Shown: piece by piece, positions 1-64,000 of the stretch
How positions within the stretch are numbered: position 1 is the stretch's first letter
Layout: each line of letters begins with the position of its first letter
From: Erythrobacter sp. EC-HK427
GTDB lineage: Bacteria; Pseudomonadota; Alphaproteobacteria; Sphingomonadales; Sphingomonadaceae
DNA: 64,000 bases
NCBI RefSeq assembly: GCF_902498745.1
Contig: NZ_LR701479.1
Location: 190,292 to 254,291, forward strand
Reading direction: 5' to 3'
Notes under the pieces: model-generated
Told to the model about the DNA's origin: nothing
Seen by the model: only the letters and a program-made list of their open reading frames with translations
Databases searched by the model: none
Translations under genes and position numbers: made by a program

Positions 1-507
1 GGCGGTGCGGAGGAAGAGCGACATATCGCTGAGGTCGAGGATACCGCGCCCAAAACGCACAGCACGCCGATCCTGCTCGGCATGGTCGTCGCCGGACTTG
101 CCGCCGCGATTTTCGGCGCAGGGCTGCTGGTTGATGGCGCGGTGATCCTTGCGCGCAGTGCGGGGATGTCCGAATCGGTAATCGGGCTCACCATCGTAGC
201 GGTCGGCACGTCGCTGCCTGAACTGATCGCCTGCCTCGTCGCGGTCAATCGCGGCCATTCGGAAGTGGCGCTGGGCAATATTGTGGGATCAAATATCTAT
301 AACGTGCTCGGTATTCTTGGCCTTACCGCGATTATCCATCCGCTCGCGATCCCTGCTGAAATCGCACAGGTCGATATCTGGGTGATGGCCGGAACCACCG
401 CGTTGTTGCTTGTGATGCTGCGCACCGGGTGGAAGATCACTCGCATGGAAGGCGGTGTGCTAGTGGCGCTCTATGTCGCCTATACCGCTTTCCTGTTGAT
501 GCGGTAA
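1..507 (+). CDS. Calcium/sodium antiporter, C-terminal part (5' end outside window)
   Basis: The reading frame is open from base 1, so the gene begins upstream and only about 168 C-terminal residues are visible. An acidic linker leads into several hydrophobic helices. The second half of the CaCA-type antiporter repeat is recognisable: GLTIVAVGTSLPEL, followed by GNIVGSNIYNVLGILG. In this family such alpha-repeat motifs line the ion path and contribute the acidic residue that binds calcium. The protein should be an inner-membrane K+-independent Na+/Ca2+ exchanger of the YrbG type. Substrate specificity is inferred from the family. The next gene is on the opposite strand, so transcription units converge at about 510-586. 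Confidence 0.85.
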   Translation, partial: GGAEEERHIAEVEDTAPKTHSTPILLGMVVAGLAAAIFGAGLLVDGAVILARSAGMSESVIGLTIVAVGTSLPELIACLVAVNRGHSEVALGNIVGSNIYNVLGILGLTAIIHPLAIPAEIAQVDIWVMAGTTALLLVMLRTGWKITRMEGGVLVALYVAYTAFLLMR

Positions 508-586
508 CCGCCAAGCGGATACGAAAACGCTGCGGAAAGCCAGTGGTCTCCGCCGCGCCTCGGGACAATCGTTTTGACTAGCGCGT

Positions 587-1240
587 CTAGCGGGGCTTGA
601 GCAGCCCGCGCTTGCCGGTCGACCAGAAGGCAGCGATCAGCAGGAAGGAAGCGAACATCGTCATCCAGTCGAGCATGGCGGGGCCAGGCACATATTCCAG
701 ATGCGCTGCCGTTGCCCAGCCGCCGCCGATCGTCATGACGAGATAGAAGGCAGTAGCGGCGGTCTCGCGGCTCACCTGTTGCATCATTTCGTCCATCAGC
801 TTGAGCTGGCGGTTGCCCGCCCACCAGCTACCGATCAAAGCGGCCACCAGCACAGCAAGGGCAACGCCAGCGGGAACAGGGCCGAGCGGCTGCGCAAAAG
901 CGAGCAACATCAGCGCTGCGCCCAAGGGCACCATGCTGATGGTGCTGTAGAAGAGGATCTTGCGCTGCTCCATCAGCTCCTCCGGGTCTTCGACATTGAG
1001 AAACTTCGCGCCCACCTTGGGGCTGATGACGCCCACGCCTGCCATCAATCCCACAATGACGTAAAGCAATCCGATTGTCGCGGCGATTTCGCGCGACAGC
1101 CCGATGGAGCCCAATGCACCGCTTTCGATAACGCCCCCCAGGATGCGGGTTGTGACCAAGCCAATCGCTGCGCCAACACCTACTGAAATCACCAGCTTGC
1201 GGGTCTTGCTGCCCGACTTTTGTTCGTTAGCCATATCCAT
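587..1240 (-). CDS. Six-helix membrane protein, module 1 (paralogue of 1477-2154)
   Basis: The protein has 217 residues and about six predicted membrane helices. A conserved cytoplasmic-looking stretch KLMDEMMQQVSRET precedes the last two helices. I choose the ATG at 1240 because it overlaps the TAA stop of the upstream helix-turn-helix frame as TAATG, which suggests translational coupling. The partner membrane protein at 1477-2154 has the same layout and the matching segment PFMDELMRAASLES, so the two are paralogues, but their sequences are strongly diverged. Small Xre-type regulators paired with multi-helix membrane proteins are known in other bacteria (for example Bacillus YozG/YoaS). The function here is unknown, and a stress or envelope-sensing role would be a guess. 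Confidence 0.7.
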   Translation of the reverse strand: MDMANEQKSGSKTRKLVISVGVGAAIGLVTTRILGGVIESGALGSIGLSREIAATIGLLYVIVGLMAGVGVISPKVGAKFLNVEDPEELMEQRKILFYSTISMVPLGAALMLLAFAQPLGPVPAGVALAVLVAALIGSWWAGNRQLKLMDEMMQQVSRETAATAFYLVMTIGGGWATAAHLEYVPGPAMLDWMTMFASFLLIAAFWSTGKRGLLKPR

Positions 1241-1480
1241 TACTCCGAACCTTCCTGTGCTTGGGGTTCCCAATCATCGATAAACAAGTCCGGCACGCTC
1301 ACGCCGAACAGCTTCGCCATGCGCAATGCCAGCGGCAGCGAGGGATCGTATTTGTCGGTTTCCACCGCATTGATCGTCTGCCGCGACACGCCGAGCCTGC
1401 GGGCCAGTTCGCCCTGGCTCCACGCGTGCTTCTCGCGGTGTTCCTTACCCTGCGGTGAGACCGGTTGGCGCGCGGCTCAT
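1240..1480 (-). pseudogene. Helix-turn-helix regulator copy 1, frame-shifted or programmed +1 frameshift
   Basis: The frame from 1446 down to 1240 encodes KEHREKHAWSQGELA and the rest of an Xre-type domain. It is identical in protein sequence to the intact copy at 2151-2357 over about 60 residues. The only start at the expected place is the ATG at 1480, which overlaps the upstream membrane-protein stop as ATGA. That frame reads MSRAPTGLTAG and then hits TAA at 1447-1445. The regulator continues in the +1 frame (GGT AAG GAA). The regulator frame itself has no ATG, GTG or TTG between the upstream TGA and the helix-turn-helix. It is either a pseudogene with one extra base, a sequence error, or a programmed shift at GGG-TAA. 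All seven base differences from copy 2 are silent, which argues for recent or present function. Confidence 0.6.
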
Positions 1481-2154
1481 TCATCGAGCATCCCCCGCTT
1501 GTTCGCCGCAACAGTCGATCCCACAAGCGAGAACCCCCAGAACAGGCTAAGCCAATCCAGCGCATAGGGCGCGCGGACGAGACCGAGATATCCCACCGCT
1601 GCCCAGCTGCCGCCGATTGCCAGCATGAAGCCATAAGTCCAGACCGCCGATTCAAGGCTCGCCGCGCGCATAAGTTCGTCCATAAATGGCAGGCTCTTCA
1701 TCCAGAACGTCAGACCCGCGATCATCAGCAGGAAGAAGATTGCCCCGCCGGCCACCGGATTCAGCCAGACGTTCGGGCCTGATAGCGTCAGGACGATCAG
1801 GGCCAGCCCCAGAAATACGACTGCCGCAGTTTGCATGAGATAAAGCGAACGGGAATCCACAAGGTCCTGTGCATTCGGGCCCGTAAGGAGGCCCTGTCCC
1901 ACTTTGGGTGCGGCAAGTGCTGCCAGCAAGACCAGTCCAACGAGCAGGTAGAAGCCCCCAATACTAAGCGCCACAACGCCCGACAGGCCGAGTGCGTCCA
2001 GCATGGAGGTGTCGATATCCCATCCACTCCTGGTGGCTGCAAATTTCCCGACACCATAGCCGACCAAACCGGCGAAAAAGCCAATAATTACCGCACCCGT
2101 AAGGCCTTTGGGTCGCCATTTGCCGCGCGGTTGCGCATTGCCATCGGTCATCAT
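1477..2154 (-). CDS. Six-helix membrane protein, module 2
   Basis: The protein has about 225 residues with six predicted membrane helices and a short charged N-terminus. The start at 2154 (ATG ATG ACC) overlaps the TGA stop of the helix-turn-helix gene at 2151-2357, the same coupled arrangement as in module 1. The ending ANKRGMLDE resembles STGKRGLLKPR in the paralogue at 587-1240, and both carry the MDE(L/M)M motif before helix five. The stop TGA overlaps an ATG that should start helix-turn-helix copy 1. The order on the minus strand is therefore regulator 2, membrane protein 2, regulator 1, membrane protein 1, which is a tandem duplication. The function is not recognised. Confidence 0.7.
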   Translation of the reverse strand: MMTDGNAQPRGKWRPKGLTGAVIIGFFAGLVGYGVGKFAATRSGWDIDTSMLDALGLSGVVALSIGGFYLLVGLVLLAALAAPKVGQGLLTGPNAQDLVDSRSLYLMQTAAVVFLGLALIVLTLSGPNVWLNPVAGGAIFFLLMIAGLTFWMKSLPFMDELMRAASLESAVWTYGFMLAIGGSWAAVGYLGLVRAPYALDWLSLFWGFSLVGSTVAANKRGMLDE

Positions 2155-2357
2155 TCTACAGGTTCCCAATCATCGATAAACAAGTCCGGCACGCTCACGC
2201 CGAACAGCTTCGCCATGCGCAATGCCAGCGGCAGCGACGGATCGTATTTGTCGGTCTCCACCGCATTGATCGTCTGCCGCGACACGCCGAGCCGCCGGGC
2301 AAGCTCGCCCTGGCTCCACGCGTGTTTCTCGCGGTGTTCCTTCAACCGGTTCTGCAC
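2151..2357 (-). CDS. Xre-family helix-turn-helix regulator, intact copy 2
   Basis: This is a 68-residue protein that consists almost only of a Cro/C1-type helix-turn-helix: WSQGELARRLGVSRQTINAVE, read here as recognition helix SRQTINAVE, then the DKYDPSLPLALRMAKLF helices. The start is GTG at 2357, preceded by AAAGGTGA at good spacing. It is the first gene of the minus-strand module, with its stop overlapping the next membrane protein. Three 17-bp palindromic repeats lie immediately upstream (2374-2424), so it probably represses its own operon. That is an inference from position. A single-domain regulator of this size normally binds as a dimer. Its coding sequence is about 96% identical to copy 1. 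Confidence 0.85.
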   Translation of the reverse strand: MQNRLKEHREKHAWSQGELARRLGVSRQTINAVETDKYDPSLPLALRMAKLFGVSVPDLFIDDWEPVE

Positions 2358-2373
2358 CGAATCACCTTTCTGC

Positions 2374-2424
2374 CTGACAAGAGCTCTTTACTGTAAAGAG
2401 GTCTTGTCAGTCAAGAGCTCTTGT
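2374..2424 (-). promoter_or_regulatory. Three 17-bp palindromic operator-like repeats
   Basis: Three units begin at 2374, 2391 and 2408. Each is centred on AAGAGSTCTT (2379-2388, 2396-2405, 2413-2422), exactly 17 bp apart. The first and third cores are the perfect palindrome AAGAGCTCTT. The outer part forms a longer inverted repeat from 2375 to 2409 with one mismatch. The array lies between the GTG of the regulator at 2357 and the ATG of the lysozyme at 2495. It also covers a minus-strand TTGACT that could be a -35 box. The regulator at 2151-2357 is the likely ligand. Confidence 0.65.
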
Positions 2425-2494
2425 CACCCTTTCCTACACGCGAACTGTCGCCCTAGCCCTTGCTGTCTCTCCCACACGACGCGAGGAAACTGTT

Positions 2495-3118
2495 ATGACC
2501 TATGCCGCCATGCTCGAATTTTTCCGCAAGCTGCGCCGCCACGCCTCCCCCCGGCCCGCCCTTCAGGGGGCTGCCCGAATGCACGCCGATTTTTCCCCTC
2601 AGGACAGTGTAACAGGTGTAACAGGTTCGCCGCCAAACCCCTCAAAGATCGGGGAAAAGGGCATCGCGCTGATCCAACACTTCGAAGGCTGTGCGAAAAA
2701 GCGGGCGGATGGCATGATCGAGGCCTATCCCGATCCCGGCACCGGCGGTGATCCGTGGACCATCGGCTGGGGCGCGACGGGCAAGGACGGGTTCCATGGC
2801 GGGCGTATCGCCAAGGGGACGGTGTGGACGCAGGCGCAATGCGATGCGCGGCTGGCGGCGGATCTGGCGCGCTATGCGGCGGAAGTAGCCCGCGCGCTGG
2901 GCGATGCGCCGCGCTCGCAGAACCAGTTCGATGCGCTGGTCAGCTTCCATTACAACACCGGCGCCATCGGCAAGGCGACGCTGACGCGCAAGCATATCGC
3001 AGGCGACCATGCGGGCGCGGCGCGCGAGTTTGACCGCTGGGTCTATGCCGGAGGGCGCGTGCTCAAAGGCCTCGTCCGGCGGCGCGCGGCGGAAGCAGCG
3101 CTGTATCGGGAGGGCTAG
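2495..3118 (+). CDS. Phage-type lysozyme (glycoside hydrolase family 24)
   Basis: This 207-residue protein carries a GH24 muramidase domain from about residue 52. Its catalytic Glu is in QHFEGC, and the Asp/Thr part of the active site is in PDPGTGGDPWTIGWG, with the family motif NQFDALVSFHYNTG further on. It should cleave the peptidoglycan glycan backbone. The first 50 residues are basic and Pro/Ala-rich, with no hydrophobic signal or signal-anchor, so export would need a holin or lysis; no holin is seen nearby. The start at 2495 has GAGGAA eight bases upstream. It is transcribed away from the regulator module across the shared operator array. It could be a domesticated phage or gene-transfer-agent endolysin, which is an inference. 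The 3' end overlaps the tamB stop by four bases (convergent). Confidence 0.88.
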   Translation: MTYAAMLEFFRKLRRHASPRPALQGAARMHADFSPQDSVTGVTGSPPNPSKIGEKGIALIQHFEGCAKKRADGMIEAYPDPGTGGDPWTIGWGATGKDGFHGGRIAKGTVWTQAQCDARLAADLARYAAEVARALGDAPRSQNQFDALVSFHYNTGAIGKATLTRKHIAGDHAGAAREFDRWVYAGGRVLKGLVRRRAAEAALYREG

Positions 3119-6100
3119 TAGTCCCGCCGGTATTCCAGTGCCGCGCTATGCCGTCCGATTGTGCTCACCGTGGCAAGCAGGTTCAGCCAGTTGGAAATGC
3201 GGAACTCGGCATTGGTGGCGGAATAGCCCGCGCCATCGGTGATGATCTCGACATAGAAGCGGTTGGCGAAATTCCGTCCCAACGCAATCGCTGTGCCGCG
3301 CCCCAGCGCGGTATCGGCAGGCACCAGCCGCAACCGGTCGAGCCCGATTGCCGAGCGCAACTGGTTGATCGGATCGAGCCCTGCGCCGCCGCGCAGGCTC
3401 GCCACCGCCGCACCCAGTTGCAGCGCATCGGTGGCGGAGAGGTTGGAGATCGATCCGCCGAACAACAGCCGCGCCAGCAATTCCTCCTGCGGCAGCGAAG
3501 GGTTGGAGGTGAAGCTGATCTGCGGCTGGCTGGCGCGCCCGACAATGTCGACCGACACCGCGAGCCCGTCCACGCGGGTTTCGGCCACCAGGTCAATCTG
3601 CGGATCAAGCGCCTCGGCTGCGCTGAAGCGGATGATACCTTGGGTGATCGCAAACTGCCGTCCGGCAAAGGAGTAGAACCCCTGCCGCGGCACCACCACC
3701 ACCGTGCCACCCAGCCGCGGATCGGCGGTGGTGCCGCGGATCTCCAGATTATCGGTGCGCCACTGGCTGTCGAGCCCCAGCCCGTCGACCTCGATGCCGC
3801 CGGGCGCGCCGACATCGATCAGATACCGCCAGCGGCCCGTGGTTGTGGCAATGGGGGCGATATCGCCGGGGACGTTGCGCTCGCGCGTCAGCACTTGCGG
3901 CAGTTCGGCAATCGCCTCGGCCGCCGTGCCCAGCCGCCACCGCGCGCTATCGGCGGTGAGGCGACCTGCGATCGTGCCGCCCCGCCCGTCGGAAATAATG
4001 CGCATCGGCCCGGTAATCACCGCGCCCATATTGGGCAGATCGAGCAGTTCTGCCCTGCGTGCGGCGATGCGCAAATCCATGCTCGGCCCGCGCGTGCGGC
4101 TGATGTTCGACAGGTCGATATAGCCGCTGCCGCTCACCGTGCCACCATTGGGCGCGGTGCCGCTGAAGCGGGTGAGGTTGAAGCGCGAACCGGTGAAGCG
4201 ACCGGCGGCGGAGACATCGCTCAGATCGGTGCCGATCAGCCCGCTGCGCACCCGCAAGCCGCCGCCTGCGAGCGAGCCCACCACGCGCGGGTTCTCCAGC
4301 GTGCCGCGAATATCGGCGGCTACCGCGACATCGCCGGTCACATCGAGCAGGCTGATCGCCGCCAGCCGCCACAGCGCGGCAGACGAGCCGTTGTAGCGCA
4401 GCTGTGCGAACAGATTGCCGCGATAGAGCCGCTCGGTCAGCGTGCCGTTGGCGGGCAGCCCGGCAATGCGCGCCTGCAAGCGCCCGTCGAGCCCGTTGCC
4501 GTCATCCATCACCGCGCGCGCCTGGAACAGCGTTTCGGAGAGGTCGGCGACCAGCGCAATGTCCATCGGTTCGGAAGTCAGCAGCGCGCTCGAACGGGTC
4601 AGCCCCTCGATCATGAGCCGCGCTTCGCCGGTCGGCAGGCTGCCGCGCCCGGCGGTGATCTCGGCCACGCCCGACACGGTGCCACCCACGCCCAGCTCGC
4701 CGGTCAGCACATCGGAAAGGCCCAGCGGCATATCAACGAGCGAGAGGCGGCCCTGCATCGGCAAATCGCCGCCGAACCGTCCGCTGGCAAGCACGAAGCC
4801 GTTGCCGAAGGAAAGCTGGCTGCGCTGCAATTCCCAGCCGCCATCTTCGAGCGGCAAGAACACCGCGCGGCGCGGCATGGAGATACGGCGGTTATCGTAG
4901 GAACCATCCACCGCCACCGCGATCCGCTCGGTACTGGCATCGCCAGTGACGCGCAATTCGAAGCGGCTACCGCGCCGCCCCGTCAACGCGGCGTTGAAGC
5001 GGCCGACATTGTCCGTCACCTGCGCGCGGGCGGCAAGGCGACCGATGAAGATCTGGCCATAGCTGAGGCCGGTGAGATTGGCGTTGCCATTGAGGCTCAC
5101 AGCGCCATCGGCGAAAACCCCCGCCGCATCAATCGTCCCGCTATGGATAAGCAGCGGCGTCGCCCCTTCGAAGCGGGCCGAGCGCGCGGCCAGATCGATG
5201 TCGAAGCCCTGCCCGCCATCGCGCACCGCCAGCGCAATCGTCCCGTCAAGTCCGCCGCGCCCGACATTAAGATTGCCCTCGACCCCGCCTTCGACCAGCG
5301 TCAGCACGCCCGCCAGCTGCGTTTCGGACACGGTCAGGCGCGTGATGTCGAAAGTCGTCGTCCCGTCGCGGGCGATATTGAGCAGCAGTTCACCGTCAAA
5401 CGCGCCGAGCAGCGATCCGCCTTCGGTCTCTATCCGGAACCCGTCATCGGTGGGCGCGAGCGCGACGCGCACATTGCTGAGGCGCGCGGCAGGCAGCGGG
5501 TCGGCGAACACCAGCACCGCGCGCGGGCCGTCATCCGCCAGCTCCGCCTCCACCGTAAACGGGCCGTATTCGACATGGCGTCCGCTGCCCGCCAGCGTTG
5601 TGGTTCCGCCATCGATATCGCCCGAGAGGATGGCATTGGCCTTGGTCGACACCACGCTGAAGCGGTCAAAGGCGATGGGCGTGCCCTCGCCCAGCCGCAC
5701 GCCGCCTCCGAAGCGGATATTGCCGCCCGACAAATTGGCGAGCGTCGCATTGGTCACCCGCGACACCACGCCGCTGACATCGGCTTGCAGCTGCCACGGA
5801 TTGCCGCCGCCGATCACGAAGCGGATTTGCGCGCCGCCGTCGATTTCACCGATCCCGTCGAACAGCAAGTCCTGCATATCCACCGGCCCCGTCACCCGCG
5901 TGACGCCGGTGTTGAAATCACTGGAGAGGCCAAGCTGCGCGCTCAGCCGCTGGAACTGCACATCGAGATTGTCGGAAGTGAGCGTGCCACCTGCCAGCGC
6001 CACATTGCCGCGCACGCGCCCGTCCACCAGCCGCGGATCGGCGAGTTCGATGCCGCTCACCACGCGCCCGATGGCGGCATCGAGGCTGGAGGTGAAGCGC

Positions 6101-7347
6101 GTGCCGTCATAGGCGAGCGTGCCGCGCTGGAGCACATTGGTGACAATCGTGCCTGCCAGATCGATTTCGGCCACGCGCAATTCATGCGGCATAGTGAAAT
6201 CGCCGAAATCCCCCGCCAGCGTGCCCGTAATACTCGCGCCATTGAGGGCAATCGTCTCGCTGAACAGCTGCGGGTCGAGCAGTTGCGCGGCGATCACCAG
6301 ATCCTCGAAGCGGTTATCGGCCAGGTCAATCGCGCCTGCCCCGTCGGCATTGAGCCCACGCCCGCGCAGCACGAAACCGCCTGTCGCCACGCTACTCTCC
6401 AGCGCGCCCGTTGCGGTCAGCATCACCGTTTCGCCCAGCGCCCTCGCTGTCAGCCCTTCGACATAGGCGAGCGGGTTGATGCGGGCGACCAGCCGGTATT
6501 CGCCGCTTTCGTTGAACAATTGCCCTTCGATCAGCTCCTGCCCGCCCTGGAGCGCCCGAATGTCGCCTTCCCAGCGCGTCCAGCTGCCATCGCCTTCAAC
6601 TTGCAGCGCAAGATCCTGCTCGGCCCCGACCAGCCCCGCCAACACTCCCCCCGCCGGAGCTTGATAGTCGACCGCGATATCGAACACATCGCCATCGGGC
6701 TGCACGTCGATCAGCGCGGTGAACACATCCGCGCCGCCCAGTTCACCGCCCGCATCGAGGAATACCCGCCCGTCGCGGATATCGGCTTCCGCCGCGAAGC
6801 TGACCAGCCGTTCCTCGCCGATCAGCCCTTCCGCAACGGTCAGATTGTCGATCGCAAAGCGGTCTATCCGGATGTCGAAATCGGGCAGGATCGGCGCGTC
6901 GGGATCGCCTTCATCGAGCACGGGAGCCGCGTAAAGCGTCCCGTCGTTGAGGACGAGGTGGCGGATATCCAGCCCGCTAAACAGCCACTTATGCGGCCGC
7001 CAGTTGAGATCGACGGTGGGCACTTCCAGAAACAGCGTGTCATTGGCATCGCGGAATTCGACATCGTACAGCGTCGCGCTCCACAGGATCGAGCCTTCGA
7101 TTTCGCCAACATCGATCTGCAATCCCGAGGCGGGCGCAACCTTGCCAATCTGGTCGACGATAAACTGGCGGCCCGGCGGCGTGTGCAGAAAGGCTATGAA
7201 CAGTAGCAACAGCAGCAGCAGGCTGAGCAGCGCGTAGACCAGCCAGCGCACCGCACGAAAGGCCCAGAAGTCGCGCAGCGTCGATGACGCGGGCGCAGCG
7301 TCTGCGGGCGCTTCGGCTTCCGGGGTGCCTGTTTCCTCTCCCGTCAT
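3115..7347 (-). CDS. tamB: Translocation and assembly module inner-membrane protein TamB
   Basis: This protein has about 1410 residues. A single N-terminal membrane helix (AVRWLVYALLSLLLLLLLF) lies near residues 35-60, followed by a very long beta-rich, AsmA-like periplasmic body, and it ends in the conserved DUF490/TamB C-terminal domain (segments LGGTVVVVPRQGFYSFAG and DPQIDLVAET, with LLARLLFGG). TamB spans the periplasm and works with the barrel protein TamA in outer-membrane protein or lipid transport. The start at 7347 overlaps the tamA stop as TGATGA, so an upstream in-frame ATG at 7386 is less likely. The gene directly follows tamA, the usual order. Confidence 0.93.
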   Translation of the reverse strand: MTGEETGTPEAEAPADAAPASSTLRDFWAFRAVRWLVYALLSLLLLLLLFIAFLHTPPGRQFIVDQIGKVAPASGLQIDVGEIEGSILWSATLYDVEFRDANDTLFLEVPTVDLNWRPHKWLFSGLDIRHLVLNDGTLYAAPVLDEGDPDAPILPDFDIRIDRFAIDNLTVAEGLIGEERLVSFAAEADIRDGRVFLDAGGELGGADVFTALIDVQPDGDVFDIAVDYQAPAGGVLAGLVGAEQDLALQVEGDGSWTRWEGDIRALQGGQELIEGQLFNESGEYRLVARINPLAYVEGLTARALGETVMLTATGALESSVATGGFVLRGRGLNADGAGAIDLADNRFEDLVIAAQLLDPQLFSETIALNGASITGTLAGDFGDFTMPHELRVAEIDLAGTIVTNVLQRGTLAYDGTRFTSSLDAAIGRVVSGIELADPRLVDGRVRGNVALAGGTLTSDNLDVQFQRLSAQLGLSSDFNTGVTRVTGPVDMQDLLFDGIGEIDGGAQIRFVIGGGNPWQLQADVSGVVSRVTNATLANLSGGNIRFGGGVRLGEGTPIAFDRFSVVSTKANAILSGDIDGGTTTLAGSGRHVEYGPFTVEAELADDGPRAVLVFADPLPAARLSNVRVALAPTDDGFRIETEGGSLLGAFDGELLLNIARDGTTTFDITRLTVSETQLAGVLTLVEGGVEGNLNVGRGGLDGTIALAVRDGGQGFDIDLAARSARFEGATPLLIHSGTIDAAGVFADGAVSLNGNANLTGLSYGQIFIGRLAARAQVTDNVGRFNAALTGRRGSRFELRVTGDASTERIAVAVDGSYDNRRISMPRRAVFLPLEDGGWELQRSQLSFGNGFVLASGRFGGDLPMQGRLSLVDMPLGLSDVLTGELGVGGTVSGVAEITAGRGSLPTGEARLMIEGLTRSSALLTSEPMDIALVADLSETLFQARAVMDDGNGLDGRLQARIAGLPANGTLTERLYRGNLFAQLRYNGSSAALWRLAAISLLDVTGDVAVAADIRGTLENPRVVGSLAGGGLRVRSGLIGTDLSDVSAAGRFTGSRFNLTRFSGTAPNGGTVSGSGYIDLSNISRTRGPSMDLRIAARRAELLDLPNMGAVITGPMRIISDGRGGTIAGRLTADSARWRLGTAAEAIAELPQVLTRERNVPGDIAPIATTTGRWRYLIDVGAPGGIEVDGLGLDSQWRTDNLEIRGTTADPRLGGTVVVVPRQGFYSFAGRQFAITQGIIRFSAAEALDPQIDLVAETRVDGLAVSVDIVGRASQPQISFTSNPSLPQEELLARLLFGGSISNLSATDALQLGAAVASLRGGAGLDPINQLRSAIGLDRLRLVPADTALGRGTAIALGRNFANRFYVEIITDGAGYSATNAEFRISNWLNLLATVSTIGRHSAALEYRRDY

Positions 7348-9563
7348 CAGAACGCCTGACCCAGCCCGATATAGACCGCGATCCATTCATCGTTCGGCCC
7401 CCGGTTAAGCGGCACCGCGACATCAAGGCGCAGCGGGCCGAACTCGGTTTCGTAGCGCACGCCCACGCCCGCGCCCCATTGGATATTGCCGAAATCGGGC
7501 AGCTCGTCCTCGCCGACGGAGCCTGCATCGAAGAACGGCACCACGCTCAGCGCGCCGTCGAAGAACGGCGTGCCGATGCGCGCTTCGGCGGAAATCTCAA
7601 CCAGGCTGCGCCCGCCCGCCGGATCGCCCTCGTCGGTGCGCGGGCCGATCTGGCGGTAGCCGTAGCCGCGCACCGATCCGCCGCCGCCGGCATAGAGCCG
7701 CCGCGAGGGGGCAATGCCATCCAGCGCACTGCCCGGCGTGCTGGCCAGACGCAGCCGCCCGGCCAGTACCGTATCGTCGCCCACTTGCTGATAATAGGAA
7801 AAGTCGGCCTGGCTGCGCAGATAGAAGCTCTGCACCCCGTCATTGTCAGAGGCTTCGGGCGAAAGCCGCAAGGATGCGCGCCAGCCTTCTGTGGGATCGA
7901 GCAGATCGTCCGATTCGTCGATCTGCCCGAACAGCGGCAGCGCGGCGATGAAATAGTCCTCGCTCGGCAATTCGACCCGGTTCACGTCAAATTCGCTTTC
8001 GCGCGTCGCCACCAATTCGATGCCGACCGACCAGCTATACTCCTTCTGGAACAGGAGGTTGCTCACCCGCTCGAAACTGCCCGTCAGCGAAAGCGTTTGC
8101 GCATCATAGGCTTCGTAATCGATAGTGCTGGCAAAGGCATCCACCGTCAGAATGCGGTCACGCCCGGTGAAATTGCTGCGGCGGAAGGTAACGCCCGCCA
8201 ATTGTTCCTGCGTGCCGAGAACACCGCGCACGCGCAGCAAGCCTTCGGGCGGGAAGAGGTTGCGGTGTTCCCACATCCCTTCGATCCGGATGCCTTCCTC
8301 GGTGCCAACGCCGATGCTGCCCGCCAGCGTGCGCAATGGTGCGGGCGTAAGCGAAGCGGCGATGTTGACGACGCCGGGTTGATCGCCGTCAGGCTCTGCC
8401 ACCACCACCGGCTGAAGATCGACCGCGCCAACAATGCCGGTGGCGAGTATCGCGCGGCGCAGATCGACCACGTCACTGCGTTGGTAGGGATCGTCGCGAT
8501 GCCAGCGGGCGATGCGCGTCAGATGCTCGCCGGAGAGGAAATCCTCGTTCTCGCTCACCACCTCGCCCATGACGAAGACACCGCCGGGCTTCACCTGCAT
8601 GGTGAGATCGCCCTCGATACGGGCATGGTCGATCTCCAGTTCGGGATCGCGCACGACGGCGAAGGGGAAACCGCCTTCGGCCAGTCCGTCTTCTAGGGCA
8701 GTGCGCCCGTCGGTCACCGCGTCGAGCGAGATGAAATTGCCCGGATAGACGCCGAAGGCTTCGCGCAAATCGTCATAGGCCGCGCCTGCCAGCACCAGAC
8801 TGCCCAGATCGACCGCGCCAAAGCGATAACGCGGGCCGGGGATTATATCGAAGCGCGCGGTGGGTGTTTCGTCAGCGCCTTCGTCTTCAGCGCCAGCACC
8901 GCCAATGCTGCGGATCACTTGCGCGTCGTAATAGCCGTAAACCCGCAAAAGCTCGTTCAGCAAGACCTCGTCATCACGCGCCTGCGCGGCGAGGCGGGCA
9001 AGATTGCCGTCATCGTCCAGCAGTGCGATGCTGGACAGCGCCTCGAACCGGGCGAGGAAGGCATAGCGTTCGGGGAACAGCGCCCGCTCGCTGGGGAACA
9101 CCAGCACCAGCTCGTCCGAAATCCGTTCCTCGCTGCCGGGCGGCAGTGGCGGGATTTCGTCATCGAAGGTGGCGAATTCGATGGGCTCCTCATCCGGCGC
9201 AAGCGGCGCGAGCTGCGGACGCTCCATCGCATCGGGCCAGGGGATGGTGATCTCGGGCAAATCGGCGAGTGGAGAGGAGGCATCAATCGGCGGCAGAGAC
9301 AGCAGTTCGTCGAGGCCCACCTGAAGTTGGGCATCGGGCACGCCCTGCGCCGCCCACGCCTCCGGATCGGCCACCGCTGCATCGGGGATCAGGTCTTCAA
9401 GCGAGCGATCTTGCACCCTGCCTTGCGCATCCTGCGCCAGTGCAGGCTGCGCGGCGAGGCTGCACGCGCCCAGCGCCGCCAGCACGGCAACGCGGCCAAG
9501 CGCGCGCTCAGGCGAGCTTGTATTCGGCTTGCAAGCCCGGCGTATTGTCTTTTGATCCGCCAT
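7347..9563 (-). CDS. tamA: Outer-membrane assembly factor TamA (BamA/Omp85 family)
   Basis: This protein has about 738 residues. A signal peptide ends at ALAQ around residue 43, followed by a Pro/acid-rich region, POTRA-like domains (for example [13 protein letters not shown] and [12 protein letters not shown]) and a C-terminal Omp85 barrel. The barrel has the loop motif [12 protein letters not shown] and a terminal strand ending in Phe (YIGLGQAF), as expected for BAM recognition. The ATG at 9563 overlaps the end of bpt by 56 bases. It is the first ATG that gives a full signal peptide, with AAGGA about 12 bases upstream. It is translationally coupled to tamB. The acidic, proline-rich segment before the POTRA domains is longer than usual. 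Confidence 0.92.
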
Positions 9564-10461
9564 CGGGAGCAGGAATCCTTTCGCCCCCGTCGCGCGTGAA
9601 CTTGTCGATAAGCGCGCGCTGCTCATCATCCCCCAAACGCCGCCATCCCTGCGGCCCCAGCACTTCCAAGGGGCGGAAGCGCACCTTGTATTGCATCCGC
9701 GCACTGCCTTCGACCCAATAGCCGAGATAGACGAAAGGCAGCTTCCCGCGTGCAGCGCGGCGAATATGGTCAAGAATGACGTAGGTACCAAGTCCGCTGC
9801 GATCCTTGTGATCGGGATCGAAGAAGCTGTAGATCATCGAAAGCCCGTCTGCCTGACGATCCATTAAACACGCAGCGACCAGACGTCCAACCCCGCCCGT
9901 GGGGGACGGTTCCCGGTATTCCACGACAAAGCTGGACACGGCGGTGTGTTCGACCATGTCGGCATAATCGACTTCGTCCATCGCTGCCATCCCGCCGCCG
10001 GGGTGGCGGTATTCGAGATAATGCTGGAGCAGCTCGAATTGCTCGGCCGTCGCCCACGGCTTGCATTCGGTGGCGATCAAATCCGAATTGCGCTTCAGAA
10101 TGCGCTTTTGCGATGCCGATGGCCGGAAATCGAAGGCAGACACGCGCACCGAAACGCAGGCGCGGCAATCGGCGCAGGACGGGCGGTAGGCCACTGTCTG
10201 GCTGCGGCGGAAACCGATGCGGCCCAGCGCATCGTTCAACTGTTCGGCGTGCGGGCCTTTCAGCTCGGTAAAGACTTTGCGTTCGGTCTTGCCCTCAAGA
10301 TACGGACAAGGCGCGGGGCTCGTGACGAAGAATCGGGGGAAGCGAACGGGGGCCGTCACGGTCTTGGTCGATCCTTTCGATTCCGGTGCATCCTGCGCCA
10401 ACGGGGCGCTGCGAACGGGCGATTGCCTCTGCCGCATCTGTTGCACGGCTGAATCGCTCAT
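9508..10461 (-). CDS. bpt: Aspartate/glutamate leucyltransferase (N-degron enzyme)
   Basis: The 317-residue protein matches the arginyl/leucyl-tRNA-protein transferase family. An N-terminal domain carries the cysteine motif [12 protein letters not shown], and a C-terminal GNAT-like domain includes [18 protein letters not shown] and [15 protein letters not shown]. Bacterial Bpt moves Leu from Leu-tRNA to proteins with N-terminal Asp or Glu, marking them for ClpS/ClpAP. This activity is known for the family and not tested here. The first 35 residues are a variable Gln/Ser/Arg-rich leader. The 3' end runs 56 bases into tamA on the same strand. Confidence 0.92.
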
Positions 10462-10548
10462 AGAACCATGTTAACCAAAAAAAGCCGCTTGGGGAGCAAT
10501 AATTTCCACAAGTCCCTTGCCAGCAGTGGCAAAGCATCCCGTATCGGG

Positions 10549-11769
10549 TCAGTTCAATTCCGCCTGGCTAACGGCGTAACCCTTGGCGGTGAGCGCCTGC
10601 ACCAACGCATCGAGCTGCGCCTTGTCGCGCGCTTCGCACTCGATATCGGTCACCAGACCTTTGGCCGGCAGATTGGTGAAAATCCGCTGGTGATAGATCT
10701 CGATGATGTTGACGCTGTGCGCGTCGAACTCGCGCATCACCTTGAACAGCGCGCCGGGGCGATCCTGCAAGGTAATCTGCAAACGGGCGAGACGGCCCGA
10801 ACGGGCGAGATCGCGCAGCAGCACATTGGCGAGAAGGCGGGTGTCGATATTGCCGCCGCACAGCACCAGTCCGATACGCTTGCCACGGAAGCGTTCTGGG
10901 TAGGAGAGGATCGCCGCCAGCCCCGCCGCGCCTGCGCCTTCCACCACGGTCTTTTCGATCTGCAACAGCAGGCTGACCGCTTCTTCCAGATGCGGTTCGT
11001 CCACCAGCACGATATCATCGACCAGCCGGTTGATGACCACTTGGGTGAACTTGCCCGGCTGCTTGACCGCAATCCCTTCGGCCAGCGTGTCGCCACCGCT
11101 GGGCAGATCCTCGCCTTTGAAGGCGTTGTAAGATGAGGGGAAAAGCTGCGCTTCCACCCCGATCACTTCGATCGGATCGGGCATAGCCTTGGCCACCGTC
11201 GCCATGCCCGAAATCAGCCCGCCGCCGCCAATCGGCACGACAATGCAATCGAGATCGGGCGCATCGGCAAACAGTTCGAGTGCCGCCGTGCCCTGCCCTG
11301 CGGCGACTTTGGGATCGTCGAAGGGGTGCACGAAAGTGAGGCCAAGCTCCTGCTCCAGCGTGCGCGCATGGGCGCTCGCCTCGTCAAACGTCTCGCCTTC
11401 CAGCACGACATTGCCGCCCACTGCCTCGGTCTGCATCACTTTCACCACCGGCGTGGTGCGCGGCATGACGATGGTGACCGGCACGCCCAGCCGCGTGCCG
11501 TGATAGCTGAGGCCCTGCGAATGGTTGCCCGCGCTCGCCGCAATCACGCCGCGCGCGCGCTGTTCATCGGTCAATTGCAGCAGCGCGTTGAGCGCCCCGC
11601 GCTCCTTATACGCCGCGGTGAATTGCAGGTTTTCGAATTTGAGCCAAATTTGCGCGCCGGTAATCTTGGAGAGCGTCTGCGAATACATGGTGGGCGTACG
11701 CACCACCGCTCCTGCGATCCGCTGCGCGGCTGCTTCGATATCGGCGAGAGTCAATGTCGGCTCGGTCAT
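10549..11769 (-). CDS. ilvA: Threonine ammonia-lyase with C-terminal ACT domain
   Basis: The 406-residue protein is a fold-type II PLP enzyme. The PLP lysine is K55 in AAYKERGALN, the substrate loop is SAGNHSQG, and the phosphate-binding loop is GGGGLISGMA. An ACT domain fills about residues 330-405 (RPGALFKVMREFDAHSVNI). The enzyme deaminates threonine to 2-oxobutanoate, the first step toward isoleucine. At about 400 residues with a single ACT domain it belongs to the shorter bacterial class. It stands alone, about 90 bases from bpt. A serine dehydratase side activity is possible. Confidence 0.9.
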   Translation of the reverse strand: MTEPTLTLADIEAAAQRIAGAVVRTPTMYSQTLSKITGAQIWLKFENLQFTAAYKERGALNALLQLTDEQRARGVIAASAGNHSQGLSYHGTRLGVPVTIVMPRTTPVVKVMQTEAVGGNVVLEGETFDEASAHARTLEQELGLTFVHPFDDPKVAAGQGTAALELFADAPDLDCIVVPIGGGGLISGMATVAKAMPDPIEVIGVEAQLFPSSYNAFKGEDLPSGGDTLAEGIAVKQPGKFTQVVINRLVDDIVLVDEPHLEEAVSLLLQIEKTVVEGAGAAGLAAILSYPERFRGKRIGLVLCGGNIDTRLLANVLLRDLARSGRLARLQITLQDRPGALFKVMREFDAHSVNIIEIYHQRIFTNLPAKGLVTDIECEARDKAQLDALVQALTAKGYAVSQAELN

Positions 11770-11889
11770 GGGGAAGAGCGCCTAGCGGCTGGAACGGCGA
11801 AGGGGAATAGGGTGCAAACTATCCTCCCGTGAAAGATTGCCTTTCAGACGCATTGCCTTTGGCGGTCGAACACGGCACCTATCCGCGCC

Positions 11890-12783
11890 ATGACTGCAAT
11901 CGCTTTTTTGGGCCTTGGCGTGATGGGAGCGCCGATGGCCGGACATCTCGCCCGCGCCGGGTTTGCTGTAACCGGATACAACCGCACCTTCGCCAAGGCA
12001 GAAGCGTGGCAAAAGGCGCTGGCGGGCGAAGGCCCGTCGGTCAGCATTGAAGCCGATGCGGCGCAGGCTGCGGCGGACAAGGACGTGGTGCTCGCCTGCC
12101 TCGGCAATGACGCGGATGTCACCGCAGTGCTGCTGGGAGAAGGCGGCGTGCTGGCGGCGATGCGCAAGGGCGCGACCTTTGTCGATCACACCACCATCTC
12201 GCCAGCTCTCGCCCGCCGGATCGCCGAAGAATGCGCGCGGCTGGGCCTCCACGCGGTCGATGCGCCGGTGTCGGGCGGACAGGCGGGCGCGGAAAACGGT
12301 CGGCTCGCGATTATGTGCGGGGGATCGGACGCGGCGATGGCGAAGGCCGCACCGGTCATGGACAACTATGCCGCGAGGATCGTGCATATTGGCGGGCCGG
12401 GCGCAGGGCAGGCGTGCAAGGCGGTCAACCAAGTGTGCATCGCGGGCGTGCTGGCGGGTCTGGCCGAAGGCGTACGGCTGGCGCAGGCGACGGGCGTGGA
12501 TACCGACAAGGTGCTGGAAGCGATCAGCGGCGGCGCCGCGCAGAGCTGGCAGATGGAAAACCGCTGGCAAACGATGGTGCGCGGCGAGTTTGATTTCGGT
12601 TTCGCCATCGACTGGATGCGCAAGGATCTCGCCATCGCGCTTGGCGAAGCGAAGGCGGAAGGCCTGTCCCTCCCCGTCGCCGCGCTCGTCGATCAATTCT
12701 ATGCGCAGGTGCAAGCTGCGGGCGGTGCCCGGCAGGATACCAGCGCGCTTATCCGCCATTTGCCGGAGGTCAATTCCAAGTGA
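11890..12783 (+). CDS. NAD(P)-dependent 3-hydroxyacid dehydrogenase (HIBADH/GLYR family)
   Basis: The 297-residue protein has an N-terminal Rossmann domain with FLGLGVMGAPMAGHLARAG. The substrate motif DAPVSGGQAGAENG lies near residue 120, and the catalytic lysine is in GAGQACKAVNQ. This is the layout of beta-hydroxyacid dehydrogenases such as 3-hydroxyisobutyrate dehydrogenase, tartronate semialdehyde reductase and glyoxylate reductase. The exact substrate cannot be read from the sequence. No valine-degradation genes are nearby, so an mmsB name is not supported. The stop TGA overlaps the GTG start of the following amidohydrolase, so the two are probably co-transcribed. Confidence 0.85.
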   Translation: MTAIAFLGLGVMGAPMAGHLARAGFAVTGYNRTFAKAEAWQKALAGEGPSVSIEADAAQAAADKDVVLACLGNDADVTAVLLGEGGVLAAMRKGATFVDHTTISPALARRIAEECARLGLHAVDAPVSGGQAGAENGRLAIMCGGSDAAMAKAAPVMDNYAARIVHIGGPGAGQACKAVNQVCIAGVLAGLAEGVRLAQATGVDTDKVLEAISGGAAQSWQMENRWQTMVRGEFDFGFAIDWMRKDLAIALGEAKAEGLSLPVAALVDQFYAQVQAAGGARQDTSALIRHLPEVNSK

Positions 12784-14486
12784 AGTTACTCGCCACGCTG
12801 GCAGCCAGTGCTGCCCTCCTCACCGCCACCCCCGCGCTGGCGCAAACCTGGATCGACAATGTCGACGGCATTTCCATCGACCGCGAAGGAAATGTTGATC
12901 GCTTCGTCGGCATGGTGATCGATGCCGACGGGCGCGTGGTAGAATTGCTCGATTTCGGCGACGACCCGACGATCACCGTGCAATACCGCAACGATCTTGA
13001 AGGGCGGGTGGTCATCCCCGGCTTTATCGACGCGCACGCGCATCTGATGGGGCTCGGCCTCGGCACGCTGGTGCTCGATCTGTCGGGCACCCGCTCGCTG
13101 GAAGAGGCACTCGCCGCTATCGCCGCCTATGCCGAGGAATATCCCGACCGCCCGTGGATTATCGGACGCGGCTGGAATCAGGAAATCTGGGGCCTCGGGC
13201 GCTTTCCGACCGCTGCCGAACTGGACGCAGTGGTGTCTGACCGTCCTGTCTGGCTCGAACGGGTGGACGGCCATGCGGGCTGGGCAAATACGCTTGCCTT
13301 GCAGGCAGGCGGCGTGACGGCTGCTTCGCAAGACCCCTCCGGCGGTCGGATCGAGCGTTTGCCCGGCAGCCGCGCGCCGTCGGGCGTGCTGGTCGATGCC
13401 GCCATGCCAATGGTCGGCGCACAGGTGCCGCCACCCCGCGCGCGCGACCGCGAACAGGCGCTCTACAACGCGCAGCAATTGCTGCTGAGCTACGGCATTA
13501 CCGCGATGGCGGACATGGGCACTACGCTGGAAGACTGGATGACCATCCGCCGCGCGGGCGATGCCGGATGGCTCTCCGTGCGGGTGATGGCCTATGCTGA
13601 TTCGGTGGAAACGATGCTGCTGATCGGCGGCGAGCGGCCCACCGATTGGCTGTATGACGATATGCTGCGGCTGAACGGGGTGAAGCTCTATCTCGATGGC
13701 GCGCTTGGCTCGCGCGGGGCGCTGCTCAAAGAGGATTACGAGGACGATCACGGCAATCGCGGCCTTCCGCTGCTCACCCCGGCGCAACTGCGCAATCTGA
13801 TGAGCCGCGCTGCGCTCGGCAATTATCAGGTCGCCGTCCACGCGATTGGCGATGCCGCCAACGCCGAGGCGCTGAACGCAATCGAGGAACTGTCCGCCGA
13901 CTTTTCCGGCGATCGGCGCTGGCGGATCGAACACGCGCAAATCGTCGATCCGGTCGATATCGCCCGCTTCGGCCAGCACGGCATCATCGCCTCTATGCAA
14001 CCGGTGCATCAGACCAGCGATATGTTCATGGCCGAAGCGCGGCTGGGGGATGACCGGCTGGGCGGCGCCTATGCCTGGCGCACCATTCTGAATACGGGCG
14101 GCACGCTGGCTTTCGGCACTGATGCGCCTGTGGAGCCGGTTGACCCGTTGGCAGGACTTGCTGTGGCGATCAGCCGCGCCAATGCCGATGGCGAGCCCTT
14201 CGGCGGCTGGCGGGCCGAGGAAGCGGTTACCCGCGAACAGGCGCTGGCCGCCTACACTGCCAATGCCGCCTATGCCGGTTTTGCCGAAGGCCGCTTCGGC
14301 ACGCTGGCACCGGGCGAGCGGGCCGACTTCGTGGTGCTGTCTGCCGACCCGTTGATGTCCAGCCCGGAACAGATTCGTAGAATCGCGGTCGAGCAGACAT
14401 GGGTAGCCGGTCGGCTGGTTTATGATGCAGATATGCAACGCCTGCCAGCCGATAGCCCACCACAGGGCGTAATTGTGACAGATTGA
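12780..14486 (+). CDS. Exported amidohydrolase family 3 protein (YtcJ-like)
   Basis: The 568-residue protein starts with GTG at 12780, overlapping the previous stop as GTGA. A signal peptide (LLATLAASAALLTATPALAQ) directs it to the periplasm. The TIM-barrel amidohydrolase shows its metal-site motifs in order: IPGFIDAHAHL (HxH), a lysine in LNGVKLYLDGALGSRG, VHAIGDAAN, RIEHAQIVD and FGTDAPVEP. Family members hydrolyse C-N bonds in amides, formamides or cyclic amides using a metal centre. The substrate is unknown. A periplasmic location is common for the sphingomonad homologues. Confidence 0.87.
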   Translation: MKLLATLAASAALLTATPALAQTWIDNVDGISIDREGNVDRFVGMVIDADGRVVELLDFGDDPTITVQYRNDLEGRVVIPGFIDAHAHLMGLGLGTLVLDLSGTRSLEEALAAIAAYAEEYPDRPWIIGRGWNQEIWGLGRFPTAAELDAVVSDRPVWLERVDGHAGWANTLALQAGGVTAASQDPSGGRIERLPGSRAPSGVLVDAAMPMVGAQVPPPRARDREQALYNAQQLLLSYGITAMADMGTTLEDWMTIRRAGDAGWLSVRVMAYADSVETMLLIGGERPTDWLYDDMLRLNGVKLYLDGALGSRGALLKEDYEDDHGNRGLPLLTPAQLRNLMSRAALGNYQVAVHAIGDAANAEALNAIEELSADFSGDRRWRIEHAQIVDPVDIARFGQHGIIASMQPVHQTSDMFMAEARLGDDRLGGAYAWRTILNTGGTLAFGTDAPVEPVDPLAGLAVAISRANADGEPFGGWRAEEAVTREQALAAYTANAAYAGFAEGRFGTLAPGERADFVVLSADPLMSSPEQIRRIAVEQTWVAGRLVYDADMQRLPADSPPQGVIVTD

Positions 14487-14551
14487 TACCCAATTTTAGC
14501 TCGCCATTAACGCAAAGACTCGTTAGGGGTGTTCCAACGAGGGATTAAATA

Positions 14552-14809
14552 GTGAGGATTTTACCCGCGATGACTGCCAAGTTGTTCACAACCGCCGCCG
14601 CCGCAATCGCCCTGTCGGCTACGCCGACTCTGGCGCAGGAAAGCCAATTTGATCGTGCTCCGGCACCGATCGATGCGCAGGCCGAGCAGATTGACGACAA
14701 TGGCCCGGGCCTGCTGCTCGCCATCGCCGCGCTCGCTGCAATCATCGCTGCAATCCTGATCGCTGCCGGTCAGGAAGGCGAAGACGAAGTCCTGCCGACC
14801 AGCCCGTAA
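14552..14809 (+). CDS. Small exported protein with C-terminal membrane helix
   Basis: The 85-residue protein has an N-terminal signal peptide that ends near TLAQES. A hydrophilic stretch (QFDRAPAPIDAQAEQIDDN) follows, then a strongly hydrophobic helix (LLLAIAALAAIIAAILIAAG) and a short acidic tail. The GTG at 14552 has GAGGG at ideal spacing. An ATG at 14570 would shorten the signal peptide and is also possible. A good terminator follows at 14835. Similar small Ala-rich membrane proteins are common in sphingomonads, but I do not recognise a named family or function. Confidence 0.65.
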   Translation: MRILPAMTAKLFTTAAAAIALSATPTLAQESQFDRAPAPIDAQAEQIDDNGPGLLLAIAALAAIIAAILIAAGQEGEDEVLPTSP

Positions 14810-14834
14810 GCTGATCACACATCACCGGATTTGA

Positions 14835-14865
14835 AAACGGGGTTGCTTGCGGCCCCGTTTTTCTT
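14835..14865 (+). terminator. Rho-independent terminator
   Basis: The stem is AAACGGGG (14835-14842) with CCCCGTTT (14853-14860), with a 10-base loop and a T-rich tail. It follows the small membrane-protein gene. Its reverse complement also ends in TTTT, so it may serve tatC on the other strand. Confidence 0.75.
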
Positions 14866-14917
14866 TGTGCGGTCAGTATGCTTGGGACTTGCTCTCTTGC
14901 GGAGAGCGCAGTGCAGT

Positions 14918-15754
14918 TTAGTTGGTAGGTTCGTCCGCAGCGGCGTCGGCTGCTTCCTCAAGCGGACTGCCCGAGGTAGCTTCGGCCTTCGCCTCTTCCT
15001 TCGCCCGCTTGCGTTCGCTCAGCAGCATCAACAGCAGCGAGCCTTCGAACAAGAGCAGCAGAGGCAGCGCCAGCATGAGCTGCGAGATCACGTCGGGCGG
15101 CGTAATCAGCGCAGCCACAACGAAAACCGCAACGATAATATAGCGCCGCGCCGATACTAGCTGCTCGCGCGTCACCAGCCCCGCCATGTTCAGCAGCATC
15201 AGCAGCACCGGCAGCAAAAAGCTGATCCCGAATGCCAGGATGAAGCGCATCACCAGATCGAGATATTGCCCCATTTCGGGCAGCGCATTGGCCGGCAACC
15301 CGCCCGCTTCGCCTTCAAACCCGAGGAAAAACTCGAACGCCAGCGGCATCACCACGAAATAGGCGAGCGCCGCGCCCATGGTGAACAGAATGGGCGTTGC
15401 CAGCAGGAATGGCAGGAAGGCGCGCTTTTCCTTGGCGTAAAGCCCCGGCGCGATAAACGCCCAAAGCTGGTTGGCGATAATCGGGAAGCTGATGAAAAAC
15501 GCCGCAAACAGCGCGACCTTGATCTCGACAAAGAACGCGCCGTACAGCTGCGTGTAGACCAGCTGCCCCTGCCCTTCGGGAAAGGCGCTGGTCAGCGGTT
15601 GCACCAGCAGGCCGAAAATCTGGTCGGCGAAATAGAAGCTGATGACAAACGCCACCATCAGCGCCGCCACGGCCTTCACCAGCCGCCCGCGCAATTCAAT
15701 CAGGTGATCGAGCAGCGGGGCCTGCGTATCGTCCAGATCCTTGATAATGCCCAT
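14918..15754 (-). CDS. tatC: Sec-independent protein translocase TatC
   Basis: The 278-residue protein has six membrane helices and the TatC hallmarks. The N-terminal LLDHLIELRGRLVKAV is the signal-peptide-docking region, and TPPDVISQLMLALPLLLLFE lies in the last helices. TatC is the core receptor that binds twin-arginine signal peptides and forms the translocase with TatA and TatB. It has a hydrophilic Ala/Glu-rich tail of about 35 residues. The start lies three bases after the tatB stop, so tatABC is a tight operon that extends from argS-scpAB upstream. Confidence 0.96.
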   Translation of the reverse strand: MGIIKDLDDTQAPLLDHLIELRGRLVKAVAALMVAFVISFYFADQIFGLLVQPLTSAFPEGQGQLVYTQLYGAFFVEIKVALFAAFFISFPIIANQLWAFIAPGLYAKEKRAFLPFLLATPILFTMGAALAYFVVMPLAFEFFLGFEGEAGGLPANALPEMGQYLDLVMRFILAFGISFLLPVLLMLLNMAGLVTREQLVSARRYIIVAVFVVAALITPPDVISQLMLALPLLLLFEGSLLLMLLSERKRAKEEAKAEATSGSPLEEAADAAADEPTN

Positions 15755-15757
15755 CGC

Positions 15758-16219
15758 TCAGCTGTCTTTCGCGGGCGGATCGAGCGGGAGCTCGGGCGCA
15801 GTTTCGGGCGCGTCCACCGGCTGCGGCGCTGGGGCATGCGCTGCGGATTTTGCTTCCGCCGCAACCGCTTCTTTCGCGGCAATCCGCTCTTCGGGCGAGA
15901 GTCCCTCCAGCCGCGCCTTCTGCTCGGCCGTTAGCTGGCGCGGCGGATAGGCGCCGGTCGGCTCCATCTCGGGCGGTGCGCCATCGGGATGTTCGCGCAT
16001 GATCTTTTCGTTCTGCGCCTTCCACTTCTTTTCCATGTCATCCAGCTCCGCCTCGCGCACCATGGCGTCGAGTCCGGTGCGGAAATGGGCAGAAAGTTTG
16101 CGCATCTTGCCCACCCAGCGCCCCGCCGTGCGGAAGGCGAGCGGCATATCCTTGGGGCCGATGACAAGCACCGCCACAATGACGATCATCAAAAGTTCGG
16201 TGGCGCCGATATCGAACAT
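15758..16219 (-). CDS. tatB: Sec-independent protein translocase TatB
   Basis: The 153-residue protein has the TatB-type N-terminus MFDIGATELLMIVIVAVLVIGPKDMP, a membrane helix followed by an amphipathic helix (RTAGRWVGKMRKLSAHFR) and a long charged and Pro/Ala-rich tail. TatB forms the receptor complex with TatC. It lies between tatA and tatC. The Pro residue after GPKD is the normal TatB hinge and separates it from TatA. Confidence 0.93.
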   Translation of the reverse strand: MFDIGATELLMIVIVAVLVIGPKDMPLAFRTAGRWVGKMRKLSAHFRTGLDAMVREAELDDMEKKWKAQNEKIMREHPDGAPPEMEPTGAYPPRQLTAEQKARLEGLSPEERIAAKEAVAAEAKSAAHAPAPQPVDAPETAPELPLDPPAKDS

Positions 16220-16243
16220 AATGCGCGGCGCTCGCTAGGCAGA

Positions 16244-16489
16244 TCAGGAACGGGGGGTGTCGCCCGAGGTCGTCTCGGTCGTGTCGCTCGTGGTGGAGGC
16301 AGGAGTCGGAGCAGGCGCTTCGATCTGTGCATTGGGCTCCGCAGTGCCGCGCTGTTCCTCGCTCATGCCCTTCTTGAAGCTGCTGATTCCCTTGCCGAAA
16401 TCGCCCATCATCTCCGAAATCCGGCCACGGCCGAACAGGACAAGGATGACGACGGCGATGATCAGGATCTGCCAAATACCCGGCTGCAT
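16244..16489 (-). CDS. tatA: Sec-independent protein translocase TatA
   Basis: The 81-residue protein has a short N-terminal membrane helix (WQILIIAVVILVLFG), the hinge and an amphipathic helix (ISEMMGDFGKGISSFKKGM), then a Ser/Thr-rich tail. It forms the pore oligomers of the Tat system. The N-terminal GIWQ and FGRGRISEMM are typical alphaproteobacterial TatA features. It lies 34 bases after scpB and 24 bases before tatB, probably in one transcript. Confidence 0.93.
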   Translation of the reverse strand: MQPGIWQILIIAVVILVLFGRGRISEMMGDFGKGISSFKKGMSEEQRGTAEPNAQIEAPAPTPASTTSDTTETTSGDTPRS

Positions 16490-16523
16490 GAGAATTTCCT
16501 TGTGAACGCTTTACCCGTGTAAC

Positions 16524-17186
16524 TTAGGCGCTATCGCCGGGCATTTCCAGCGGTTCCTCGTGATCGCCCGCATCGCCTTCTGCAGCAGCAGCGGCGGCAG
16601 CAGCCTCTTCGGCGGCGAGTTGCTCTTCCTTCTGCGCCACCATGTCCTCGTAGGCATCGTCAACCGGATCGAGCAAGCCCGCGGCCTTCAATTCGTCCAG
16701 CCCCGGCAAATCCTTGCGCGATTCGAGGCCGAAATGGCTCAAGAAATCGGGCGTGGTGGCGTAAATCACCGGTCGCCCCGGCACTTCGCGCCTGCCCGCT
16801 GCCCGCACCCAGCCTGCCTCCATCAACACGTCCAGCGTGCCCGGACTGGTCTGCACCCCGCGAATCGATTCGATTTCCGCGCGGCTGACGGGTTCGTGAT
16901 AGGCGATGATCGCCAGCACTTCGGTGGCCGCGCGGCTCAGCTTGCGCACCTGTTCCTTCTCCCGCCGCAGCAAATGCGCCAGATCGGGCGCGGTCTGGAA
17001 TTGCCAGCGCTTTCCGCGCTCGACCAGCACAACGCCGCGCCCGGCATAGGCAGCCTGCAATTCGGCCAGCGCCGCGCGCACATCGGCATCACCCAGATGC
17101 GCCGAAATCGCCTCCGCCGTCAGCGGCTCCTCCGCCGCGAACAGGCAGGCTTCCACCGCGCGGGCGAGGTCGGAGACTTGGGTCAC
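16524..17186 (-). CDS. scpB: Segregation and condensation protein B
   Basis: The protein has about 220 residues and starts at GTG 17186, which overlaps the scpA stop as GTGA. It consists of two winged-helix domains, with the ScpB signatures LSRAATEVLAIIAYHEPVSRAEIESIRG and GRREVPGRPVIYATTPDFL. ScpB binds the kleisin ScpA in the SMC condensin complex, which acts in chromosome compaction and segregation. The C-terminal acidic and Ala-rich tail is longer than in firmicute homologues. No smc gene is in this window, which is normal. Confidence 0.93.
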   Translation of the reverse strand: MTQVSDLARAVEACLFAAEEPLTAEAISAHLGDADVRAALAELQAAYAGRGVVLVERGKRWQFQTAPDLAHLLRREKEQVRKLSRAATEVLAIIAYHEPVSRAEIESIRGVQTSPGTLDVLMEAGWVRAAGRREVPGRPVIYATTPDFLSHFGLESRKDLPGLDELKAAGLLDPVDDAYEDMVAQKEEQLAAEEAAAAAAAAEGDAGDHEEPLEMPGDSA

Positions 17187-18001
17187 GCCACCACCCGCCG
17201 CAGTTCCAGCGGGCCAAAGGCGTCCTCCTGCCTGATTTCCGCCTTGCCCATACGCGCCAGTTCCAGCGCGGCGACAAAGCTTGATGCGAGCGCGCTTTTG
17301 CGCAGGCGCGGTTCGGCATTGGCGGGCAGGAAGCTGCGAAGTTCCATCCAGTCCAGCGTAACGCCGAGCATGGCGGACACGCGCTGGAGCGCCGAATCGA
17401 GCGTCATCACCGGGCGCTCTGCCACCATATGCACCACCGGTTCGGTGCGCAGTTTCACCTGCCCGTAGGCGCGCACAAGGCTGAACCAGTCGCATTGCCA
17501 GGCATTCTTGCGCAGAACTTTGAGCCCCTCGGGCGCGCCGCGCGCAAAGACATCGCGCCCCAGCAAGTCACGCGCCATCAGCCGCGCCCCTGCCTCGCGC
17601 ATCGCCCCCAGCCGTTGCAGCCGCAATTGCAGCCGCAGCGCGAGTTCTTCGGGCGAAGGGTCTTCCTGCTCTTCCTTGGGCAGCAGCATCGCCGATTTGA
17701 GATAAGCAAGCCACGCCGCCATCACGAGGTAATCGGCGGCAATTTCCAGCTTCAGCGCCTCGGCCCGCTCGATATAGAGGATATACTGGTCAACCAGCGC
17801 GAGAATGCTGATCGCCTTGAGATCGACCTTCTGCCGCCGCGCCAGATCGAGCAGCAGATCGAGCGGCCCCTCCCACCCGTCGAGTTCGAGATAGAGCGCG
17901 TTCGAATCGTCCGCAGAAGGTGCAGCGATGCCGCGCCATTCATCGGCGACCGTTCCCTCGCTTGGCGCAGCCATCCGCAGGATGAGGTCTTCCTCACTCA
18001 C
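17183..18001 (-). CDS. scpA: Segregation and condensation protein A (kleisin)
   Basis: The protein has 272 residues. The ScpA N-terminal domain is clear: LDGWEGPLDLLLDLARRQKVD, IERAEALKLEIAADYLVMAA and LKSAMLLP. The C-terminal winged helix (SSFVAALELARMGKAEIRQ) ends the protein. GTG 18001 overlaps the nagZ stop as GTGA. An internal ATG at 17974 is a second candidate start. ScpA bridges the SMC heads with ScpB. The nagZ-scpA-scpB coupling is common in alphaproteobacteria. Confidence 0.93.
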   Translation of the reverse strand: MSEEDLILRMAAPSEGTVADEWRGIAAPSADDSNALYLELDGWEGPLDLLLDLARRQKVDLKAISILALVDQYILYIERAEALKLEIAADYLVMAAWLAYLKSAMLLPKEEQEDPSPEELALRLQLRLQRLGAMREAGARLMARDLLGRDVFARGAPEGLKVLRKNAWQCDWFSLVRAYGQVKLRTEPVVHMVAERPVMTLDSALQRVSAMLGVTLDWMELRSFLPANAEPRLRKSALASSFVAALELARMGKAEIRQEDAFGPLELRRVVA

Positions 18002-19017
18002 GCTTCGGCCCCGACCAGCTTCAACAACGCGTCGCGGGTGCGGAGGAGTTCTTCGCGCGGCGTGGTGTCCGCAATCACGCCGACACTCTCCAGCGCGCGC
18101 TCCAGCCGTTTGGCGGTGGTATCGGACATCGCCGGAAGCGCCGCCACGATGCCCGCCATGTCGTCGATTTTCGCCCAGCAATTGAGCACGATATCGCAGC
18201 CCGCCGCCACCGCCGCTGCCGCGCGCTGCGGAATGGTACCGTCGAGCGCTTCCATATCGATATCATCGGTCAGCAGCAGGCCATCAAAGCCGATACGTTG
18301 GCGGATGATTCGCCCGATCACCTTTTCCGACAAAGTCGCGGGACGATCCGCATCCCACGCGGTGAAGCGGATATGCGCGCTCATCGCCATGGGTGCATCG
18401 GTCAACTGGGCGAAGGGAGCGATATCGGTGGCGAGTTCCGCGTCGGAGGCGGTGACGACGGGCAAATCCTTGTGGCTGTCCACCAGCGCGCGGCCGTGGC
18501 CGGGCATATGCTTGATGCAGCCCGCCACTCCGCCGCGCTTCAGCCCGTCGAGCACGGCGCGGCCCAAAGCGGCGACCTGCATCGGTTCGCTGCCCAAAGC
18601 GCGATCACCAATCACATCATGCGCGCCTGCCTGCCGCACGTCGAGCAGCGGGAGGTAATCGACCGTGATGCCGCATTCCTGCAAATCCAGCGCAAGCAGC
18701 TGAGCATTTGCCCGCGCCGCCTGGATCGCGCTGGCCGGAGCCATGCCGTAAAGCTGCGCGAACACGCCTTGCGGCGGGTATTTGTCCCACACGGGCGGCT
18801 TCATGCGGGTGACGCGCCCGCCTTCCTGATCGATGCTGATAAGCAGATTCTCGCGCCCGTGCAGGCTTCGCAGATCATCGGTCAGCGCCCGCAACTGCTC
18901 GCGATCCTCGCAATTGCGCGCGAACAGGATGTAGCCTGCCGGATCCGCCTCCGTGAAGAAAGCGCGTTCATCATCGGTCAGGGTGAGACCGGACAGGCCG
19001 AAAATCGCGGGTGTCAT
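17998..19017 (-). CDS. nagZ: Beta-N-acetylhexosaminidase (cell-wall recycling)
   Basis: The 339-residue protein is a glycoside hydrolase family 3 enzyme. The NagZ signature KHMPGHG with the downstream acid/base His-Asp pair (DSHKDLPVV) and the catalytic-nucleophile region LLTDDIDMEAL are visible. It removes N-acetylglucosamine from anhydromuropeptides in the cytoplasm during peptidoglycan recycling; no signal peptide is present. It lies in the argS-SPOR-nagZ-scpAB run and overlaps scpA. Confidence 0.92.
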   Translation of the reverse strand: MTPAIFGLSGLTLTDDERAFFTEADPAGYILFARNCEDREQLRALTDDLRSLHGRENLLISIDQEGGRVTRMKPPVWDKYPPQGVFAQLYGMAPASAIQAARANAQLLALDLQECGITVDYLPLLDVRQAGAHDVIGDRALGSEPMQVAALGRAVLDGLKRGGVAGCIKHMPGHGRALVDSHKDLPVVTASDAELATDIAPFAQLTDAPMAMSAHIRFTAWDADRPATLSEKVIGRIIRQRIGFDGLLLTDDIDMEALDGTIPQRAAAAVAAGCDIVLNCWAKIDDMAGIVAALPAMSDTTAKRLERALESVGVIADTTPREELLRTRDALLKLVGAEA

Positions 19018-19102
19018 CGCCAGTATCTACGCCCGAATTCGCCGCATCACGCAAGCATTTACGGATAGCGGGCGGGGGAAAAGACCGGCAAAACCGGCCC
19101 TG

Positions 19103-19843
19103 CTAGCGGATGTAACAGTCCCCGCCACCATTGCGGATCGCGCGGCAGGTGGCATCGGCAGTGGCGCGGTCTCCCGCGATGGCTTGCAAGCGATAAACCC
19201 GCGCACCGTTCACATCGCCTTCCACCACGCGATACCGCATTCCGGAAAGCACGCTGAACCGGCCCGTGGCGCTGCGCCAAGCCGCTTCGGCGTCGGCCTG
19301 ACTGCCAAACGCACCGATCTGGACATAGACATTGCTGCCGCTGGTTGCCGCAGGCGTTGCAGCGGCCCCGCCAGCAGCGCCGGAAGCGTCGTCACCCGAT
19401 TGATCGACATCGATGGTCGGACGCGGGCTGTCGCCGCCGTCCTCGCCTGCCACACGACCGCGATCCTGCTCACCCTCGGCAACCTGGAACGCCTGGCTGC
19501 CGGTCCCTTCGACCTCGGCATCAGCGCCTTCCTCGGGCCGGACCTTGTAGGCCCCTTCGGGCGCTTCGATGGTCGAGCCATCGGGCACCATTTCGGGGTC
19601 GGGACGATCCTTGGTGAGCCACCACAGGCCGTAAAGCAGCGCCGCGATGGCAGCGAGGCCGATCAGCGTGATCCAGATCAGGCGGAAATCGAACCCGCCT
19701 TCTTCCTCATACTCGTCGGCTTCCAGCCACGGCAAATCTTCGTCTTCGTCGGTAAGGTCGAGCTGCTCTTCCTCCTCCCACGTCGCTTCGATTTCGCCGT
19801 CCTGGTATTCCAGGTCCTCGTCCCGATCGCCCGGATTATTCAT
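19103..19843 (-). CDS. SPOR-domain membrane protein
   Basis: The 246-residue protein has an acidic cytoplasmic N-terminus of about 55 residues and one membrane helix (IWITLIGLAAIAALLYGLWWL). A variable Asp/Glu/Gly-rich periplasmic linker follows, with a C-terminal SPOR domain (about 170-246, starting VYVQIGAFGSQADAEAAW). SPOR domains bind denuded glycan strands at the division septum, so a cell-division or envelope role is likely. It starts three bases after argS, the conserved neighbour in this group. Two cysteines near the C-terminus may form a disulfide. Confidence 0.9.
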   Translation of the reverse strand: MNNPGDRDEDLEYQDGEIEATWEEEEQLDLTDEDEDLPWLEADEYEEEGGFDFRLIWITLIGLAAIAALLYGLWWLTKDRPDPEMVPDGSTIEAPEGAYKVRPEEGADAEVEGTGSQAFQVAEGEQDRGRVAGEDGGDSPRPTIDVDQSGDDASGAAGGAAATPAATSGSNVYVQIGAFGSQADAEAAWRSATGRFSVLSGMRYRVVEGDVNGARVYRLQAIAGDRATADATCRAIRNGGGDCYIR

Positions 19844-19846
19844 CGC

Positions 19847-21595
19847 TCACAACTCCTCGACCGCTTCGACCCCCAAAATGGCCAAGCCGTTTCGTACTAT
19901 CTGCCCGATTTGGGACGCGAGAAAAAGCCTTGCCGCCGATACATCCGCTTTATGTTCCAGTATGAACCGCTTTTCCGGATTGTCATTCCCCAGATTCCAG
20001 AAGGCGTGGAACGCGGCGGCCAGATCGTAGAGGTAAAACGCAATGCGATGCGGCTCCCGCGCGCGCGCTGCCGCCTCGACTTCGCGGGGGAATTGCGCGG
20101 CTTGCTTGACCAGCGCGAGATCGGCTTCGGTCAGCAAATCCAGATGCGTATCTGACGGGGTAATCCCCGCTTCCGCCGCCTTCCGCAGCGTCGAGCAGAT
20201 ACGCGCATGGGCATATTGCACATAGAAGACCGGATTGTCTTTCGAGGCTTCCACCACTTTGGCAAAGTCGAAATCCATCTGCGCTTCGGGCTTGCGGGTG
20301 AGCATGGTGAAGCGCACCACATCCTTGCCCACTTCCTCCACCATGTCGGCGATGGTGATAAAGTTGCCCGAACGCTTGGACATTTTCGCCGGCTCGCCAT
20401 CGCGCAGAAGCTGCACCATCTGCACCAGCTTCACATCGAAGGGGGTAACATCACCATTGCCAGCCGACAGCGCGGCGACCGCCGCCTTGATCCGCTTGAC
20501 CGTGCCCGCGTGGTCAGCGCCCCAAACGTCAATCAGCGCATCGGCGGTTTCGGCCTTCTGCATATGATAGGCGAGGTCGGCCCCGAAATAGGTCCACTTG
20601 CCGTCGGACTTCCTGATCGGGCGATCCTGATCGTCGCCAAATTGAGTCGAACGGAACAGCGGCAGCTCGACCGGTTCCCAGTCTTCGGGGGGCGCCTTGC
20701 CCTTGGGTGCTTCCAGCACGCCATCATAGACCAGATCCTGCGCCCGCAGCCACGCTTCGGCAGCTTCGGGCTTGCCCGCCGCTTGCAGCGCCGCTTCGGA
20801 CGAGAACACATCATGCTTGATGCCGAGCTGCGCCAGATCGGATTTGATCACCGCCATCATCCGCTCGACCGCGAAGGCGCGGAAAACCGCCAGCCACTCG
20901 GCTTCGTCAGCGCGCTGGTAACGGTCGCCGAATTCCTGCGCCGCCGCTTCGCCAACGGGGATCAGATAGGCGCCGGGATAAAACCCTTCCGGAATCTCGC
21001 CAATGTCCTCGCCCAGCGCCTCGCGGTAACGCAAATGCGCCGAACGGGCGAGCGTATCGACCTGCCCGCCTGCATCATTGACGTAATATTCGCGGATGAC
21101 CTTGTGCCCGGCAAATTCGAGCAGGCTCGCCAGCGCGTCACCCACCACCGCGCCGCGGCAATGGCCCATATGCATCGGGCCGGTCGGATTGGCGGAGACA
21201 TATTCGACATTCACCGTGGTGCCCGCGCCCATGTCCGACTTGCCGTAGCTATCGCCCAGCGCGGCAATCGCGGCGATTTCTTCGCGCCACACGGCAGGTG
21301 CAAGGCGCAGATTGATGAAGCCCGGCCCGGCAATCTCCGCGCTTTCGATCAGCGGATCGCGGGTGAGATGGTCGACGATTTTCTCCGCCAGCGCGCGCGG
21401 ATTGGTGGCGGCGTGCTTCGCCAGCACCATCGCGGCATTGGTCGCCAGATCGCCATGCGCGGCATCACGCGGCGGCTCCACGCTGACATTGCCGCGCGGG
21501 CTGCCTGCGGGAAGCACGGCTTCGGCTTCCAGCGTGGCAAGGATGGCATCGATTTTGGCCGCGAAGGCGACATACAAGGTTTGTGAAGTGGTCAT
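19847..21595 (-). CDS. argS: Arginyl-tRNA synthetase
   Basis: This protein has about 582 residues. The class I signature is ANPTGPMHMGHCRGA (HIGH as HMGH), and AKMSKRSGNFITIAD gives the KMSKS loop. The C-terminal anticodon-binding helix bundle (DLAAAFHAFWNLGND) completes the protein. It attaches arginine to tRNA-Arg. I choose the ATG at 21595; an upstream in-frame TTG would add 12 unconvincing residues. It is the first gene of the run argS-SPOR-nagZ-scpAB-tatABC. Confidence 0.96.
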   Translation of the reverse strand: MTTSQTLYVAFAAKIDAILATLEAEAVLPAGSPRGNVSVEPPRDAAHGDLATNAAMVLAKHAATNPRALAEKIVDHLTRDPLIESAEIAGPGFINLRLAPAVWREEIAAIAALGDSYGKSDMGAGTTVNVEYVSANPTGPMHMGHCRGAVVGDALASLLEFAGHKVIREYYVNDAGGQVDTLARSAHLRYREALGEDIGEIPEGFYPGAYLIPVGEAAAQEFGDRYQRADEAEWLAVFRAFAVERMMAVIKSDLAQLGIKHDVFSSEAALQAAGKPEAAEAWLRAQDLVYDGVLEAPKGKAPPEDWEPVELPLFRSTQFGDDQDRPIRKSDGKWTYFGADLAYHMQKAETADALIDVWGADHAGTVKRIKAAVAALSAGNGDVTPFDVKLVQMVQLLRDGEPAKMSKRSGNFITIADMVEEVGKDVVRFTMLTRKPEAQMDFDFAKVVEASKDNPVFYVQYAHARICSTLRKAAEAGITPSDTHLDLLTEADLALVKQAAQFPREVEAAARAREPHRIAFYLYDLAAAFHAFWNLGNDNPEKRFILEHKADVSAARLFLASQIGQIVRNGLAILGVEAVEEL

Positions 21596-21721
21596 GGGGA
21601 GCGCCGTTAGCGTGTTTGCATCCGGAGGCAAAGAAATCGCTGACTTATCTGGCGAATGATCTAGGATCGCACAGAGCGGGTTTGGCTATCGATAACCTGC
21701 GTCTAAAAAGGGGGATTTTCT

Positions 21722-21940
21722 ATGCTTCGTATTCTCAAACCATTCGCCATCGGCTTGGTCGGCGGATTTGTCGGCCTCGGCGCGGCGAGCGTTGCGGCCG
21801 GTCCGGCAGAGTTTTCCTCTGGAGAGAGCATCCTCAACATTGGTGAGAACGAATATCTCCACGCGTCCGATGGCCGCATTCGTTATTGCTCCCTGTCCGG
21901 CAGCTACACTGTCCGAATAAATTGCACCGAATGGGTTTAA
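21722..21940 (+). CDS. Small exported protein with two C-terminal cysteines
   Basis: The 72-residue protein has a signal peptide-like N-terminus (LKPFAIGLVGGFVGLGAASVAAG). The mature part of about 45 residues is polar and ends RYCSLSGSYTVRINCTEWV. The two cysteines, 12 residues apart, could form a disulfide in the periplasm. GGGGG lies about seven bases before the ATG. It is flanked by argS and a lipoprotein on the other strand, so it is a lone gene. No family is recognised. The ORF is short, but the signal peptide supports it. Confidence 0.55.
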   Translation: MLRILKPFAIGLVGGFVGLGAASVAAGPAEFSSGESILNIGENEYLHASDGRIRYCSLSGSYTVRINCTEWV

Positions 21941-21946
21941 CGCTAC

Positions 21947-22597
21947 CTATCGCGTGACGTTGTAGGCTAGCTGCTCTTCGGTCAGCTGGAAGCCGATCAG
22001 CAGTTCGAACGTGGCGCGCGCCACGGCGGCGCGGACATCGGGTTCGGACAGCGGATCAACCGCGGCGGACTGGTCGCCCGCGCGTCGTCGACGCGTGATG
22101 CGTTCGCGGATATCCTCGGGCAAAGTAGCCTCGGCACGGCTGACATAGCTTTCTGCCGCGCCGCTGGCCTGCGCGCGTTCCTGCCCGTCAGCAAAGGTCA
22201 GCGTCACCGTGCCCACGCGCTTCGCCACCACCGAGGTGCCGCCGCGCATCACGGTGGAGAAATAGGGCAGTTCCACAGTCCGCGCGCCGCGCGTGTCGCG
22301 CCGCATCGCCACCACATTGAACGTAGCGCTCGTATACACCAGATCACCCTGATCGTTGCAAGTGGAGCGGACATTGGTGATCGCCGCAGACACATCCAGC
22401 GCATCCGCCGTGCGCGCGCCTTCGCGGCTGAACAGCGTCACATCACCGGTATAATCGGGCACGCCCACTGCCGGGCAGACCGAACGCAGCGCGGTGATGC
22501 CGACGCCCTGATCGACAACAAGCTCGCCATCCGAAGCACAGCCCGCGAGCAAAGTGGCGGAAGCGGCGAGAGCAAAACAGGCGGATCGAAACTGCAT
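21947..22597 (-). CDS. Putative outer-membrane lipoprotein
   Basis: This protein has about 216 residues and starts at ATG 22597. Its lipoprotein signal peptide has the lipobox LLAGC around residue 19. The mature part is beta-rich, with three further cysteines (RSVCPAVG, RSTCNDQG), and ends with a helical, Arg-rich segment (DIRERITRRRRAGD). Sorting is probably to the outer membrane, since Ala and Ser follow the lipid-carrying Cys. The overall pattern resembles uncharacterised sphingomonad lipoproteins. No enzymatic motif is seen. It is divergent from ispH. Confidence 0.75.
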   Translation of the reverse strand: MQFRSACFALAASATLLAGCASDGELVVDQGVGITALRSVCPAVGVPDYTGDVTLFSREGARTADALDVSAAITNVRSTCNDQGDLVYTSATFNVVAMRRDTRGARTVELPYFSTVMRGGTSVVAKRVGTVTLTFADGQERAQASGAAESYVSRAEATLPEDIRERITRRRRAGDQSAAVDPLSEPDVRAAVARATFELLIGFQLTEEQLAYNVTR

Positions 22598-22695
22598 AAA
22601 CGTCCTTGATACTGGCACAGGAATGGCGACATGAACGCCAGAGACCTTTGCAAGCCCCCTAGCCCTTTCACCAGAGCCCGACAACCGCTAGAGCC

Positions 22696-23676
22696 ATGAC
22701 TATGAACGCCCCCTTTCAGGAATCGCCCGTGAATGGCGAGAAATTGCCGCTCAAAGTGCTGATCGCCGCCCCGCGCGGCTTCTGCGCCGGTGTCGATCGC
22801 GCCATCGACATTGTCGAAAAGAGCATCGAGCGCTTTGGCGCACCGGTCTATGTGCGGCACGAAATCGTCCACAACCGCTTTGTGGTGGAAGGCCTGCGCG
22901 AAAAGGGCGCGATCTTTGTCGAGGAACTGGACGAAGTGCCCGACGATGCGCCGGTGGTGTTCAGCGCGCACGGCGTGCCCAAATCGGTGCCTGCAGAGGC
23001 CGAGCGGCGCAAGATGGTCTATCTCGATGCGACCTGCCCGCTGGTGTCCAAAGTCCACCGTCAGGCAGAACGGCAGATCGAAAAGGGCCAGCACATCATT
23101 TTCATCGGTCATGCCGGCCATCCCGAAGTGATCGGCACGATGGGGCAAGTGCCCGAAGGCCGGATGACACTAGTCGAAACCATCGAAGATGTGGGCAAGC
23201 TGACCTTCTCGCAGGAAGACAGCCTCTCTTTCCTTACCCAGACCACGCTGTCGGTGGACGATACCGCCGAAATCGTTGCGGCCCTGATGGCGCGTTATCC
23301 ACAAATCGTCGCGCCCAAGGCAGAGGATATTTGCTACGCCACCTCGAACCGTCAGGAAGCGGTGAAGGCGATGGCCGATTCCTGCGATCTGCTGCTGGTG
23401 ATCGGCGCGCCCAATTCCTCCAACTCGCTGCGGCTGGTTGAAGTGGCGGAGCGGCTGGGCACAACCTCCTATCTGATCCAGCGCGCGGACGAGATCGATC
23501 CGGCATGGCTCGACGGAATCGGCACCATCGGCGTCACCGCGGGCGCCTCCGCTCCCGAAGTGCTGGTGCGCGAAGTGGTGGCGAGGCTCGCTGAATGGCG
23601 CGCTATCGAAGAGCAGGAGGTCAAGACGACCGAAGAAAAGATGACCTTCAAGCTCCCCCGCGAACTGACCGACTAA
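22696..23676 (+). CDS. ispH: 4-hydroxy-3-methylbut-2-enyl diphosphate reductase
   Basis: The 326-residue protein carries the three IspH cluster cysteines in order: [27 protein letters not shown] and [14 protein letters not shown]. It also has [13 protein letters not shown] and [10 protein letters not shown]-like [11 protein letters not shown]. IspH is the last enzyme of the MEP pathway and makes IPP and DMAPP using a 4Fe-4S centre. It starts an operon with thrB and rnhA, a gene order shared by many alphaproteobacteria. The ATG at 22696 was chosen as given; a nearby ATG at 22702 would shorten it by two residues. Confidence 0.96.
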
Positions 23677-23686
23677 CGCGGCATCG

Positions 23687-24658
23687 ATGGCCGTTTACAC
23701 CCAGCTTTCCGCCGAGAGCCTGGCCCAACTGATTGCCTGCTATGACGTGGGCGAGCTCGTTTCGGCCAAGGGCATTGCCGAGGGCGTCTCCAATTCCAAC
23801 TGGCTGATCGAAACCAGCGGCAGCGCGGCCAATGGCGCGCGCTTTATCCTCACCATGTATGAACGGCGGATCGACATCGGCGAACTGCCCTTCTTCCTCG
23901 GCCTGCTCGATCATCTGGCGGCCAAAAGCGCGCCGGTGCCGCGCACGATTCACGACCGCGAAGGCCATGCCTCGCGCAACATTGACGGCAAGGCGGTGGC
24001 GCTGATCGAATTTCTCCCCGGCATCTCGGTCGATCATCCGACTGTTGCACAAGCGCAGAGCGTGGGCGTGGCGCTTGCTGAGATGCATCTGGCGGCGCTG
24101 GATTATCCCGCCAACCGCGTGAATGATCTTGGCCCCCGAGCCTCGGCGCAGGTGCTGGCAGACTGCGGCGCGGCGGCGCTGGCGGAAATCGATGCGGACT
24201 TGCCGGACTCGATAGATATCTCCCGTCAAATTGCGGATGTTTGGCCGGAAACTTTGCCGTGTTCGGTGATCCATTCCGACCTGTTTCCCGACAATGTGCT
24301 GATGCGGGGGAACAGGGTGAGCGCGCTTATCGACTTCTATTTCGCCTGCAATGACGCAATGGCCTATGATCTTGCGGTGACCCATGCGGCATGGAGTTTT
24401 ACCAAGGATGGCAATAGCTTCCGCCCCGAAATCGGACAGGCGCTGATCTCCGGATACCAGTCGGTGCGCCCGCTGCTACAGGCCGAGGCCGAAGCCTTGC
24501 CGGTGTTGGCGCAGGGTGCGTGTATGCGCTTTGTCTCCAGCCGCGCGCAGGACTGGATCGATACGCCCGCCGATGCCTTGGTGACGCGCAAGGATCCGAT
24601 GGATTTTATGCGCCGCTGTGCATTCTACCGGCGCGAAGGAAGGGGTGCCTTCGGGTGA
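23687..24658 (+). CDS. thrB: Homoserine kinase, APH-fold type
   Basis: The 323-residue protein has the aminoglycoside-phosphotransferase fold of the alphaproteobacterial homoserine kinase. The catalytic loop is [13 protein letters not shown] and the metal-binding Asp is in [23 protein letters not shown] forms the nucleotide region. It phosphorylates homoserine on the way to threonine. It follows ispH by 10 bases, and its TGA overlaps the GTG start of rnhA. Confidence 0.93.
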
Positions 24659-25095
24659 AGCGGGTCGAGATTTTCACCGATGGTGCCTGCAAAGGCAATC
24701 CCGGCCCCGGCGGCTGGGGCGCGCTGCTGCGCATGGGTCGGCACGAGAAAGAGCTATCGGGCAACGAGGCGGAAACCACCAACAACCGCATGGAAATGAC
24801 CGCCGCGATCCGTGCATTGGGCGCGCTGATCGAGCCCTGCGAAGTGACGCTCTATACCGACAGCAAATATCTGATCGATGGCATCACCAAATGGGTGCAC
24901 GGCTGGAAGAAGAACGGCTGGGTCAATGCCAGCAAGAAGCCGGTGCGCAATGCCGATTTGTGGCATGATCTGATCGAAGTGGCGGGCGGCCACACCATCC
25001 ATTGGCAATGGGTGAAGGGCCATAGCGGCCACCCCGAAAACGACCGCGTGGACAAGCTCGCCAGCGATGCCGCCGAGGCGGTGGCCGCAAGCTGA
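24655..25095 (+). CDS. rnhA: Ribonuclease HI
   Basis: The protein has 146 residues with GTG start 24655 overlapping the thrB stop. The catalytic carboxylates align with the E. coli enzyme: D9 ([14 protein letters not shown]), E47 (NNRMEM), D69 ([10 protein letters not shown]) and the last Asp in NDRVDKLA near residue 134. It degrades RNA in RNA-DNA hybrids. The basic handle ([16 protein letters not shown]) is intact. A strong terminator follows. Confidence 0.96.
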
Positions 25096-25115
25096 TACGA
25101 ACAGCGGTTGACACG

Positions 25116-25149
25116 AAAAAGGGCCAGTCCTTCGCGGACCGGCCCTTTT
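25116..25149 (+). terminator. Bidirectional rho-independent terminator
   Basis: The AAAAAGGGCC..GTCC arm pairs with GGAC..GGCCCTTTT across a TTCG loop (25131-25134), with one mismatch. It ends the ispH-thrB-rnhA unit and, read on the minus strand, also ends the DUF1508 gene at 25171. Confidence 0.85.
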
Positions 25150-25170
25150 GTTTTGCAGAGTTAGGCCTGC

Positions 25171-25347
25171 TTAGCTCTCATCCACCACATCGGCGCCCGG
25201 GCCGTTCTTCTTGATCGATTCGATGGCATTCTTTGCGCTCGCCTTCGAGGCGTAGCCCTCGGTCGAGAACATGATCTCGTCATTATACTTGAAGCGCACG
25301 CGAAACTCGCCTGCCTTGTCCTTGTAGATCTGGAAATGGTGAGCCAT
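25171..25347 (-). CDS. DUF1508 (YegP-like) small protein
   Basis: This 58-residue protein starts MAHHFQIYKDKAGEFRVRF and contains SKASAKNAIESIKKNG, the single-repeat signature of DUF1508 proteins such as YegP. The fold is a small alpha/beta domain. The function in bacteria is not settled, though a stress link has been suggested for the family. I choose the ATG at 25347, preceded by AGGAGG-like bases; an upstream start would add an unrelated leader. It is monocistronic, with the shared terminator downstream. Confidence 0.85.
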   Translation of the reverse strand: MAHHFQIYKDKAGEFRVRFKYNDEIMFSTEGYASKASAKNAIESIKKNGPGADVVDES

Positions 25348-25404
25348 CGAAAGCGTCCTCCTTGGTGTGGTCTGCGGTTTACATACCAAACATCGCCCGC
25401 TTGG

Positions 25405-26511
25405 CTAGACCATGACGGGGGCAAAGCGGGCGGGGGTGTATAATTTTACATCAAGCTCCGCAGTCATGCCGTGGCGCGGGGTATGGGTGAGCAATTGCGC
25501 CGCGAGCCGCGCTGCCGCGGGCGCGGTCTGGATGCCGTAACCGCCTTGCCCCGCGAACCAGAAAAAGCCGGTCACCTCCGCATCATAGCCGTAAACCGGC
25601 AGCCGGTCGGGCGCGAAGCTGCGCAGCCCGGCCCATTTGCGCTCCACCGCCGCGATCCGCCAGTCCACCACTTGCTCGAACCGGTCGATGGCGAGAGCGA
25701 TGTCGAGTTCCTCCGGCGCGGCGTCGCACGGCTCTGACGGGGTCTCGTCATGCGGGCTGAGCCATAGCTTGCCGTGTTCGGGCCGGAAGTAGAACGCGCC
25801 CTCCAGATCGATCACCAGTGGCAGTTCGGCGGGCGCGGGCGGATCGGTGCGCAATTGCGCCACGGTGCGACGATAGGGGGTAATGCCTAGCGGCGCGACA
25901 CCGCAGGCACTCGCCACCGGATCGGCCCACGCGCCTGCTGCGTTGACGACCACATCCGCGCGGACTTCACCCGCCGCACCGAAATGAAGCCGCCATGCGT
26001 CGCCCTCGCGCTCCGCCGCTTCGAGCCGGTGCCGCACCCGCAGTTCTGCCCCGCCGCGCTTGGCGAGAGCGAGATAATGCTGGTGCAAGCCGCCCACATC
26101 GATGTCGGCGCAATTGGGCTGGAGCAGCGCCTGCGTCCATTCCCCGCGCACGCCAGGGAGCCTTGCTTCGAGCTGCGCCCGGCCCAGCGGCTGGATCGTC
26201 ACCCCGGCATCGCGGAACTGGTGCATGAAGGCGGCAAGCGCCGCCTCCTGCCCTTCGCGCGCAATATAAAGGCCCGCGCGCGGCGTCAGGAAACCACCAT
26301 CGCGCAGATAATCGCCCGAAGCGAGCGTCAGCGGCACCACGTCGGGCCCGCCATAACATTCCTCGCGAAAGGCGGCGGAACGGCCGGTGGTGTGGTAGCC
26401 GGGCATATCCTCCGCCTCGGCCAGCAGCACGGAAAGATGCGGCGCGATTTCGGCAGCGATACTCGCGCCTGCGATGCCTGCGCCGATTACAACAACGTCA
26501 AAGCGGTTCAT
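25405..26511 (-). CDS. FAD-dependent amino-acid oxidase/dehydrogenase (DAO family)
   Basis: The 368-residue protein has the FAD-binding VVVIGAGIAGASIAAEI at the N-terminus and ends with the DAO-family glycine-rich GFFWFAGQGGYGIQTAPAAARLAAQ. The middle part carries HTTGRSAAFREECYG. It should oxidise an amine or D-amino acid with FAD. The exact substrate is not readable; glycine oxidase/DadA-like is the best label. The ATG overlaps the alpha/beta-hydrolase stop by one base, so the two genes are coupled. Confidence 0.85.
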   Translation of the reverse strand: MNRFDVVVIGAGIAGASIAAEIAPHLSVLLAEAEDMPGYHTTGRSAAFREECYGGPDVVPLTLASGDYLRDGGFLTPRAGLYIAREGQEAALAAFMHQFRDAGVTIQPLGRAQLEARLPGVRGEWTQALLQPNCADIDVGGLHQHYLALAKRGGAELRVRHRLEAAEREGDAWRLHFGAAGEVRADVVVNAAGAWADPVASACGVAPLGITPYRRTVAQLRTDPPAPAELPLVIDLEGAFYFRPEHGKLWLSPHDETPSEPCDAAPEELDIALAIDRFEQVVDWRIAAVERKWAGLRSFAPDRLPVYGYDAEVTGFFWFAGQGGYGIQTAPAAARLAAQLLTHTPRHGMTAELDVKLYTPARFAPVMV

Positions 26512-27428
26512 CAGGCGGGCGCTTCCTTGTCCAGAAAGGCATCGATCGCGGCCAGCGCCCTGTCACGCACCGGATCAGCCTCGCGCAGGATTTCGTGCGC
26601 GGACTCGCTCCCGAACACCAGCGAATCGACATTGGGTAGCCGCGCCAGCGCACTGCGGATGGCGGCGGGGCTGACCAGCTTGTCGGCATCGGTCGCGACA
26701 ATGAAGGTCGGCGTCGCGACGCTTTCCAGCGCGCCGCGTGCGAACATAGCAGTAGAGCTTTGCATCGCGCCGCGCACCCAGCCCCAACTGCCCGGGCCAA
26801 GCTCCAGCTCGGGCCGCGTGCGCCGCCACCACAGCTCGTCCTCATACCGCGCCTTGTCGTGGGTCAGCAGCAGCTGGCGCATACTGGGCGTCACACCCGG
26901 CTTCTCGCTCATCTTCCATGCCGGACGCTTGGGATCGCCGATCCGCGCCATCACATTAGCGAAACCGCGCTTCAGCGGCATCGGCACAAATTCGGGCGAA
27001 ACGTCGAGCATCGGGGCCGACAGCACCAGTGCTACGGGCATCGGGTCGAGCACTTTTTCCAGCACCGCGCGCAGGCACAGATGGCCGCCCATCGAATGGC
27101 CGACCAGCACCAGCGGGCCCTTTTGGCTGGCCGCCCAGCCACGCCAGTAATCGGCGAGATCGGCAATCCACAGCGCGAAATCATCGATATGGCCGGTACG
27201 GTTGTCATTGCCGAGCCGGCCCGAGCCGCCCTGCCCGCGCCAGTCCGCCGCCTGCACTTGCCAACCTTTCAGCCGCCAGTGTTCGAAACTTTCGAGATAC
27301 TTCTCATAGGCATCACCGCGCCCTGCCATAAACAGCGTCGCCCCGCGCCCCGCGGTCTCCGCAGGCGGCGCAGGCCAGGTGATATGGCGGATCGCGTGTC
27401 CGTCTGCCGCGCGCCACGTCCCCTCCAC
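26511..27428 (-). CDS. Alpha/beta hydrolase (lysophospholipase/monoacylglycerol lipase type)
   Basis: The 305-residue protein is a serine hydrolase. The nucleophile elbow is VGHSMGGHLCLR, the Asp is in VATDADKLVSP, and the His is in SESAHEILRE. The pattern of an early DWRGQGGSGRLG loop with a helical cap is that of the Hydrolase_4 lipase group. No signal peptide is present, so it is cytoplasmic. The start is GTG 27428 with a weak ribosome-binding site. It is coupled to the oxidoreductase downstream. Confidence 0.85.
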   Translation of the reverse strand: MEGTWRAADGHAIRHITWPAPPAETAGRGATLFMAGRGDAYEKYLESFEHWRLKGWQVQAADWRGQGGSGRLGNDNRTGHIDDFALWIADLADYWRGWAASQKGPLVLVGHSMGGHLCLRAVLEKVLDPMPVALVLSAPMLDVSPEFVPMPLKRGFANVMARIGDPKRPAWKMSEKPGVTPSMRQLLLTHDKARYEDELWWRRTRPELELGPGSWGWVRGAMQSSTAMFARGALESVATPTFIVATDADKLVSPAAIRSALARLPNVDSLVFGSESAHEILREADPVRDRALAAIDAFLDKEAPA

Positions 27429-27580
27429 CGCAGCGGCGGGAATAGAACGCCTGTCAAAGGCAGGAACGGCATCGCCGGCGACAAGGCTTGCTGTTTGGCT
27501 AATTTCAACCTCCTGCCTGTGGTTACTTTTTAGTAAGTGATACGCGCTAGCACGATGTTCCAGATCACTTTGGGGACATC

Positions 27581-28090
27581 ATGTTGGACGATCCGATCAA
27601 ATACGGCCTGCTCGGTGCATTGGCAATTGCGCTGCTTATCGCAGCCTTCACCGATCTCAAGAGCCGCCGCATCGCCAACTGGCTAAATCTCGCGATTGCG
27701 CTGGGCGCTCCGCTGTACTGGTTTGCCAGCGGCATGAGCATCTGGCCCGACATGGCGATCCAGCTGGGTCTGGGCGTTGCCGCGTTTCTGGGCTTTTCCG
27801 CCCTGTTCGCGATGAAGTGGATGGGCGGCGGCGATGTCAAGCTGCTGACCGCTTTGGCGCTCTGGATGACGCCCGCGGTCTATTTGAAACTGCTTATCAT
27901 GATGGCGCTGCTGGGCGGCGTTCTGACACTGATTTTCGGTGCCTGGAACGTGATGTCGCGCCGCAATGCGAAAAGCAGCGAGAAAAATCCGCTGACGATC
28001 CCCTACGGCGTGGCCATCGCGCTCGCCGGTCTGTGGAGCATCGGCAGCTTTTACATCCCTGCTTCTGCCATCGCGGGAGTGACGGGGTGA
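27581..28090 (+). CDS. cpaA: Prepilin peptidase CpaA (Tad/Flp pilus)
   Basis: The 169-residue protein has about six membrane helices and the type IV prepilin peptidase aspartates: AFTDLKSRRIANW and MGGGDVKLL (GxGD). It cleaves the Flp prepilin leader. It lacks the N-terminal methylase domain, as is normal for the CpaA/TadV subclass. It is the first gene of the Tad cluster, with GGGGA five bases before ATG. The pilin gene itself is not seen in the window. Confidence 0.92.
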   Translation: MLDDPIKYGLLGALAIALLIAAFTDLKSRRIANWLNLAIALGAPLYWFASGMSIWPDMAIQLGLGVAAFLGFSALFAMKWMGGGDVKLLTALALWMTPAVYLKLLIMMALLGGVLTLIFGAWNVMSRRNAKSSEKNPLTIPYGVAIALAGLWSIGSFYIPASAIAGVTG

Positions 28091-28165
28091 ACCTCATTTT
28101 AACCAATGCCGCGCTATCCGGCGCAACCGTTACTGCAAGATCCAACTGAGGGGGCTTGACGCACC

Positions 28166-29227
28166 ATGGATAAGAAGAAGCTCATTTTGCTGGTAGGAGC
28201 GCTGGTCATAGCGATCGGCACAGCTCTTGCTGCCCGGAGTATGTTCGCCGGTGCCGCAACGCCCGAGGTTGAAGCCGCTGCGCCGGAGCCGGAAGGCCCC
28301 AAGGTGCTGGTAGCTAAGCGCAACCTGCCGGTCGGCACGATCATCACCGCCGATGCCATGGCCTATCAACTGTGGCCCCAGGAATTGGTGCAGGACGCTT
28401 ACTTCATCGACGGCGAATCCAATATGGAATCGCTGCTCGGTACGGTGGTGCGTCACCCGATCACCGCTGGTGAGCCGGTAACGCAGGGCTCGCTCGTCTC
28501 GCCTGGCGACCGCGGCTTCCTTGCCGCTGCGCTTGGGCCGGGTATGCGCGCTGTGACGATCCCCGTTTCCGCCCGTACGGGTGTGGCTGGCTTCATCTTC
28601 CCGGGTGACCGGGTGGATATGGTGCTGACGCAGACCGTGGCTGGTGAAGGCGGTGCAGGCGCACCGCTGCAAACCTCGGAAACGATCCTGACCAATCTGC
28701 GCGTGCTCGCCACCGACCAGCAGGCTGAAACCACTTCCGATGAAGAAGGCCGCACGGTTGTCCGCGCTTTCAGCACGGTGACGCTCGAAGTAACTCCGCG
28801 CATCGCCGAAAAGATCGCCGTGGCGCAGACCATCGGCACGATCAGCCTGTCGCTGCGCTCGATTGCCGACAACCAGACCGAGCTCGACCGCGCCCTTGCT
28901 TCGGGTGACATCAACCTGCCCGAAAACGCTTCGCCGGAAGAGGAAGAAGCCCTGCTTCGCAGTGCCGTCGCCCGCCCGGGTGAAGGCGGCACGACTTTCG
29001 TGACCGGCGGTGATGTGTCGCGCTTCCAGCGCAGCACGGTGCCGACCGCTCCGGCTGTGCGTGATGCAGCTCCCGCCGCTCCGGTGCAGGTGCAGGTTCA
29101 GGGTGGAAATGCGGCACCCGCCGCGCCCGCTGGCCCCACCGTGCGCGTCCGCCGCGGTACGGCCACCACCGTCGAACCCGTCAATCGCGGCGAAGGCCGT
29201 CTGCTTGACCGGCAGGGGGGTCGGTAA
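28166..29227 (+). CDS. cpaB: Flp pilus assembly protein CpaB (RcpC)
   Basis: The 353-residue protein has an N-terminal membrane helix (LILLVGALVIAIGTALAA), a SAF domain (VLVAKRNLPVGTIITADAMA) and the RcpC/CpaB domain (GFIFPGDRVDMVLTQ). The C-terminal Ala/Pro/Val-rich tail is low-complexity. It probably acts in the periplasm with the secretin. It lies 75 bases after cpaA and five bases before the next open frame. Confidence 0.92.
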   Translation: MDKKKLILLVGALVIAIGTALAARSMFAGAATPEVEAAAPEPEGPKVLVAKRNLPVGTIITADAMAYQLWPQELVQDAYFIDGESNMESLLGTVVRHPITAGEPVTQGSLVSPGDRGFLAAALGPGMRAVTIPVSARTGVAGFIFPGDRVDMVLTQTVAGEGGAGAPLQTSETILTNLRVLATDQQAETTSDEEGRTVVRAFSTVTLEVTPRIAEKIAVAQTIGTISLSLRSIADNQTELDRALASGDINLPENASPEEEEALLRSAVARPGEGGTTFVTGGDVSRFQRSTVPTAPAVRDAAPAAPVQVQVQGGNAAPAAPAGPTVRVRRGTATTVEPVNRGEGRLLDRQGGR

Positions 29228-29292
29228 CCGCCATGATCCGCACGCTTAACGTGACACGCCAATCCACCGCCTCCGTTTCGAAAGGCAAGATT

Positions 29293-30843
29293 ATGACCAG
29301 CCGTCTTATGAAGACAGTTATGAGCGCCGCTGTGGCACTCGCGCCGCTGGCAATGCTGCCGGCCACGCAGGCCCAGGCCCAGACGATCCGTCCGGCACAG
29401 GATCTCGTCCTGTCGATCGGTCGCGGTGAACTGGTGACTGTGCCCGGCAATATGGCCGACATCTTCGTTGCCGATAACACCATCGCCGATGTGCAGGTGC
29501 GGTCGGAACGGCAGCTTTATGTCTTCGGCCTCGCCGGGGGTGAGACCACGATTTACGCCAGCAATTCCGCAGGCGATATTATCTGGTCGGCCAATATCCG
29601 CGTCGGATCAAACATCGATAGCGTCGACCAGATGCTGTCGCTGGCGATGCCCGAAGCGAATATCTCGGTCTCCACCATGGGCAGCAACACTGTGCTGCTG
29701 ACCGGCACGGTTGCCGCGCCGGAAGACGCCGCCGAAGCCGAACGGCTGGTGCAGGCCTTCGTGGGCGAGGACGCCAATGTGATTTCCCGCCTGCGCATGG
29801 CAACGCCGCTGCAAGTGATGCTGCGTGTCCGCTTTGCCGAAGTCAGCCGCTCGCTGGTGCGCAATATCGGCATGAACCTGTCGACTGTGGACAGCACGGA
29901 CGGCTTCCGCTTCGGGCTCGGCCAGGGCCGTTCGCCCTTCTCGCAGGTTACCCCGGGCGGCGCACCCGTCGCTGTGGGCGGCAATCTGGAAGGCGAAGGC
30001 TACAACATCGTCGACCAGATTTCGCCAGGTTCAACGCTGGCTGCCTTTGGCGAGTTTCTCGGCCTCGATATCGGCTCTGCGCTCGACCTTGGCGAACGCC
30101 GCGGGCTGGTGACGACGCTGTCGGAACCGACGCTGGTCGCGTTGTCGGGGGAAACCGCGCAGTTTCATGCCGGTGGCCAGTTCCCGATCCCGCTGAGTCA
30201 GGGCTTGGGCACCACCACCGTCCAGTATCGCGATTTCGGGGTCAGCCTGGTTTACACGCCGACCGTGCTTTCGAATGGCCGGATTTCGATCCGCGTGCGT
30301 CCGGAAGTCTCCGAGCTGTCAACGCAGGGCGCGGTTGTCCTCAACGGCTTCCAGATCCCGGCGCTGACGATCCGCAGCGCGGAAACTTCGATCGAGCTCG
30401 GCTCGGGCGAGAGCTTCATGATCGCGGGTCTGATGCAGAACAGCTCGCAGAGCACGGTCGACCAGATCCCCGGCGTGGGCGATATGCCGATCATCGGCAA
30501 TCTGTTCCGTTCGACCGAGTTCCGCCGCGGCGAAACCGAGCTGGTGATCGTGGTGACGCCGTATCTGGTGCAGCCGGTCAATGATCGTGACATCCGCCTG
30601 CCGACCGATGGCTATGGCGTGCCGGGTGCTGCCGAACAGACCTTGTTCGGCCGCGAAACCAGCAACCAGCCGGGCGAACGCCCGATGCCGCGTCCCGCCA
30701 ATGGCGGCCCCAATGGCCCCGATCTCAGCCTGATCGACCAGACGGGCACCGCGCTTGCCGGTGGCCAGCAGCCGCAAGGCGCGCCGGCCCAGTCGGCCAG
30801 CGCCTCCGCCCTGCCCGGCTTCAGCTTCAACAACGGAGAGTGA
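29293..30843 (+). CDS. cpaC: Tad pilus secretin CpaC (RcpA)
   Basis: This protein has about 516 residues from the ATG at 29293, which has AAAGG at good spacing and opens a clear signal peptide ending at QAQAQ. The N-terminal pilus-formation domain (LVLSIGRGELVTVPGNMADIF) and a BON-like region precede the secretin domain, with SEPTLVALSGETAQF and VGDMPIIGNLFRSTEFRRGETEL. It forms the outer-membrane channel of the pilus. An upstream in-frame ATG at 29233 would add 20 residues. The Pro/Gln/Ala-rich tail is longer than usual. Confidence 0.93.
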   Translation: MTSRLMKTVMSAAVALAPLAMLPATQAQAQTIRPAQDLVLSIGRGELVTVPGNMADIFVADNTIADVQVRSERQLYVFGLAGGETTIYASNSAGDIIWSANIRVGSNIDSVDQMLSLAMPEANISVSTMGSNTVLLTGTVAAPEDAAEAERLVQAFVGEDANVISRLRMATPLQVMLRVRFAEVSRSLVRNIGMNLSTVDSTDGFRFGLGQGRSPFSQVTPGGAPVAVGGNLEGEGYNIVDQISPGSTLAAFGEFLGLDIGSALDLGERRGLVTTLSEPTLVALSGETAQFHAGGQFPIPLSQGLGTTTVQYRDFGVSLVYTPTVLSNGRISIRVRPEVSELSTQGAVVLNGFQIPALTIRSAETSIELGSGESFMIAGLMQNSSQSTVDQIPGVGDMPIIGNLFRSTEFRRGETELVIVVTPYLVQPVNDRDIRLPTDGYGVPGAAEQTLFGRETSNQPGERPMPRPANGGPNGPDLSLIDQTGTALAGGQQPQGAPAQSASASALPGFSFNNGE

Positions 30844-30848
30844 TCCCC

Positions 30849-31511
30849 ATGATGTATCCTGCAAAACGCATCGCCATGACGGCGCTTGCTCTCTCGCTTG
30901 GTGCCGGACTGTCGGCCTGCGGCACGCTGAATGAAGGCCCACAGAACATGACGCTTTACAGCGTCCACCAGCCGGTTGTTGAGCGCCAGAACTTCGCGCT
31001 TGATCTCGCCGCCAATGGCGCCGGGCTGAGCGTTCCCGAACAGGCGCGGCTTGCCGACTGGTTCGAGACGCTTGATCTGGGATATGGCGACCGCGTGGCC
31101 ATCGACGATCCGATGGCGAGCCGCGCAGTGACCGAAGACGTCGCTGCCGTCGCCAGCCGCTTCGGCATTCTGCTGAGCGAAGGCGCGCCGATCACCGAAG
31201 GTTATGTCAATCCGGGCAATGTCCGGGTGGTGGTGACGCGGTCCAGCGCGCATGTTCCCGGATGCCCCGACTGGCGCGACCAGTATGGCTTCAACCAGGG
31301 CAACCAGACCTCGCCCGGCTATGGTTGCGCCGTGAACAGCAACATGGCCGCCATGATCGCCGATCCCGAGCACCTGCTCAACGGCGCAAGCGGCACCGGC
31401 AACACCGTTGTCCAGACGTCCAACCGCGCAATCGGTGCCTATCGTGATGCCGAGCCCACGGGCGCAGGCGGCACCACGCTGCCCGAAGTTACCGGCGGAG
31501 GGGGTGAATAA
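30849..31511 (+). CDS. cpaD: Tad pilus lipoprotein CpaD
   Basis: The protein has about 220 residues, with ATG 30849 preceded by GGAGAG from the end of cpaC. The lipoprotein signal peptide ends in LSAC near residue 22. The CpaD domain contains LSVPEQARLADW and VVVTRSSAHVPGCPDW, with later NSNMAAMIADPEHLL typical of the family (also called pilus lipoprotein). It assists assembly of the outer-membrane secretin. It ends one base before cpaE. Confidence 0.92.
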   Translation: MMYPAKRIAMTALALSLGAGLSACGTLNEGPQNMTLYSVHQPVVERQNFALDLAANGAGLSVPEQARLADWFETLDLGYGDRVAIDDPMASRAVTEDVAAVASRFGILLSEGAPITEGYVNPGNVRVVVTRSSAHVPGCPDWRDQYGFNQGNQTSPGYGCAVNSNMAAMIADPEHLLNGASGTGNTVVQTSNRAIGAYRDAEPTGAGGTTLPEVTGGGGE

Positions 31512-31512
31512 A

Positions 31513-32811
31513 ATGAGCAATTCCTGGAAACCCGGCCCGCTCGGCAACCGCGATCCATTCTCGGCCTATATTTGCGACGATGGCGCGCTCGATGCGCTGC
31601 GCCCGGTCGTGATCGAAATGGGCTGGCAGATCGAAAAGTGCAACAAAGGCGGCCTGCGCAACGCGATCCAGTCGCTGTCTATCGCTGCCAGCCCGGCCAT
31701 CCTGATGGTCGACCTGTCAGAAAGCGGTGACCCGCTCAACGATATCAACGCGCTGGCAGAGGTTTGCGAACCCGGCACGGTGGTGATCGCGGTGGGTCAG
31801 GTGAACGATGTGCGCCTCTATCGCGACCTGCTCTCCAGCGGCATCCACGATTACCTGCTGAAGCCGCTATCGGCCAGCCAGCTGCGCGATTCGTTGACGC
31901 AGGCGCAGGCCGTTTTCTCCTCGCCCCGCAATGGCGGCGATGGCGATCAGGAACATGAGCACGTCGCCACCGCTGTTGTTGGTACGCGCGGCGGCGTTGG
32001 TGCCTCGACGCTGGCAACCTCGCTCGCTTGGCTGTTCTCGATCGAGCACGAACGTTCGACCGCGCTACTCGATCTGGATGTCCATTTCGGCACCGGCGCG
32101 CTGTCGCTCGATCTGGAGCCGGGCCGCGGCCTGACCGACGCGATCGACAATCCCAGCCGCATCGACGGCCTGTTTATCGAACGCGCAATGATCCGCGCCA
32201 ACGATAACCTTGCCATCATGTCGGCCGAGGCTCCGATCAACTCGCCGCTGATGACCGACGGCACGGCCTTCCTGCAACTGGAGGAAGAATTCCGCCAAGC
32301 CTTCGACATGACGGTGATCGATCTGCCGCGCAATATGCTGATCAACTTCCCCCACCTGTTGCAGGATGTGAATGTGGTGACGCTGGTGACCGAGCTGACG
32401 CTCGCCTCTGCCCGCGATACGATCCGCATCCTATCCTGGCTCAAGCAAAACGCGCCGGGTGCCCACCCGATGATCGTTTGCAACAAGATGCAGACCGGCG
32501 CGGCGGAAATCAGCAAGGCCGATTTCGAAGCCTCCATCGAACGCCCGATCAATTTCCAGATTCCGTTCGACCAGAAGGCGGCGGCCAATGCGGCCAAGCT
32601 GGGCCAGACCTTCGCCGAAGCCAACAAGGGCAGCCGCGCGGTCGCGCCGATCCGTGAAATCGCCAAGACGATTGTCGGCGTTGCGACAGATGACGGTGCC
32701 AGCCTCGAAAACCTCGGCAAGAAGCCCTCGATGCTCAGCGGTTTCGATCTGAAATCGCTGCTCGGCGGCGGGAAGAAGGCCGCAGCAAAAGAAGCGGCTG
32801 ACGCAGACTAA
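31513..32811 (+). CDS. cpaE: Tad pilus localisation ATPase-like protein CpaE
   Basis: This protein has about 432 residues. The N-terminal part resembles a receiver domain (LMVDLSESGDPLNDINALAE), and the rest is a MinD/ParA-like ATPase with the deviant Walker motif GTRGGVGASTLATSLAW and the switch region VIDLPRN. CpaE proteins position the Tad machine in other alphaproteobacteria. The start at 31513 follows the cpaD stop closely. The C-terminal Lys/Ala-rich tail is lineage-specific. The ATPase CpaF, normally next, is missing. Confidence 0.93.
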   Translation: MSNSWKPGPLGNRDPFSAYICDDGALDALRPVVIEMGWQIEKCNKGGLRNAIQSLSIAASPAILMVDLSESGDPLNDINALAEVCEPGTVVIAVGQVNDVRLYRDLLSSGIHDYLLKPLSASQLRDSLTQAQAVFSSPRNGGDGDQEHEHVATAVVGTRGGVGASTLATSLAWLFSIEHERSTALLDLDVHFGTGALSLDLEPGRGLTDAIDNPSRIDGLFIERAMIRANDNLAIMSAEAPINSPLMTDGTAFLQLEEEFRQAFDMTVIDLPRNMLINFPHLLQDVNVVTLVTELTLASARDTIRILSWLKQNAPGAHPMIVCNKMQTGAAEISKADFEASIERPINFQIPFDQKAAANAAKLGQTFAEANKGSRAVAPIREIAKTIVGVATDDGASLENLGKKPSMLSGFDLKSLLGGGKKAAAKEAADAD

Positions 32812-32818
32812 ACGGGTA

Positions 32819-32843
32819 CAGGGGCGGGCCTCCCCCGCCCCTG
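32819..32843 (+). other. GC-rich hairpin between cpaE and tadB
   Basis: CAGGGGCGGG (32819-32828) pairs with CCCGCCCCTG (32834-32843). There is no T-run, so it is not a classic terminator. It could weaken or stabilise the transcript between cpaE and tadB. It sits where cpaF would be expected. Confidence 0.6.
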
Positions 32844-32900
32844 CCACCGCCCGAACTCGGGCACACGGACTGACACTTTTTAGGTGAGAGAAGAGCGATC

Positions 32901-33872
32901 ATGAACATCATCCAGCTCGTGCTTGTGGCCGGTGGCCTGATGGGTTTGATGATCCTCGGCTATTTGCTGATGAACGGCAAATCGCCTGCCAAGGAAGGCC
33001 AGCGCCGGCTTGAATCGCTGCGCCACCGCCATTCCGAAAGCACGATCGACAAGGTCGAAAGCCAGCTGAAAAAGGCCATTGCCGCGCGCAAGCCCAAGCG
33101 GTTTGTCGCTGCTGGTTCCGGCTCGCGCATCCAGGCGCTGGCGATTCGATTGAACCGCACCGGCAAGGGCTGGACGGTCAGCAATTACATGTACACATCG
33201 GTCGGCATTGCCGTGGGCATCACTGCGCTGCTGTATTTGCAAACCGGCGCGGCGCTGCTGTCGCTCGGCATCGGGCTGCTGATCGGCGCGGGTGTGCCGC
33301 ACCTTGTGGTGGGCAGCTTCATCAAGCGCCGCACCGCCGCTTTCAACGCGAAATTCCCCGATGCCATCGAATTGCTGGTGCGCGGCTTGCGTTCGGGTCT
33401 GCCGGTGGCGGAAACGCTGACCGTTGTCGGGCAGGAAGTCCCCGGCCCCGTGGGTGTCGAATTCCGCCAGGTGGTGGAACGCATCAAGATCGGCCGCACC
33501 ATGGAAGAATCCTTGCAGGAAACCGCTGACCGGTTGGGCACTGCCGAATTCCAGTTCTTCGTCATTACGCTGGCGATCCAGCGCGAGACGGGCGGCAACC
33601 TTGCCGAAACGCTTTCCAACCTGTCCGACGTGCTGCGCAAGCGCGCGCAGATGAAGCTGAAGATCAAGGCGATGAGCTCGGAATCGAAGGCGTCTGCCTA
33701 CATCGTCGGCGCGCTGCCCTTTATCGTCTTCGGCATGATCTACTGGATCAACCCGAGCTATATCGGCGGCTTCTTCTCCGATGACCGGCTGATCGCCACC
33801 GGCCTGTTCGGCCTCGTGTGGATGGCCATCGGCGCGGGCATCATGGCCAAAATGGTCAGCTTCGAAATCTAA
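32901..33872 (+). CDS. tadB: Tad pilus inner-membrane platform protein TadB
   Basis: The 323-residue protein has membrane helices at both ends and the type II secretion F domain, including IELLVRGLRSGLPVAETL, QEVPGPVGVEF and ETGGNLAETLSNLSDVLRKR. With TadC it forms the platform on which the CpaF ATPase acts. It is separated from cpaE by 89 bases with the hairpin. The ribosome-binding site is weak (GAGAGAAGAG). Confidence 0.92.
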   Translation: MNIIQLVLVAGGLMGLMILGYLLMNGKSPAKEGQRRLESLRHRHSESTIDKVESQLKKAIAARKPKRFVAAGSGSRIQALAIRLNRTGKGWTVSNYMYTSVGIAVGITALLYLQTGAALLSLGIGLLIGAGVPHLVVGSFIKRRTAAFNAKFPDAIELLVRGLRSGLPVAETLTVVGQEVPGPVGVEFRQVVERIKIGRTMEESLQETADRLGTAEFQFFVITLAIQRETGGNLAETLSNLSDVLRKRAQMKLKIKAMSSESKASAYIVGALPFIVFGMIYWINPSYIGGFFSDDRLIATGLFGLVWMAIGAGIMAKMVSFEI

Positions 33873-33885
33873 GGCGGAGGACGAC

Positions 33886-34926
33886 ATGACCCTTTTGAGC
33901 TTCGCCCCCGCATCCGGCCCCACCCTACTTGGCGTGGATGTTATTCTGGTCGGCACAATCCTCGCAGGGATTGCCGCTGCGGCCACGATGTTTGCGATCT
34001 ATGCCGCCGTCACGGTGAAAGACCCGATGGCCAAGCGCGTAAAGGCGCTGAATGATCGCCGTGCCGAGCTGAAAACCGGTATGCTCACCCAGACGTCCAA
34101 AAAGCGTCAGAGCCTGGTGCGCAAGACCGATACGACCGAGAAGGTCAAAGACACGCTGCAAGGTATGCGCGTGTTGCAGGAAGACCAGGTGAAAGTCATT
34201 CAGCAGAAGCTGGCGCAGGCCGGTTTCCGCAACAAGGAATACGCCGTCGTCATCATCTTCGCGCGCATGATCCTGCCGATTGTGCTCGGCCTGCTTGGCG
34301 TGGTGGTATTCTACTGGACGGATACTTTCCCCGAATGGGGCAGCATGAAGCGCTTTGGCGGCTTCGCGGCGATGGTGATTGCCGGATATAAGGGCCCCGA
34401 AGTCTATCTGAAGAACATCGCCAACAAGCGCACCAAGGCGATCCAGAAGGGCCTGCCCGACGCGCTCGACCTGCTGGTGATCTGCGCCGAAGCCGGTTTG
34501 ACGGTGGACGCCGCCTTCAACCGCGTCGCCCGCGAACTGGGCCGCGCTTACCCCGAACTCGGTGACGAATTCGCCCTGACCGCCATCGAGCTCGCCTTCC
34601 TCACCGAACGGCGTCAGGCGTTCGAAAACCTTGCCTATCGCGTCGATCTGGATGCGGTGCGCGGGGTGGTGACGACGATGATCCAGACCGAACGCTACGG
34701 CACACCGCTCGCTTCCGCGCTGCGTGTGCTTTCGGCCGAATTCCGCAACGAGCGGATGATGCGCGCCGAAGAAAAAGCCGCCCGTCTGCCCGCGATTATG
34801 ACGGTGCCGCTGATCCTGTTCATTCTGCCGGTGCTGTTCATCGTGATCCTTGGCCCTGCGGCCTGTTCGATCGGCGACGCCTTCTCCGGCGACGGCCCAG
34901 GCAGCAACCCGCCGCCACCGAGTTAA
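33886..34926 (+). CDS. tadC: Tad pilus inner-membrane platform protein TadC
   Basis: The 346-residue protein is a second T2SSF-domain protein, with KGLPDALDLLVICAEAGLTVDAAF, LTERRQAFENLAYRVDLDAV and a C-terminal membrane helix (TVPLILFILPVLFIVILGP). It lies 13 bases after tadB with AGGCGGAGGA before the start. It is the last gene of the cluster, and a strong terminator follows. No TadD/E/F/G genes follow. Confidence 0.92.
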   Translation: MTLLSFAPASGPTLLGVDVILVGTILAGIAAAATMFAIYAAVTVKDPMAKRVKALNDRRAELKTGMLTQTSKKRQSLVRKTDTTEKVKDTLQGMRVLQEDQVKVIQQKLAQAGFRNKEYAVVIIFARMILPIVLGLLGVVVFYWTDTFPEWGSMKRFGGFAAMVIAGYKGPEVYLKNIANKRTKAIQKGLPDALDLLVICAEAGLTVDAAFNRVARELGRAYPELGDEFALTAIELAFLTERRQAFENLAYRVDLDAVRGVVTTMIQTERYGTPLASALRVLSAEFRNERMMRAEEKAARLPAIMTVPLILFILPVLFIVILGPAACSIGDAFSGDGPGSNPPPPS

Positions 34927-34951
34927 ACTTTCACCTGGCTTCGGCCAAAAG

Positions 34952-34990
34952 AAACCCCCGCACAGCCTTGGCCGTTCGGGGGTTTTTTGT
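34952..34990 (+). terminator. Rho-independent terminator after tadC
   Basis: AAACCCCCG pairs with CGGGGGTTT, with an inner GCC-TT-GGC hairpin and a TTTTTT tail. It closes the Tad operon. Confidence 0.9.
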
Positions 34991-35019
34991 TTGCTGAGAG
35001 ATTGCTTAGCGGATGCCGC

Positions 35020-35517
35020 CTAACGAATACCGTAGCCGCCGGTAAAGCTGGCCTCGGACAGATCCTCTGCCTGATGCCGGGCTTTCTGCAGAAGCGAGCG
35101 GAAGAGGTCGAGCTCCTCGGGTGAAAAGCCCGCAAACAGCTTGCGTTCCATTTCCAGCGCCAGCGGCAGGATTTCGGAATGCATCGCCACGCCGTCCTCG
35201 CTCAAGTCGAGCAGGTGCGAGCGGCCATCCTGTTCGTTGGGGCGGCGCTGCGCAAGACCGCGCTCTTCCAGCACCTTGCACGCGCGGTTGACCGCCACCT
35301 TGTCCATCAGCGTGCGCTTGGTGAGATCGCGCTGCGTCAGCGCGCCCGCATCGCCAAGCACCGCCATCACCCGCCATTCGGGGATGCTGAGACCCCAGCG
35401 TTGGCGGTATTCCATAGCGATCCGTCCGCTCACCGCATTGGAGGCGAGGGACAGCTGATACGGGAGAAAGCGGGCGAGTGTGCTGGTTGGTTGCATAAGC
35501 AACAACATTGTTGGCAT
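35020..35517 (-). CDS. MarR-family transcriptional regulator
   Basis: This protein has up to 165 residues. The winged helix-turn-helix is clear: LSIPEWRVMAVLGDAGALTQRDLTKRT, the recognition helix MDKVAVNRACKVLEERG, and the wing RRPNEQDGRSHLLDLS. The sense of regulation and the ligand are unknown. Starts at 35517, 35508 and 35496 are possible, and none has a good ribosome-binding site. Two short palindromes overlap this region, which fits autoregulation. The neighbours, the Tad locus and mtnP, give no clear hint of the target. Confidence 0.88.
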   Translation of the reverse strand: MPTMLLLMQPTSTLARFLPYQLSLASNAVSGRIAMEYRQRWGLSIPEWRVMAVLGDAGALTQRDLTKRTLMDKVAVNRACKVLEERGLAQRRPNEQDGRSHLLDLSEDGVAMHSEILPLALEMERKLFAGFSPEELDLFRSLLQKARHQAEDLSEASFTGGYGIR

Positions 35518-35533
35518 TTTGCCATTTTGGCAA
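35503..35533 (-). promoter_or_regulatory. Two palindromes at the MarR gene start
   Basis: TTGCCATTTTGGCAA (35519-35533, arms of six) and CAACATTGTTG (35503-35513, arms of five) lie at or just before the possible starts. MarR proteins usually bind such palindromes and autoregulate. The assignment is by position only. Confidence 0.45.
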
Positions 35534-35564
35534 GGATGTTAATGTTTGCAGCGCCTCCGCCGCA

Positions 35565-36452
35565 TCAATCGTCCTGTTCCGGCACTTGTGCAAGCAGCCG
35601 CCCTGCCACCGCGTCGAGCCGCGCGGCAAGTGCGGGATCCCAAGCCTCCTGCGGGGTGATGATCGCGGTGTCGAGCACGGTGTCGATCGGGCTGGCGCTG
35701 CGCGTCTTGGGCAGAGCTGCACCAAGCTCTGCAAGCATCGCCCGTGCGTTTTCCGCATTGCCTGCCATCACGCGCAGGATGTCCGCGACATCGACATCGC
35801 CGTCCGGTTCGCGCCAGCAGTCATAATCGGTCACCATGCCGACCAGCGCATAGGGCAGCTCGGCCTCGCGTGCGAGCCGGGCTTCGGGCATCGCGGTCAT
35901 GCCGATCACATCAGCGCCCCATGCGCGGTAGAGCGTGCTTTCCGCGCGGGTGGAGAATTGCGGGCCTTCGATGGCGACATAGGTGCCGCCGTGATGCGTC
36001 GTTGCACCGGCATTCTCTGCCGCTTTCGCCGCGAGCCTGGAAAGGCGCGGGCACACCGGATCGGCCAGCGGCACGTGGGCGGTGATGCCTTGGCCGAAGA
36101 AGCTGCGCTCGCGCCCCGTGGTGCGGTCGATCAGCTGGTCAACCACCACGAATTGGCCCGGCGCATAGCGTTCCTGCAAGCTGCCGATGGCCGAGATCGC
36201 CAGCACATCGGTAACGCCGCAGCGTTTGAGCACATCGATATTGGCGCGGTAATTGACATGGCTCGGCGAAAAGCGGTGCCCCTTTCCGTGTCGCGCGAGG
36301 AAGGTGAAGCGCACACCGCCAATGAAGCCGGTGGTCACCGGCCCCGAAGGCGCGCCAAAGGCGCTGCCCACTTCGATTTCCTGCGCATCGGTCAACGCGC
36401 CCGGATCATACAGGCCGGAGCCGCCGATTACGCCGATATGCCATTGTGCCAT
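35565..36452 (-). CDS. mtnP: S-methyl-5'-thioadenosine phosphorylase
   Basis: The 295-residue protein is a PNP/MTAP-family phosphorylase: IGVIGGSGLYD, LARHGKGHRFSPSHVNYRANI, YVAIEGPQFSTRAES and VIGMTAMPEARLAREA. It splits methylthioadenosine, a by-product of polyamine and homoserine-lactone synthesis, into adenine and methylthioribose-1-phosphate. The early MT motif favours MTAP over purine nucleoside phosphorylase. It lies 15 bases from the SDR gene upstream in the same orientation. Confidence 0.92.
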   Translation of the reverse strand: MAQWHIGVIGGSGLYDPGALTDAQEIEVGSAFGAPSGPVTTGFIGGVRFTFLARHGKGHRFSPSHVNYRANIDVLKRCGVTDVLAISAIGSLQERYAPGQFVVVDQLIDRTTGRERSFFGQGITAHVPLADPVCPRLSRLAAKAAENAGATTHHGGTYVAIEGPQFSTRAESTLYRAWGADVIGMTAMPEARLAREAELPYALVGMVTDYDCWREPDGDVDVADILRVMAGNAENARAMLAELGAALPKTRSASPIDTVLDTAIITPQEAWDPALAARLDAVAGRLLAQVPEQDD

Positions 36453-36467
36453 GGGGTTCTCCGTCGC

Positions 36468-37253
<786 letters not shown>

Positions 37254-37340
37254 GCCTGTGGCTTGCTCCCATACTGTGTTGGAAGCGTCCTACGCCATGG
37301 CGGGGCGCGGTCAAGCGAGCGGCGCGGTGCCCACAGAAGA

Positions 37341-37378
37341 AAAAGGCCCCGCAGCGCGAACTGCGGGGCCCTTTCGTT
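37341..37378 (-). terminator. Rho-independent terminator (TonB receptor 1)
   Basis: GGCCCCGCAG (37345-37354) and CTGCGGGGCC (37361-37370) form a 10-bp perfect stem. Flanking A and T runs make it usable on either strand. It lies just after the end of the receptor gene on the minus strand. Confidence 0.88.
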
Positions 37379-37395
37379 TCGGTGCGATCAAGCGA

Positions 37396-40300
37396 TCAGA
37401 AGCGGAAGTTGATCGAGCCGAAGAATTCACGACCGTTGAGGTCATAACCGTTACCAATGGCAACGTTCGAACGGCCGAACACTTCCGAGGTATCGATCAG
37501 CGGCGGTGCGTCATTGAAGACGTTGGTCACACCGGCGCGGAGTGTGATGTCGTCGTTGAAGTCGTAGCGCAGCGAAACGGTGTGCACGAAGTAATCGTCA
37601 GCGAAGTCGACGTCGGCGCAATAGTTGCCGTCGCCTGCCACGATCCCGTCAAGGTTGCCTGCGGCGTCGCGCGAACCGGCACCAAGACAGGTGTCGGAGA
37701 ACACGCCGGTGAACTCGCCAGCTTCGTTGTAACCCCAGACGTCAACGAACGGATCGGTCGCATTGAAGGCTGAGGTTGCACCAATCCAACGGGTCGACCA
37801 GGTCAGGACGAAGTCCGAATAGGCTGCTGCAAAGGTCGCACGGCCAGTCCAAGCCGGGAAGCCAAAGGTGCCAGCTGCCTCGAACGAGTCTTCGTTACCT
37901 GCATCATCGAGGAAGATCGTCTCACGACGGATCAGGTGGTTGGCCCGCAGGTTGACCGACAGATCGAGCGTTTCGTTTCCGAGCGCAAGCTCGTAAGCGA
38001 GGTTGGCGTTCAGATCGATACCGCGAACCGTTTCCTGGTTGACGTTGATGAAGCCGGCGAAGACTTCATTCACCAAACGGCGGCCGCTCGGGTCACCATC
38101 ATAACCGATGAAGTCGCACAGATTGCTGCGTTCGGCATTCTCGCTGAGGAAGCAGCCATTCACCACCGACTGGCCGGTCGGTTCAATGATCGCCCCCGAC
38201 ACTTCGATGTTGAAGTAGTTGAAGCCGAACGAGAGATCGAAATCACCGAAACGTTCGTTGATCGAGATACCTGCGGTCAGTGATTCCGAGGTTTCGGGAT
38301 CGAGATCGAGGCTACCGCCCGAAGTGATTTCGGTGCTCGATGTCTGGAACGTATTGATACCCGAGCTATCGATACCGACGGTGGTCGGATCGCGCCCTTC
38401 GCGGCGGCAGTTTGCGAGCACGAACGGCTCGCGGGTATCGTCGCCCGGACGATAGCCCGTACCACCCGGAAGCGAGGGCGAGGTGTAGGCCGCTGCAGGA
38501 ACGGCGCACGGGTCGAAGATCCCGCCGAAGCCCGACTGACCGGCGAGGAAGTTCTCGCGCAGGTTGGGCGCACGGAACGACGTACCGTAGGTCATACGCA
38601 GCAGAACCTGCGGGATCGGCTGCCATCCGGCACCCAGCGAGTAGGTGGCATTGGTACCGTAGAACTCTTCGTCACTGACACGACCAGCAGCCTTCAGATC
38701 GAAAGTACCGAAGGTGTCGGATTCGAAGACCGGGATGTTGATTTCAGCGAAGCTCTCGAGGATGTACTTGCTACCCTGCGCACCCTGGTCGGCGAAGAAG
38801 CCCCAGAACAGGCCGTCCGAAGCAACCAGTCCGGGCTGCGAGTCGAGCGAGTCCACGCGGTATTCGCCGCCGAGCACGACCGAAAGCGGGCCGGCGGGAA
38901 GCTCGAACAAGTCACCGGTGATGAACGCCGATGCGACAACCTGCTCGTAAGTGGTGTCGAAGGTACGTTCACCGAACAGGTAGTCACGTTCTGCCTGCGT
39001 CGCGAAATCACCGGCGGGGCCGGGGAGATACAGCGAGGTGGCGAAAAGGTTGACCGGAACACAACCCTGACCGATGCCCGGTGCAAGCAGCTGCGGGTTG
39101 GCAAAGGCAGTGCCGCAAGGGCCGTCTGCCAGCATCGGCGAGACGGTGCGCGAGATGTAATCATCCGCCACGCCGTTGCCGTTGTTGTCGACGATTCCGT
39201 CGCCGTTGAAGTCGGCGGTCGGGTCGATACCGAGAGCGTGGGCGAGGAAGTCTTCACGGATACCGCGACGCAGCGAAGTACCTTCGGAACGCGAATAGAC
39301 GACCGACGCTTCATAGCTCCAGCTGTCACCGATGAAGGGCAGATCAAGCCGGACGCCGAAGACGCCGCGATACTGTTCCTGCACGCTTTCCACGTTGTTA
39401 CGGTCGCCGATGATCGACGGGATCGGCTGCACCGGCAGACGGAAGCCCGTGCTGTTCACCGGACCGAAGCCATAGGTGTTGGTGAAGTAAGCATTTTCCC
39501 CGGCACGGCAATCCACACCATTGGGATTGCTGATGAAGTTACAGGGGTTGAACGCGTTGGTCGACGGAACCCACGGGAAGAACTGCGGCGCACCACTGTT
39601 CGCCACCGTCACTTCGGCACGGCTGTACAGCGCTTCGAAGAACGGCGTGATGTTCAGATCAGTGCCGAGATTGTATTCGCCATAGGCCATGACGTTGTAC
39701 AGGCTCTGCGGGCTGATGAAAGACTGGTTCGGGTCGTTACCGTTAATGGTACGGGTCGCCAGATCAACGTCCTGGAAACCGTCACCATCGGCGTCAACCG
39801 GCACACCCAGCGCGTCGTTCGTTTCCGACAGGAACGGGATGTAATAGTTGCCGGGGAAGCCGAGTCCGAGGCCACGATCCTGATCGTCGATATAGAGCGA
39901 ACCGCCAAACGTGTTGTTGACGAAAATACGGCCGGTGATCCGCTCTAGCTTACAGGGCTGGACGAGCGAGGTAATCCGGGTTCCGAGTTCGTTGACGCTG
40001 ATCTGCTCGTTGCGAGCGGCCGTTGCCACGTCATCGCGGTAGATATTGCCAGCCTGGTCGAATTCGTAGTGGGTGTTACAGCCACGGAAGAAATCGCGAT
40101 CGCCGTTCAGCACTTCGTCACGGCGGGAATATTCCGCACCGATACCGAAGAAGCCGCGATCGAAGGTGGTGCCCCAAGCGCCGGAGATGGTGTAGTCGTC
40201 ACCGCCATTGCTCTGTTCGTTCTTGTTGCCGCTGGCGAAGAACTCGAAGCCGTCAATGTCGGTGCGAAGCACAATGTTACCCACACCGGCCACAGCGTCC

Positions 40301-40833
40301 GAGCCGTACACCGACGACGCACCGTCGAGCAGCAGGTCGTAACGCTGGATCAGCGAAGTCGGCAGCAGGTTGATCGACGGGTTGGTCGGCGCGCCTTCCA
40401 CACCGGCAGGTGCGAGGCGGCGGCCATTGATCATGAGCAGCGTACGGTCAGCACCCAGACCGCGCAGGTCGAGAGTTTGCGAACCCGGGCCGTTGTTCAG
40501 CACAAAGCCCTGGAAGGTCGCATCGATCTGCGTACCGGCGGCAGCTTCCGAACGCTGCAGGATTTCCGCAGCATCGAACTCACCAACGTCGCGCGCGGCT
40601 TCGCTGTCGAGCACCTGCAGCGGCGAAATGCTGTTATACGTGTCGGTGCGGATACGCGAACCGGTAACAACGATGCGCTGCTCCGGTGCTGCGGTTTCCG
40701 GATCGGCGACCGAAACCTCTTCTTCGTCTTCAGGATCAACTTCCTGCGCAAAGGCCGAGCCACCGGCCAGCAACGCGACTGCCGAAACCGACAGTGCGAG
40801 ACCCGAAAGGGCGTTCTTCTGAAATTTTTTCAT
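37396..40833 (-). CDS. TonB-dependent receptor 1
   Basis: This protein has about 1145 residues. A signal peptide (LSGLALSVSAVALLAGGSAFAQ) is followed by an acidic linker, a TonB-box-like RIVVTGSRIR, a plug domain (LDLRGLGADRTLLMINGRRL, DGASSVYGSDAVAGVGNIV) and a large 22-strand barrel ending in FGSINFRF. It is longer than typical siderophore receptors because of long loops. Two loops carry calcium-type motifs: DADGDGFQDVD and DFNGDGIVDNNGNGVADD. The ligand is unknown. The start at 40833 opens the signal peptide; an earlier in-frame ATG is unlikely. It is divergent from receptor 2. Confidence 0.93.
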   Translation of the reverse strand: MKKFQKNALSGLALSVSAVALLAGGSAFAQEVDPEDEEEVSVADPETAAPEQRIVVTGSRIRTDTYNSISPLQVLDSEAARDVGEFDAAEILQRSEAAAGTQIDATFQGFVLNNGPGSQTLDLRGLGADRTLLMINGRRLAPAGVEGAPTNPSINLLPTSLIQRYDLLLDGASSVYGSDAVAGVGNIVLRTDIDGFEFFASGNKNEQSNGGDDYTISGAWGTTFDRGFFGIGAEYSRRDEVLNGDRDFFRGCNTHYEFDQAGNIYRDDVATAARNEQISVNELGTRITSLVQPCKLERITGRIFVNNTFGGSLYIDDQDRGLGLGFPGNYYIPFLSETNDALGVPVDADGDGFQDVDLATRTINGNDPNQSFISPQSLYNVMAYGEYNLGTDLNITPFFEALYSRAEVTVANSGAPQFFPWVPSTNAFNPCNFISNPNGVDCRAGENAYFTNTYGFGPVNSTGFRLPVQPIPSIIGDRNNVESVQEQYRGVFGVRLDLPFIGDSWSYEASVVYSRSEGTSLRRGIREDFLAHALGIDPTADFNGDGIVDNNGNGVADDYISRTVSPMLADGPCGTAFANPQLLAPGIGQGCVPVNLFATSLYLPGPAGDFATQAERDYLFGERTFDTTYEQVVASAFITGDLFELPAGPLSVVLGGEYRVDSLDSQPGLVASDGLFWGFFADQGAQGSKYILESFAEINIPVFESDTFGTFDLKAAGRVSDEEFYGTNATYSLGAGWQPIPQVLLRMTYGTSFRAPNLRENFLAGQSGFGGIFDPCAVPAAAYTSPSLPGGTGYRPGDDTREPFVLANCRREGRDPTTVGIDSSGINTFQTSSTEITSGGSLDLDPETSESLTAGISINERFGDFDLSFGFNYFNIEVSGAIIEPTGQSVVNGCFLSENAERSNLCDFIGYDGDPSGRRLVNEVFAGFINVNQETVRGIDLNANLAYELALGNETLDLSVNLRANHLIRRETIFLDDAGNEDSFEAAGTFGFPAWTGRATFAAAYSDFVLTWSTRWIGATSAFNATDPFVDVWGYNEAGEFTGVFSDTCLGAGSRDAAGNLDGIVAGDGNYCADVDFADDYFVHTVSLRYDFNDDITLRAGVTNVFNDAPPLIDTSEVFGRSNVAIGNGYDLNGREFFGSINFRF

Positions 40834-41285
40834 GTGTGTCCCATCCACCTTGAGAGAACTTCGATTCACAAACCGTTCAGCGCGCCGGAGCAAAGGTGCG
40901 GGGCTCCAACAGCGCCGGGAAACGATCTGCAGGGGTAAGCTGCGATTGATTCACGCTGTGACGCATGACTGCAATACAGTCTGCAACATGTCAAAATGCC
41001 ATGCAGGCAGTTTGGCGCATTTCCTCACATTAGAAACGATCTGTGGCTGAAAAAACACACTTCGGCATGTTGCGCAATTTTATTGCGCGGAGTGCATGCT
41101 TTGGCGTCGCAGACCCCCAGCCGCGTCGCGGCACCTGTCGATTGGTTGCCCACCTGTTGTTGCAGTGCAACATAGTCGCACCAAAATCGGCAACCCGGGC
41201 GTCTCCAAATTGCAATAATGGGCGTTTTCCAACAGGCTTTCCCCTCCGTGAGACAGTTTTGTTCAGCCAGAAGGGGCTCCTTGTT
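40834..41285. promoter_or_regulatory. 452-bp divergent regulatory region between two TonB receptors
   Basis: No convincing gene is seen here. The region contains three palindromes built on the TTGC/GCAA theme: GCGCAAT-TTT-ATTGCGC at 41072-41088, TGTTGCA-G-TGCAACA at 41158-41172, and ATTGCAAT near 41210. A frame open from 41043 joins receptor 2 but has no signal-peptide features before 41286. The palindromes could be operators for a substrate-responsive regulator, but no regulator gene lies beside them. Confidence 0.5.
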
Positions 41286-44200
41286 GTGAAATTCCAATCC
41301 TCCCTCCGCGCGGCTTGCGCACCATTCGCTATTTCGGTTGCCTTGTGTTCGGCACCAGCCTTTGCGCAGGACGCTGCGGGAGCTTCGGAAGATCCCGAAG
41401 GCGATCCGATTGTCGTGGTCGGCTCGCGCATCCAGCGCGACGCGAACGAAGCCGCCGCCGCCCCTGTCGCCACGGTTTCCGTCGCCGACATCCGCGAAAC
41501 CGGCGTGATCGACGCAACCGATGCGCTGCGCGAGATTCCCGCCCTTTCGAACTCGGGCACCGTCGCCGACTCGCTGCAGAACGGTGCAGGCGGCATCGGC
41601 CAGGCGACGCTGAACCTGCGCGGTCTCGGCGCGGTTCGCACGCTTGTGCTGGTTGACGGGCAGCGCCACGTTTCCGGTGTGGCGGGCAGCCAGATCGTCG
41701 ACGTGTCGACCATCCCCACCGGCCTGATCGAGCGGGTGGAAGTGCTCACCGGCGGCGCGTCCGCAGTCTATGGTGCCGACGCTGTGACCGGCGTTGTGAA
41801 CTATGTGCTGCGCGACGATCTCGACGGCTTCCTGCTCGATGGCGTGGCCGGCTTGTCGGGCAATGGCGACGGCTTCACCACGTCGATCGATGGCGCATAC
41901 GGCATGAACTTTGCCGGCAATCGCGGCAATGTCACGCTGGCAGTCGGTTACTCAAACACCCAGCAATTACTGCAGGGCGACCGCGAGTTTTTCGCCAATA
42001 ACGGCCGCTTCAACACCGGCACGACCTATCCCAGCCCGCTGCTGCGCTTCCAGCGCGGTGACATCAGCGATGCCACGCCGAATTTCCGCGATTTCTTCAG
42101 CATCGCCAATTTCAGCTTCCCCATCGGCTTCCGCATTCCGCTGCCGGGCTCGGCGGATTATGACGCGATCTTCACCGGCGGCGTCACCCCGACAGCGGCC
42201 GAGCAGGCTTTGATCGACCGCGCCACCAATGCGCCTGCGCTGGCTTACCAGTCCGATCCACGCTTTGCGATTTCGTCCGATGCCGGGCTGATCTTCCGTC
42301 GCGATTTCGGCTTCTTCGATGCCGACATCAACGCGAACGGCATCAATGACTGTCAGGAAAGCTTCATCGGCCTCACCGGCTTCGGCGGCGGTGGCTGTTA
42401 TGTCTCCACCCCCGGCGGCGGCGTGAAGATTTTCGAGGACGGCATCATTGCCAGCTCGGGCAACCAGTTCGGCGGCGACGGCGCGCCCGAACGGTTGAGC
42501 GGCGCCACGCTGATTCCCGGCAATGAGCGCGTCTACGCCAATCTGCTCGCCAATTACGAGCTGACGCCTGGCGTCGAATTCTTCGTCGATGCCAAGTATG
42601 TGAATTCCTACACGGAATCGCAGAATCCCTATAACACCTTCTACGATTCGCTGCTGATCTTTGCCGACAACCCCTACATTCCCGATGTGCTGCAAGCCGA
42701 TGCGGATGATGCGGGCGGCCTGCGCGTCAGCCGCGACTTCACCGACCTCGGCCTTGCCCGCCAGTTGGCCGAGCGCGAGACCTATCGCGCGGTTGCCGGC
42801 CTGCGCGGCGAATTCGGCGGCACCGACGAATTCGCATGGCAGGTCTCGGCAAATTACGGCCGCTTCGAATCGCGGATCGAGAACGAAAACACCGTTCTGC
42901 CCGACCGCCTGTTCGCCTCGATCGACGCGGTGGATGAAGGCGAGTTTCTCAATGGCCGGGCCAACGGCAATATCGTTTGCCGCTCGTCTCTCGATCCCAA
43001 CGCCCGCCACCCGGGCAGCCAGTTCTTCCCGGTGATCGATGGTGGTTTCTTCACCTTCAACCCGGACGACGGCAGCTGCGTCCCCTCCTCGCTGTTCAAC
43101 GGCACAAATTCGGTCAGCGCCGCGGCGGTGGATTTCATCACCGAAACGACCGTCAACACCACCACGCTCGAACAGCTGGTTTTCAGTGCCAGCCTTGTCG
43201 GCGATACAAGCAGCTTCTTCGAACTGCCGGGCGGCGCAGTCGCCTTCGCGGTGGGCGCGGAATACCGCGAGGAGCGCAGCAATTTCGAATTCGATCCGCT
43301 GACGCTAGGCATCGCGCAGATCACTACGCCGGATATCAATGCCGGCCAGTTCATCGGGGATGTCTCGGGCAACCAGCAGCTGGTTTTCGACGCGCAGACG
43401 CAGGTGTTCAATTCGGGCGGCCAGTTCGACGTTGCGGAGATCTACGGCGAAATCAACATTCCGATCCTGTCGGCCGTGCCGTTCTTCGATACACTCGAAG
43501 TGTCGGGCGCCGCGCGCTTCTCGGAATATTCGACTGTCGGCAGCACCTTCACCTGGAGCGTGAGCGGTATCTGGGCACCGGTGGAAGACATCCGCTTCCG
43601 CGGCACCTATTCGCAGGCAGTGCGCGCACCGAACATCAACGAGCTGTTCAGCCCGCAACAGGGCACGGTGTTCCGCCCGGCAGATCCGTGTGACGTCTCG
43701 CAGATCGCGGTGCTCGATACGGCGGCGGCGGCCAACCGGCAGGCCAATTGTATCGCCGACTTCCAGGCGCTGGGCGCTGCGGCAAGCGCCTATTCCACCA
43801 ACGGCGTATACGATTATGCCGATCCGCTAACGGCGCGCTTCTCCGGCACAACCGGCGGCAACCCGGCGCTGAACGAGGAAACGGCAACGACCTACACCTT
43901 CGGTGCAGTCATCCAGCCGCGCTTCATTCCGGGCCTGACGCTTTCCGCGGACTATTACAACATCGTGATTGAAGACGCGATTTCCGCCGTTGGTGCGCAG
44001 GACATTGTCGATACGTGTTACGATTCGACCGCTTTCCCGAACCAGTTCTGCGGCCAGTTTACCCGCAACGACGATCCCGGCAGCCCGACTTTCCTCGGCT
44101 TCAACTTCCTCAGCCAGACGCAGTTGAACTTCGGCAAGATCGAAACTGCCGGTATCGACGGCACCATCGCCTACCGCTTCAATATCGGCGAGTTCGATAT

Positions 44201-44615
44201 CGGCACGCGGGCTTCGGTCAACTGGGTCGATTATCTCGACTTCTTCTTCGATCCGACCGATCCGACGAATGTCGATCCGGAACTGCGCGAAGAGCAGCGC
44301 CCCGAATGGGCGGGCGTCGGCTCGGTCAGCATTGGCTATGGCGATGTCACGCTGCGTTACGGCCTGCAATATGTCGGCAGCACTGCGTTCTCGGGCATCG
44401 AGATCGAAACCGCCGATGCACAGGTGGGCCCAGCAGGCTTCGCGGATGAATATTTCATCCACGATCTGGCGATCACTTACGACGCGAGCGACAGCATCTC
44501 GATCTATGGCGGGGTGAACAACCTCACCGACGAGCGGCCTTATCCGACGAACTTCGCCTATCCGGTGAACCCGTATGGCAGCTACTACTTTATCGGGATT
44601 TCGGTGCGCAATTAA
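41286..44615 (+). CDS. TonB-dependent receptor 2
   Basis: This protein has about 1109 residues from GTG 41286 (AAGGGG nine bases upstream), with a signal peptide ending CSAPAFAQ. The TonB-box-like PIVVVGSRIQR precedes a plug domain (LNLRGLGAVRTLVLVDGQRH, TGGASAVYGADAVTGVVNYV) and a long barrel with inserted loops (for example DADINANGINDCQESF and several cysteine pairs). Late motifs GLTLSADYYNI and YGGVNNLTDERPYP are typical. It ends in VRN rather than an aromatic residue, which is unusual for an outer-membrane barrel. The ligand is unknown. It has its own terminator. Confidence 0.92.
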   Translation: MKFQSSLRAACAPFAISVALCSAPAFAQDAAGASEDPEGDPIVVVGSRIQRDANEAAAAPVATVSVADIRETGVIDATDALREIPALSNSGTVADSLQNGAGGIGQATLNLRGLGAVRTLVLVDGQRHVSGVAGSQIVDVSTIPTGLIERVEVLTGGASAVYGADAVTGVVNYVLRDDLDGFLLDGVAGLSGNGDGFTTSIDGAYGMNFAGNRGNVTLAVGYSNTQQLLQGDREFFANNGRFNTGTTYPSPLLRFQRGDISDATPNFRDFFSIANFSFPIGFRIPLPGSADYDAIFTGGVTPTAAEQALIDRATNAPALAYQSDPRFAISSDAGLIFRRDFGFFDADINANGINDCQESFIGLTGFGGGGCYVSTPGGGVKIFEDGIIASSGNQFGGDGAPERLSGATLIPGNERVYANLLANYELTPGVEFFVDAKYVNSYTESQNPYNTFYDSLLIFADNPYIPDVLQADADDAGGLRVSRDFTDLGLARQLAERETYRAVAGLRGEFGGTDEFAWQVSANYGRFESRIENENTVLPDRLFASIDAVDEGEFLNGRANGNIVCRSSLDPNARHPGSQFFPVIDGGFFTFNPDDGSCVPSSLFNGTNSVSAAAVDFITETTVNTTTLEQLVFSASLVGDTSSFFELPGGAVAFAVGAEYREERSNFEFDPLTLGIAQITTPDINAGQFIGDVSGNQQLVFDAQTQVFNSGGQFDVAEIYGEINIPILSAVPFFDTLEVSGAARFSEYSTVGSTFTWSVSGIWAPVEDIRFRGTYSQAVRAPNINELFSPQQGTVFRPADPCDVSQIAVLDTAAAANRQANCIADFQALGAAASAYSTNGVYDYADPLTARFSGTTGGNPALNEETATTYTFGAVIQPRFIPGLTLSADYYNIVIEDAISAVGAQDIVDTCYDSTAFPNQFCGQFTRNDDPGSPTFLGFNFLSQTQLNFGKIETAGIDGTIAYRFNIGEFDIGTRASVNWVDYLDFFFDPTDPTNVDPELREEQRPEWAGVGSVSIGYGDVTLRYGLQYVGSTAFSGIEIETADAQVGPAGFADEYFIHDLAITYDASDSISIYGGVNNLTDERPYPTNFAYPVNPYGSYYFIGISVRN

Positions 44616-44636
44616 GCGCGCGATCATCGCAAACTG

Positions 44637-44672
44637 AAAGGGCGGGGAGCGATCCCCGCCCTTTCTGTTTTT
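44637..44672 (+). terminator. Rho-independent terminator of TonB receptor 2
   Basis: AAAGGGCGGGGA pairs perfectly with TCCCCGCCCTTT around a GCGA loop, followed by CTGTTTTTT. This is a very strong terminator. Confidence 0.93.
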
Positions 44673-44675
44673 TCT

Positions 44676-44767
44676 CCCCTCCCTTGAGGGAGGGGCCGGG
44701 GGTGGGTGTGCGACATCATTGCCGTCGAACCCCCATCCCCACCCATCCCCAAGGGGAAGGGCTTTTT
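44676..44767. repeat. GC-rich intergenic inverted-repeat element A (REP-like)
   Basis: CCCCTCCCTTGAGGGAGGGG (44676-44695) is a perfect hairpin, followed by GGCCGGGGGTGGG. An opposing G/C-rich unit, CCCATCCCCAAGGGGAAGGG (44742-44761), ends in a T-run. The same type of pair occurs at 61561-61657. It lies between the receptor terminator and the end of clpB. Confidence 0.7.
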
Positions 44768-44786
44768 TGGGCCACAACAATGGTGT

Positions 44787-47366
44787 TCAGCTGACAACCA
44801 TCTCCAGCGCGCCCTCGCCTTCGTCAATCCGGACGGTGGAGCCATCGGGCACTTCGCCTGCCAGCAGCTTTTCAGCGAGCGGGTCTTGCAGATAACGCTG
44901 CACCGCGCGCTTCAGCGGCCTTGCGCCATACACCGGATCATAGCCGACGCGGCCCAGCCACTTTTTTGCGCCCTCGGTCAGGTCGAGCACGATCTTGCGG
45001 TCTTTCAGCAGCTTCTGCACCCGCGCCACCTGGATATCGACGATGGGGGCCATGTGCTCCTGCGCCAGCCGGTGGAACAGCACGATCTCGTCCAGCCGGT
45101 TGAGGAATTCGGGGCGGAAATGGCCGCGCACCACTTCCATCACCTGATCCTCCACCTCCTCCACCTTCTGCTCCGCACCGAGGCTGGACAGATACTGGCT
45201 GCCCAGATTGCTGGTGAGGATAATCAGCGTGTTGGCAAAATTGACCTCGCGCCCCTGCCCGTCGGTCAGGCGGCCATCGTCGAGCACTTGCAGCAGCACA
45301 TTGAAGACATCGGGATGCGCCTTCTCGACCTCGTCGAACAGCACGACCTGATAGGGCCGCCGCCGCACGGCTTCGGTCAGCACGCCGCCTTCGTCATAGC
45401 CGACATAGCCGGGAGGCGCGCCGATCAGCCGGGCGACTGCGTGCTTCTCCATGAATTCGCTCATGTCGATGCGCACCATCGCGTTGTCGTCGTCAAACAG
45501 GAAGGCGGCGAGCGCCTTGGTCAGCTCGGTTTTGCCGACGCCCGTCGGCCCAAGGAAGAGGAAACTGCCCATCGGCCGCCCCGGATCCTGCAAGCCTGCC
45601 CGCGCGCGGCGCACGGCTTTGGACACAGCGGTAATCGCCTTTTCCTGCCCGATCACCCGCTTGCCCAGCGCCTCTTCCATCTGGAGCAGCTTTTCGCGCT
45701 CGCCTTCCATCATCTTGTCGATGGGGATGCCCGTCCACCGGCTGACGACGGAGGCGATATCATCCTCGGTCACCTCTTCCTTGAGCAGCGCATTCTCGGT
45801 GTGCGAGCCGGCTTCGGCCAGCTGCTTTTCAAGCGCCGGAATGGTGCCGTATTGCAGCTCGCCCGCCTTGGCGAGATCGCCACTGCGCTGCGCCTGGTCG
45901 AGTTCGATCCGCGCGGCATCAAGGTCTTCCTTGATTTTCGCCTCGGCGTGGATCTTGTCGCGCTCGTTCTGCCAGCGGGTGGTGAGTTCTGACGATTGCT
46001 GCTCCAGATTGGCGAGCTCTTCGCGCAAGGCAACAAGCCGTTCCTTCGATGCCGTATCGCTTTCCTTGGTAAGCGAATGCTCCTCGATCTTGAGCTGGAT
46101 AATCCGCCGGTCGAGATTCTCGATCTCCTCGGGCTTCGATTCCACTTCCATGCGGATACGGCTGGCGGCTTCGTCCATCAGGTCGATCGCCTTGTCGGGC
46201 AGGAAACGGTCGGTGATGTAGCGTTCGGACAATTTGGCCGCTGCAACAATCGCGCCATCGGTAATCCGCACGCCGTGATGCAGTTCGTATTTTTCCTTGA
46301 TGCCGCGCAGGATCGAAATCGTATCCTCGACGCTCGGCTCGTCGACATAGACCGGCTGGAAACGCCGCTGGAGCGCCGCGTCCTTCTCGACATATTTCTG
46401 GTACTCGTCGAGCGTGGTTGCACCAATTGTGTGCAGCTCACCGCGCGCTAATGCGGGTTTCAGGAGGTTGGACGCATCCATGCTTCCCTCGGACGCGCCC
46501 GCGCCGATGAGGGTGTGCATTTCATCAATGAAAAGAATGATTTCGCCGTCCGCACCCTTCACCTCGTCGAGCACGGATTTGAGCCGCTCTTCAAATTCGC
46601 CGCGATATTTCGCGCCCGCGATCATCGAGCCGAGATCGAGCGCCATCAGGCGGCGATCCTTCAGGCTGTCGGGCACGTCGCCATTGGCGATGCGCAGCGC
46701 AAGTCCCTCTGCAATCGCGGTTTTTCCGGTGCCGGGTTCGCCGATCACCACCGGATTGTTCTTCGTCCGCCGGGCGAGAATCTGGATGACGCGACGGATT
46801 TCCTCGTCCCGCCCGATCACCGGATCCAGCTTCCCGTCCCGCGCTGCCTGCGTCAAATCGCGGGCATATTTCTTCATCGCGTCATAGGTCGCCTCGGCAT
46901 TGGCGCTGTCGGCATTCTTGCCCTTGCGCAGCTCCTCGATAGCCGTGTTGAGCGCCTGCGGAGTGATCCCCGCATCGGCGAGTGCCTTGCCAGCCTTGGT
47001 CTCCTTAGCCAGCGCGAAAGCGAGCAACAGGCGTTCGACGGTGACGTAGGAATCGCCCGCCTTGTCCGCCACTTGCTCGGCGCTATCGAGCAGCCGCACC
47101 GAATCATTGTCGAGCCCCGGCGTCGCCTGCGCGCCCGTTCCGCTGACTGCAGGCACCTTGGCAAGCAGCGCGTCAACCTGCTGCACCGCCACACCCGGAT
47201 TGCCGCCCGCGCGCTGGATCAGCGCGGCGGCCATGCCTTCTGAGTCCTCCAGCAGAGCCTTCAGAATATGCTCGGGCGAAATGCGCTGGTGCGACATCCG
47301 GATCGCCACGGTCTGCGCGCTTTGCAGGAAGCCCTTGGCGCGGTCGGTGAATTTTTCGAGATTCAT
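44787..47366 (-). CDS. clpB: ATP-dependent disaggregase ClpB
   Basis: The protein has 859 residues starting [18 protein letters not shown]. An N-domain is followed by AAA domain 1 (Walker [14 protein letters not shown]), a coiled-coil middle domain (residues about 400-530, rich in Glu/Leu/Gln) and AAA domain 2 ([32 protein letters not shown]). ClpB rescues aggregated proteins with DnaK. It is heat-inducible in most bacteria, and an RpoH-type promoter is visible upstream. Confidence 0.97.
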
Positions 47367-47397
47367 GTGCGTGTTGTCCCCTCTCGGAATTACCCTC

Positions 47398-47428
47398 GAC
47401 ACATAGTGTTGCACTTACGCAACACAAG
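47398..47428 (-). promoter_or_regulatory. clpB: RpoH-type heat-shock promoter of clpB
   Basis: On the minus strand, CTTG (47428-47425) is followed after about 17-18 bases by ACTATGT, close to the alphaproteobacterial RpoH consensus (CTTG then CyTATnT). The spacer contains the palindrome GTGTTGC-N6-GCAACAC. The promoter lies about 32 bases before the clpB ATG at 47366. The call rests on motif reading, without a scored matrix. Confidence 0.6.
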
Positions 47429-47480
47429 GGGCGTTGGCCCGCATTTTTCGATCATTGGTCGAAAATATTGCCATTGCAAC

Positions 47481-47504
47481 CACGCGCAAAGCCGGTTGCG
47501 CGTG
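47481..47504. promoter_or_regulatory. Palindrome upstream of the M16 peptidase gene
   Basis: CACGCGCAA (47481-47489) and TTGCGCGTG (47496-47504) are a perfect 9-bp inverted repeat with a 6-base gap. It sits 44 bases before the peptidase ATG. AAAGCCG/CGGCTTT (47488-47514) makes a second nested pairing. Operator or mRNA-structure function is uncertain. Confidence 0.4.
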
Positions 47505-47547
47505 AAACGGCTTTCCCTGTGCAATGATCGTGCTAACAGTCGCGCCC

Positions 47548-50442
47548 ATGAGACTCCGCACCACGCTCCGCTCGCTCCTTCCCGCAACCGCTGCTTTGGC
47601 CCTGATCGGCTGTGCCACTGTCGAAGCGCCGCCCGTCGCCGTCTCCGATCCGGTGGTGGCCGAGCCTGCAGCGGAGCCCGAAGTTGAACCTGCCAGCCTC
47701 GAAGCGATTATCGCCGATTTCCAGGTTCCGTATGAAACCTTCACGCTGGAAAACGGCCTGCAAGTGGTGGTGCATACTGACCGTAAGGCGCCCATTGTCG
47801 GCGTCACGACCTACTACCGCGTGGGATCCAAGCACGAACCGCGCGGGCGCACCGGATTTGCGCACCTCTTCGAGCATCTGATGTTCGGCGGCAGCGAAAA
47901 TGTGGAGAATTTCGACATTCCGCTGGAAGCGGCAGGCTCCACCAGCACCAATGGCTCCACCTGGTATGACCGCACCAATTATGTCGAAGTCGTGCCGACC
48001 GGCGCGCTCGATCTGGCGCTGATGATGGAAAGCGACCGTATGGGCTATCTGCTCGGTGCGGTGACGCAAGAGAAGCTCGATAACCAGCGCGGCGTGGTGC
48101 AGAACGAAAAGCGGCAGGGCGATAACAGCCCCTATGGCCTTGATGATTACGTCATCAATGAAGAACTGCTGCCCGTCGGCCACCCCTATCGCCACTCGAC
48201 GATCGGTTCGATGGCCGATCTGTCCGCCGCTTCGCTGGAAGACGTGCAGAGCTGGTTCCGTGACAATTACGGGCCGAACAATGTCGTCCTCGCGCTGACT
48301 GGCGATATCGATGCGGCCACCGCGCGCCCGATGGTCGAACGCTGGTTCGGCGATATCGAACGCGGGCCCGATGTCGTGACGCCAGAGGCCGGGCCGGTCA
48401 CGCTGGCCGCACCGATTGTCCGCGAGATCACCGATCAGGTGCCGCTGACCCGCGTCTATCAGGCGTGGACGGGCCCCGGCATGGAACACCCCGATGCCGT
48501 GCCGCTGCAAATCGGGATGTCGATCCTTGGCGGACTGAATTCCTCGCGGCTCGATAACAGCATGGTGCGCGGCGAAGAGCTGGCGACCAGCGTTTTTGCC
48601 TATTCGCAGCAGCACGAACAGCTTTCCTTCCTGCAAGCGCAGGTCGATGTGGCAAGCGGCGTTTCGCGCGAGGCAGCGCAGGCCGCGCTCGAAGCGGAAA
48701 TCACCCGCATGATCGCCGAAGGGCCGACGCAGGAGGAAATCAACCGCGCGGTCACGCAGATCGCGGCAGGCGCCATCGGTTCGCAGCAGCGCGTGGGCAA
48801 CTTCGGCGGCAAGGGCGAAATGCTTGCCGAAGGACTGCTTTACACGGGCAACCCCGGCTTCTTCATCGGTGAACTGCAACGCATGGCGATGCTGACGCCC
48901 GAAGACGTGCGCGCGGCGATGGAACGCTGGCTGACCCGCCCCTCCATGACGCTGGTGGTCAGCCCGGGTGAGCGCACGCTCGACGGTGCACTGCTCGGCG
49001 GCTGGGGCGACGAGGCGACGACGCCCGCGCCCGAACCCGATGCCGGCAGCGCCGTCGCGGTCGCCCGCACCGGCCCCGAACGCGCTCTGCCCGCACCCGA
49101 ACCGGTGGGCGCGCTGACTTTCCCCAATGTCGAGCGCGCCACGCTGTCGAACGGCATCGAAGTGGTGCTGGCGCGGCGCGAGGCCGTACCCCAAGTCTCG
49201 CTGGCGATGATTTTCGAAGCGGGCTCGGTCGCCGATCCCATCGGGCAGGCGGGCGTGCACGAAACCATGGTCGATCTGCTGGTCGAAGGCACGACCAGCC
49301 GCAGCGCGCTGCAAATCGCGCAGGAACAAGAGGCGCTCGGCGCTTTCCTTGGTGCCGGTGCCGGAGCGGAAACGACCACTGTGTCGCTCACCGCGCTCAC
49401 CGCCAATCTGCGCCCCTCGCTGGCGCTGATGGCCGATGTGGTGCGCAACCCCGCATTCGCCGAGGGCGATGTCGAGCGGGTTAAGAACCAGCGGATCGCC
49501 GGTATCGAGCAGCAGCTTGCCAATCCCGGCGGGCTCGCCTCGCGGGCCTTCCTGCAGCAGGTCTATGGCCCCGCCCATCCCTATGCCTTCGCCTCGACGG
49601 CTGGCGATGCGGACGTGGTCGCGGCGCTGACTCCGGCTGACCTTGCGGCTGAACACGCCGAATGGTTCCGCCCCGATCTCGCCACCATCACCGTGGTCGG
49701 CGATGTCAGCATGGCCGAGCTCACCAGCGCGCTCGAAGGGGTGTTCGGTGATTGGGAAGCACCCGCCAACGCGCCCTCGCCGCGCAATATCGACGCGCCG
49801 GTTCCGGCCCCCGCCACCCGTCTGGTGGTGGTAAACCGGCCCAACTCGCCTTCCAGCTATCTCGTGCTCGGTCGCCTGACGCCGTTCCGCGGCCAGCCCG
49901 AGGGCTTCGAGACGATCGAACTGGCGAACGAAGTGATGGGCGGCGGTTTCCTCTCGCGGCTCAACACCGATCTGCGCGAAACGCGCGGCTGGACCTACGG
50001 CATCAGCAGCTTCATCGCGACCGCCGAAGGGCCGCGCCGCTATCAGGTGCAAACGCAGGTGCAGGCAGACCGCACGGCGGATTCGATCCGCGTCATCCTT
50101 GACCAGATGGCCGCTTTCCCCGCCACCCGCCCCGTCGATGCGGTGGAATTCCAGCGCGTGACCGATGGCAATATCCGCAACCTGCCCAACCGTTTCGAAA
50201 CCAACAGCCAGGTGCTGGGTGCGCTTGTTTCCAACATCCTGCTGGGCCGCGATCTGCGTTACCAGTTGAGCCTGCCCGACATTTACCGCGCGGTGGATGC
50301 CGATGCGATCAATGCGGCCGCGGCCACCTATCTCCAGCCCGATGATTTCGTGATCGTGGTGGTGGGTGACCGCGCGACCATCGATCCGCAGCTGGAGACG
50401 CTGGGCATGGATATCACCTATATCGACGCCGAAGACCTGTAA
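47548..50442 (+). CDS. M16 family zinc peptidase, double-domain lipoprotein
   Basis: This protein has about 964 residues with a lipoprotein signal ending LIGC. It contains two fused pitrilysin-like halves. The first has the inverted zinc motif HLFEH at about residues 106-110. The second repeats the fold but has HETMVD in place of HxxEH, so it should be inactive, as in other one-chain M16 pairs. It probably cleaves peptides in the periplasm. A Pro/Ala/Glu-rich linker joins the halves (about residue 500). The upstream ATG at 47524 is possible but would weaken the signal peptide. Confidence 0.9.
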   Translation: MRLRTTLRSLLPATAALALIGCATVEAPPVAVSDPVVAEPAAEPEVEPASLEAIIADFQVPYETFTLENGLQVVVHTDRKAPIVGVTTYYRVGSKHEPRGRTGFAHLFEHLMFGGSENVENFDIPLEAAGSTSTNGSTWYDRTNYVEVVPTGALDLALMMESDRMGYLLGAVTQEKLDNQRGVVQNEKRQGDNSPYGLDDYVINEELLPVGHPYRHSTIGSMADLSAASLEDVQSWFRDNYGPNNVVLALTGDIDAATARPMVERWFGDIERGPDVVTPEAGPVTLAAPIVREITDQVPLTRVYQAWTGPGMEHPDAVPLQIGMSILGGLNSSRLDNSMVRGEELATSVFAYSQQHEQLSFLQAQVDVASGVSREAAQAALEAEITRMIAEGPTQEEINRAVTQIAAGAIGSQQRVGNFGGKGEMLAEGLLYTGNPGFFIGELQRMAMLTPEDVRAAMERWLTRPSMTLVVSPGERTLDGALLGGWGDEATTPAPEPDAGSAVAVARTGPERALPAPEPVGALTFPNVERATLSNGIEVVLARREAVPQVSLAMIFEAGSVADPIGQAGVHETMVDLLVEGTTSRSALQIAQEQEALGAFLGAGAGAETTTVSLTALTANLRPSLALMADVVRNPAFAEGDVERVKNQRIAGIEQQLANPGGLASRAFLQQVYGPAHPYAFASTAGDADVVAALTPADLAAEHAEWFRPDLATITVVGDVSMAELTSALEGVFGDWEAPANAPSPRNIDAPVPAPATRLVVVNRPNSPSSYLVLGRLTPFRGQPEGFETIELANEVMGGGFLSRLNTDLRETRGWTYGISSFIATAEGPRRYQVQTQVQADRTADSIRVILDQMAAFPATRPVDAVEFQRVTDGNIRNLPNRFETNSQVLGALVSNILLGRDLRYQLSLPDIYRAVDADAINAAAATYLQPDDFVIVVVGDRATIDPQLETLGMDITYIDAEDL

Positions 50443-50478
50443 CAGCGCGGCGCGCACAGTCATTTTCAGGAGAGAGTT

Positions 50479-50787
50479 ATGAGCACCGTTGGCGGCACCT
50501 ATGATTTCGTCGTGAACACCCCCATGGGCGAACAGACCGGCGAAATCACCATCGTTCCCAACGATGACGGAACCGGCTTTAACGGTTCGCTCACCGGCAC
50601 GCTGGGGCAAATGGACATCCGCGACGGCACGATCAGCGGGGATACGCTGAACTGGAAGATGAAAATGAATATGCCGCTGCCGATGACGCTCGATTGTGAA
50701 GCCACCGTTGCTGGTGACGATGTAAAGGGCACTATCGATGCGGGTATGCTCGGCAAAATGGCGCTGACCGCAACGCGCAAGGCCTGA
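50479..50787 (+). CDS. Small conserved-looking beta-rich protein
   Basis: The 102-residue protein has alternating hydrophobic and polar residues typical of beta-strands, including NTPMGEQTGEITIV, LTGTLGQMDIRDG and CEATVAGDDVKG. No signal peptide or membrane helix is seen. AGGAGAGA lies before the ATG, and the gene follows the M16 peptidase by 36 bases. It may be a lipocalin-like or ligand-binding fold, but I do not recognise a named family. Confidence 0.65.
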   Translation: MSTVGGTYDFVVNTPMGEQTGEITIVPNDDGTGFNGSLTGTLGQMDIRDGTISGDTLNWKMKMNMPLPMTLDCEATVAGDDVKGTIDAGMLGKMALTATRKA

Positions 50788-50810
50788 TCCCAGAAGCGCG
50801 GCACCGGACG

Positions 50811-51998
50811 GTGACCGCTCCTCCGCCCATCACCATTTCGCTGCCCGGACTGTTCGGCAAATTCCTGCGCTTTGGCGCGCTCGCTTTTGGCGGGCCGGTC
50901 GCGCAGATTGCCATGGTGCGCGAGGAACTGGTTGACCGGCTGGGCTGGATTTCCTCCGACCGCTTCAATCGCCTGCTCGCGGTGATGCAGGCGCTGCCTG
51001 GCCCCGAAGCGCACGAATTGTGCGTGCATATGGGCATCGTGGCGCGCGGGAGGCTGGGCGGGCTTCTGGCAGGCCTTGGCTTCATGTTGCCCGGCTTTCT
51101 GCTGATGCTCGCCTGCGGCTGGGCCTATATGCGCTTTGTCGCGGGCAATGCCGATCTGGTGACGCTGCTGACTGGCGTACAGATTGCGGTGCTGGCGATC
51201 ATCCTGCGGGCGATCCACAAGATCGGCGGCCACATCCTGACCAATGCAGATCTGTGGGGGATCGGCCTTGTCGCGCTGGTCGCGACGGTGGCAGGCGTTC
51301 CGTTCTGGATTACCCTCGCGGTCGCTGGCCTCGCCTATGCGGCCAATCTGCCGAGGGGCGCTGCGCCGATCATCCTCGCACTGGTTTCGCTCGCCGCCTG
51401 CGCGCTGCTGCCTGCCTCGCCCGATACCGGCATCGTGCAGACGATGGCGACCGGTGCCGCCGCGCCGCTCGCATTGTTTCTGGCGGGGCTCAAGGGCGGG
51501 CTGCTCACCTTTGGCGGGGCCTATACCGCCATCCCCTATGTCCGCGCCGATACGGTCGGGCGCGGGTGGCTCGACGATGCACAATTTCTCGACGGGGTGG
51601 CGATTGCCAATGCCCTGCCCGCGCCGCTGGTCATTTTCGCCACCTTTACCGGCTATGTCGCAGGCGGTTTTGCTGGTGCGCTGGCGATCACCGCCGGGAT
51701 GTTCCTGCCTGCCTTTGCCTTCTCGATGCTGTTCTTCGAGCGGATGGAGGCGCTGCTCACCCAGCCGCGGCTGCACAGCCTGCTCGACGGCGTGGCGGCG
51801 GCGGCAGTCGGCGTGATCGGCGCGACTTTGGTGGATCTCGCCTTGGTGTTGCACGAGCGCATGACAGCGTCGTTGGTCGGCGGAGCGATGTTCCTGGCGG
51901 TGCTGGCGGGCGCCTACCGGCTGAAAGGCGCATGGGTTGCCCCAGCACTGATCGGAGCGGGCGCGATGGCGGGGCTTTTGCTGGGCGGCAATTTGTAG
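50811..51998 (+). CDS. chrA: Chromate transporter family protein (ChrA)
   Basis: The 395-residue protein is a two-domain long-chain CHR transporter. Each half begins with its signature: GALAFGGPVAQIAMVREELV and GGLLTFGGAYTAIPYVRAD. About ten membrane helices alternate with short loops. The family exports chromate in resistant bacteria, but many members carry other anions, so the substrate is inferred. Starts at GTG 50811. The ABC1 kinase gene follows 81 bases later. Confidence 0.88.
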   Translation: MTAPPPITISLPGLFGKFLRFGALAFGGPVAQIAMVREELVDRLGWISSDRFNRLLAVMQALPGPEAHELCVHMGIVARGRLGGLLAGLGFMLPGFLLMLACGWAYMRFVAGNADLVTLLTGVQIAVLAIILRAIHKIGGHILTNADLWGIGLVALVATVAGVPFWITLAVAGLAYAANLPRGAAPIILALVSLAACALLPASPDTGIVQTMATGAAAPLALFLAGLKGGLLTFGGAYTAIPYVRADTVGRGWLDDAQFLDGVAIANALPAPLVIFATFTGYVAGGFAGALAITAGMFLPAFAFSMLFFERMEALLTQPRLHSLLDGVAAAAVGVIGATLVDLALVLHERMTASLVGGAMFLAVLAGAYRLKGAWVAPALIGAGAMAGLLLGGNL

Positions 51999-52079
51999 GC
52001 TGCAACTGTCGGGAGAATACGGGAACCAGCAGGGCACCTCGTTCCTTCTGTCTGCACTGCCCACGAGAAAGCCCCCGCC

Positions 52080-53432
52080 ATGGATGACGACGCCCCCGAC
52101 AATTACCGCAGCCGAGCGGTGCCCAGCAGCCGTGCCGCGCGGCTCGGCGCGTTCGGGCGACTGGCGGGCGGCGTTGCGGGCGGTGTGCTGGCTGAAGGTG
52201 CACGGCGGTTGGCGCGCGGCGAGCGTCCGCGTCTGCGCGATGCGATGCTCACCCCTGCCAATGCAGCGCGGCTGGCGGATCGCCTGTCGCACCTGCGCGG
52301 TGCGGCGATGAAGATGGGGCAGATGATCAGCATGGATGCGGGCGATATGCTGCCGCCCGAGCTCGCCCAGATTATCGCCCGCGTTCGCGAGCAAGCCGAC
52401 CGGATGCCGCCGAACCAGCTGCGCGACGTGCTCGATGCCGAATGGGGCAAAGGCTGGCTCGCCCGTTTCAAGCACTTCAACCCGCGCCCGATTGCCGCCG
52501 CCTCCATCGGCCAGGTGCACAAGGCGACGACCAAGGACGGGCGCGATCTGGCGATCAAGGTGCAATATCCCGGCGTCAAGGAAAGCATTGATGCCGATGT
52601 CGACAATGTCGCCACCTTGCTGCGCGTCTCCAGACTGCTGCCCGCCGAACTCGACATGAGCGTGCTGTTGGAAGAGGCGAAGCGGCAATTGCACGAAGAA
52701 GCCGACTATGTGCGCGAGGGCGAGCAAATGATGCTCTACCGGCAGCGGCTGTCGGGCGAGGATGGCTTCGTGGTCCCCGCCATGGCGGAGGAATTTTCGA
52801 CCGGGCGGGTGCTCGCCATGGACTTCATCCCCGGTCGACCGGTGGAGGAAGCGGAATCCGCCGCGCAGGACGAACGCGACCGCATCGCCCGCACCATCAT
52901 CGCGCTGGTGCTGCGCGAAATGTTCGAGTTCGGCGTGATGCAGACCGATCCCAATTTCGCCAATTATCGCTATCAGCCCGATACCGGCAAACTGGTGCTG
53001 CTCGATTTTGGCGCAACCCGCGTGGTCGATCCGGCGGTGGTGCAAAGCTATCGCGGCTTGCTGGTGGCGGGCCTTGCGCAAGACCGCGATGCCGTGCGCG
53101 CCGCCGCGCTGGAGGCGGGCTTTATCAGCAATGCCATGCTCGCCTCGCAAGGCGCGCGGTTTGACCGGATCGCCGACATCATCATCACCGAACTCAACCG
53201 CCCCGGCCCGTTCGATTTCGGCGACCGCGCTTTTGTCTCCGTCATCCGGGACGAAGGCATGGCCATCGCCGAAGACCGCAGCGCGTGGCACATCCCGCCG
53301 GTGGAAACGCTCTTCGTCCAGCGCAAGATCAGCGGCACCGCGCTGCTTTGCGCACGGCTGAAGGCGAAGGTGGAAGTGCGCGAATTGTTGCGGCCTTACG
53401 TGGCGGGCGGAGTGGAGAGTGAGGCGGCCTAA
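52080..53432 (+). CDS. ABC1/UbiB-family atypical kinase
   Basis: The 450-residue protein carries the ABC1 motifs in order: KMGQMISMDAGDMLPPELA (KxGQ), AAASIGQVHKA, LAIKVQYPGV, HEEADYVREG and QTDPNFANYRY (metal site), then LLDFGATR. Family members support ubiquinone or lipid biosynthesis or act as atypical kinases. It is probably not the ubiB of the ubi operon, since no ubi genes are near and the C-terminal membrane helices of UbiB are absent. It overlaps trmL convergently by four bases. Confidence 0.88.
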   Translation: MDDDAPDNYRSRAVPSSRAARLGAFGRLAGGVAGGVLAEGARRLARGERPRLRDAMLTPANAARLADRLSHLRGAAMKMGQMISMDAGDMLPPELAQIIARVREQADRMPPNQLRDVLDAEWGKGWLARFKHFNPRPIAAASIGQVHKATTKDGRDLAIKVQYPGVKESIDADVDNVATLLRVSRLLPAELDMSVLLEEAKRQLHEEADYVREGEQMMLYRQRLSGEDGFVVPAMAEEFSTGRVLAMDFIPGRPVEEAESAAQDERDRIARTIIALVLREMFEFGVMQTDPNFANYRYQPDTGKLVLLDFGATRVVDPAVVQSYRGLLVAGLAQDRDAVRAAALEAGFISNAMLASQGARFDRIADIIITELNRPGPFDFGDRAFVSVIRDEGMAIAEDRSAWHIPPVETLFVQRKISGTALLCARLKAKVEVRELLRPYVAGGVESEAA

Positions 53433-53884
53433 ATCTTCCCCCGCAGCGCCTGATACGCCGCCGCTGTCACCGTGTTCGCCAGATTGAGCGAGCGGATGTG
53501 TTCCGACCGCATCGGCAGGTGGAACAGCCGGCCCGGATGCCGCTCGATAATCGCGCGCGGAATGCCCTTCGTCTCTTGCCCGAACACCAGCAGCGCATCA
53601 TCGGGATAGTCTGGTTCGTAAAAACTGGTGCTACCGAATTCCTCGAAAAGGAACAGCTGGCCTTCGCGCGGTTGCCGCTCCGCGAGGAACGCCTCCCATG
53701 AAGCAAACTCCGCCAGCCGCACATGGGTCCAGTAATCCAGCCCCGACCGCTTCACCCTCTTGTCGGTAATGGTGAAGCCCAGCGGATGGATCAGCACCAG
53801 CTCCATATCCAGCGCCACGCAGGTGCGCCCGACCGCGCCAGTGTTGCCGGGAATCTCCGGCTGGATAAGGACGATAGAGGTCAT
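53429..53884 (-). CDS. trmL: tRNA (cytidine(34)-2'-O)-methyltransferase
   Basis: The 151-residue protein is a minimal SPOUT methyltransferase: IPGNTGAVGRTCVALDMELVLIHPLGF, LLVFGQETKGIPRAI and SLNLANTVTAAAYQAL, which form the knotted SAM site. It methylates the wobble base of some tRNA-Leu. The small size with no extra RNA-binding domain is normal for TrmL. Converges with the ABC1 kinase gene. Confidence 0.94.
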   Translation of the reverse strand: MTSIVLIQPEIPGNTGAVGRTCVALDMELVLIHPLGFTITDKRVKRSGLDYWTHVRLAEFASWEAFLAERQPREGQLFLFEEFGSTSFYEPDYPDDALLVFGQETKGIPRAIIERHPGRLFHLPMRSEHIRSLNLANTVTAAAYQALRGKI

Positions 53885-53924
53885 GGCGGACGTGCCTTAC
53901 CGCCGCCACGCCATGATGCCAGCC

Positions 53925-54440
53925 TTACTTCGCCTTGTAGCCGAAGCGCGCTTCCCACTCTGCCAGATTACCGGCGGCGAGCAGTTTCGCCTGTTCGACC
54001 CATTCATCGCGGGTGATGCGGCCCTTGAAGCTGCCGAGATGCGCATCGACTTCGGCGACTTCGCGCTCGCCCCATTCGGCGATCTGGTCAAACCGGCGCA
54101 CGCCGAAGCTGTTGCACAGCGCGCAGAGTTTGGGGCCGATGCCGTTGATCTTGGTGAGATCATCATCTTCGCCCACTGCAGCGGCGATATTGGGCGCAGC
54201 CATGGCGGCGGCGACGGGTGCCGCAGCGGCCATCGGCTCTGATGCCGGAGCCTCAACCGTCTCTGGTTCGGCTACGGGTTCGGGCGCAGGCGCAGGCTCG
54301 GGAGCCGGTGCCGGAGCAGCCGCAGGTTCAGCCGCGCCAGTCACGCGCTGCATGTGCGCCCAGATCCACCAGCCGGTGGCAAACCCGATGGCAATCGCCA
54401 GCAGGAAACGGATCGGATTGTCAAAAATCAGTTCAAACAT
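53925..54440 (-). CDS. Membrane-anchored helix-hairpin-helix protein
   Basis: The 171-residue protein has an N-terminal membrane helix (FLLAIAIGFATGWWIW) and a long Pro/Ala/Glu linker. A C-terminal helix-hairpin-helix domain follows (LTKINGIGPKLCALCNSFGVRRFDQIAEW), resembling small domains seen in NADH dehydrogenase accessory or L21-fused proteins. The binding partner is unknown. The 29-residue peptide upstream shares the G-x-x-x-G-W-x-I-W pattern with its membrane helix. Confidence 0.82.
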   Translation of the reverse strand: MFELIFDNPIRFLLAIAIGFATGWWIWAHMQRVTGAAEPAAAPAPAPEPAPAPEPVAEPETVEAPASEPMAAAAPVAAAMAAPNIAAAVGEDDDLTKINGIGPKLCALCNSFGVRRFDQIAEWGEREVAEVDAHLGSFKGRITRDEWVEQAKLLAAGNLAEWEARFGYKAK

Positions 54441-54462
54441 CGCGTCATCCTTCCCGTGCGGG

Positions 54463-54552
54463 TTACTTCTGGCCCCAGATCAGCCAGGCAATGCCAAGGC
54501 CAAGCAGGAAGGCGATGATGAGCAGGAGCCAGCTTTCCATAAGCAGCGGCAT
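54463..54552 (-). CDS. 29-residue single-helix membrane peptide
   Basis: The reading frame MPLLMESWLLLIIAFLLG continues to end in WLIWGQK. Nearly the whole peptide is one hydrophobic helix with tryptophans at both ends. Its ribosome-binding site GAGGGAG sits seven bases before the ATG and overlaps the stop region of the OmpA-family gene. It lies between the OmpA-family gene and the helix-hairpin-helix gene on the same strand, so the three may form one transcript. Such small membrane proteins are often missed by gene callers. The function is unknown. Confidence 0.65.
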   Translation of the reverse strand: MPLLMESWLLLIIAFLLGLGIAWLIWGQK

Positions 54553-54554
54553 GA

Positions 54555-55301
54555 TTATTCTCCCTCTGCCGGAGTGGCCGGGGCGGTGCCGCCGGAAATG
54601 TCGAATTCGATGCGGCGGTTGGCGGCGTTGGCTTCTGCCGACGCGCCTTCCATCACCGGTTCGCTCGATCCCTTGCCGGTCGCGGAGATGCGTGCTGCGG
54701 CAATCCCGCGTTCGGTCAGCGCAGCAGCAACCGCGTCAGCGCGCGCCTGGCTCAACGTCTGGTTGACCGCCGGGCTGCCGGTCGCATCGGTATGGCCTTC
54801 AATCGCCACCGCGAGATCGGGGCAATTGCCAAGCGCTTCGGCGACTTCGGCCACCACGGCGAGCGAACTGTCAGGCATATAGGCGCTGCCGCTCTGGAAA
54901 TTGATGACCTTGCCCGCCATCACTGCGTCGATATCCGACTGGCAGGCGACGACCTCGGCGCTTTCGGTCGCTTCACCGGCGTCCGCCGCCGGAGCCGCTT
55001 CGCCGGAACCATCAGCAGCATCGGTAAACTCGACCCCGCCCATACCCGGAATGGCGAGCAGCGCCGCGCGGATGCGTTCCCGCTCGGCCGGATCGGTCAC
55101 GCCCGAAATCACCGCCACGCGGGCGAGCGGATCGCGCTTCATCGCGAGCGTCGCGCCATCGGGCAGGCCGAGGCCATCCAATGTGCTTTGCGCCGAGCTT
55201 TCCAGCCCGTCGATATACTCCGCGCCCGTCATCGCGTGCGCCCCCCAAGCGAGCAACGACGTAGCCGCCGCGCCGACGAGAAACTTGCCGAATCCTGTCA
55301 T
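54555..55301 (-). CDS. OmpA-family peptidoglycan-binding protein
   Basis: This protein has about 248 residues and starts ATG 55301 with AAGGGG upstream. An N-terminal signal peptide or anchor (LVGAAATSLLAWGAHA) precedes a BON-like domain (LAMKRDPLARVAVISGVTDPAERERI), then a linker rich in Ala/Glu. The C-terminal OmpA domain shows INFQSGSAYMPDSS, IEGHTDATGSPAVNQTLSQARADAV and ANRRIEFDI. It should tether the outer envelope to peptidoglycan. It is followed by the 29-residue peptide. Confidence 0.88.
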   Translation of the reverse strand: MTGFGKFLVGAAATSLLAWGAHAMTGAEYIDGLESSAQSTLDGLGLPDGATLAMKRDPLARVAVISGVTDPAERERIRAALLAIPGMGGVEFTDAADGSGEAAPAADAGEATESAEVVACQSDIDAVMAGKVINFQSGSAYMPDSSLAVVAEVAEALGNCPDLAVAIEGHTDATGSPAVNQTLSQARADAVAAALTERGIAAARISATGKGSSEPVMEGASAEANAANRRIEFDISGGTAPATPAEGE

Positions 55302-55430
55302 GGTAAACGTCCCCTTCACCACGCTGCTTACGGAGATTCCGTTGGTCGTAAAGGGAGATGCTGATGGGCTGAGATGATTTTACAAAATTTATCCTGGAGC
55401 GAAGCATCATAGCAGCGCAAATAGCCAGCT

Positions 55431-56156
55431 CTAGTAGATTGGCTCGAGGTTCCATCCCGTAAGCTGCAACAGATGCAAACCCAAATTCCGCACATTGCCA
55501 GTTTCGGGAGTCCACCGTTCGTAAAACGAGTAATCGCCGTTCTCGACGACTTCGAGAATCCACTGCGCTCCATCGTTACCGATATTACAAGATACCGCCG
55601 CTTCGTTTTCCAAATCGTTCTCGGCAATAACTGCCATCAAATCTTCCCATTCGGCAGAGGACAATTCGCGCTCCAAAGTTCTAAGGAATTCCCCGGGCTC
55701 GTAACCTCCAGCCCCGGAAAGACGCTTCGCCTCTATGCTCGCTTGACCTGGCCCATCCTCGTGAATCCTCACAATCATTGGCTGATCGAAGGTTCGCAGC
55801 CAGATAAATCTGATGTGCAGTCGCTCAGGAGAGCCTGCGGCCAATTCTGTCAGAGGCGGTTCGCCCGCTGCATTCAAATGAGAGCCGTACCACTCGGCCG
55901 AAAACTCATCCAAGATAGTTGGATTGTCGATTGCAGGATAACTGCAGCCACTCTGGGTGGTCAAAAGATAGGAAGGAAAAAGCTGACCGTCTAATTCGCT
56001 AGCCTCGGCAAGAGGCACTGGAGCAATAATTGCTCCGGCATCTTCGGGGAAGAAGGGATCAAGCTCCACGGTGTCAGGCTCGGTTTCGGCGCAAGCGGCG
56101 AGCAACAATAAAGCACCCAAGCTGCAAACCGGCGAAAAGACATTTACCAACAACAT
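55431..56156 (-). CDS. Putative lipoprotein of unknown function, AT-richer than neighbours
   Basis: This 241-residue protein has a signal peptide and lipobox (LLLLAAC) near residue 22. The mature part is acidic, with no recognised domain; SSAEWEDLMAVIAENDLE and two cysteines in QSGCSYPA and AVSCNIGN are the clearest pieces. Codons are clearly more AT-rich than in neighbouring genes, which suggests later acquisition. The downstream 130 bases to the OmpA gene are also AT-richer and hold no gene. It is flanked by gatB. Confidence 0.7.
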   Translation of the reverse strand: MLLVNVFSPVCSLGALLLLAACAETEPDTVELDPFFPEDAGAIIAPVPLAEASELDGQLFPSYLLTTQSGCSYPAIDNPTILDEFSAEWYGSHLNAAGEPPLTELAAGSPERLHIRFIWLRTFDQPMIVRIHEDGPGQASIEAKRLSGAGGYEPGEFLRTLERELSSAEWEDLMAVIAENDLENEAAVSCNIGNDGAQWILEVVENGDYSFYERWTPETGNVRNLGLHLLQLTGWNLEPIY

Positions 56157-56187
56157 GAGGTTAGCTTAGCAAGAAGCTGGCGCAATC

Positions 56188-57684
56188 CTACCCCAGCTTG
56201 TCCTTCAAAATCTGGTTCACCACAGCCGGATTTGCCTTGCCCTGCATCGCTTTCATCGTCTGGCCGACGAAGAAGCCGAACAACTTGTCTTTCCCGCTGC
56301 GATATTCATCCACCTTGTCGCCATTGGCGGCGATGATCGCGTCAATCGCCGCCTCAATCGCGCCGGTATCGCTCACCTGCTTCAAGCCTTCAGTCTCGGC
56401 GATCTCGTCGGGTTCGCGGCCGGTTTTCAGGACGATTTCGAAGATTTCCTTCGCCTGACCGCCCGAAATCTCGCCCGCATCCTGCATCTTCAGGATTGCC
56501 GCCTGCCGCGCGGCGGTGGCGTGGCTCGCATCGGCCTCGTCACCCAGCGACTTGATCACGCCCGGCGCGACCGAGAGCGCCCAGTTGGCGACCGGCGTCG
56601 CCACCTTCGCCTCGCTTTTCCCGAGCGCCTTGGCAGTTTCCGCCAGCAGCGTTTCAAACCGCGCGAAGGTTTCCACCTCGGCGGTCAGTTCGCGCGCATT
56701 ATAGGGCGTCAGGCCCAGCTCGTTTTCATACCGTGCGCGCTTGGCGTCGGGCAGCTCGGGCAGGCTGGCGCGGCATTCGGCAAGGAAGCTGTCGTCCAGT
56801 TCCAGCGGCAGCAGGTCAGGATCAGGGAAGTAGCGGTAATCATGCGCGTCCTCTTTGGAACGCATCGTCCGCGTAGTACCGGTGCCCGGATCGAACAGCC
56901 GCGTTTCCTGATCGACCGTGCCGCCGCTCTCGATCAGATCGACCTGGCGGTTCGCTTCATATTCGATCACCTGCATCACGAAGCGCACCGAATTGACGTT
57001 CTTCGTTTCGGTGCGGGTGCCGAATTCCTCGCCCGGCTTGCGCACGGAGACGTTGACGTCCGCGCGCATCGAGCCTTCTTCCATATTCCCGTCGCAACTG
57101 CCGACATAGCGCAGGATCGCGCGCAGCTTGCGCACATAGGCCCCCGCCTCCGCAGGCGAGCACATATCGGGCTTCGAGACGATCTCCATCAGCGCCACGC
57201 CCGTGCGGTTGAGATCGACATAGGACATGGTCGGGTGCTGGTCGTGCATCAGCTTGCCCGCATCCTGCTCGACGTGAATGCGCTCGATCCCGATCACCTT
57301 GTCTTCGGGAATGCCCGCTTTCTCGTCAGCGTCGATGGTGATCGAACCTTCGCCGACGATGGGGTGATAGAGCTGGCTGATCTGGTAGCCCTGCGGCAAA
57401 TCGGCGTAGAAGTAGTTCTTCCGGTCAAACCGGCTCCACGCATTGATCTGCGCGTCAATCGCCATGCCGGTGCGAACCGCCTGCCTGATGCATTCGCGGT
57501 TGGGCACGGGGAGCATCCCCGGCATCGCCGCATCGACCAGAGAAACCTGGCTGTTCGGCTCCGCCCCGAACGCGGTCGCCGCGCCGGAAAACAGCTTGGC
57601 GTTGGAAGTGACCTGCGCATGGACTTCGAGGCCGATCACGACTTCCCACTCGCCCGTTGCGCCCTGAATTGTGTAAGTGCTCAT
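56188..57684 (-). CDS. gatB: Asp-tRNA(Asn)/Glu-tRNA(Gln) amidotransferase subunit B
   Basis: The protein has 498 residues from ATG 57684 ([25 protein letters not shown]). GatB signatures include [29 protein letters not shown] and the C-terminal YqeY-like domain ending in [14 protein letters not shown]. It forms the GatCAB complex that converts misacylated Glu-tRNA-Gln. An upstream ATG two codons earlier (57690) is also possible. It is separated from gatA and gatC by two other genes. Confidence 0.96.
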
Positions 57685-57772
57685 GGCCATTGCGAATAAG
57701 CCAGCGGCGCGCAAAGGAAAAGGGGCTTTGCGGGCTTTTCTGATCGCGCGCGATAAGCGAAAAGGCATCCCG

Positions 57773-58567
57773 ATGCTGCCGTTCTGGAAAGCCCGTTATT
57801 ATGTCGCCTCGCTGCTGGGGCGGGTGCGCGCGACCTCGCGCCTCACAACGCGCCACGGCTTCGCGTTGCACGGCAATGCGCGTGATATGGTGAGCCGCTA
57901 TATCTACACCTTCGGCACATGGGAGCCGAACCTCACCGCCCTTGTGAAAGCGCGCGTGGGGCTGGACACGCAGTTCTACGATTGCGGGACGAATATCGGC
58001 TATTTCAGCGTGCTGGCGGCGAATTTGGGTGCGCGGGTGACGGGGTTCGAAGCCTCCCCCGAAATGGCGCAGCTGGCGCAGGCGAATTTGCGCGCGGCGG
58101 GCTTTGCCGGCGTGGTGCACAATGTCGCGCTGGCGGCGGAGGAAGGCGAGCTGGCGCTGCACGACGTTTCCGGCGCGACCAATACCGGCAGCCGCAGCGT
58201 GGTGAAGACCAGCGGCGCGGTGCACGCGGTGGTGCGCGCAGCCCCCTTGCTGTCGCTGGTGCAGCTTGATCCTGCGGCGGAGCTGTTCTTCAAGATCGAC
58301 ATCGAAGGCGCAGAGGGGCCGGTGCTGGCCGAGCTGCTAAGCTGGATGGCGGCGCATCCATTGGCGCGCGTGACCATCGTGGCCGAGGTGCTGGACGGTG
58401 CTGCCGACACGGTACGTGCGTTTGCCGATCTGGGCTGCGAGGTCGCCTATCTGCCCAACAGCTATGCCTTCGCGGCCTATCTGCACGGGGAGCAGGAGGC
58501 GCGGCTGGTGCCGATGGCGGAGGGAGAGCCGGAAAAACCGTTCGAGACGGTGATTTGGCGGGATTAG
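57773..58567 (+). CDS. FkbM-family methyltransferase
   Basis: This protein has about 264 residues from ATG 57773, which has AAAAGG seven bases upstream. Its SAM-binding motif is [28 protein letters not shown], and the FkbM signature is [18 protein letters not shown]. Such proteins O-methylate sugars or natural products. It is divergent from gatB and convergent with a glycosyltransferase, with a four-base overlap, so a role in surface glycan modification is plausible. Confidence 0.85.
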
Positions 58568-59712
58568 TTACCCCGCAGCGCCTGCACCCGCTCGCGCAGC
58601 ATTTCCGCGCGGCTCTGTCCCACTGCGCTATAGCGGAACGCCTGCGCATCGGCCTGCGCCTGTTCGCCCAGCCGCTGACGCAGAGCGACATCGCCCGCCA
58701 AAGCCTGTAGCGCCGCAGCCAGCGCAATCGGATCGTGGCACGGCACGATCAGCGCGTTGCGATCATGCTCCAGCATCCGCGCCCGCGCCATCGGCGTGGC
58801 GATGATCGCCGCGCCCGTCGCCGCCGCCTCATAGGTCACTTGCGGCCCGCCTTCGTCGAGCGTGGGGATGACCACCACATCGCAAGCGGCGAAAAACGCT
58901 CCCACATCCGCAAGATAGCCCGCCAGCGTGATGCGCGTGTCATTCTGCTTCGCGGCGTTCACGTGCGCCTCGACCGACCAGTCGACCGGCCCCGCCAGAT
59001 GCAACTCGCCCACGCCATCAAACCGCGCCCACGCATCGAGCAGGTCGGGAATCCCCTTGCCTATGGAGAGCGTGCCGAGATAGCCGACTGTGAGCGTCCC
59101 TCCGGCAGCACGGCGCGGCGGCGCGGTCAGCGCATCGGGCCAGCCGAAGGTCGTCTGGAGAATCTGCGCTTCTTCCACGCCCAACTCGCGCAGCGATTGG
59201 TCAACATCCGCGTTCGAGGAGAAGACCAGATCGTAGAAGGGCAGCTCGGCCCGCTCGGCCGCAACGCGCGCTTCGCTGATATGGTGCGGGAGGCTCTCCC
59301 CCGCGCGCGCAAAGCCTTCGTCCAGACTGGCCTTGGCCGCAGCGAGCGTGCGGTTGGTCATTTCCCGCACCGTCACCCAGCCCGCATCCCTCGCCGCCGC
59401 GACCAGGGCGGGATCGGGTGTCGGCCAGAAATAGGCAATCCCCGGCTCACCAGTAGCCAAGGCGGCGCGGAACTGCGTGTCGATTCTGCGCATCGCCAGA
59501 CGCTGCACCGAGCGCCACGGCAGCAGTTTGAACAGACCGGAAAGCGCCGGACGGGCGGTCACCGTGTCAGGCAGCGCCCGCCGCACGCGCCCGACATGGA
59601 GTTCAGGTTCTACCCCCCCGGCGCGAAAATAGCGGATGATCTGCACACAACTCTCCGCCGGCCCGCGCCCGGTATAGCTATGCGGCAGATAGACGAGGCA
59701 ACGAAGCGGCAT
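58564..59712 (-). CDS. Glycosyltransferase family 4 protein
   Basis: The 382-residue protein has a GT-B fold. The C-terminal half shows VGYLGTLSIGKGIPDLLDAWAR and the GT4 EX7E motif in DEGGPQVTYEAAATGAAIIA. The N-terminal half begins LVYLPHSYTGRGPAE, the acceptor side. The acceptor and sugar are unknown. It ends over the FkbM gene on the opposite strand and is upstream of gatB with no operon link. Confidence 0.86.
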   Translation of the reverse strand: MPLRCLVYLPHSYTGRGPAESCVQIIRYFRAGGVEPELHVGRVRRALPDTVTARPALSGLFKLLPWRSVQRLAMRRIDTQFRAALATGEPGIAYFWPTPDPALVAAARDAGWVTVREMTNRTLAAAKASLDEGFARAGESLPHHISEARVAAERAELPFYDLVFSSNADVDQSLRELGVEEAQILQTTFGWPDALTAPPRRAAGGTLTVGYLGTLSIGKGIPDLLDAWARFDGVGELHLAGPVDWSVEAHVNAAKQNDTRITLAGYLADVGAFFAACDVVVIPTLDEGGPQVTYEAAATGAAIIATPMARARMLEHDRNALIVPCHDPIALAAALQALAGDVALRQRLGEQAQADAQAFRYSAVGQSRAEMLRERVQALRGN

Positions 59713-59810
59713 GGGGCTGCGTTTAGCTTGAGGGTGGGGAGGTTGCCACTATTTGGCGTGAGCCAAGGGCGCTTTTTGGCGCGGATTGGGACAAACGAAA
59801 GGGTTTGGGT

Positions 59811-60071
59811 CTAAAGCGCAACCGCGTCAGCCGCGATCTTCGCGTAACCCGCAACCTGGCGATCCTCCGAAGTAAGCAGCAAATTGCAGTAACCATCGAA
59901 ATTGCCAGCGTGCCGCTTGCTCAATCCGATTTGCCAACCGGCGTATTCGCCGAGAAGCACAGTTCCGGATAGCCGATTATCAACTTGCGCGAGATCAGCT
60001 TCGAAAGGCGCCGGAACATCGGAGCCGTCTGGCCAGCCCCAACCATAAATGGGCGTGACCTTTAGCCTCAT
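59811..60071 (-). CDS. Small protein of unknown function after gatA
   Basis: The 86-residue protein starts at ATG 60071, which overlaps the gatA TAA as TAATG, a sign of translational coupling. It has no membrane helix or signal. Trp and Gly are clustered near the N-terminus (IYGWGWPDGSD), with AGWQIGLSKRHAGNFDGY in the middle. No family is recognised. The overlap with gatA gives the best support that it is real. Confidence 0.62.
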   Translation of the reverse strand: MRLKVTPIYGWGWPDGSDVPAPFEADLAQVDNRLSGTVLLGEYAGWQIGLSKRHAGNFDGYCNLLLTSEDRQVAGYAKIAADAVAL

Positions 60072-61552
60072 TACCACCACCGCTCCGGCTTCGCCACGAA
60101 CCCCGCGCGCTGCTCTATCGCCAAGCCCGCATTCAGCACGCCCTGCTCGTCCATCGCGCGGCCTACCAGCTGGAGGCCCAGCGGCAGGCCGTCCGCAGTC
60201 ACCGTTGCCGGGACGCTCATCGCAGGAAGGCCCGCCAGCGAGGCGGGCACCGCGAAGACATCGTTCAGATACATCGTCAGCGGATCGTCGTTCAGCGAAT
60301 TCAGCGGGAAGCTCGGCGTGGGCGTGGTGGGCGCGAGAATTACGTCGCACTGCCCGAAAGCCGCGTCGAAATCGCGCTGCACCAGCGTGCGCACCTTCAT
60401 CGCCTGCGTGTAATAGGCATCGTAGAAGCCCGCGCTCAAAACATAGGTGCCCAGCATCACGCGGCGCTTCACCTCGTCGCCGAAACCTGCGGCGCGGGTG
60501 GCGGCGTACATATCCTGCAGGCCAGCGCCCTCGGGCAGATCGCGCAGGCCGTAGCGCACGCCGTCATAGCGGGCGAGATTGCTCGATGCCTCGGCAGGCG
60601 CGACGATGTAATAGGCGGGCAGCGCGTATTTGGTGTGCGGCAGCGAAACCTCGACGATTTCCGCCCCGGCATCGCGCAACCATTCTGCGCCCTTTTCCCA
60701 ACTATCGAGGATTTCCTGCGACGTGCCGTCCATCCGGTATTCCTTGGGAATACCGACTTTCTTGCCGCGCAAATCGGCGTTGAGGCCGCCAAACCAGTCG
60801 GGCACGGGCGCATCAAGGCTGGTCGCGTCCTTCGGGTCGAACCCCGCCATCGCGCCGAGCATGATCGCGCAATCCTCGACGCTGCGCGCCATCGGCCCGG
60901 CCTGATCGAGCGAGCTGGCGAAGGCCACCACGCCCCAGCGCGAGCAGCGGCCATAGGTCGGCTTGATCCCGCAAATGCCGGTGAAGGCGGCGGGCTGGCG
61001 GATCGAGCCGCCGGTATCGGTGCCGGTCGCGGCGGGCGCAATACGTGCGGCCACGGCGGAGGAGGAGCCGCCGGAAGAGCCGCCGGGGCTCATCGCGGCG
61101 TTCGAGCCTTCCTTGCGCCATGGTGAGCAGACATTGCCGAAATAGGAGGTTTCGTTCGACGAACCCATCGCGAACTGGTCAAGATTGAGCTTGCCCAGCA
61201 TCCCGCAGCCCGCTTCCCACAGCTTGGCCGAGACGGTGCTTTCGTAGCGCGGGGTGAAGCCTTCGAGGATGTGGCTGGCTGCCGTGGTCTGCACGCCATC
61301 GGTGGCGAACAGATCCTTCATGCCGATGGGCACGCCCGCCATGCTGCCGAGCGTTTCTCCCTTGGCGCGCGCGGCATCGACCGCATCGGCGGCTTCCAGC
61401 GCCTTTTCCGGCGTGGTGACGATGAAGGCATTGAGGGCGGTTGCGGCTTCAACCGCAGCGTTGAAGGCCTCCGCGACTTCGCGCGCGGTGAAATTGCCAG
61501 CGGCCACACCATCGCGGATTTCGCGGACGCCTAGGGATGTCAGATCAGTCAC
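60071..61552 (-). CDS. gatA: Asp-tRNA(Asn)/Glu-tRNA(Gln) amidotransferase subunit A
   Basis: The 493-residue amidase carries the Ser-cisSer-Lys machinery: Lys in [14 protein letters not shown], and [18 protein letters not shown] then [14 protein letters not shown]. It releases ammonia from glutamine for GatB. The C-terminal part ([17 protein letters not shown]) is complete. The gene lies downstream of gatC with a 98-base inverted-repeat element in between. Confidence 0.97.
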
Positions 61553-61560
61553 TTAAATCT

Positions 61561-61657
61561 CCCCTCCCGCTTGCGGGAGGGGCCGGGGGAGGGCCTGTCC
61601 GCACGCGGTGGTCAAAATTACAGGCCCTCCCCTAACCCCTCCCGCAGGCGGGAGGGG
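61561..61657. repeat. GC-rich intergenic inverted-repeat element B (REP-like)
   Basis: Two 22-base hairpins, CCCCTCCCGC-TT-GCGGGAGGGG (61561-61582) and CCCCTCCCGC-AG-GCGGGAGGGG (61636-61657), lie in opposite context. AGGGCCTGT (left) and ACAGGCCCT (right) extend the pairing to the inside. The element lies between gatC and gatA and matches the style of element A at 44676-44767. Confidence 0.75.
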
Positions 61658-61680
61658 AACAGGTCGCGCCAAACGCAAAA

Positions 61681-61983
61681 TCACTCAATCACCTTGGGCA
61701 CGCCGTAAAACCCGTGCTCGGCCACGGGCGCGTTGGCGAGGACATCGTCCTGCCGCCCGCCGCCGGTTTGCGGATCGGCATCGATCACATCGTCGCGCAG
61801 GCGCAGGGCTTGCGGGATGACCGCAGTCATGGGCTCGACACCGGCGGTATCGACCTCGCCCAATTGCTCGACCCAGGCGAGGATATTGTTGAATTCGGGC
61901 ACCATCCGGTCGAGCTCCTGCTCGTCCATCGCGATACGCGCCAGCTTGGCGATTTTCGCCACATCTTCTCGGGTTACGGACAT
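61681..61983 (-). CDS. gatC: Asp-tRNA(Asn)/Glu-tRNA(Gln) amidotransferase subunit C
   Basis: The 100-residue protein begins [19 protein letters not shown], the GatC helical N-terminus, followed by [21 protein letters not shown] and the ending [12 protein letters not shown]. It holds GatA and GatB together. It starts the gatC-gatA run and lies 37 bases from the next gene upstream. Confidence 0.96.
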
Positions 61984-62020
61984 AGCCTAGCCGATAGCGA
62001 TGCGGGGGGCGTGCTTCAAG

Positions 62021-63799
62021 CTATTCGGTGGGTTCGGTGGTTTCCGGGCGCGCTTCGAAGCGGAACGGATCACCCACAGGCTGGCCGTCGATAAAGAGCT
62101 GTTGCCCCTGATAGGGGCGCAGTTCGACCCCTTCGGCATCCGTAGAACTATGCACCTCAGTCGCGGTGTTGTCGGCCAGCACCCCGTTGCGGCTATATTG
62201 TTCAACCGCGCGGACAGCCCCGGGTCTAACCAACAGCAATCGGGGATTGCTGGCGTAGTCGTCTGCGGGGATCAATGCCAACAACTTGCCCTGTGGCGCT
62301 TCTGCCAACAATTCGACCCGGCACGGATCGGTGCCTTCACTCGCTTCGCACAAATAGCCTTCTTCGCGAATGTAAGCGCGGATCGCGCTTGCGGTGGCTT
62401 CGTCAAATGCGGCAAGATCGACGTTTTCCGCGATACCCGCCAGTTCCTGCTGCGGACGCTCGCCATACCAAGGCCGCTCCGTCTGCGCCTGCGCTTCGCT
62501 CGCATATTGCGCGATTGTCGCGTCTTCGCTCTCCGTCAGCTCCGCCAAAGCCGCGCGCCCGGCATCGCCGAAATCCCAGCGCAGCGCGGTGTAATCGAAC
62601 GCGCTCGGAGCCACTGCTCCGCTTTCCAGCCGCGCCACTTGGTCGCGCGTCGAAATCGCGCCGAAATCGAGGAAAGGCAGCGCGAGGAACAGCGCGATGC
62701 CGCAGGTCACCACTGCCAGATGCAAGTTCGCGCGGCGCAGATTGGCACTCCAGCCCGCCAGTCGCCCGCGCGCCACGCCGACCCAATAGGCAAGCCCGTA
62801 AGCGGTCGAAATGGCAATCGCGATCAGGGCCCAGATGCGCTCGGGCGCGAGGCCATACTGGTCGATGCGGATGCCCATGCTGATCGCGGCGAACACGGTC
62901 AGCGGCAGAATGCACAGCGCCAGCACCAGCGCGGCTGCTTGCATCACGATGTTGGCACTGCGCGATTCGTCGTCATCGCGCACCACGGCATTGGTCAGGA
63001 TGAAGCAAATCACCGCGCAGGCGAGCAGCACCGGCGTTGCCGAATCGGTCGCTTCCCACAGCGCGCTGCCGCCCGAGGCGAGCAGAATGACGACAAAGAT
63101 CAGGATCGCACCGGCAAAGGGCACGGCCAGAAGCGCGAACACCAGCATCACCACGCGTTGCAAGGTGCCGATAATGCTCTGCTGGTTGCGCAGCACGCCC
63201 AAAGCCGCGCCGAGGGTTGCGCCGATAAAGATGGCGGGGAACCAGCCTTCCTGGATCAGCTCCTCGATCACCGTGATGCCGATGAGGCTGAACAGGCCGT
63301 GGAGCAGCCAGAGCAGCAGCCAGCTCAGCCCCATGAACAGCACCGCCCCGCCCGCGCTGACCGCGTCCGTCCACACATGGAAATGGGTGAGCAGATAGGG
63401 CGTGGCCCAGCGGGTGCGGTGGAAACCCGCTTGGAACAGCGGGATCGCCAGCAGCGAGAAGAACACGCCCGCCGCAAAGGCGAAGTCGGTTGCAGCGCGG
63501 CTTTCGGCGGCATTGGCGGCGAGCCAGGCAATCCCGCCCATCACCGCGCCAAGGCCAAGCGCAAACACCAAGGATTCGGCCAGCCTTACCGGCCGCAGCA
63601 CGAAACCGGCGGCGGCCGCGGCGAAGAAGCAGAAGGCAGAGAGTGCGGGCCGCCACGCCTGCGGCGCGTCATTGTCCCATCCGTCGAGCAGGTGGTAGAG
63701 CAGCAAACCCGCCACCCCGCCAATCGCGGCGAGCAGCCACGGGCGCAGCGCCCAGTCTTCCCCTTCGACCCGTGTTACCGCATCCGCCGTTTCGTCCAT
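62021..63799 (-). CDS. DUF4153 multi-helix membrane protein
   Basis: The 592-residue protein has about ten membrane helices in the first 390 residues (for example FCFFAAAAAGFVL and FAGAILIFVVILLASGG). The C-terminal part, about 190 residues, is hydrophilic and probably periplasmic or cytoplasmic. The pattern matches DUF4153 proteins, whose function is not known. The gene is divergent from no partner and lies upstream of gatC in the same direction. Confidence 0.75.
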   Translation of the reverse strand: MDETADAVTRVEGEDWALRPWLLAAIGGVAGLLLYHLLDGWDNDAPQAWRPALSAFCFFAAAAAGFVLRPVRLAESLVFALGLGAVMGGIAWLAANAAESRAATDFAFAAGVFFSLLAIPLFQAGFHRTRWATPYLLTHFHVWTDAVSAGGAVLFMGLSWLLLWLLHGLFSLIGITVIEELIQEGWFPAIFIGATLGAALGVLRNQQSIIGTLQRVVMLVFALLAVPFAGAILIFVVILLASGGSALWEATDSATPVLLACAVICFILTNAVVRDDDESRSANIVMQAAALVLALCILPLTVFAAISMGIRIDQYGLAPERIWALIAIAISTAYGLAYWVGVARGRLAGWSANLRRANLHLAVVTCGIALFLALPFLDFGAISTRDQVARLESGAVAPSAFDYTALRWDFGDAGRAALAELTESEDATIAQYASEAQAQTERPWYGERPQQELAGIAENVDLAAFDEATASAIRAYIREEGYLCEASEGTDPCRVELLAEAPQGKLLALIPADDYASNPRLLLVRPGAVRAVEQYSRNGVLADNTATEVHSSTDAEGVELRPYQGQQLFIDGQPVGDPFRFEARPETTEPTE

Positions 63800-63894
63800 G
63801 CTGTTATCACCCCTGTTGCACAGTCAGCAGATCATGCCAGCTCGCCGCGCTGCCGTCATGAGCAAAAGGTGAGCAATGCCCGCTTGGCGGATTT

Positions 63895-64000
63895 TTACTG
63901 CGGAGCGCCTTCGGCCGGCGGGGTTGCCGCGCCGCCTGCACCCTCGCCACCTTCGCCGCCTTGAGCCTGCATCAGCATCTGCTCCATCGCCTGGAACCGC
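63895..64000 (-). CDS. Unidentified protein, C-terminal end only
   Basis: Only 34 residues are visible, ending in a TAA at 63895-63897. The segment RFQAMEQMLMQAQGG is helical, and the rest is a Gly/Ala/Glu/Pro-rich tail ending AEGAPQ. The frame runs off the window. No family can be assigned. Confidence 0.5.
   Translation of the reverse strand, partial: RFQAMEQMLMQAQGGEGGEGAGGAATPPAEGAPQ

Follow-up and report, generated by a model that had tools for sequence, protein, structure and literature searches.

Two nearly identical helix-turn-helix blocks, each followed by a membrane-protein open reading frame (ORF), lie on the minus strand near one end of the 64,000-nucleotide stretch of Erythrobacter sp. 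EC-HK427 DNA analyzed here (the window), raising the question of whether the locus contains two regulatory modules or one. The source genome (G000) comprises 3.1 Mb in three contigs. The original prediction read the locus as regulator, membrane protein, regulator, membrane protein, with two different membrane outputs tied to one operator specificity. On balance, we favor a single autoregulated operon, HTH1-M2-M1, placed under one operator, in which HTH2 would be a young duplicate of the regulator that recently lost its start codon. The features on which this reading is built are listed in Table 1.

Table 1. Features of the regulator-membrane locus (positions in the window)
Feature	Position	Strand	Basis
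M1: membrane protein of 217 aa with six helices; this orthologue is widespread across the family	587..1240	-	
HTH2: regulator copy 2, open from codon K6 to its TAA but lacking a start codon in that frame	1240..1446	-	
13 nt at the HTH2 5' edge, no counterpart in copy 1, right after the shared AACCGGT (1460-1466)	1447..1459	-	
M2: 225-aa membrane protein, diverged upstream clade; ATG overlaps HTH1 stop	1477..2154	-	
ATG overlapping M2 stop, frame different from HTH2	1481..1483	-	
HTH1: intact regulator of 68 aa, XRE/Cro-CI type, starting with GTG	2151..2357	-	ORF; HTH_3 E 3.5e-16; PDB relatives
Candidate triple palindromic operator (2375-2392, 2392-2409, 2409-2426), pattern TGTMAAGAGNTCTTKACA, ≤2 mismatches	2375..2426	-	
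Endolysin-like gene, divergent; also adjacent in many relatives	2495..3118	+	ORF

HTH1 scored 59.4 bits against HTH_3, for which the gathering cut-off is 23, placing it among the XRE/Cro-CI regulators. Its nearest relatives in the PDB were 9k3w, of the PbsX family, and CylR2 (1utx, E 1.9e-12). Neither a LytTR domain nor an ArsR family was found among the 25 of 36 Pfam families listed for the regulator, the best match being HTH_3. Within the genus, the regulator had a pN/pS of 0.16 (171 pairs), and 46 of 60 residues were invariant in 19 orthologues. The corresponding value for the membrane gene was 0.55 (153 pairs), a rough figure since its pS of 0.61 is near saturation. The strong purifying selection predicted for the regulator was thus recovered, as a property of the whole family that is not specific to the two copies.

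HTH2 is in frame with M2, so that the M2 stop codon (TGA, 1479-1477) falls in the HTH2 frame, which continues GCC GCG CGC CAA CCG GTC TCA CCG CAG GGT AAG... and reaches its first possible start codon (of ATG, GTG, or TTG) only at 1389, an internal GTG. The ORF from this GTG is 49 aa long. With no in-frame start before 1389, and with the ATG at 1483 in another frame, copy 2 is not a complete, translatable XRE/Cro-CI gene, contrary to the proposal that both regulators are genes. Nor did we find in the window a palindrome of the HTH1 type preceding copy 2. Lacking both a start codon and an operator of its own, copy 2 does not support two complete modules. Of the predicted gene order, the membrane ORF after each block stands, but the second regulator is not an open gene. 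The lesion is known from one assembly only, because the searched set contained one genome per species. An error in that assembly at 1447-1459 could mask an intact second gene, but a 13-nt non-homopolymer difference is in our judgment atypical of read errors, making this explanation extremely improbable.

The conservation of copy 2 bears on its history. Alignment of 1265-1446 with 2161-2342 reproduced the ungapped 182-nt match originally reported, at 96% identity, with seven differences, all silent. The computed silent share of random changes was 23 to 26%, in agreement with the earlier estimate that about three-quarters would alter the protein, and under a neutral null the probability of seven silent changes out of seven was ~4e-5 to 8e-5. 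The pattern fits the usual constraint of the regulator family acting on both copies (P 0.048). It fits poorly with drift of copy 2 since the duplication (P ~0.0005, with a likelihood ratio of 93 disfavoring a neutral copy 2). Copy 2 had probably been an intact gene and lost its start in the recent past, a reading that draws on the silent pattern and on the 7-nt AACCGGT match between the 5' sides of the copies. The probability of this match was 0.015 to 0.02 when 15 nt of copy 1 were considered and 0.07 when 40 nt were considered.

The same figures bear on whether copy 2 was dead on arrival, that is, a regulator fragment inserted into the M2-M1 spacer that never had a start. At its left edge, CTCACCGC-AGG resembles the M2-M1 spacer of the related genome G512 (P 0.012, the best of three spacers; the others, from G459 and G285, gave 0.25 and 0.28, respectively). 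This match and that of AACCGGT are about equally good. A neutral fragment would, however, be expected to have accumulated amino acid changes, against which stand the P value of ~0.0005 and the likelihood ratio given above, and we consider this origin quite unlikely. Alternatively, copy 2 might still be translated by recoding, either through a frame shift from the ATG at 1483 or through readthrough of the M2 TGA, which would make it a C-terminal extension that tethers the regulator to M2. If so, a membrane-tethered DNA-binding domain would share the operator specificity of the free regulator. The absence of amino acid changes despite the missing start and the frame shared with M2 agree with recoding, but a shared frame is expected by chance one time in three, and none of the other genomes among the 76 with a regulator has two; we regard recoding as highly improbable.

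We examined how the regulator is distributed among relatives. At E 1e-26 or better, it was detected in 76 of the 396 genomes of the order sample, all in the window's own family, and at E 1e-24 or better in 20 of the 40 genus genomes. A single copy was present in 75 of the 76 genomes, and two copies were found in G000 only. Single modules in related genomes, which the original prediction had named as evidence against itself, are therefore the prevailing state. More distant regulators (≤55% identity in G000), present in G000 and many relatives, were excluded from these copy counts.

A profile of the membrane family matched 77 of the 396 genomes, five of which (G000, G285, G068, G459, and G512) carry two membrane genes at the locus; in all but G000 the two genes stand behind one regulator. 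The order in G285 is HTH-M2-M1, with a gap of 26 nt. In G459 and G512 the order is regulator-membrane-membrane, and the first membrane stop is separated from the next gene by a few dozen nucleotides that contain no regulator. A membrane gene of the M1/M2 family that is apparently broken into two pieces was seen at G491:C37:90563-91212.

The upstream membrane gene, M2, falls into one diverged clade in four of the five two-gene genomes. In a first tree, the M2 proteins of G000 and G285 grouped with the protein of Qipengyuania sp. XHP0207 (L101; SH-aLRT 95), and the membrane pair of G068 arose by a separate duplication (SH-aLRT 98). In a second tree, the same two M2 proteins and the single L101 gene were joined in one clade by the upstream genes of G459 and G512 (SH-aLRT 96). 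The L101 locus comprises a regulator and an M2-type gene, with no M1-type gene directly behind them. The first tree left out L002, L095, L096, L102, and loci without a membrane ORF of 190 to 300 aa, L001 and L021 being represented by the G000 and G285 proteins; the second also left out L192 and seven Sphingomonas rows (long branches), and its G459 and G512 rows were limited to the C-terminal 220 residues of the frames. L095 (Aurantiacibacter marinus) and L181 (genus member G303) have the regulator, gap, and upstream sequence of the window, which makes Aurantiacibacter the probable genus.

The two regulator copies differ at a pS of 0.17 and a pN of 0, as opposed to a pS of ~0.5 between HTH1 and the G285 regulator. 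Because of this difference and the support of 96 for the M2 clade, the M2/M1 split is estimated to be old and the HTH1/HTH2 duplication young, so that copy 2 is probably a young, lineage-specific duplicate of HTH1. Duplication would have preceded loss of the start. The codon that is commoner among 74 relatives was found in HTH2 at five of the seven differing sites and in HTH1 at one, the remaining site not being polarizable; two of the five majorities are narrow (CGC 27 versus CGG 25; GAA 39 versus GAG 35).

All seven differences lie within the first 105 of the 182 nt (P 0.02), which leaves room for partial gene conversion. The locus could then stem from an old event in which regulator and membrane gene were duplicated in tandem as one unit, after which conversion homogenized the regulator blocks and the inner regulator was lost elsewhere. 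The junction of HTH1 with M2 (C terminus WEPVE, ATGA overlap) resembles that in G285, where the equivalent sequence is WEPAE, and the N terminus of M1 (MDMA) is that of L189, as this history would predict. It would, however, require that several lineages (G285, G459/G512, and also G068 if its pair is counted) each lost the inner regulator, and two regulators occur in none of the other 75 regulator genomes. We consider such a history unlikely, and retain the late duplication of HTH1.

Three palindromes, spaced 17 bp apart upstream of HTH1, form the genome's only cluster at ≤2 mismatches. Three other genome matches had 3 mismatches each, and a backward control gave as many. Upstream of the regulator, 74 of 75 related loci contained at least one palindrome (≤3 mismatches, within 300 nt), with three in 50 loci, two in 20, one in 3, four in 1, and none in 1, and the spacing was 17 in 95 of 123 neighboring pairs. 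L002 and the repeat records L095, L096, and L102 were left out of these counts. The operator is thus conserved and would be the binding site of HTH1. A sigma-70 scan of 1400-2520 gave no match; a looser TTGAC-TAAAG pattern was present in 60 of the 75 loci.

Other elements were observed around the operator. Three lineages have insertion elements with similar ends located within the operator palindromes of the regulator: L120 (near 975-3930), G160 (L224, near 1734-3950), and G033 (L020/L223). The L120 insertion is flanked by an 8-bp target duplication, AGAGCTCT; the two ends in G160 lie at different operator sites; and in G033 the right end was found and the left was not. L120 and L020 encode similar transposases, which we take to be IS1595-like. 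Between the operator and the endolysin-like gene, CTTTCCTACA (2429-2438) has 34 copies in the genome, as opposed to 2 for a backward control; in the loci listed, repeat records included, the sequence upstream of the regulator contains it or a close variant. TGTAACAGGTGTAACAGG (2608-2625) has 22 genome copies at ≤1 mismatch (control, 0), and it or a near copy follows CTTTCCTACA within 260 nt in 9 of 20 loci examined from the 34 sites. Of 79 loci, repeat records included, 39 have an endolysin-like gene close to the module; 36 of these genes are upstream and divergent, across the operator. The regulator may thus have the endolysin-like gene as a further target.

The membrane partners proved to be more alike than the scattered motifs of the original description: a search with either M1 or M2 recovers the other across most of its length (34% identity; E 9.7e-25 and 2.3e-23), and their identity in the genus-set alignment is 30%. 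The predicted structure of M1 has six long helices (pLDDT 93.2). Hydropathy profiles gave six segments in 49 of 75 proteins and four, five, seven, or eight in the others. The M1 model had no PDB match at E 0.001 or better; its best VIA-align hit (1brx, Z 9.6, rmsd 4.2, 138 residues aligned) is in the range typical of common helical bundles. Pfam assigned neither protein to a family at its cut-off, and other members had scattered weak matches.

Alignment A1 of the membrane proteins comprised 53 of the 62 locus proteins plus the two window proteins (nine near-duplicates and long or odd rows were omitted by choice). In the membrane protein, mean information was highest in loop 2, which contains NVED (3.12), and at the C-terminal end (2.91); loop 4, with DE (2.62), was level with helices 2 and 6 (2.60). 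Loops 1, 3, and 5 contain no K or R. The NVED loop and the C-terminal end share the side whose loops carry K/R residues, which is probably cytosolic; loops 2 and 4 and both ends would then be cytosolic and may meet the regulator. Since acidic residues outnumber basic ones in loops 2 and 4 and loop 4 is conserved like helices 2 and 6, this docking face is proposed tentatively. M2 lacks the NVED motif and keeps DELMR, so that M1 and M2 may differ in signal or in grip.

Other kinds of element were considered for the locus and rejected. The M1 query had no match in 72,556 plasmid records; PADLOC, used for defence systems, matched HTH1 only to HTH-type regulators and gave nothing for M1 or M2; and the three Rfam matches in window positions 1-8000 were all far below gathering scores.

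Because copy 2 has no start codon, the working unit is likely to consist of a single regulator and a single control region together with the two membrane proteins. The single operator cluster, the single regulators in 75 of 76 genomes, and the relatives with two membrane genes argue for one control region for HTH1-M2-M1 and for a young copy 2. Of the predicted two membrane outputs tied to one operator, the one operator cluster and two membrane genes remain, served by one intact regulator and not by two modules. Repression of HTH1-M2-M1 is probably brought about by HTH1 bound to the three palindromes that precede its start codon. M1 and M2, in turn, probably influence the regulator from their place in the membrane, for instance by holding it there upon sensing a signal, the mode described for SdpI/SdpR and proposed for CylR1/CylR2; DNA binding, repression, and contact between regulator and membrane proteins are inferred. 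The second regulator block would have arisen between M2 and M1 in this lineage only and was probably translated for much of its life.

The module, in which a small regulator is joined to a conserved cluster of operator sites and a membrane partner with six helices, occurs in 76 of 396 order genomes. In the tandem case its two genes evolve apart, the regulator being nearly frozen and the membrane partners growing in number and divergence. The locus is therefore a natural test of whether several membrane sensors can share one repressor. Literature searches on XRE-plus-membrane modules showed nothing on this regulator-membrane family among the matches listed; they included a paper on a transmembrane transcription factor of Caulobacter (PMC13384398). 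A search with the operator sequences listed one paper, on Vibrio.

Among known systems, the LytTR regulatory systems HdrRM and BrsRM are presented in PMC6193735 as two-gene autoregulated operons of a regulator and a membrane inhibitor. Their regulator is a LytTR activator and their sites are direct repeats upstream of -35, whereas HTH1 is of the XRE type and is preceded by palindromes. SdpR of Bacillus subtilis is an ArsR-type autorepressor, unlike HTH1, whose best match is HTH_3. According to PMC1626106, SdpR and the membrane protein SdpI are encoded in one operon, and SdpR is sequestered at the membrane. A one-operon autorepressor and membrane protein are also proposed here; a difference is that SdpI confers immunity to a killing factor. 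The closest analogue would be CylR2/CylR1 of Enterococcus faecalis, in which the 66-aa repressor CylR2 is related in sequence to HTH1, although the gene order differs from that found here. Both loci combine a repressor (putative here), a suspected membrane partner, and a divergent neighbor. CylR1 has three predicted transmembrane helices, as opposed to six in the model of the membrane protein here; the CylR2/CylR1 target is a toxin operon, and the three palindromes are a further difference. According to PMC3709268, CylR2 has a suspected membrane partner and the regulator genes are divergent from the target operon. By analogy with what has been proposed for CylR1 and CylR2, the membrane protein here may relay a signal to the repressor.
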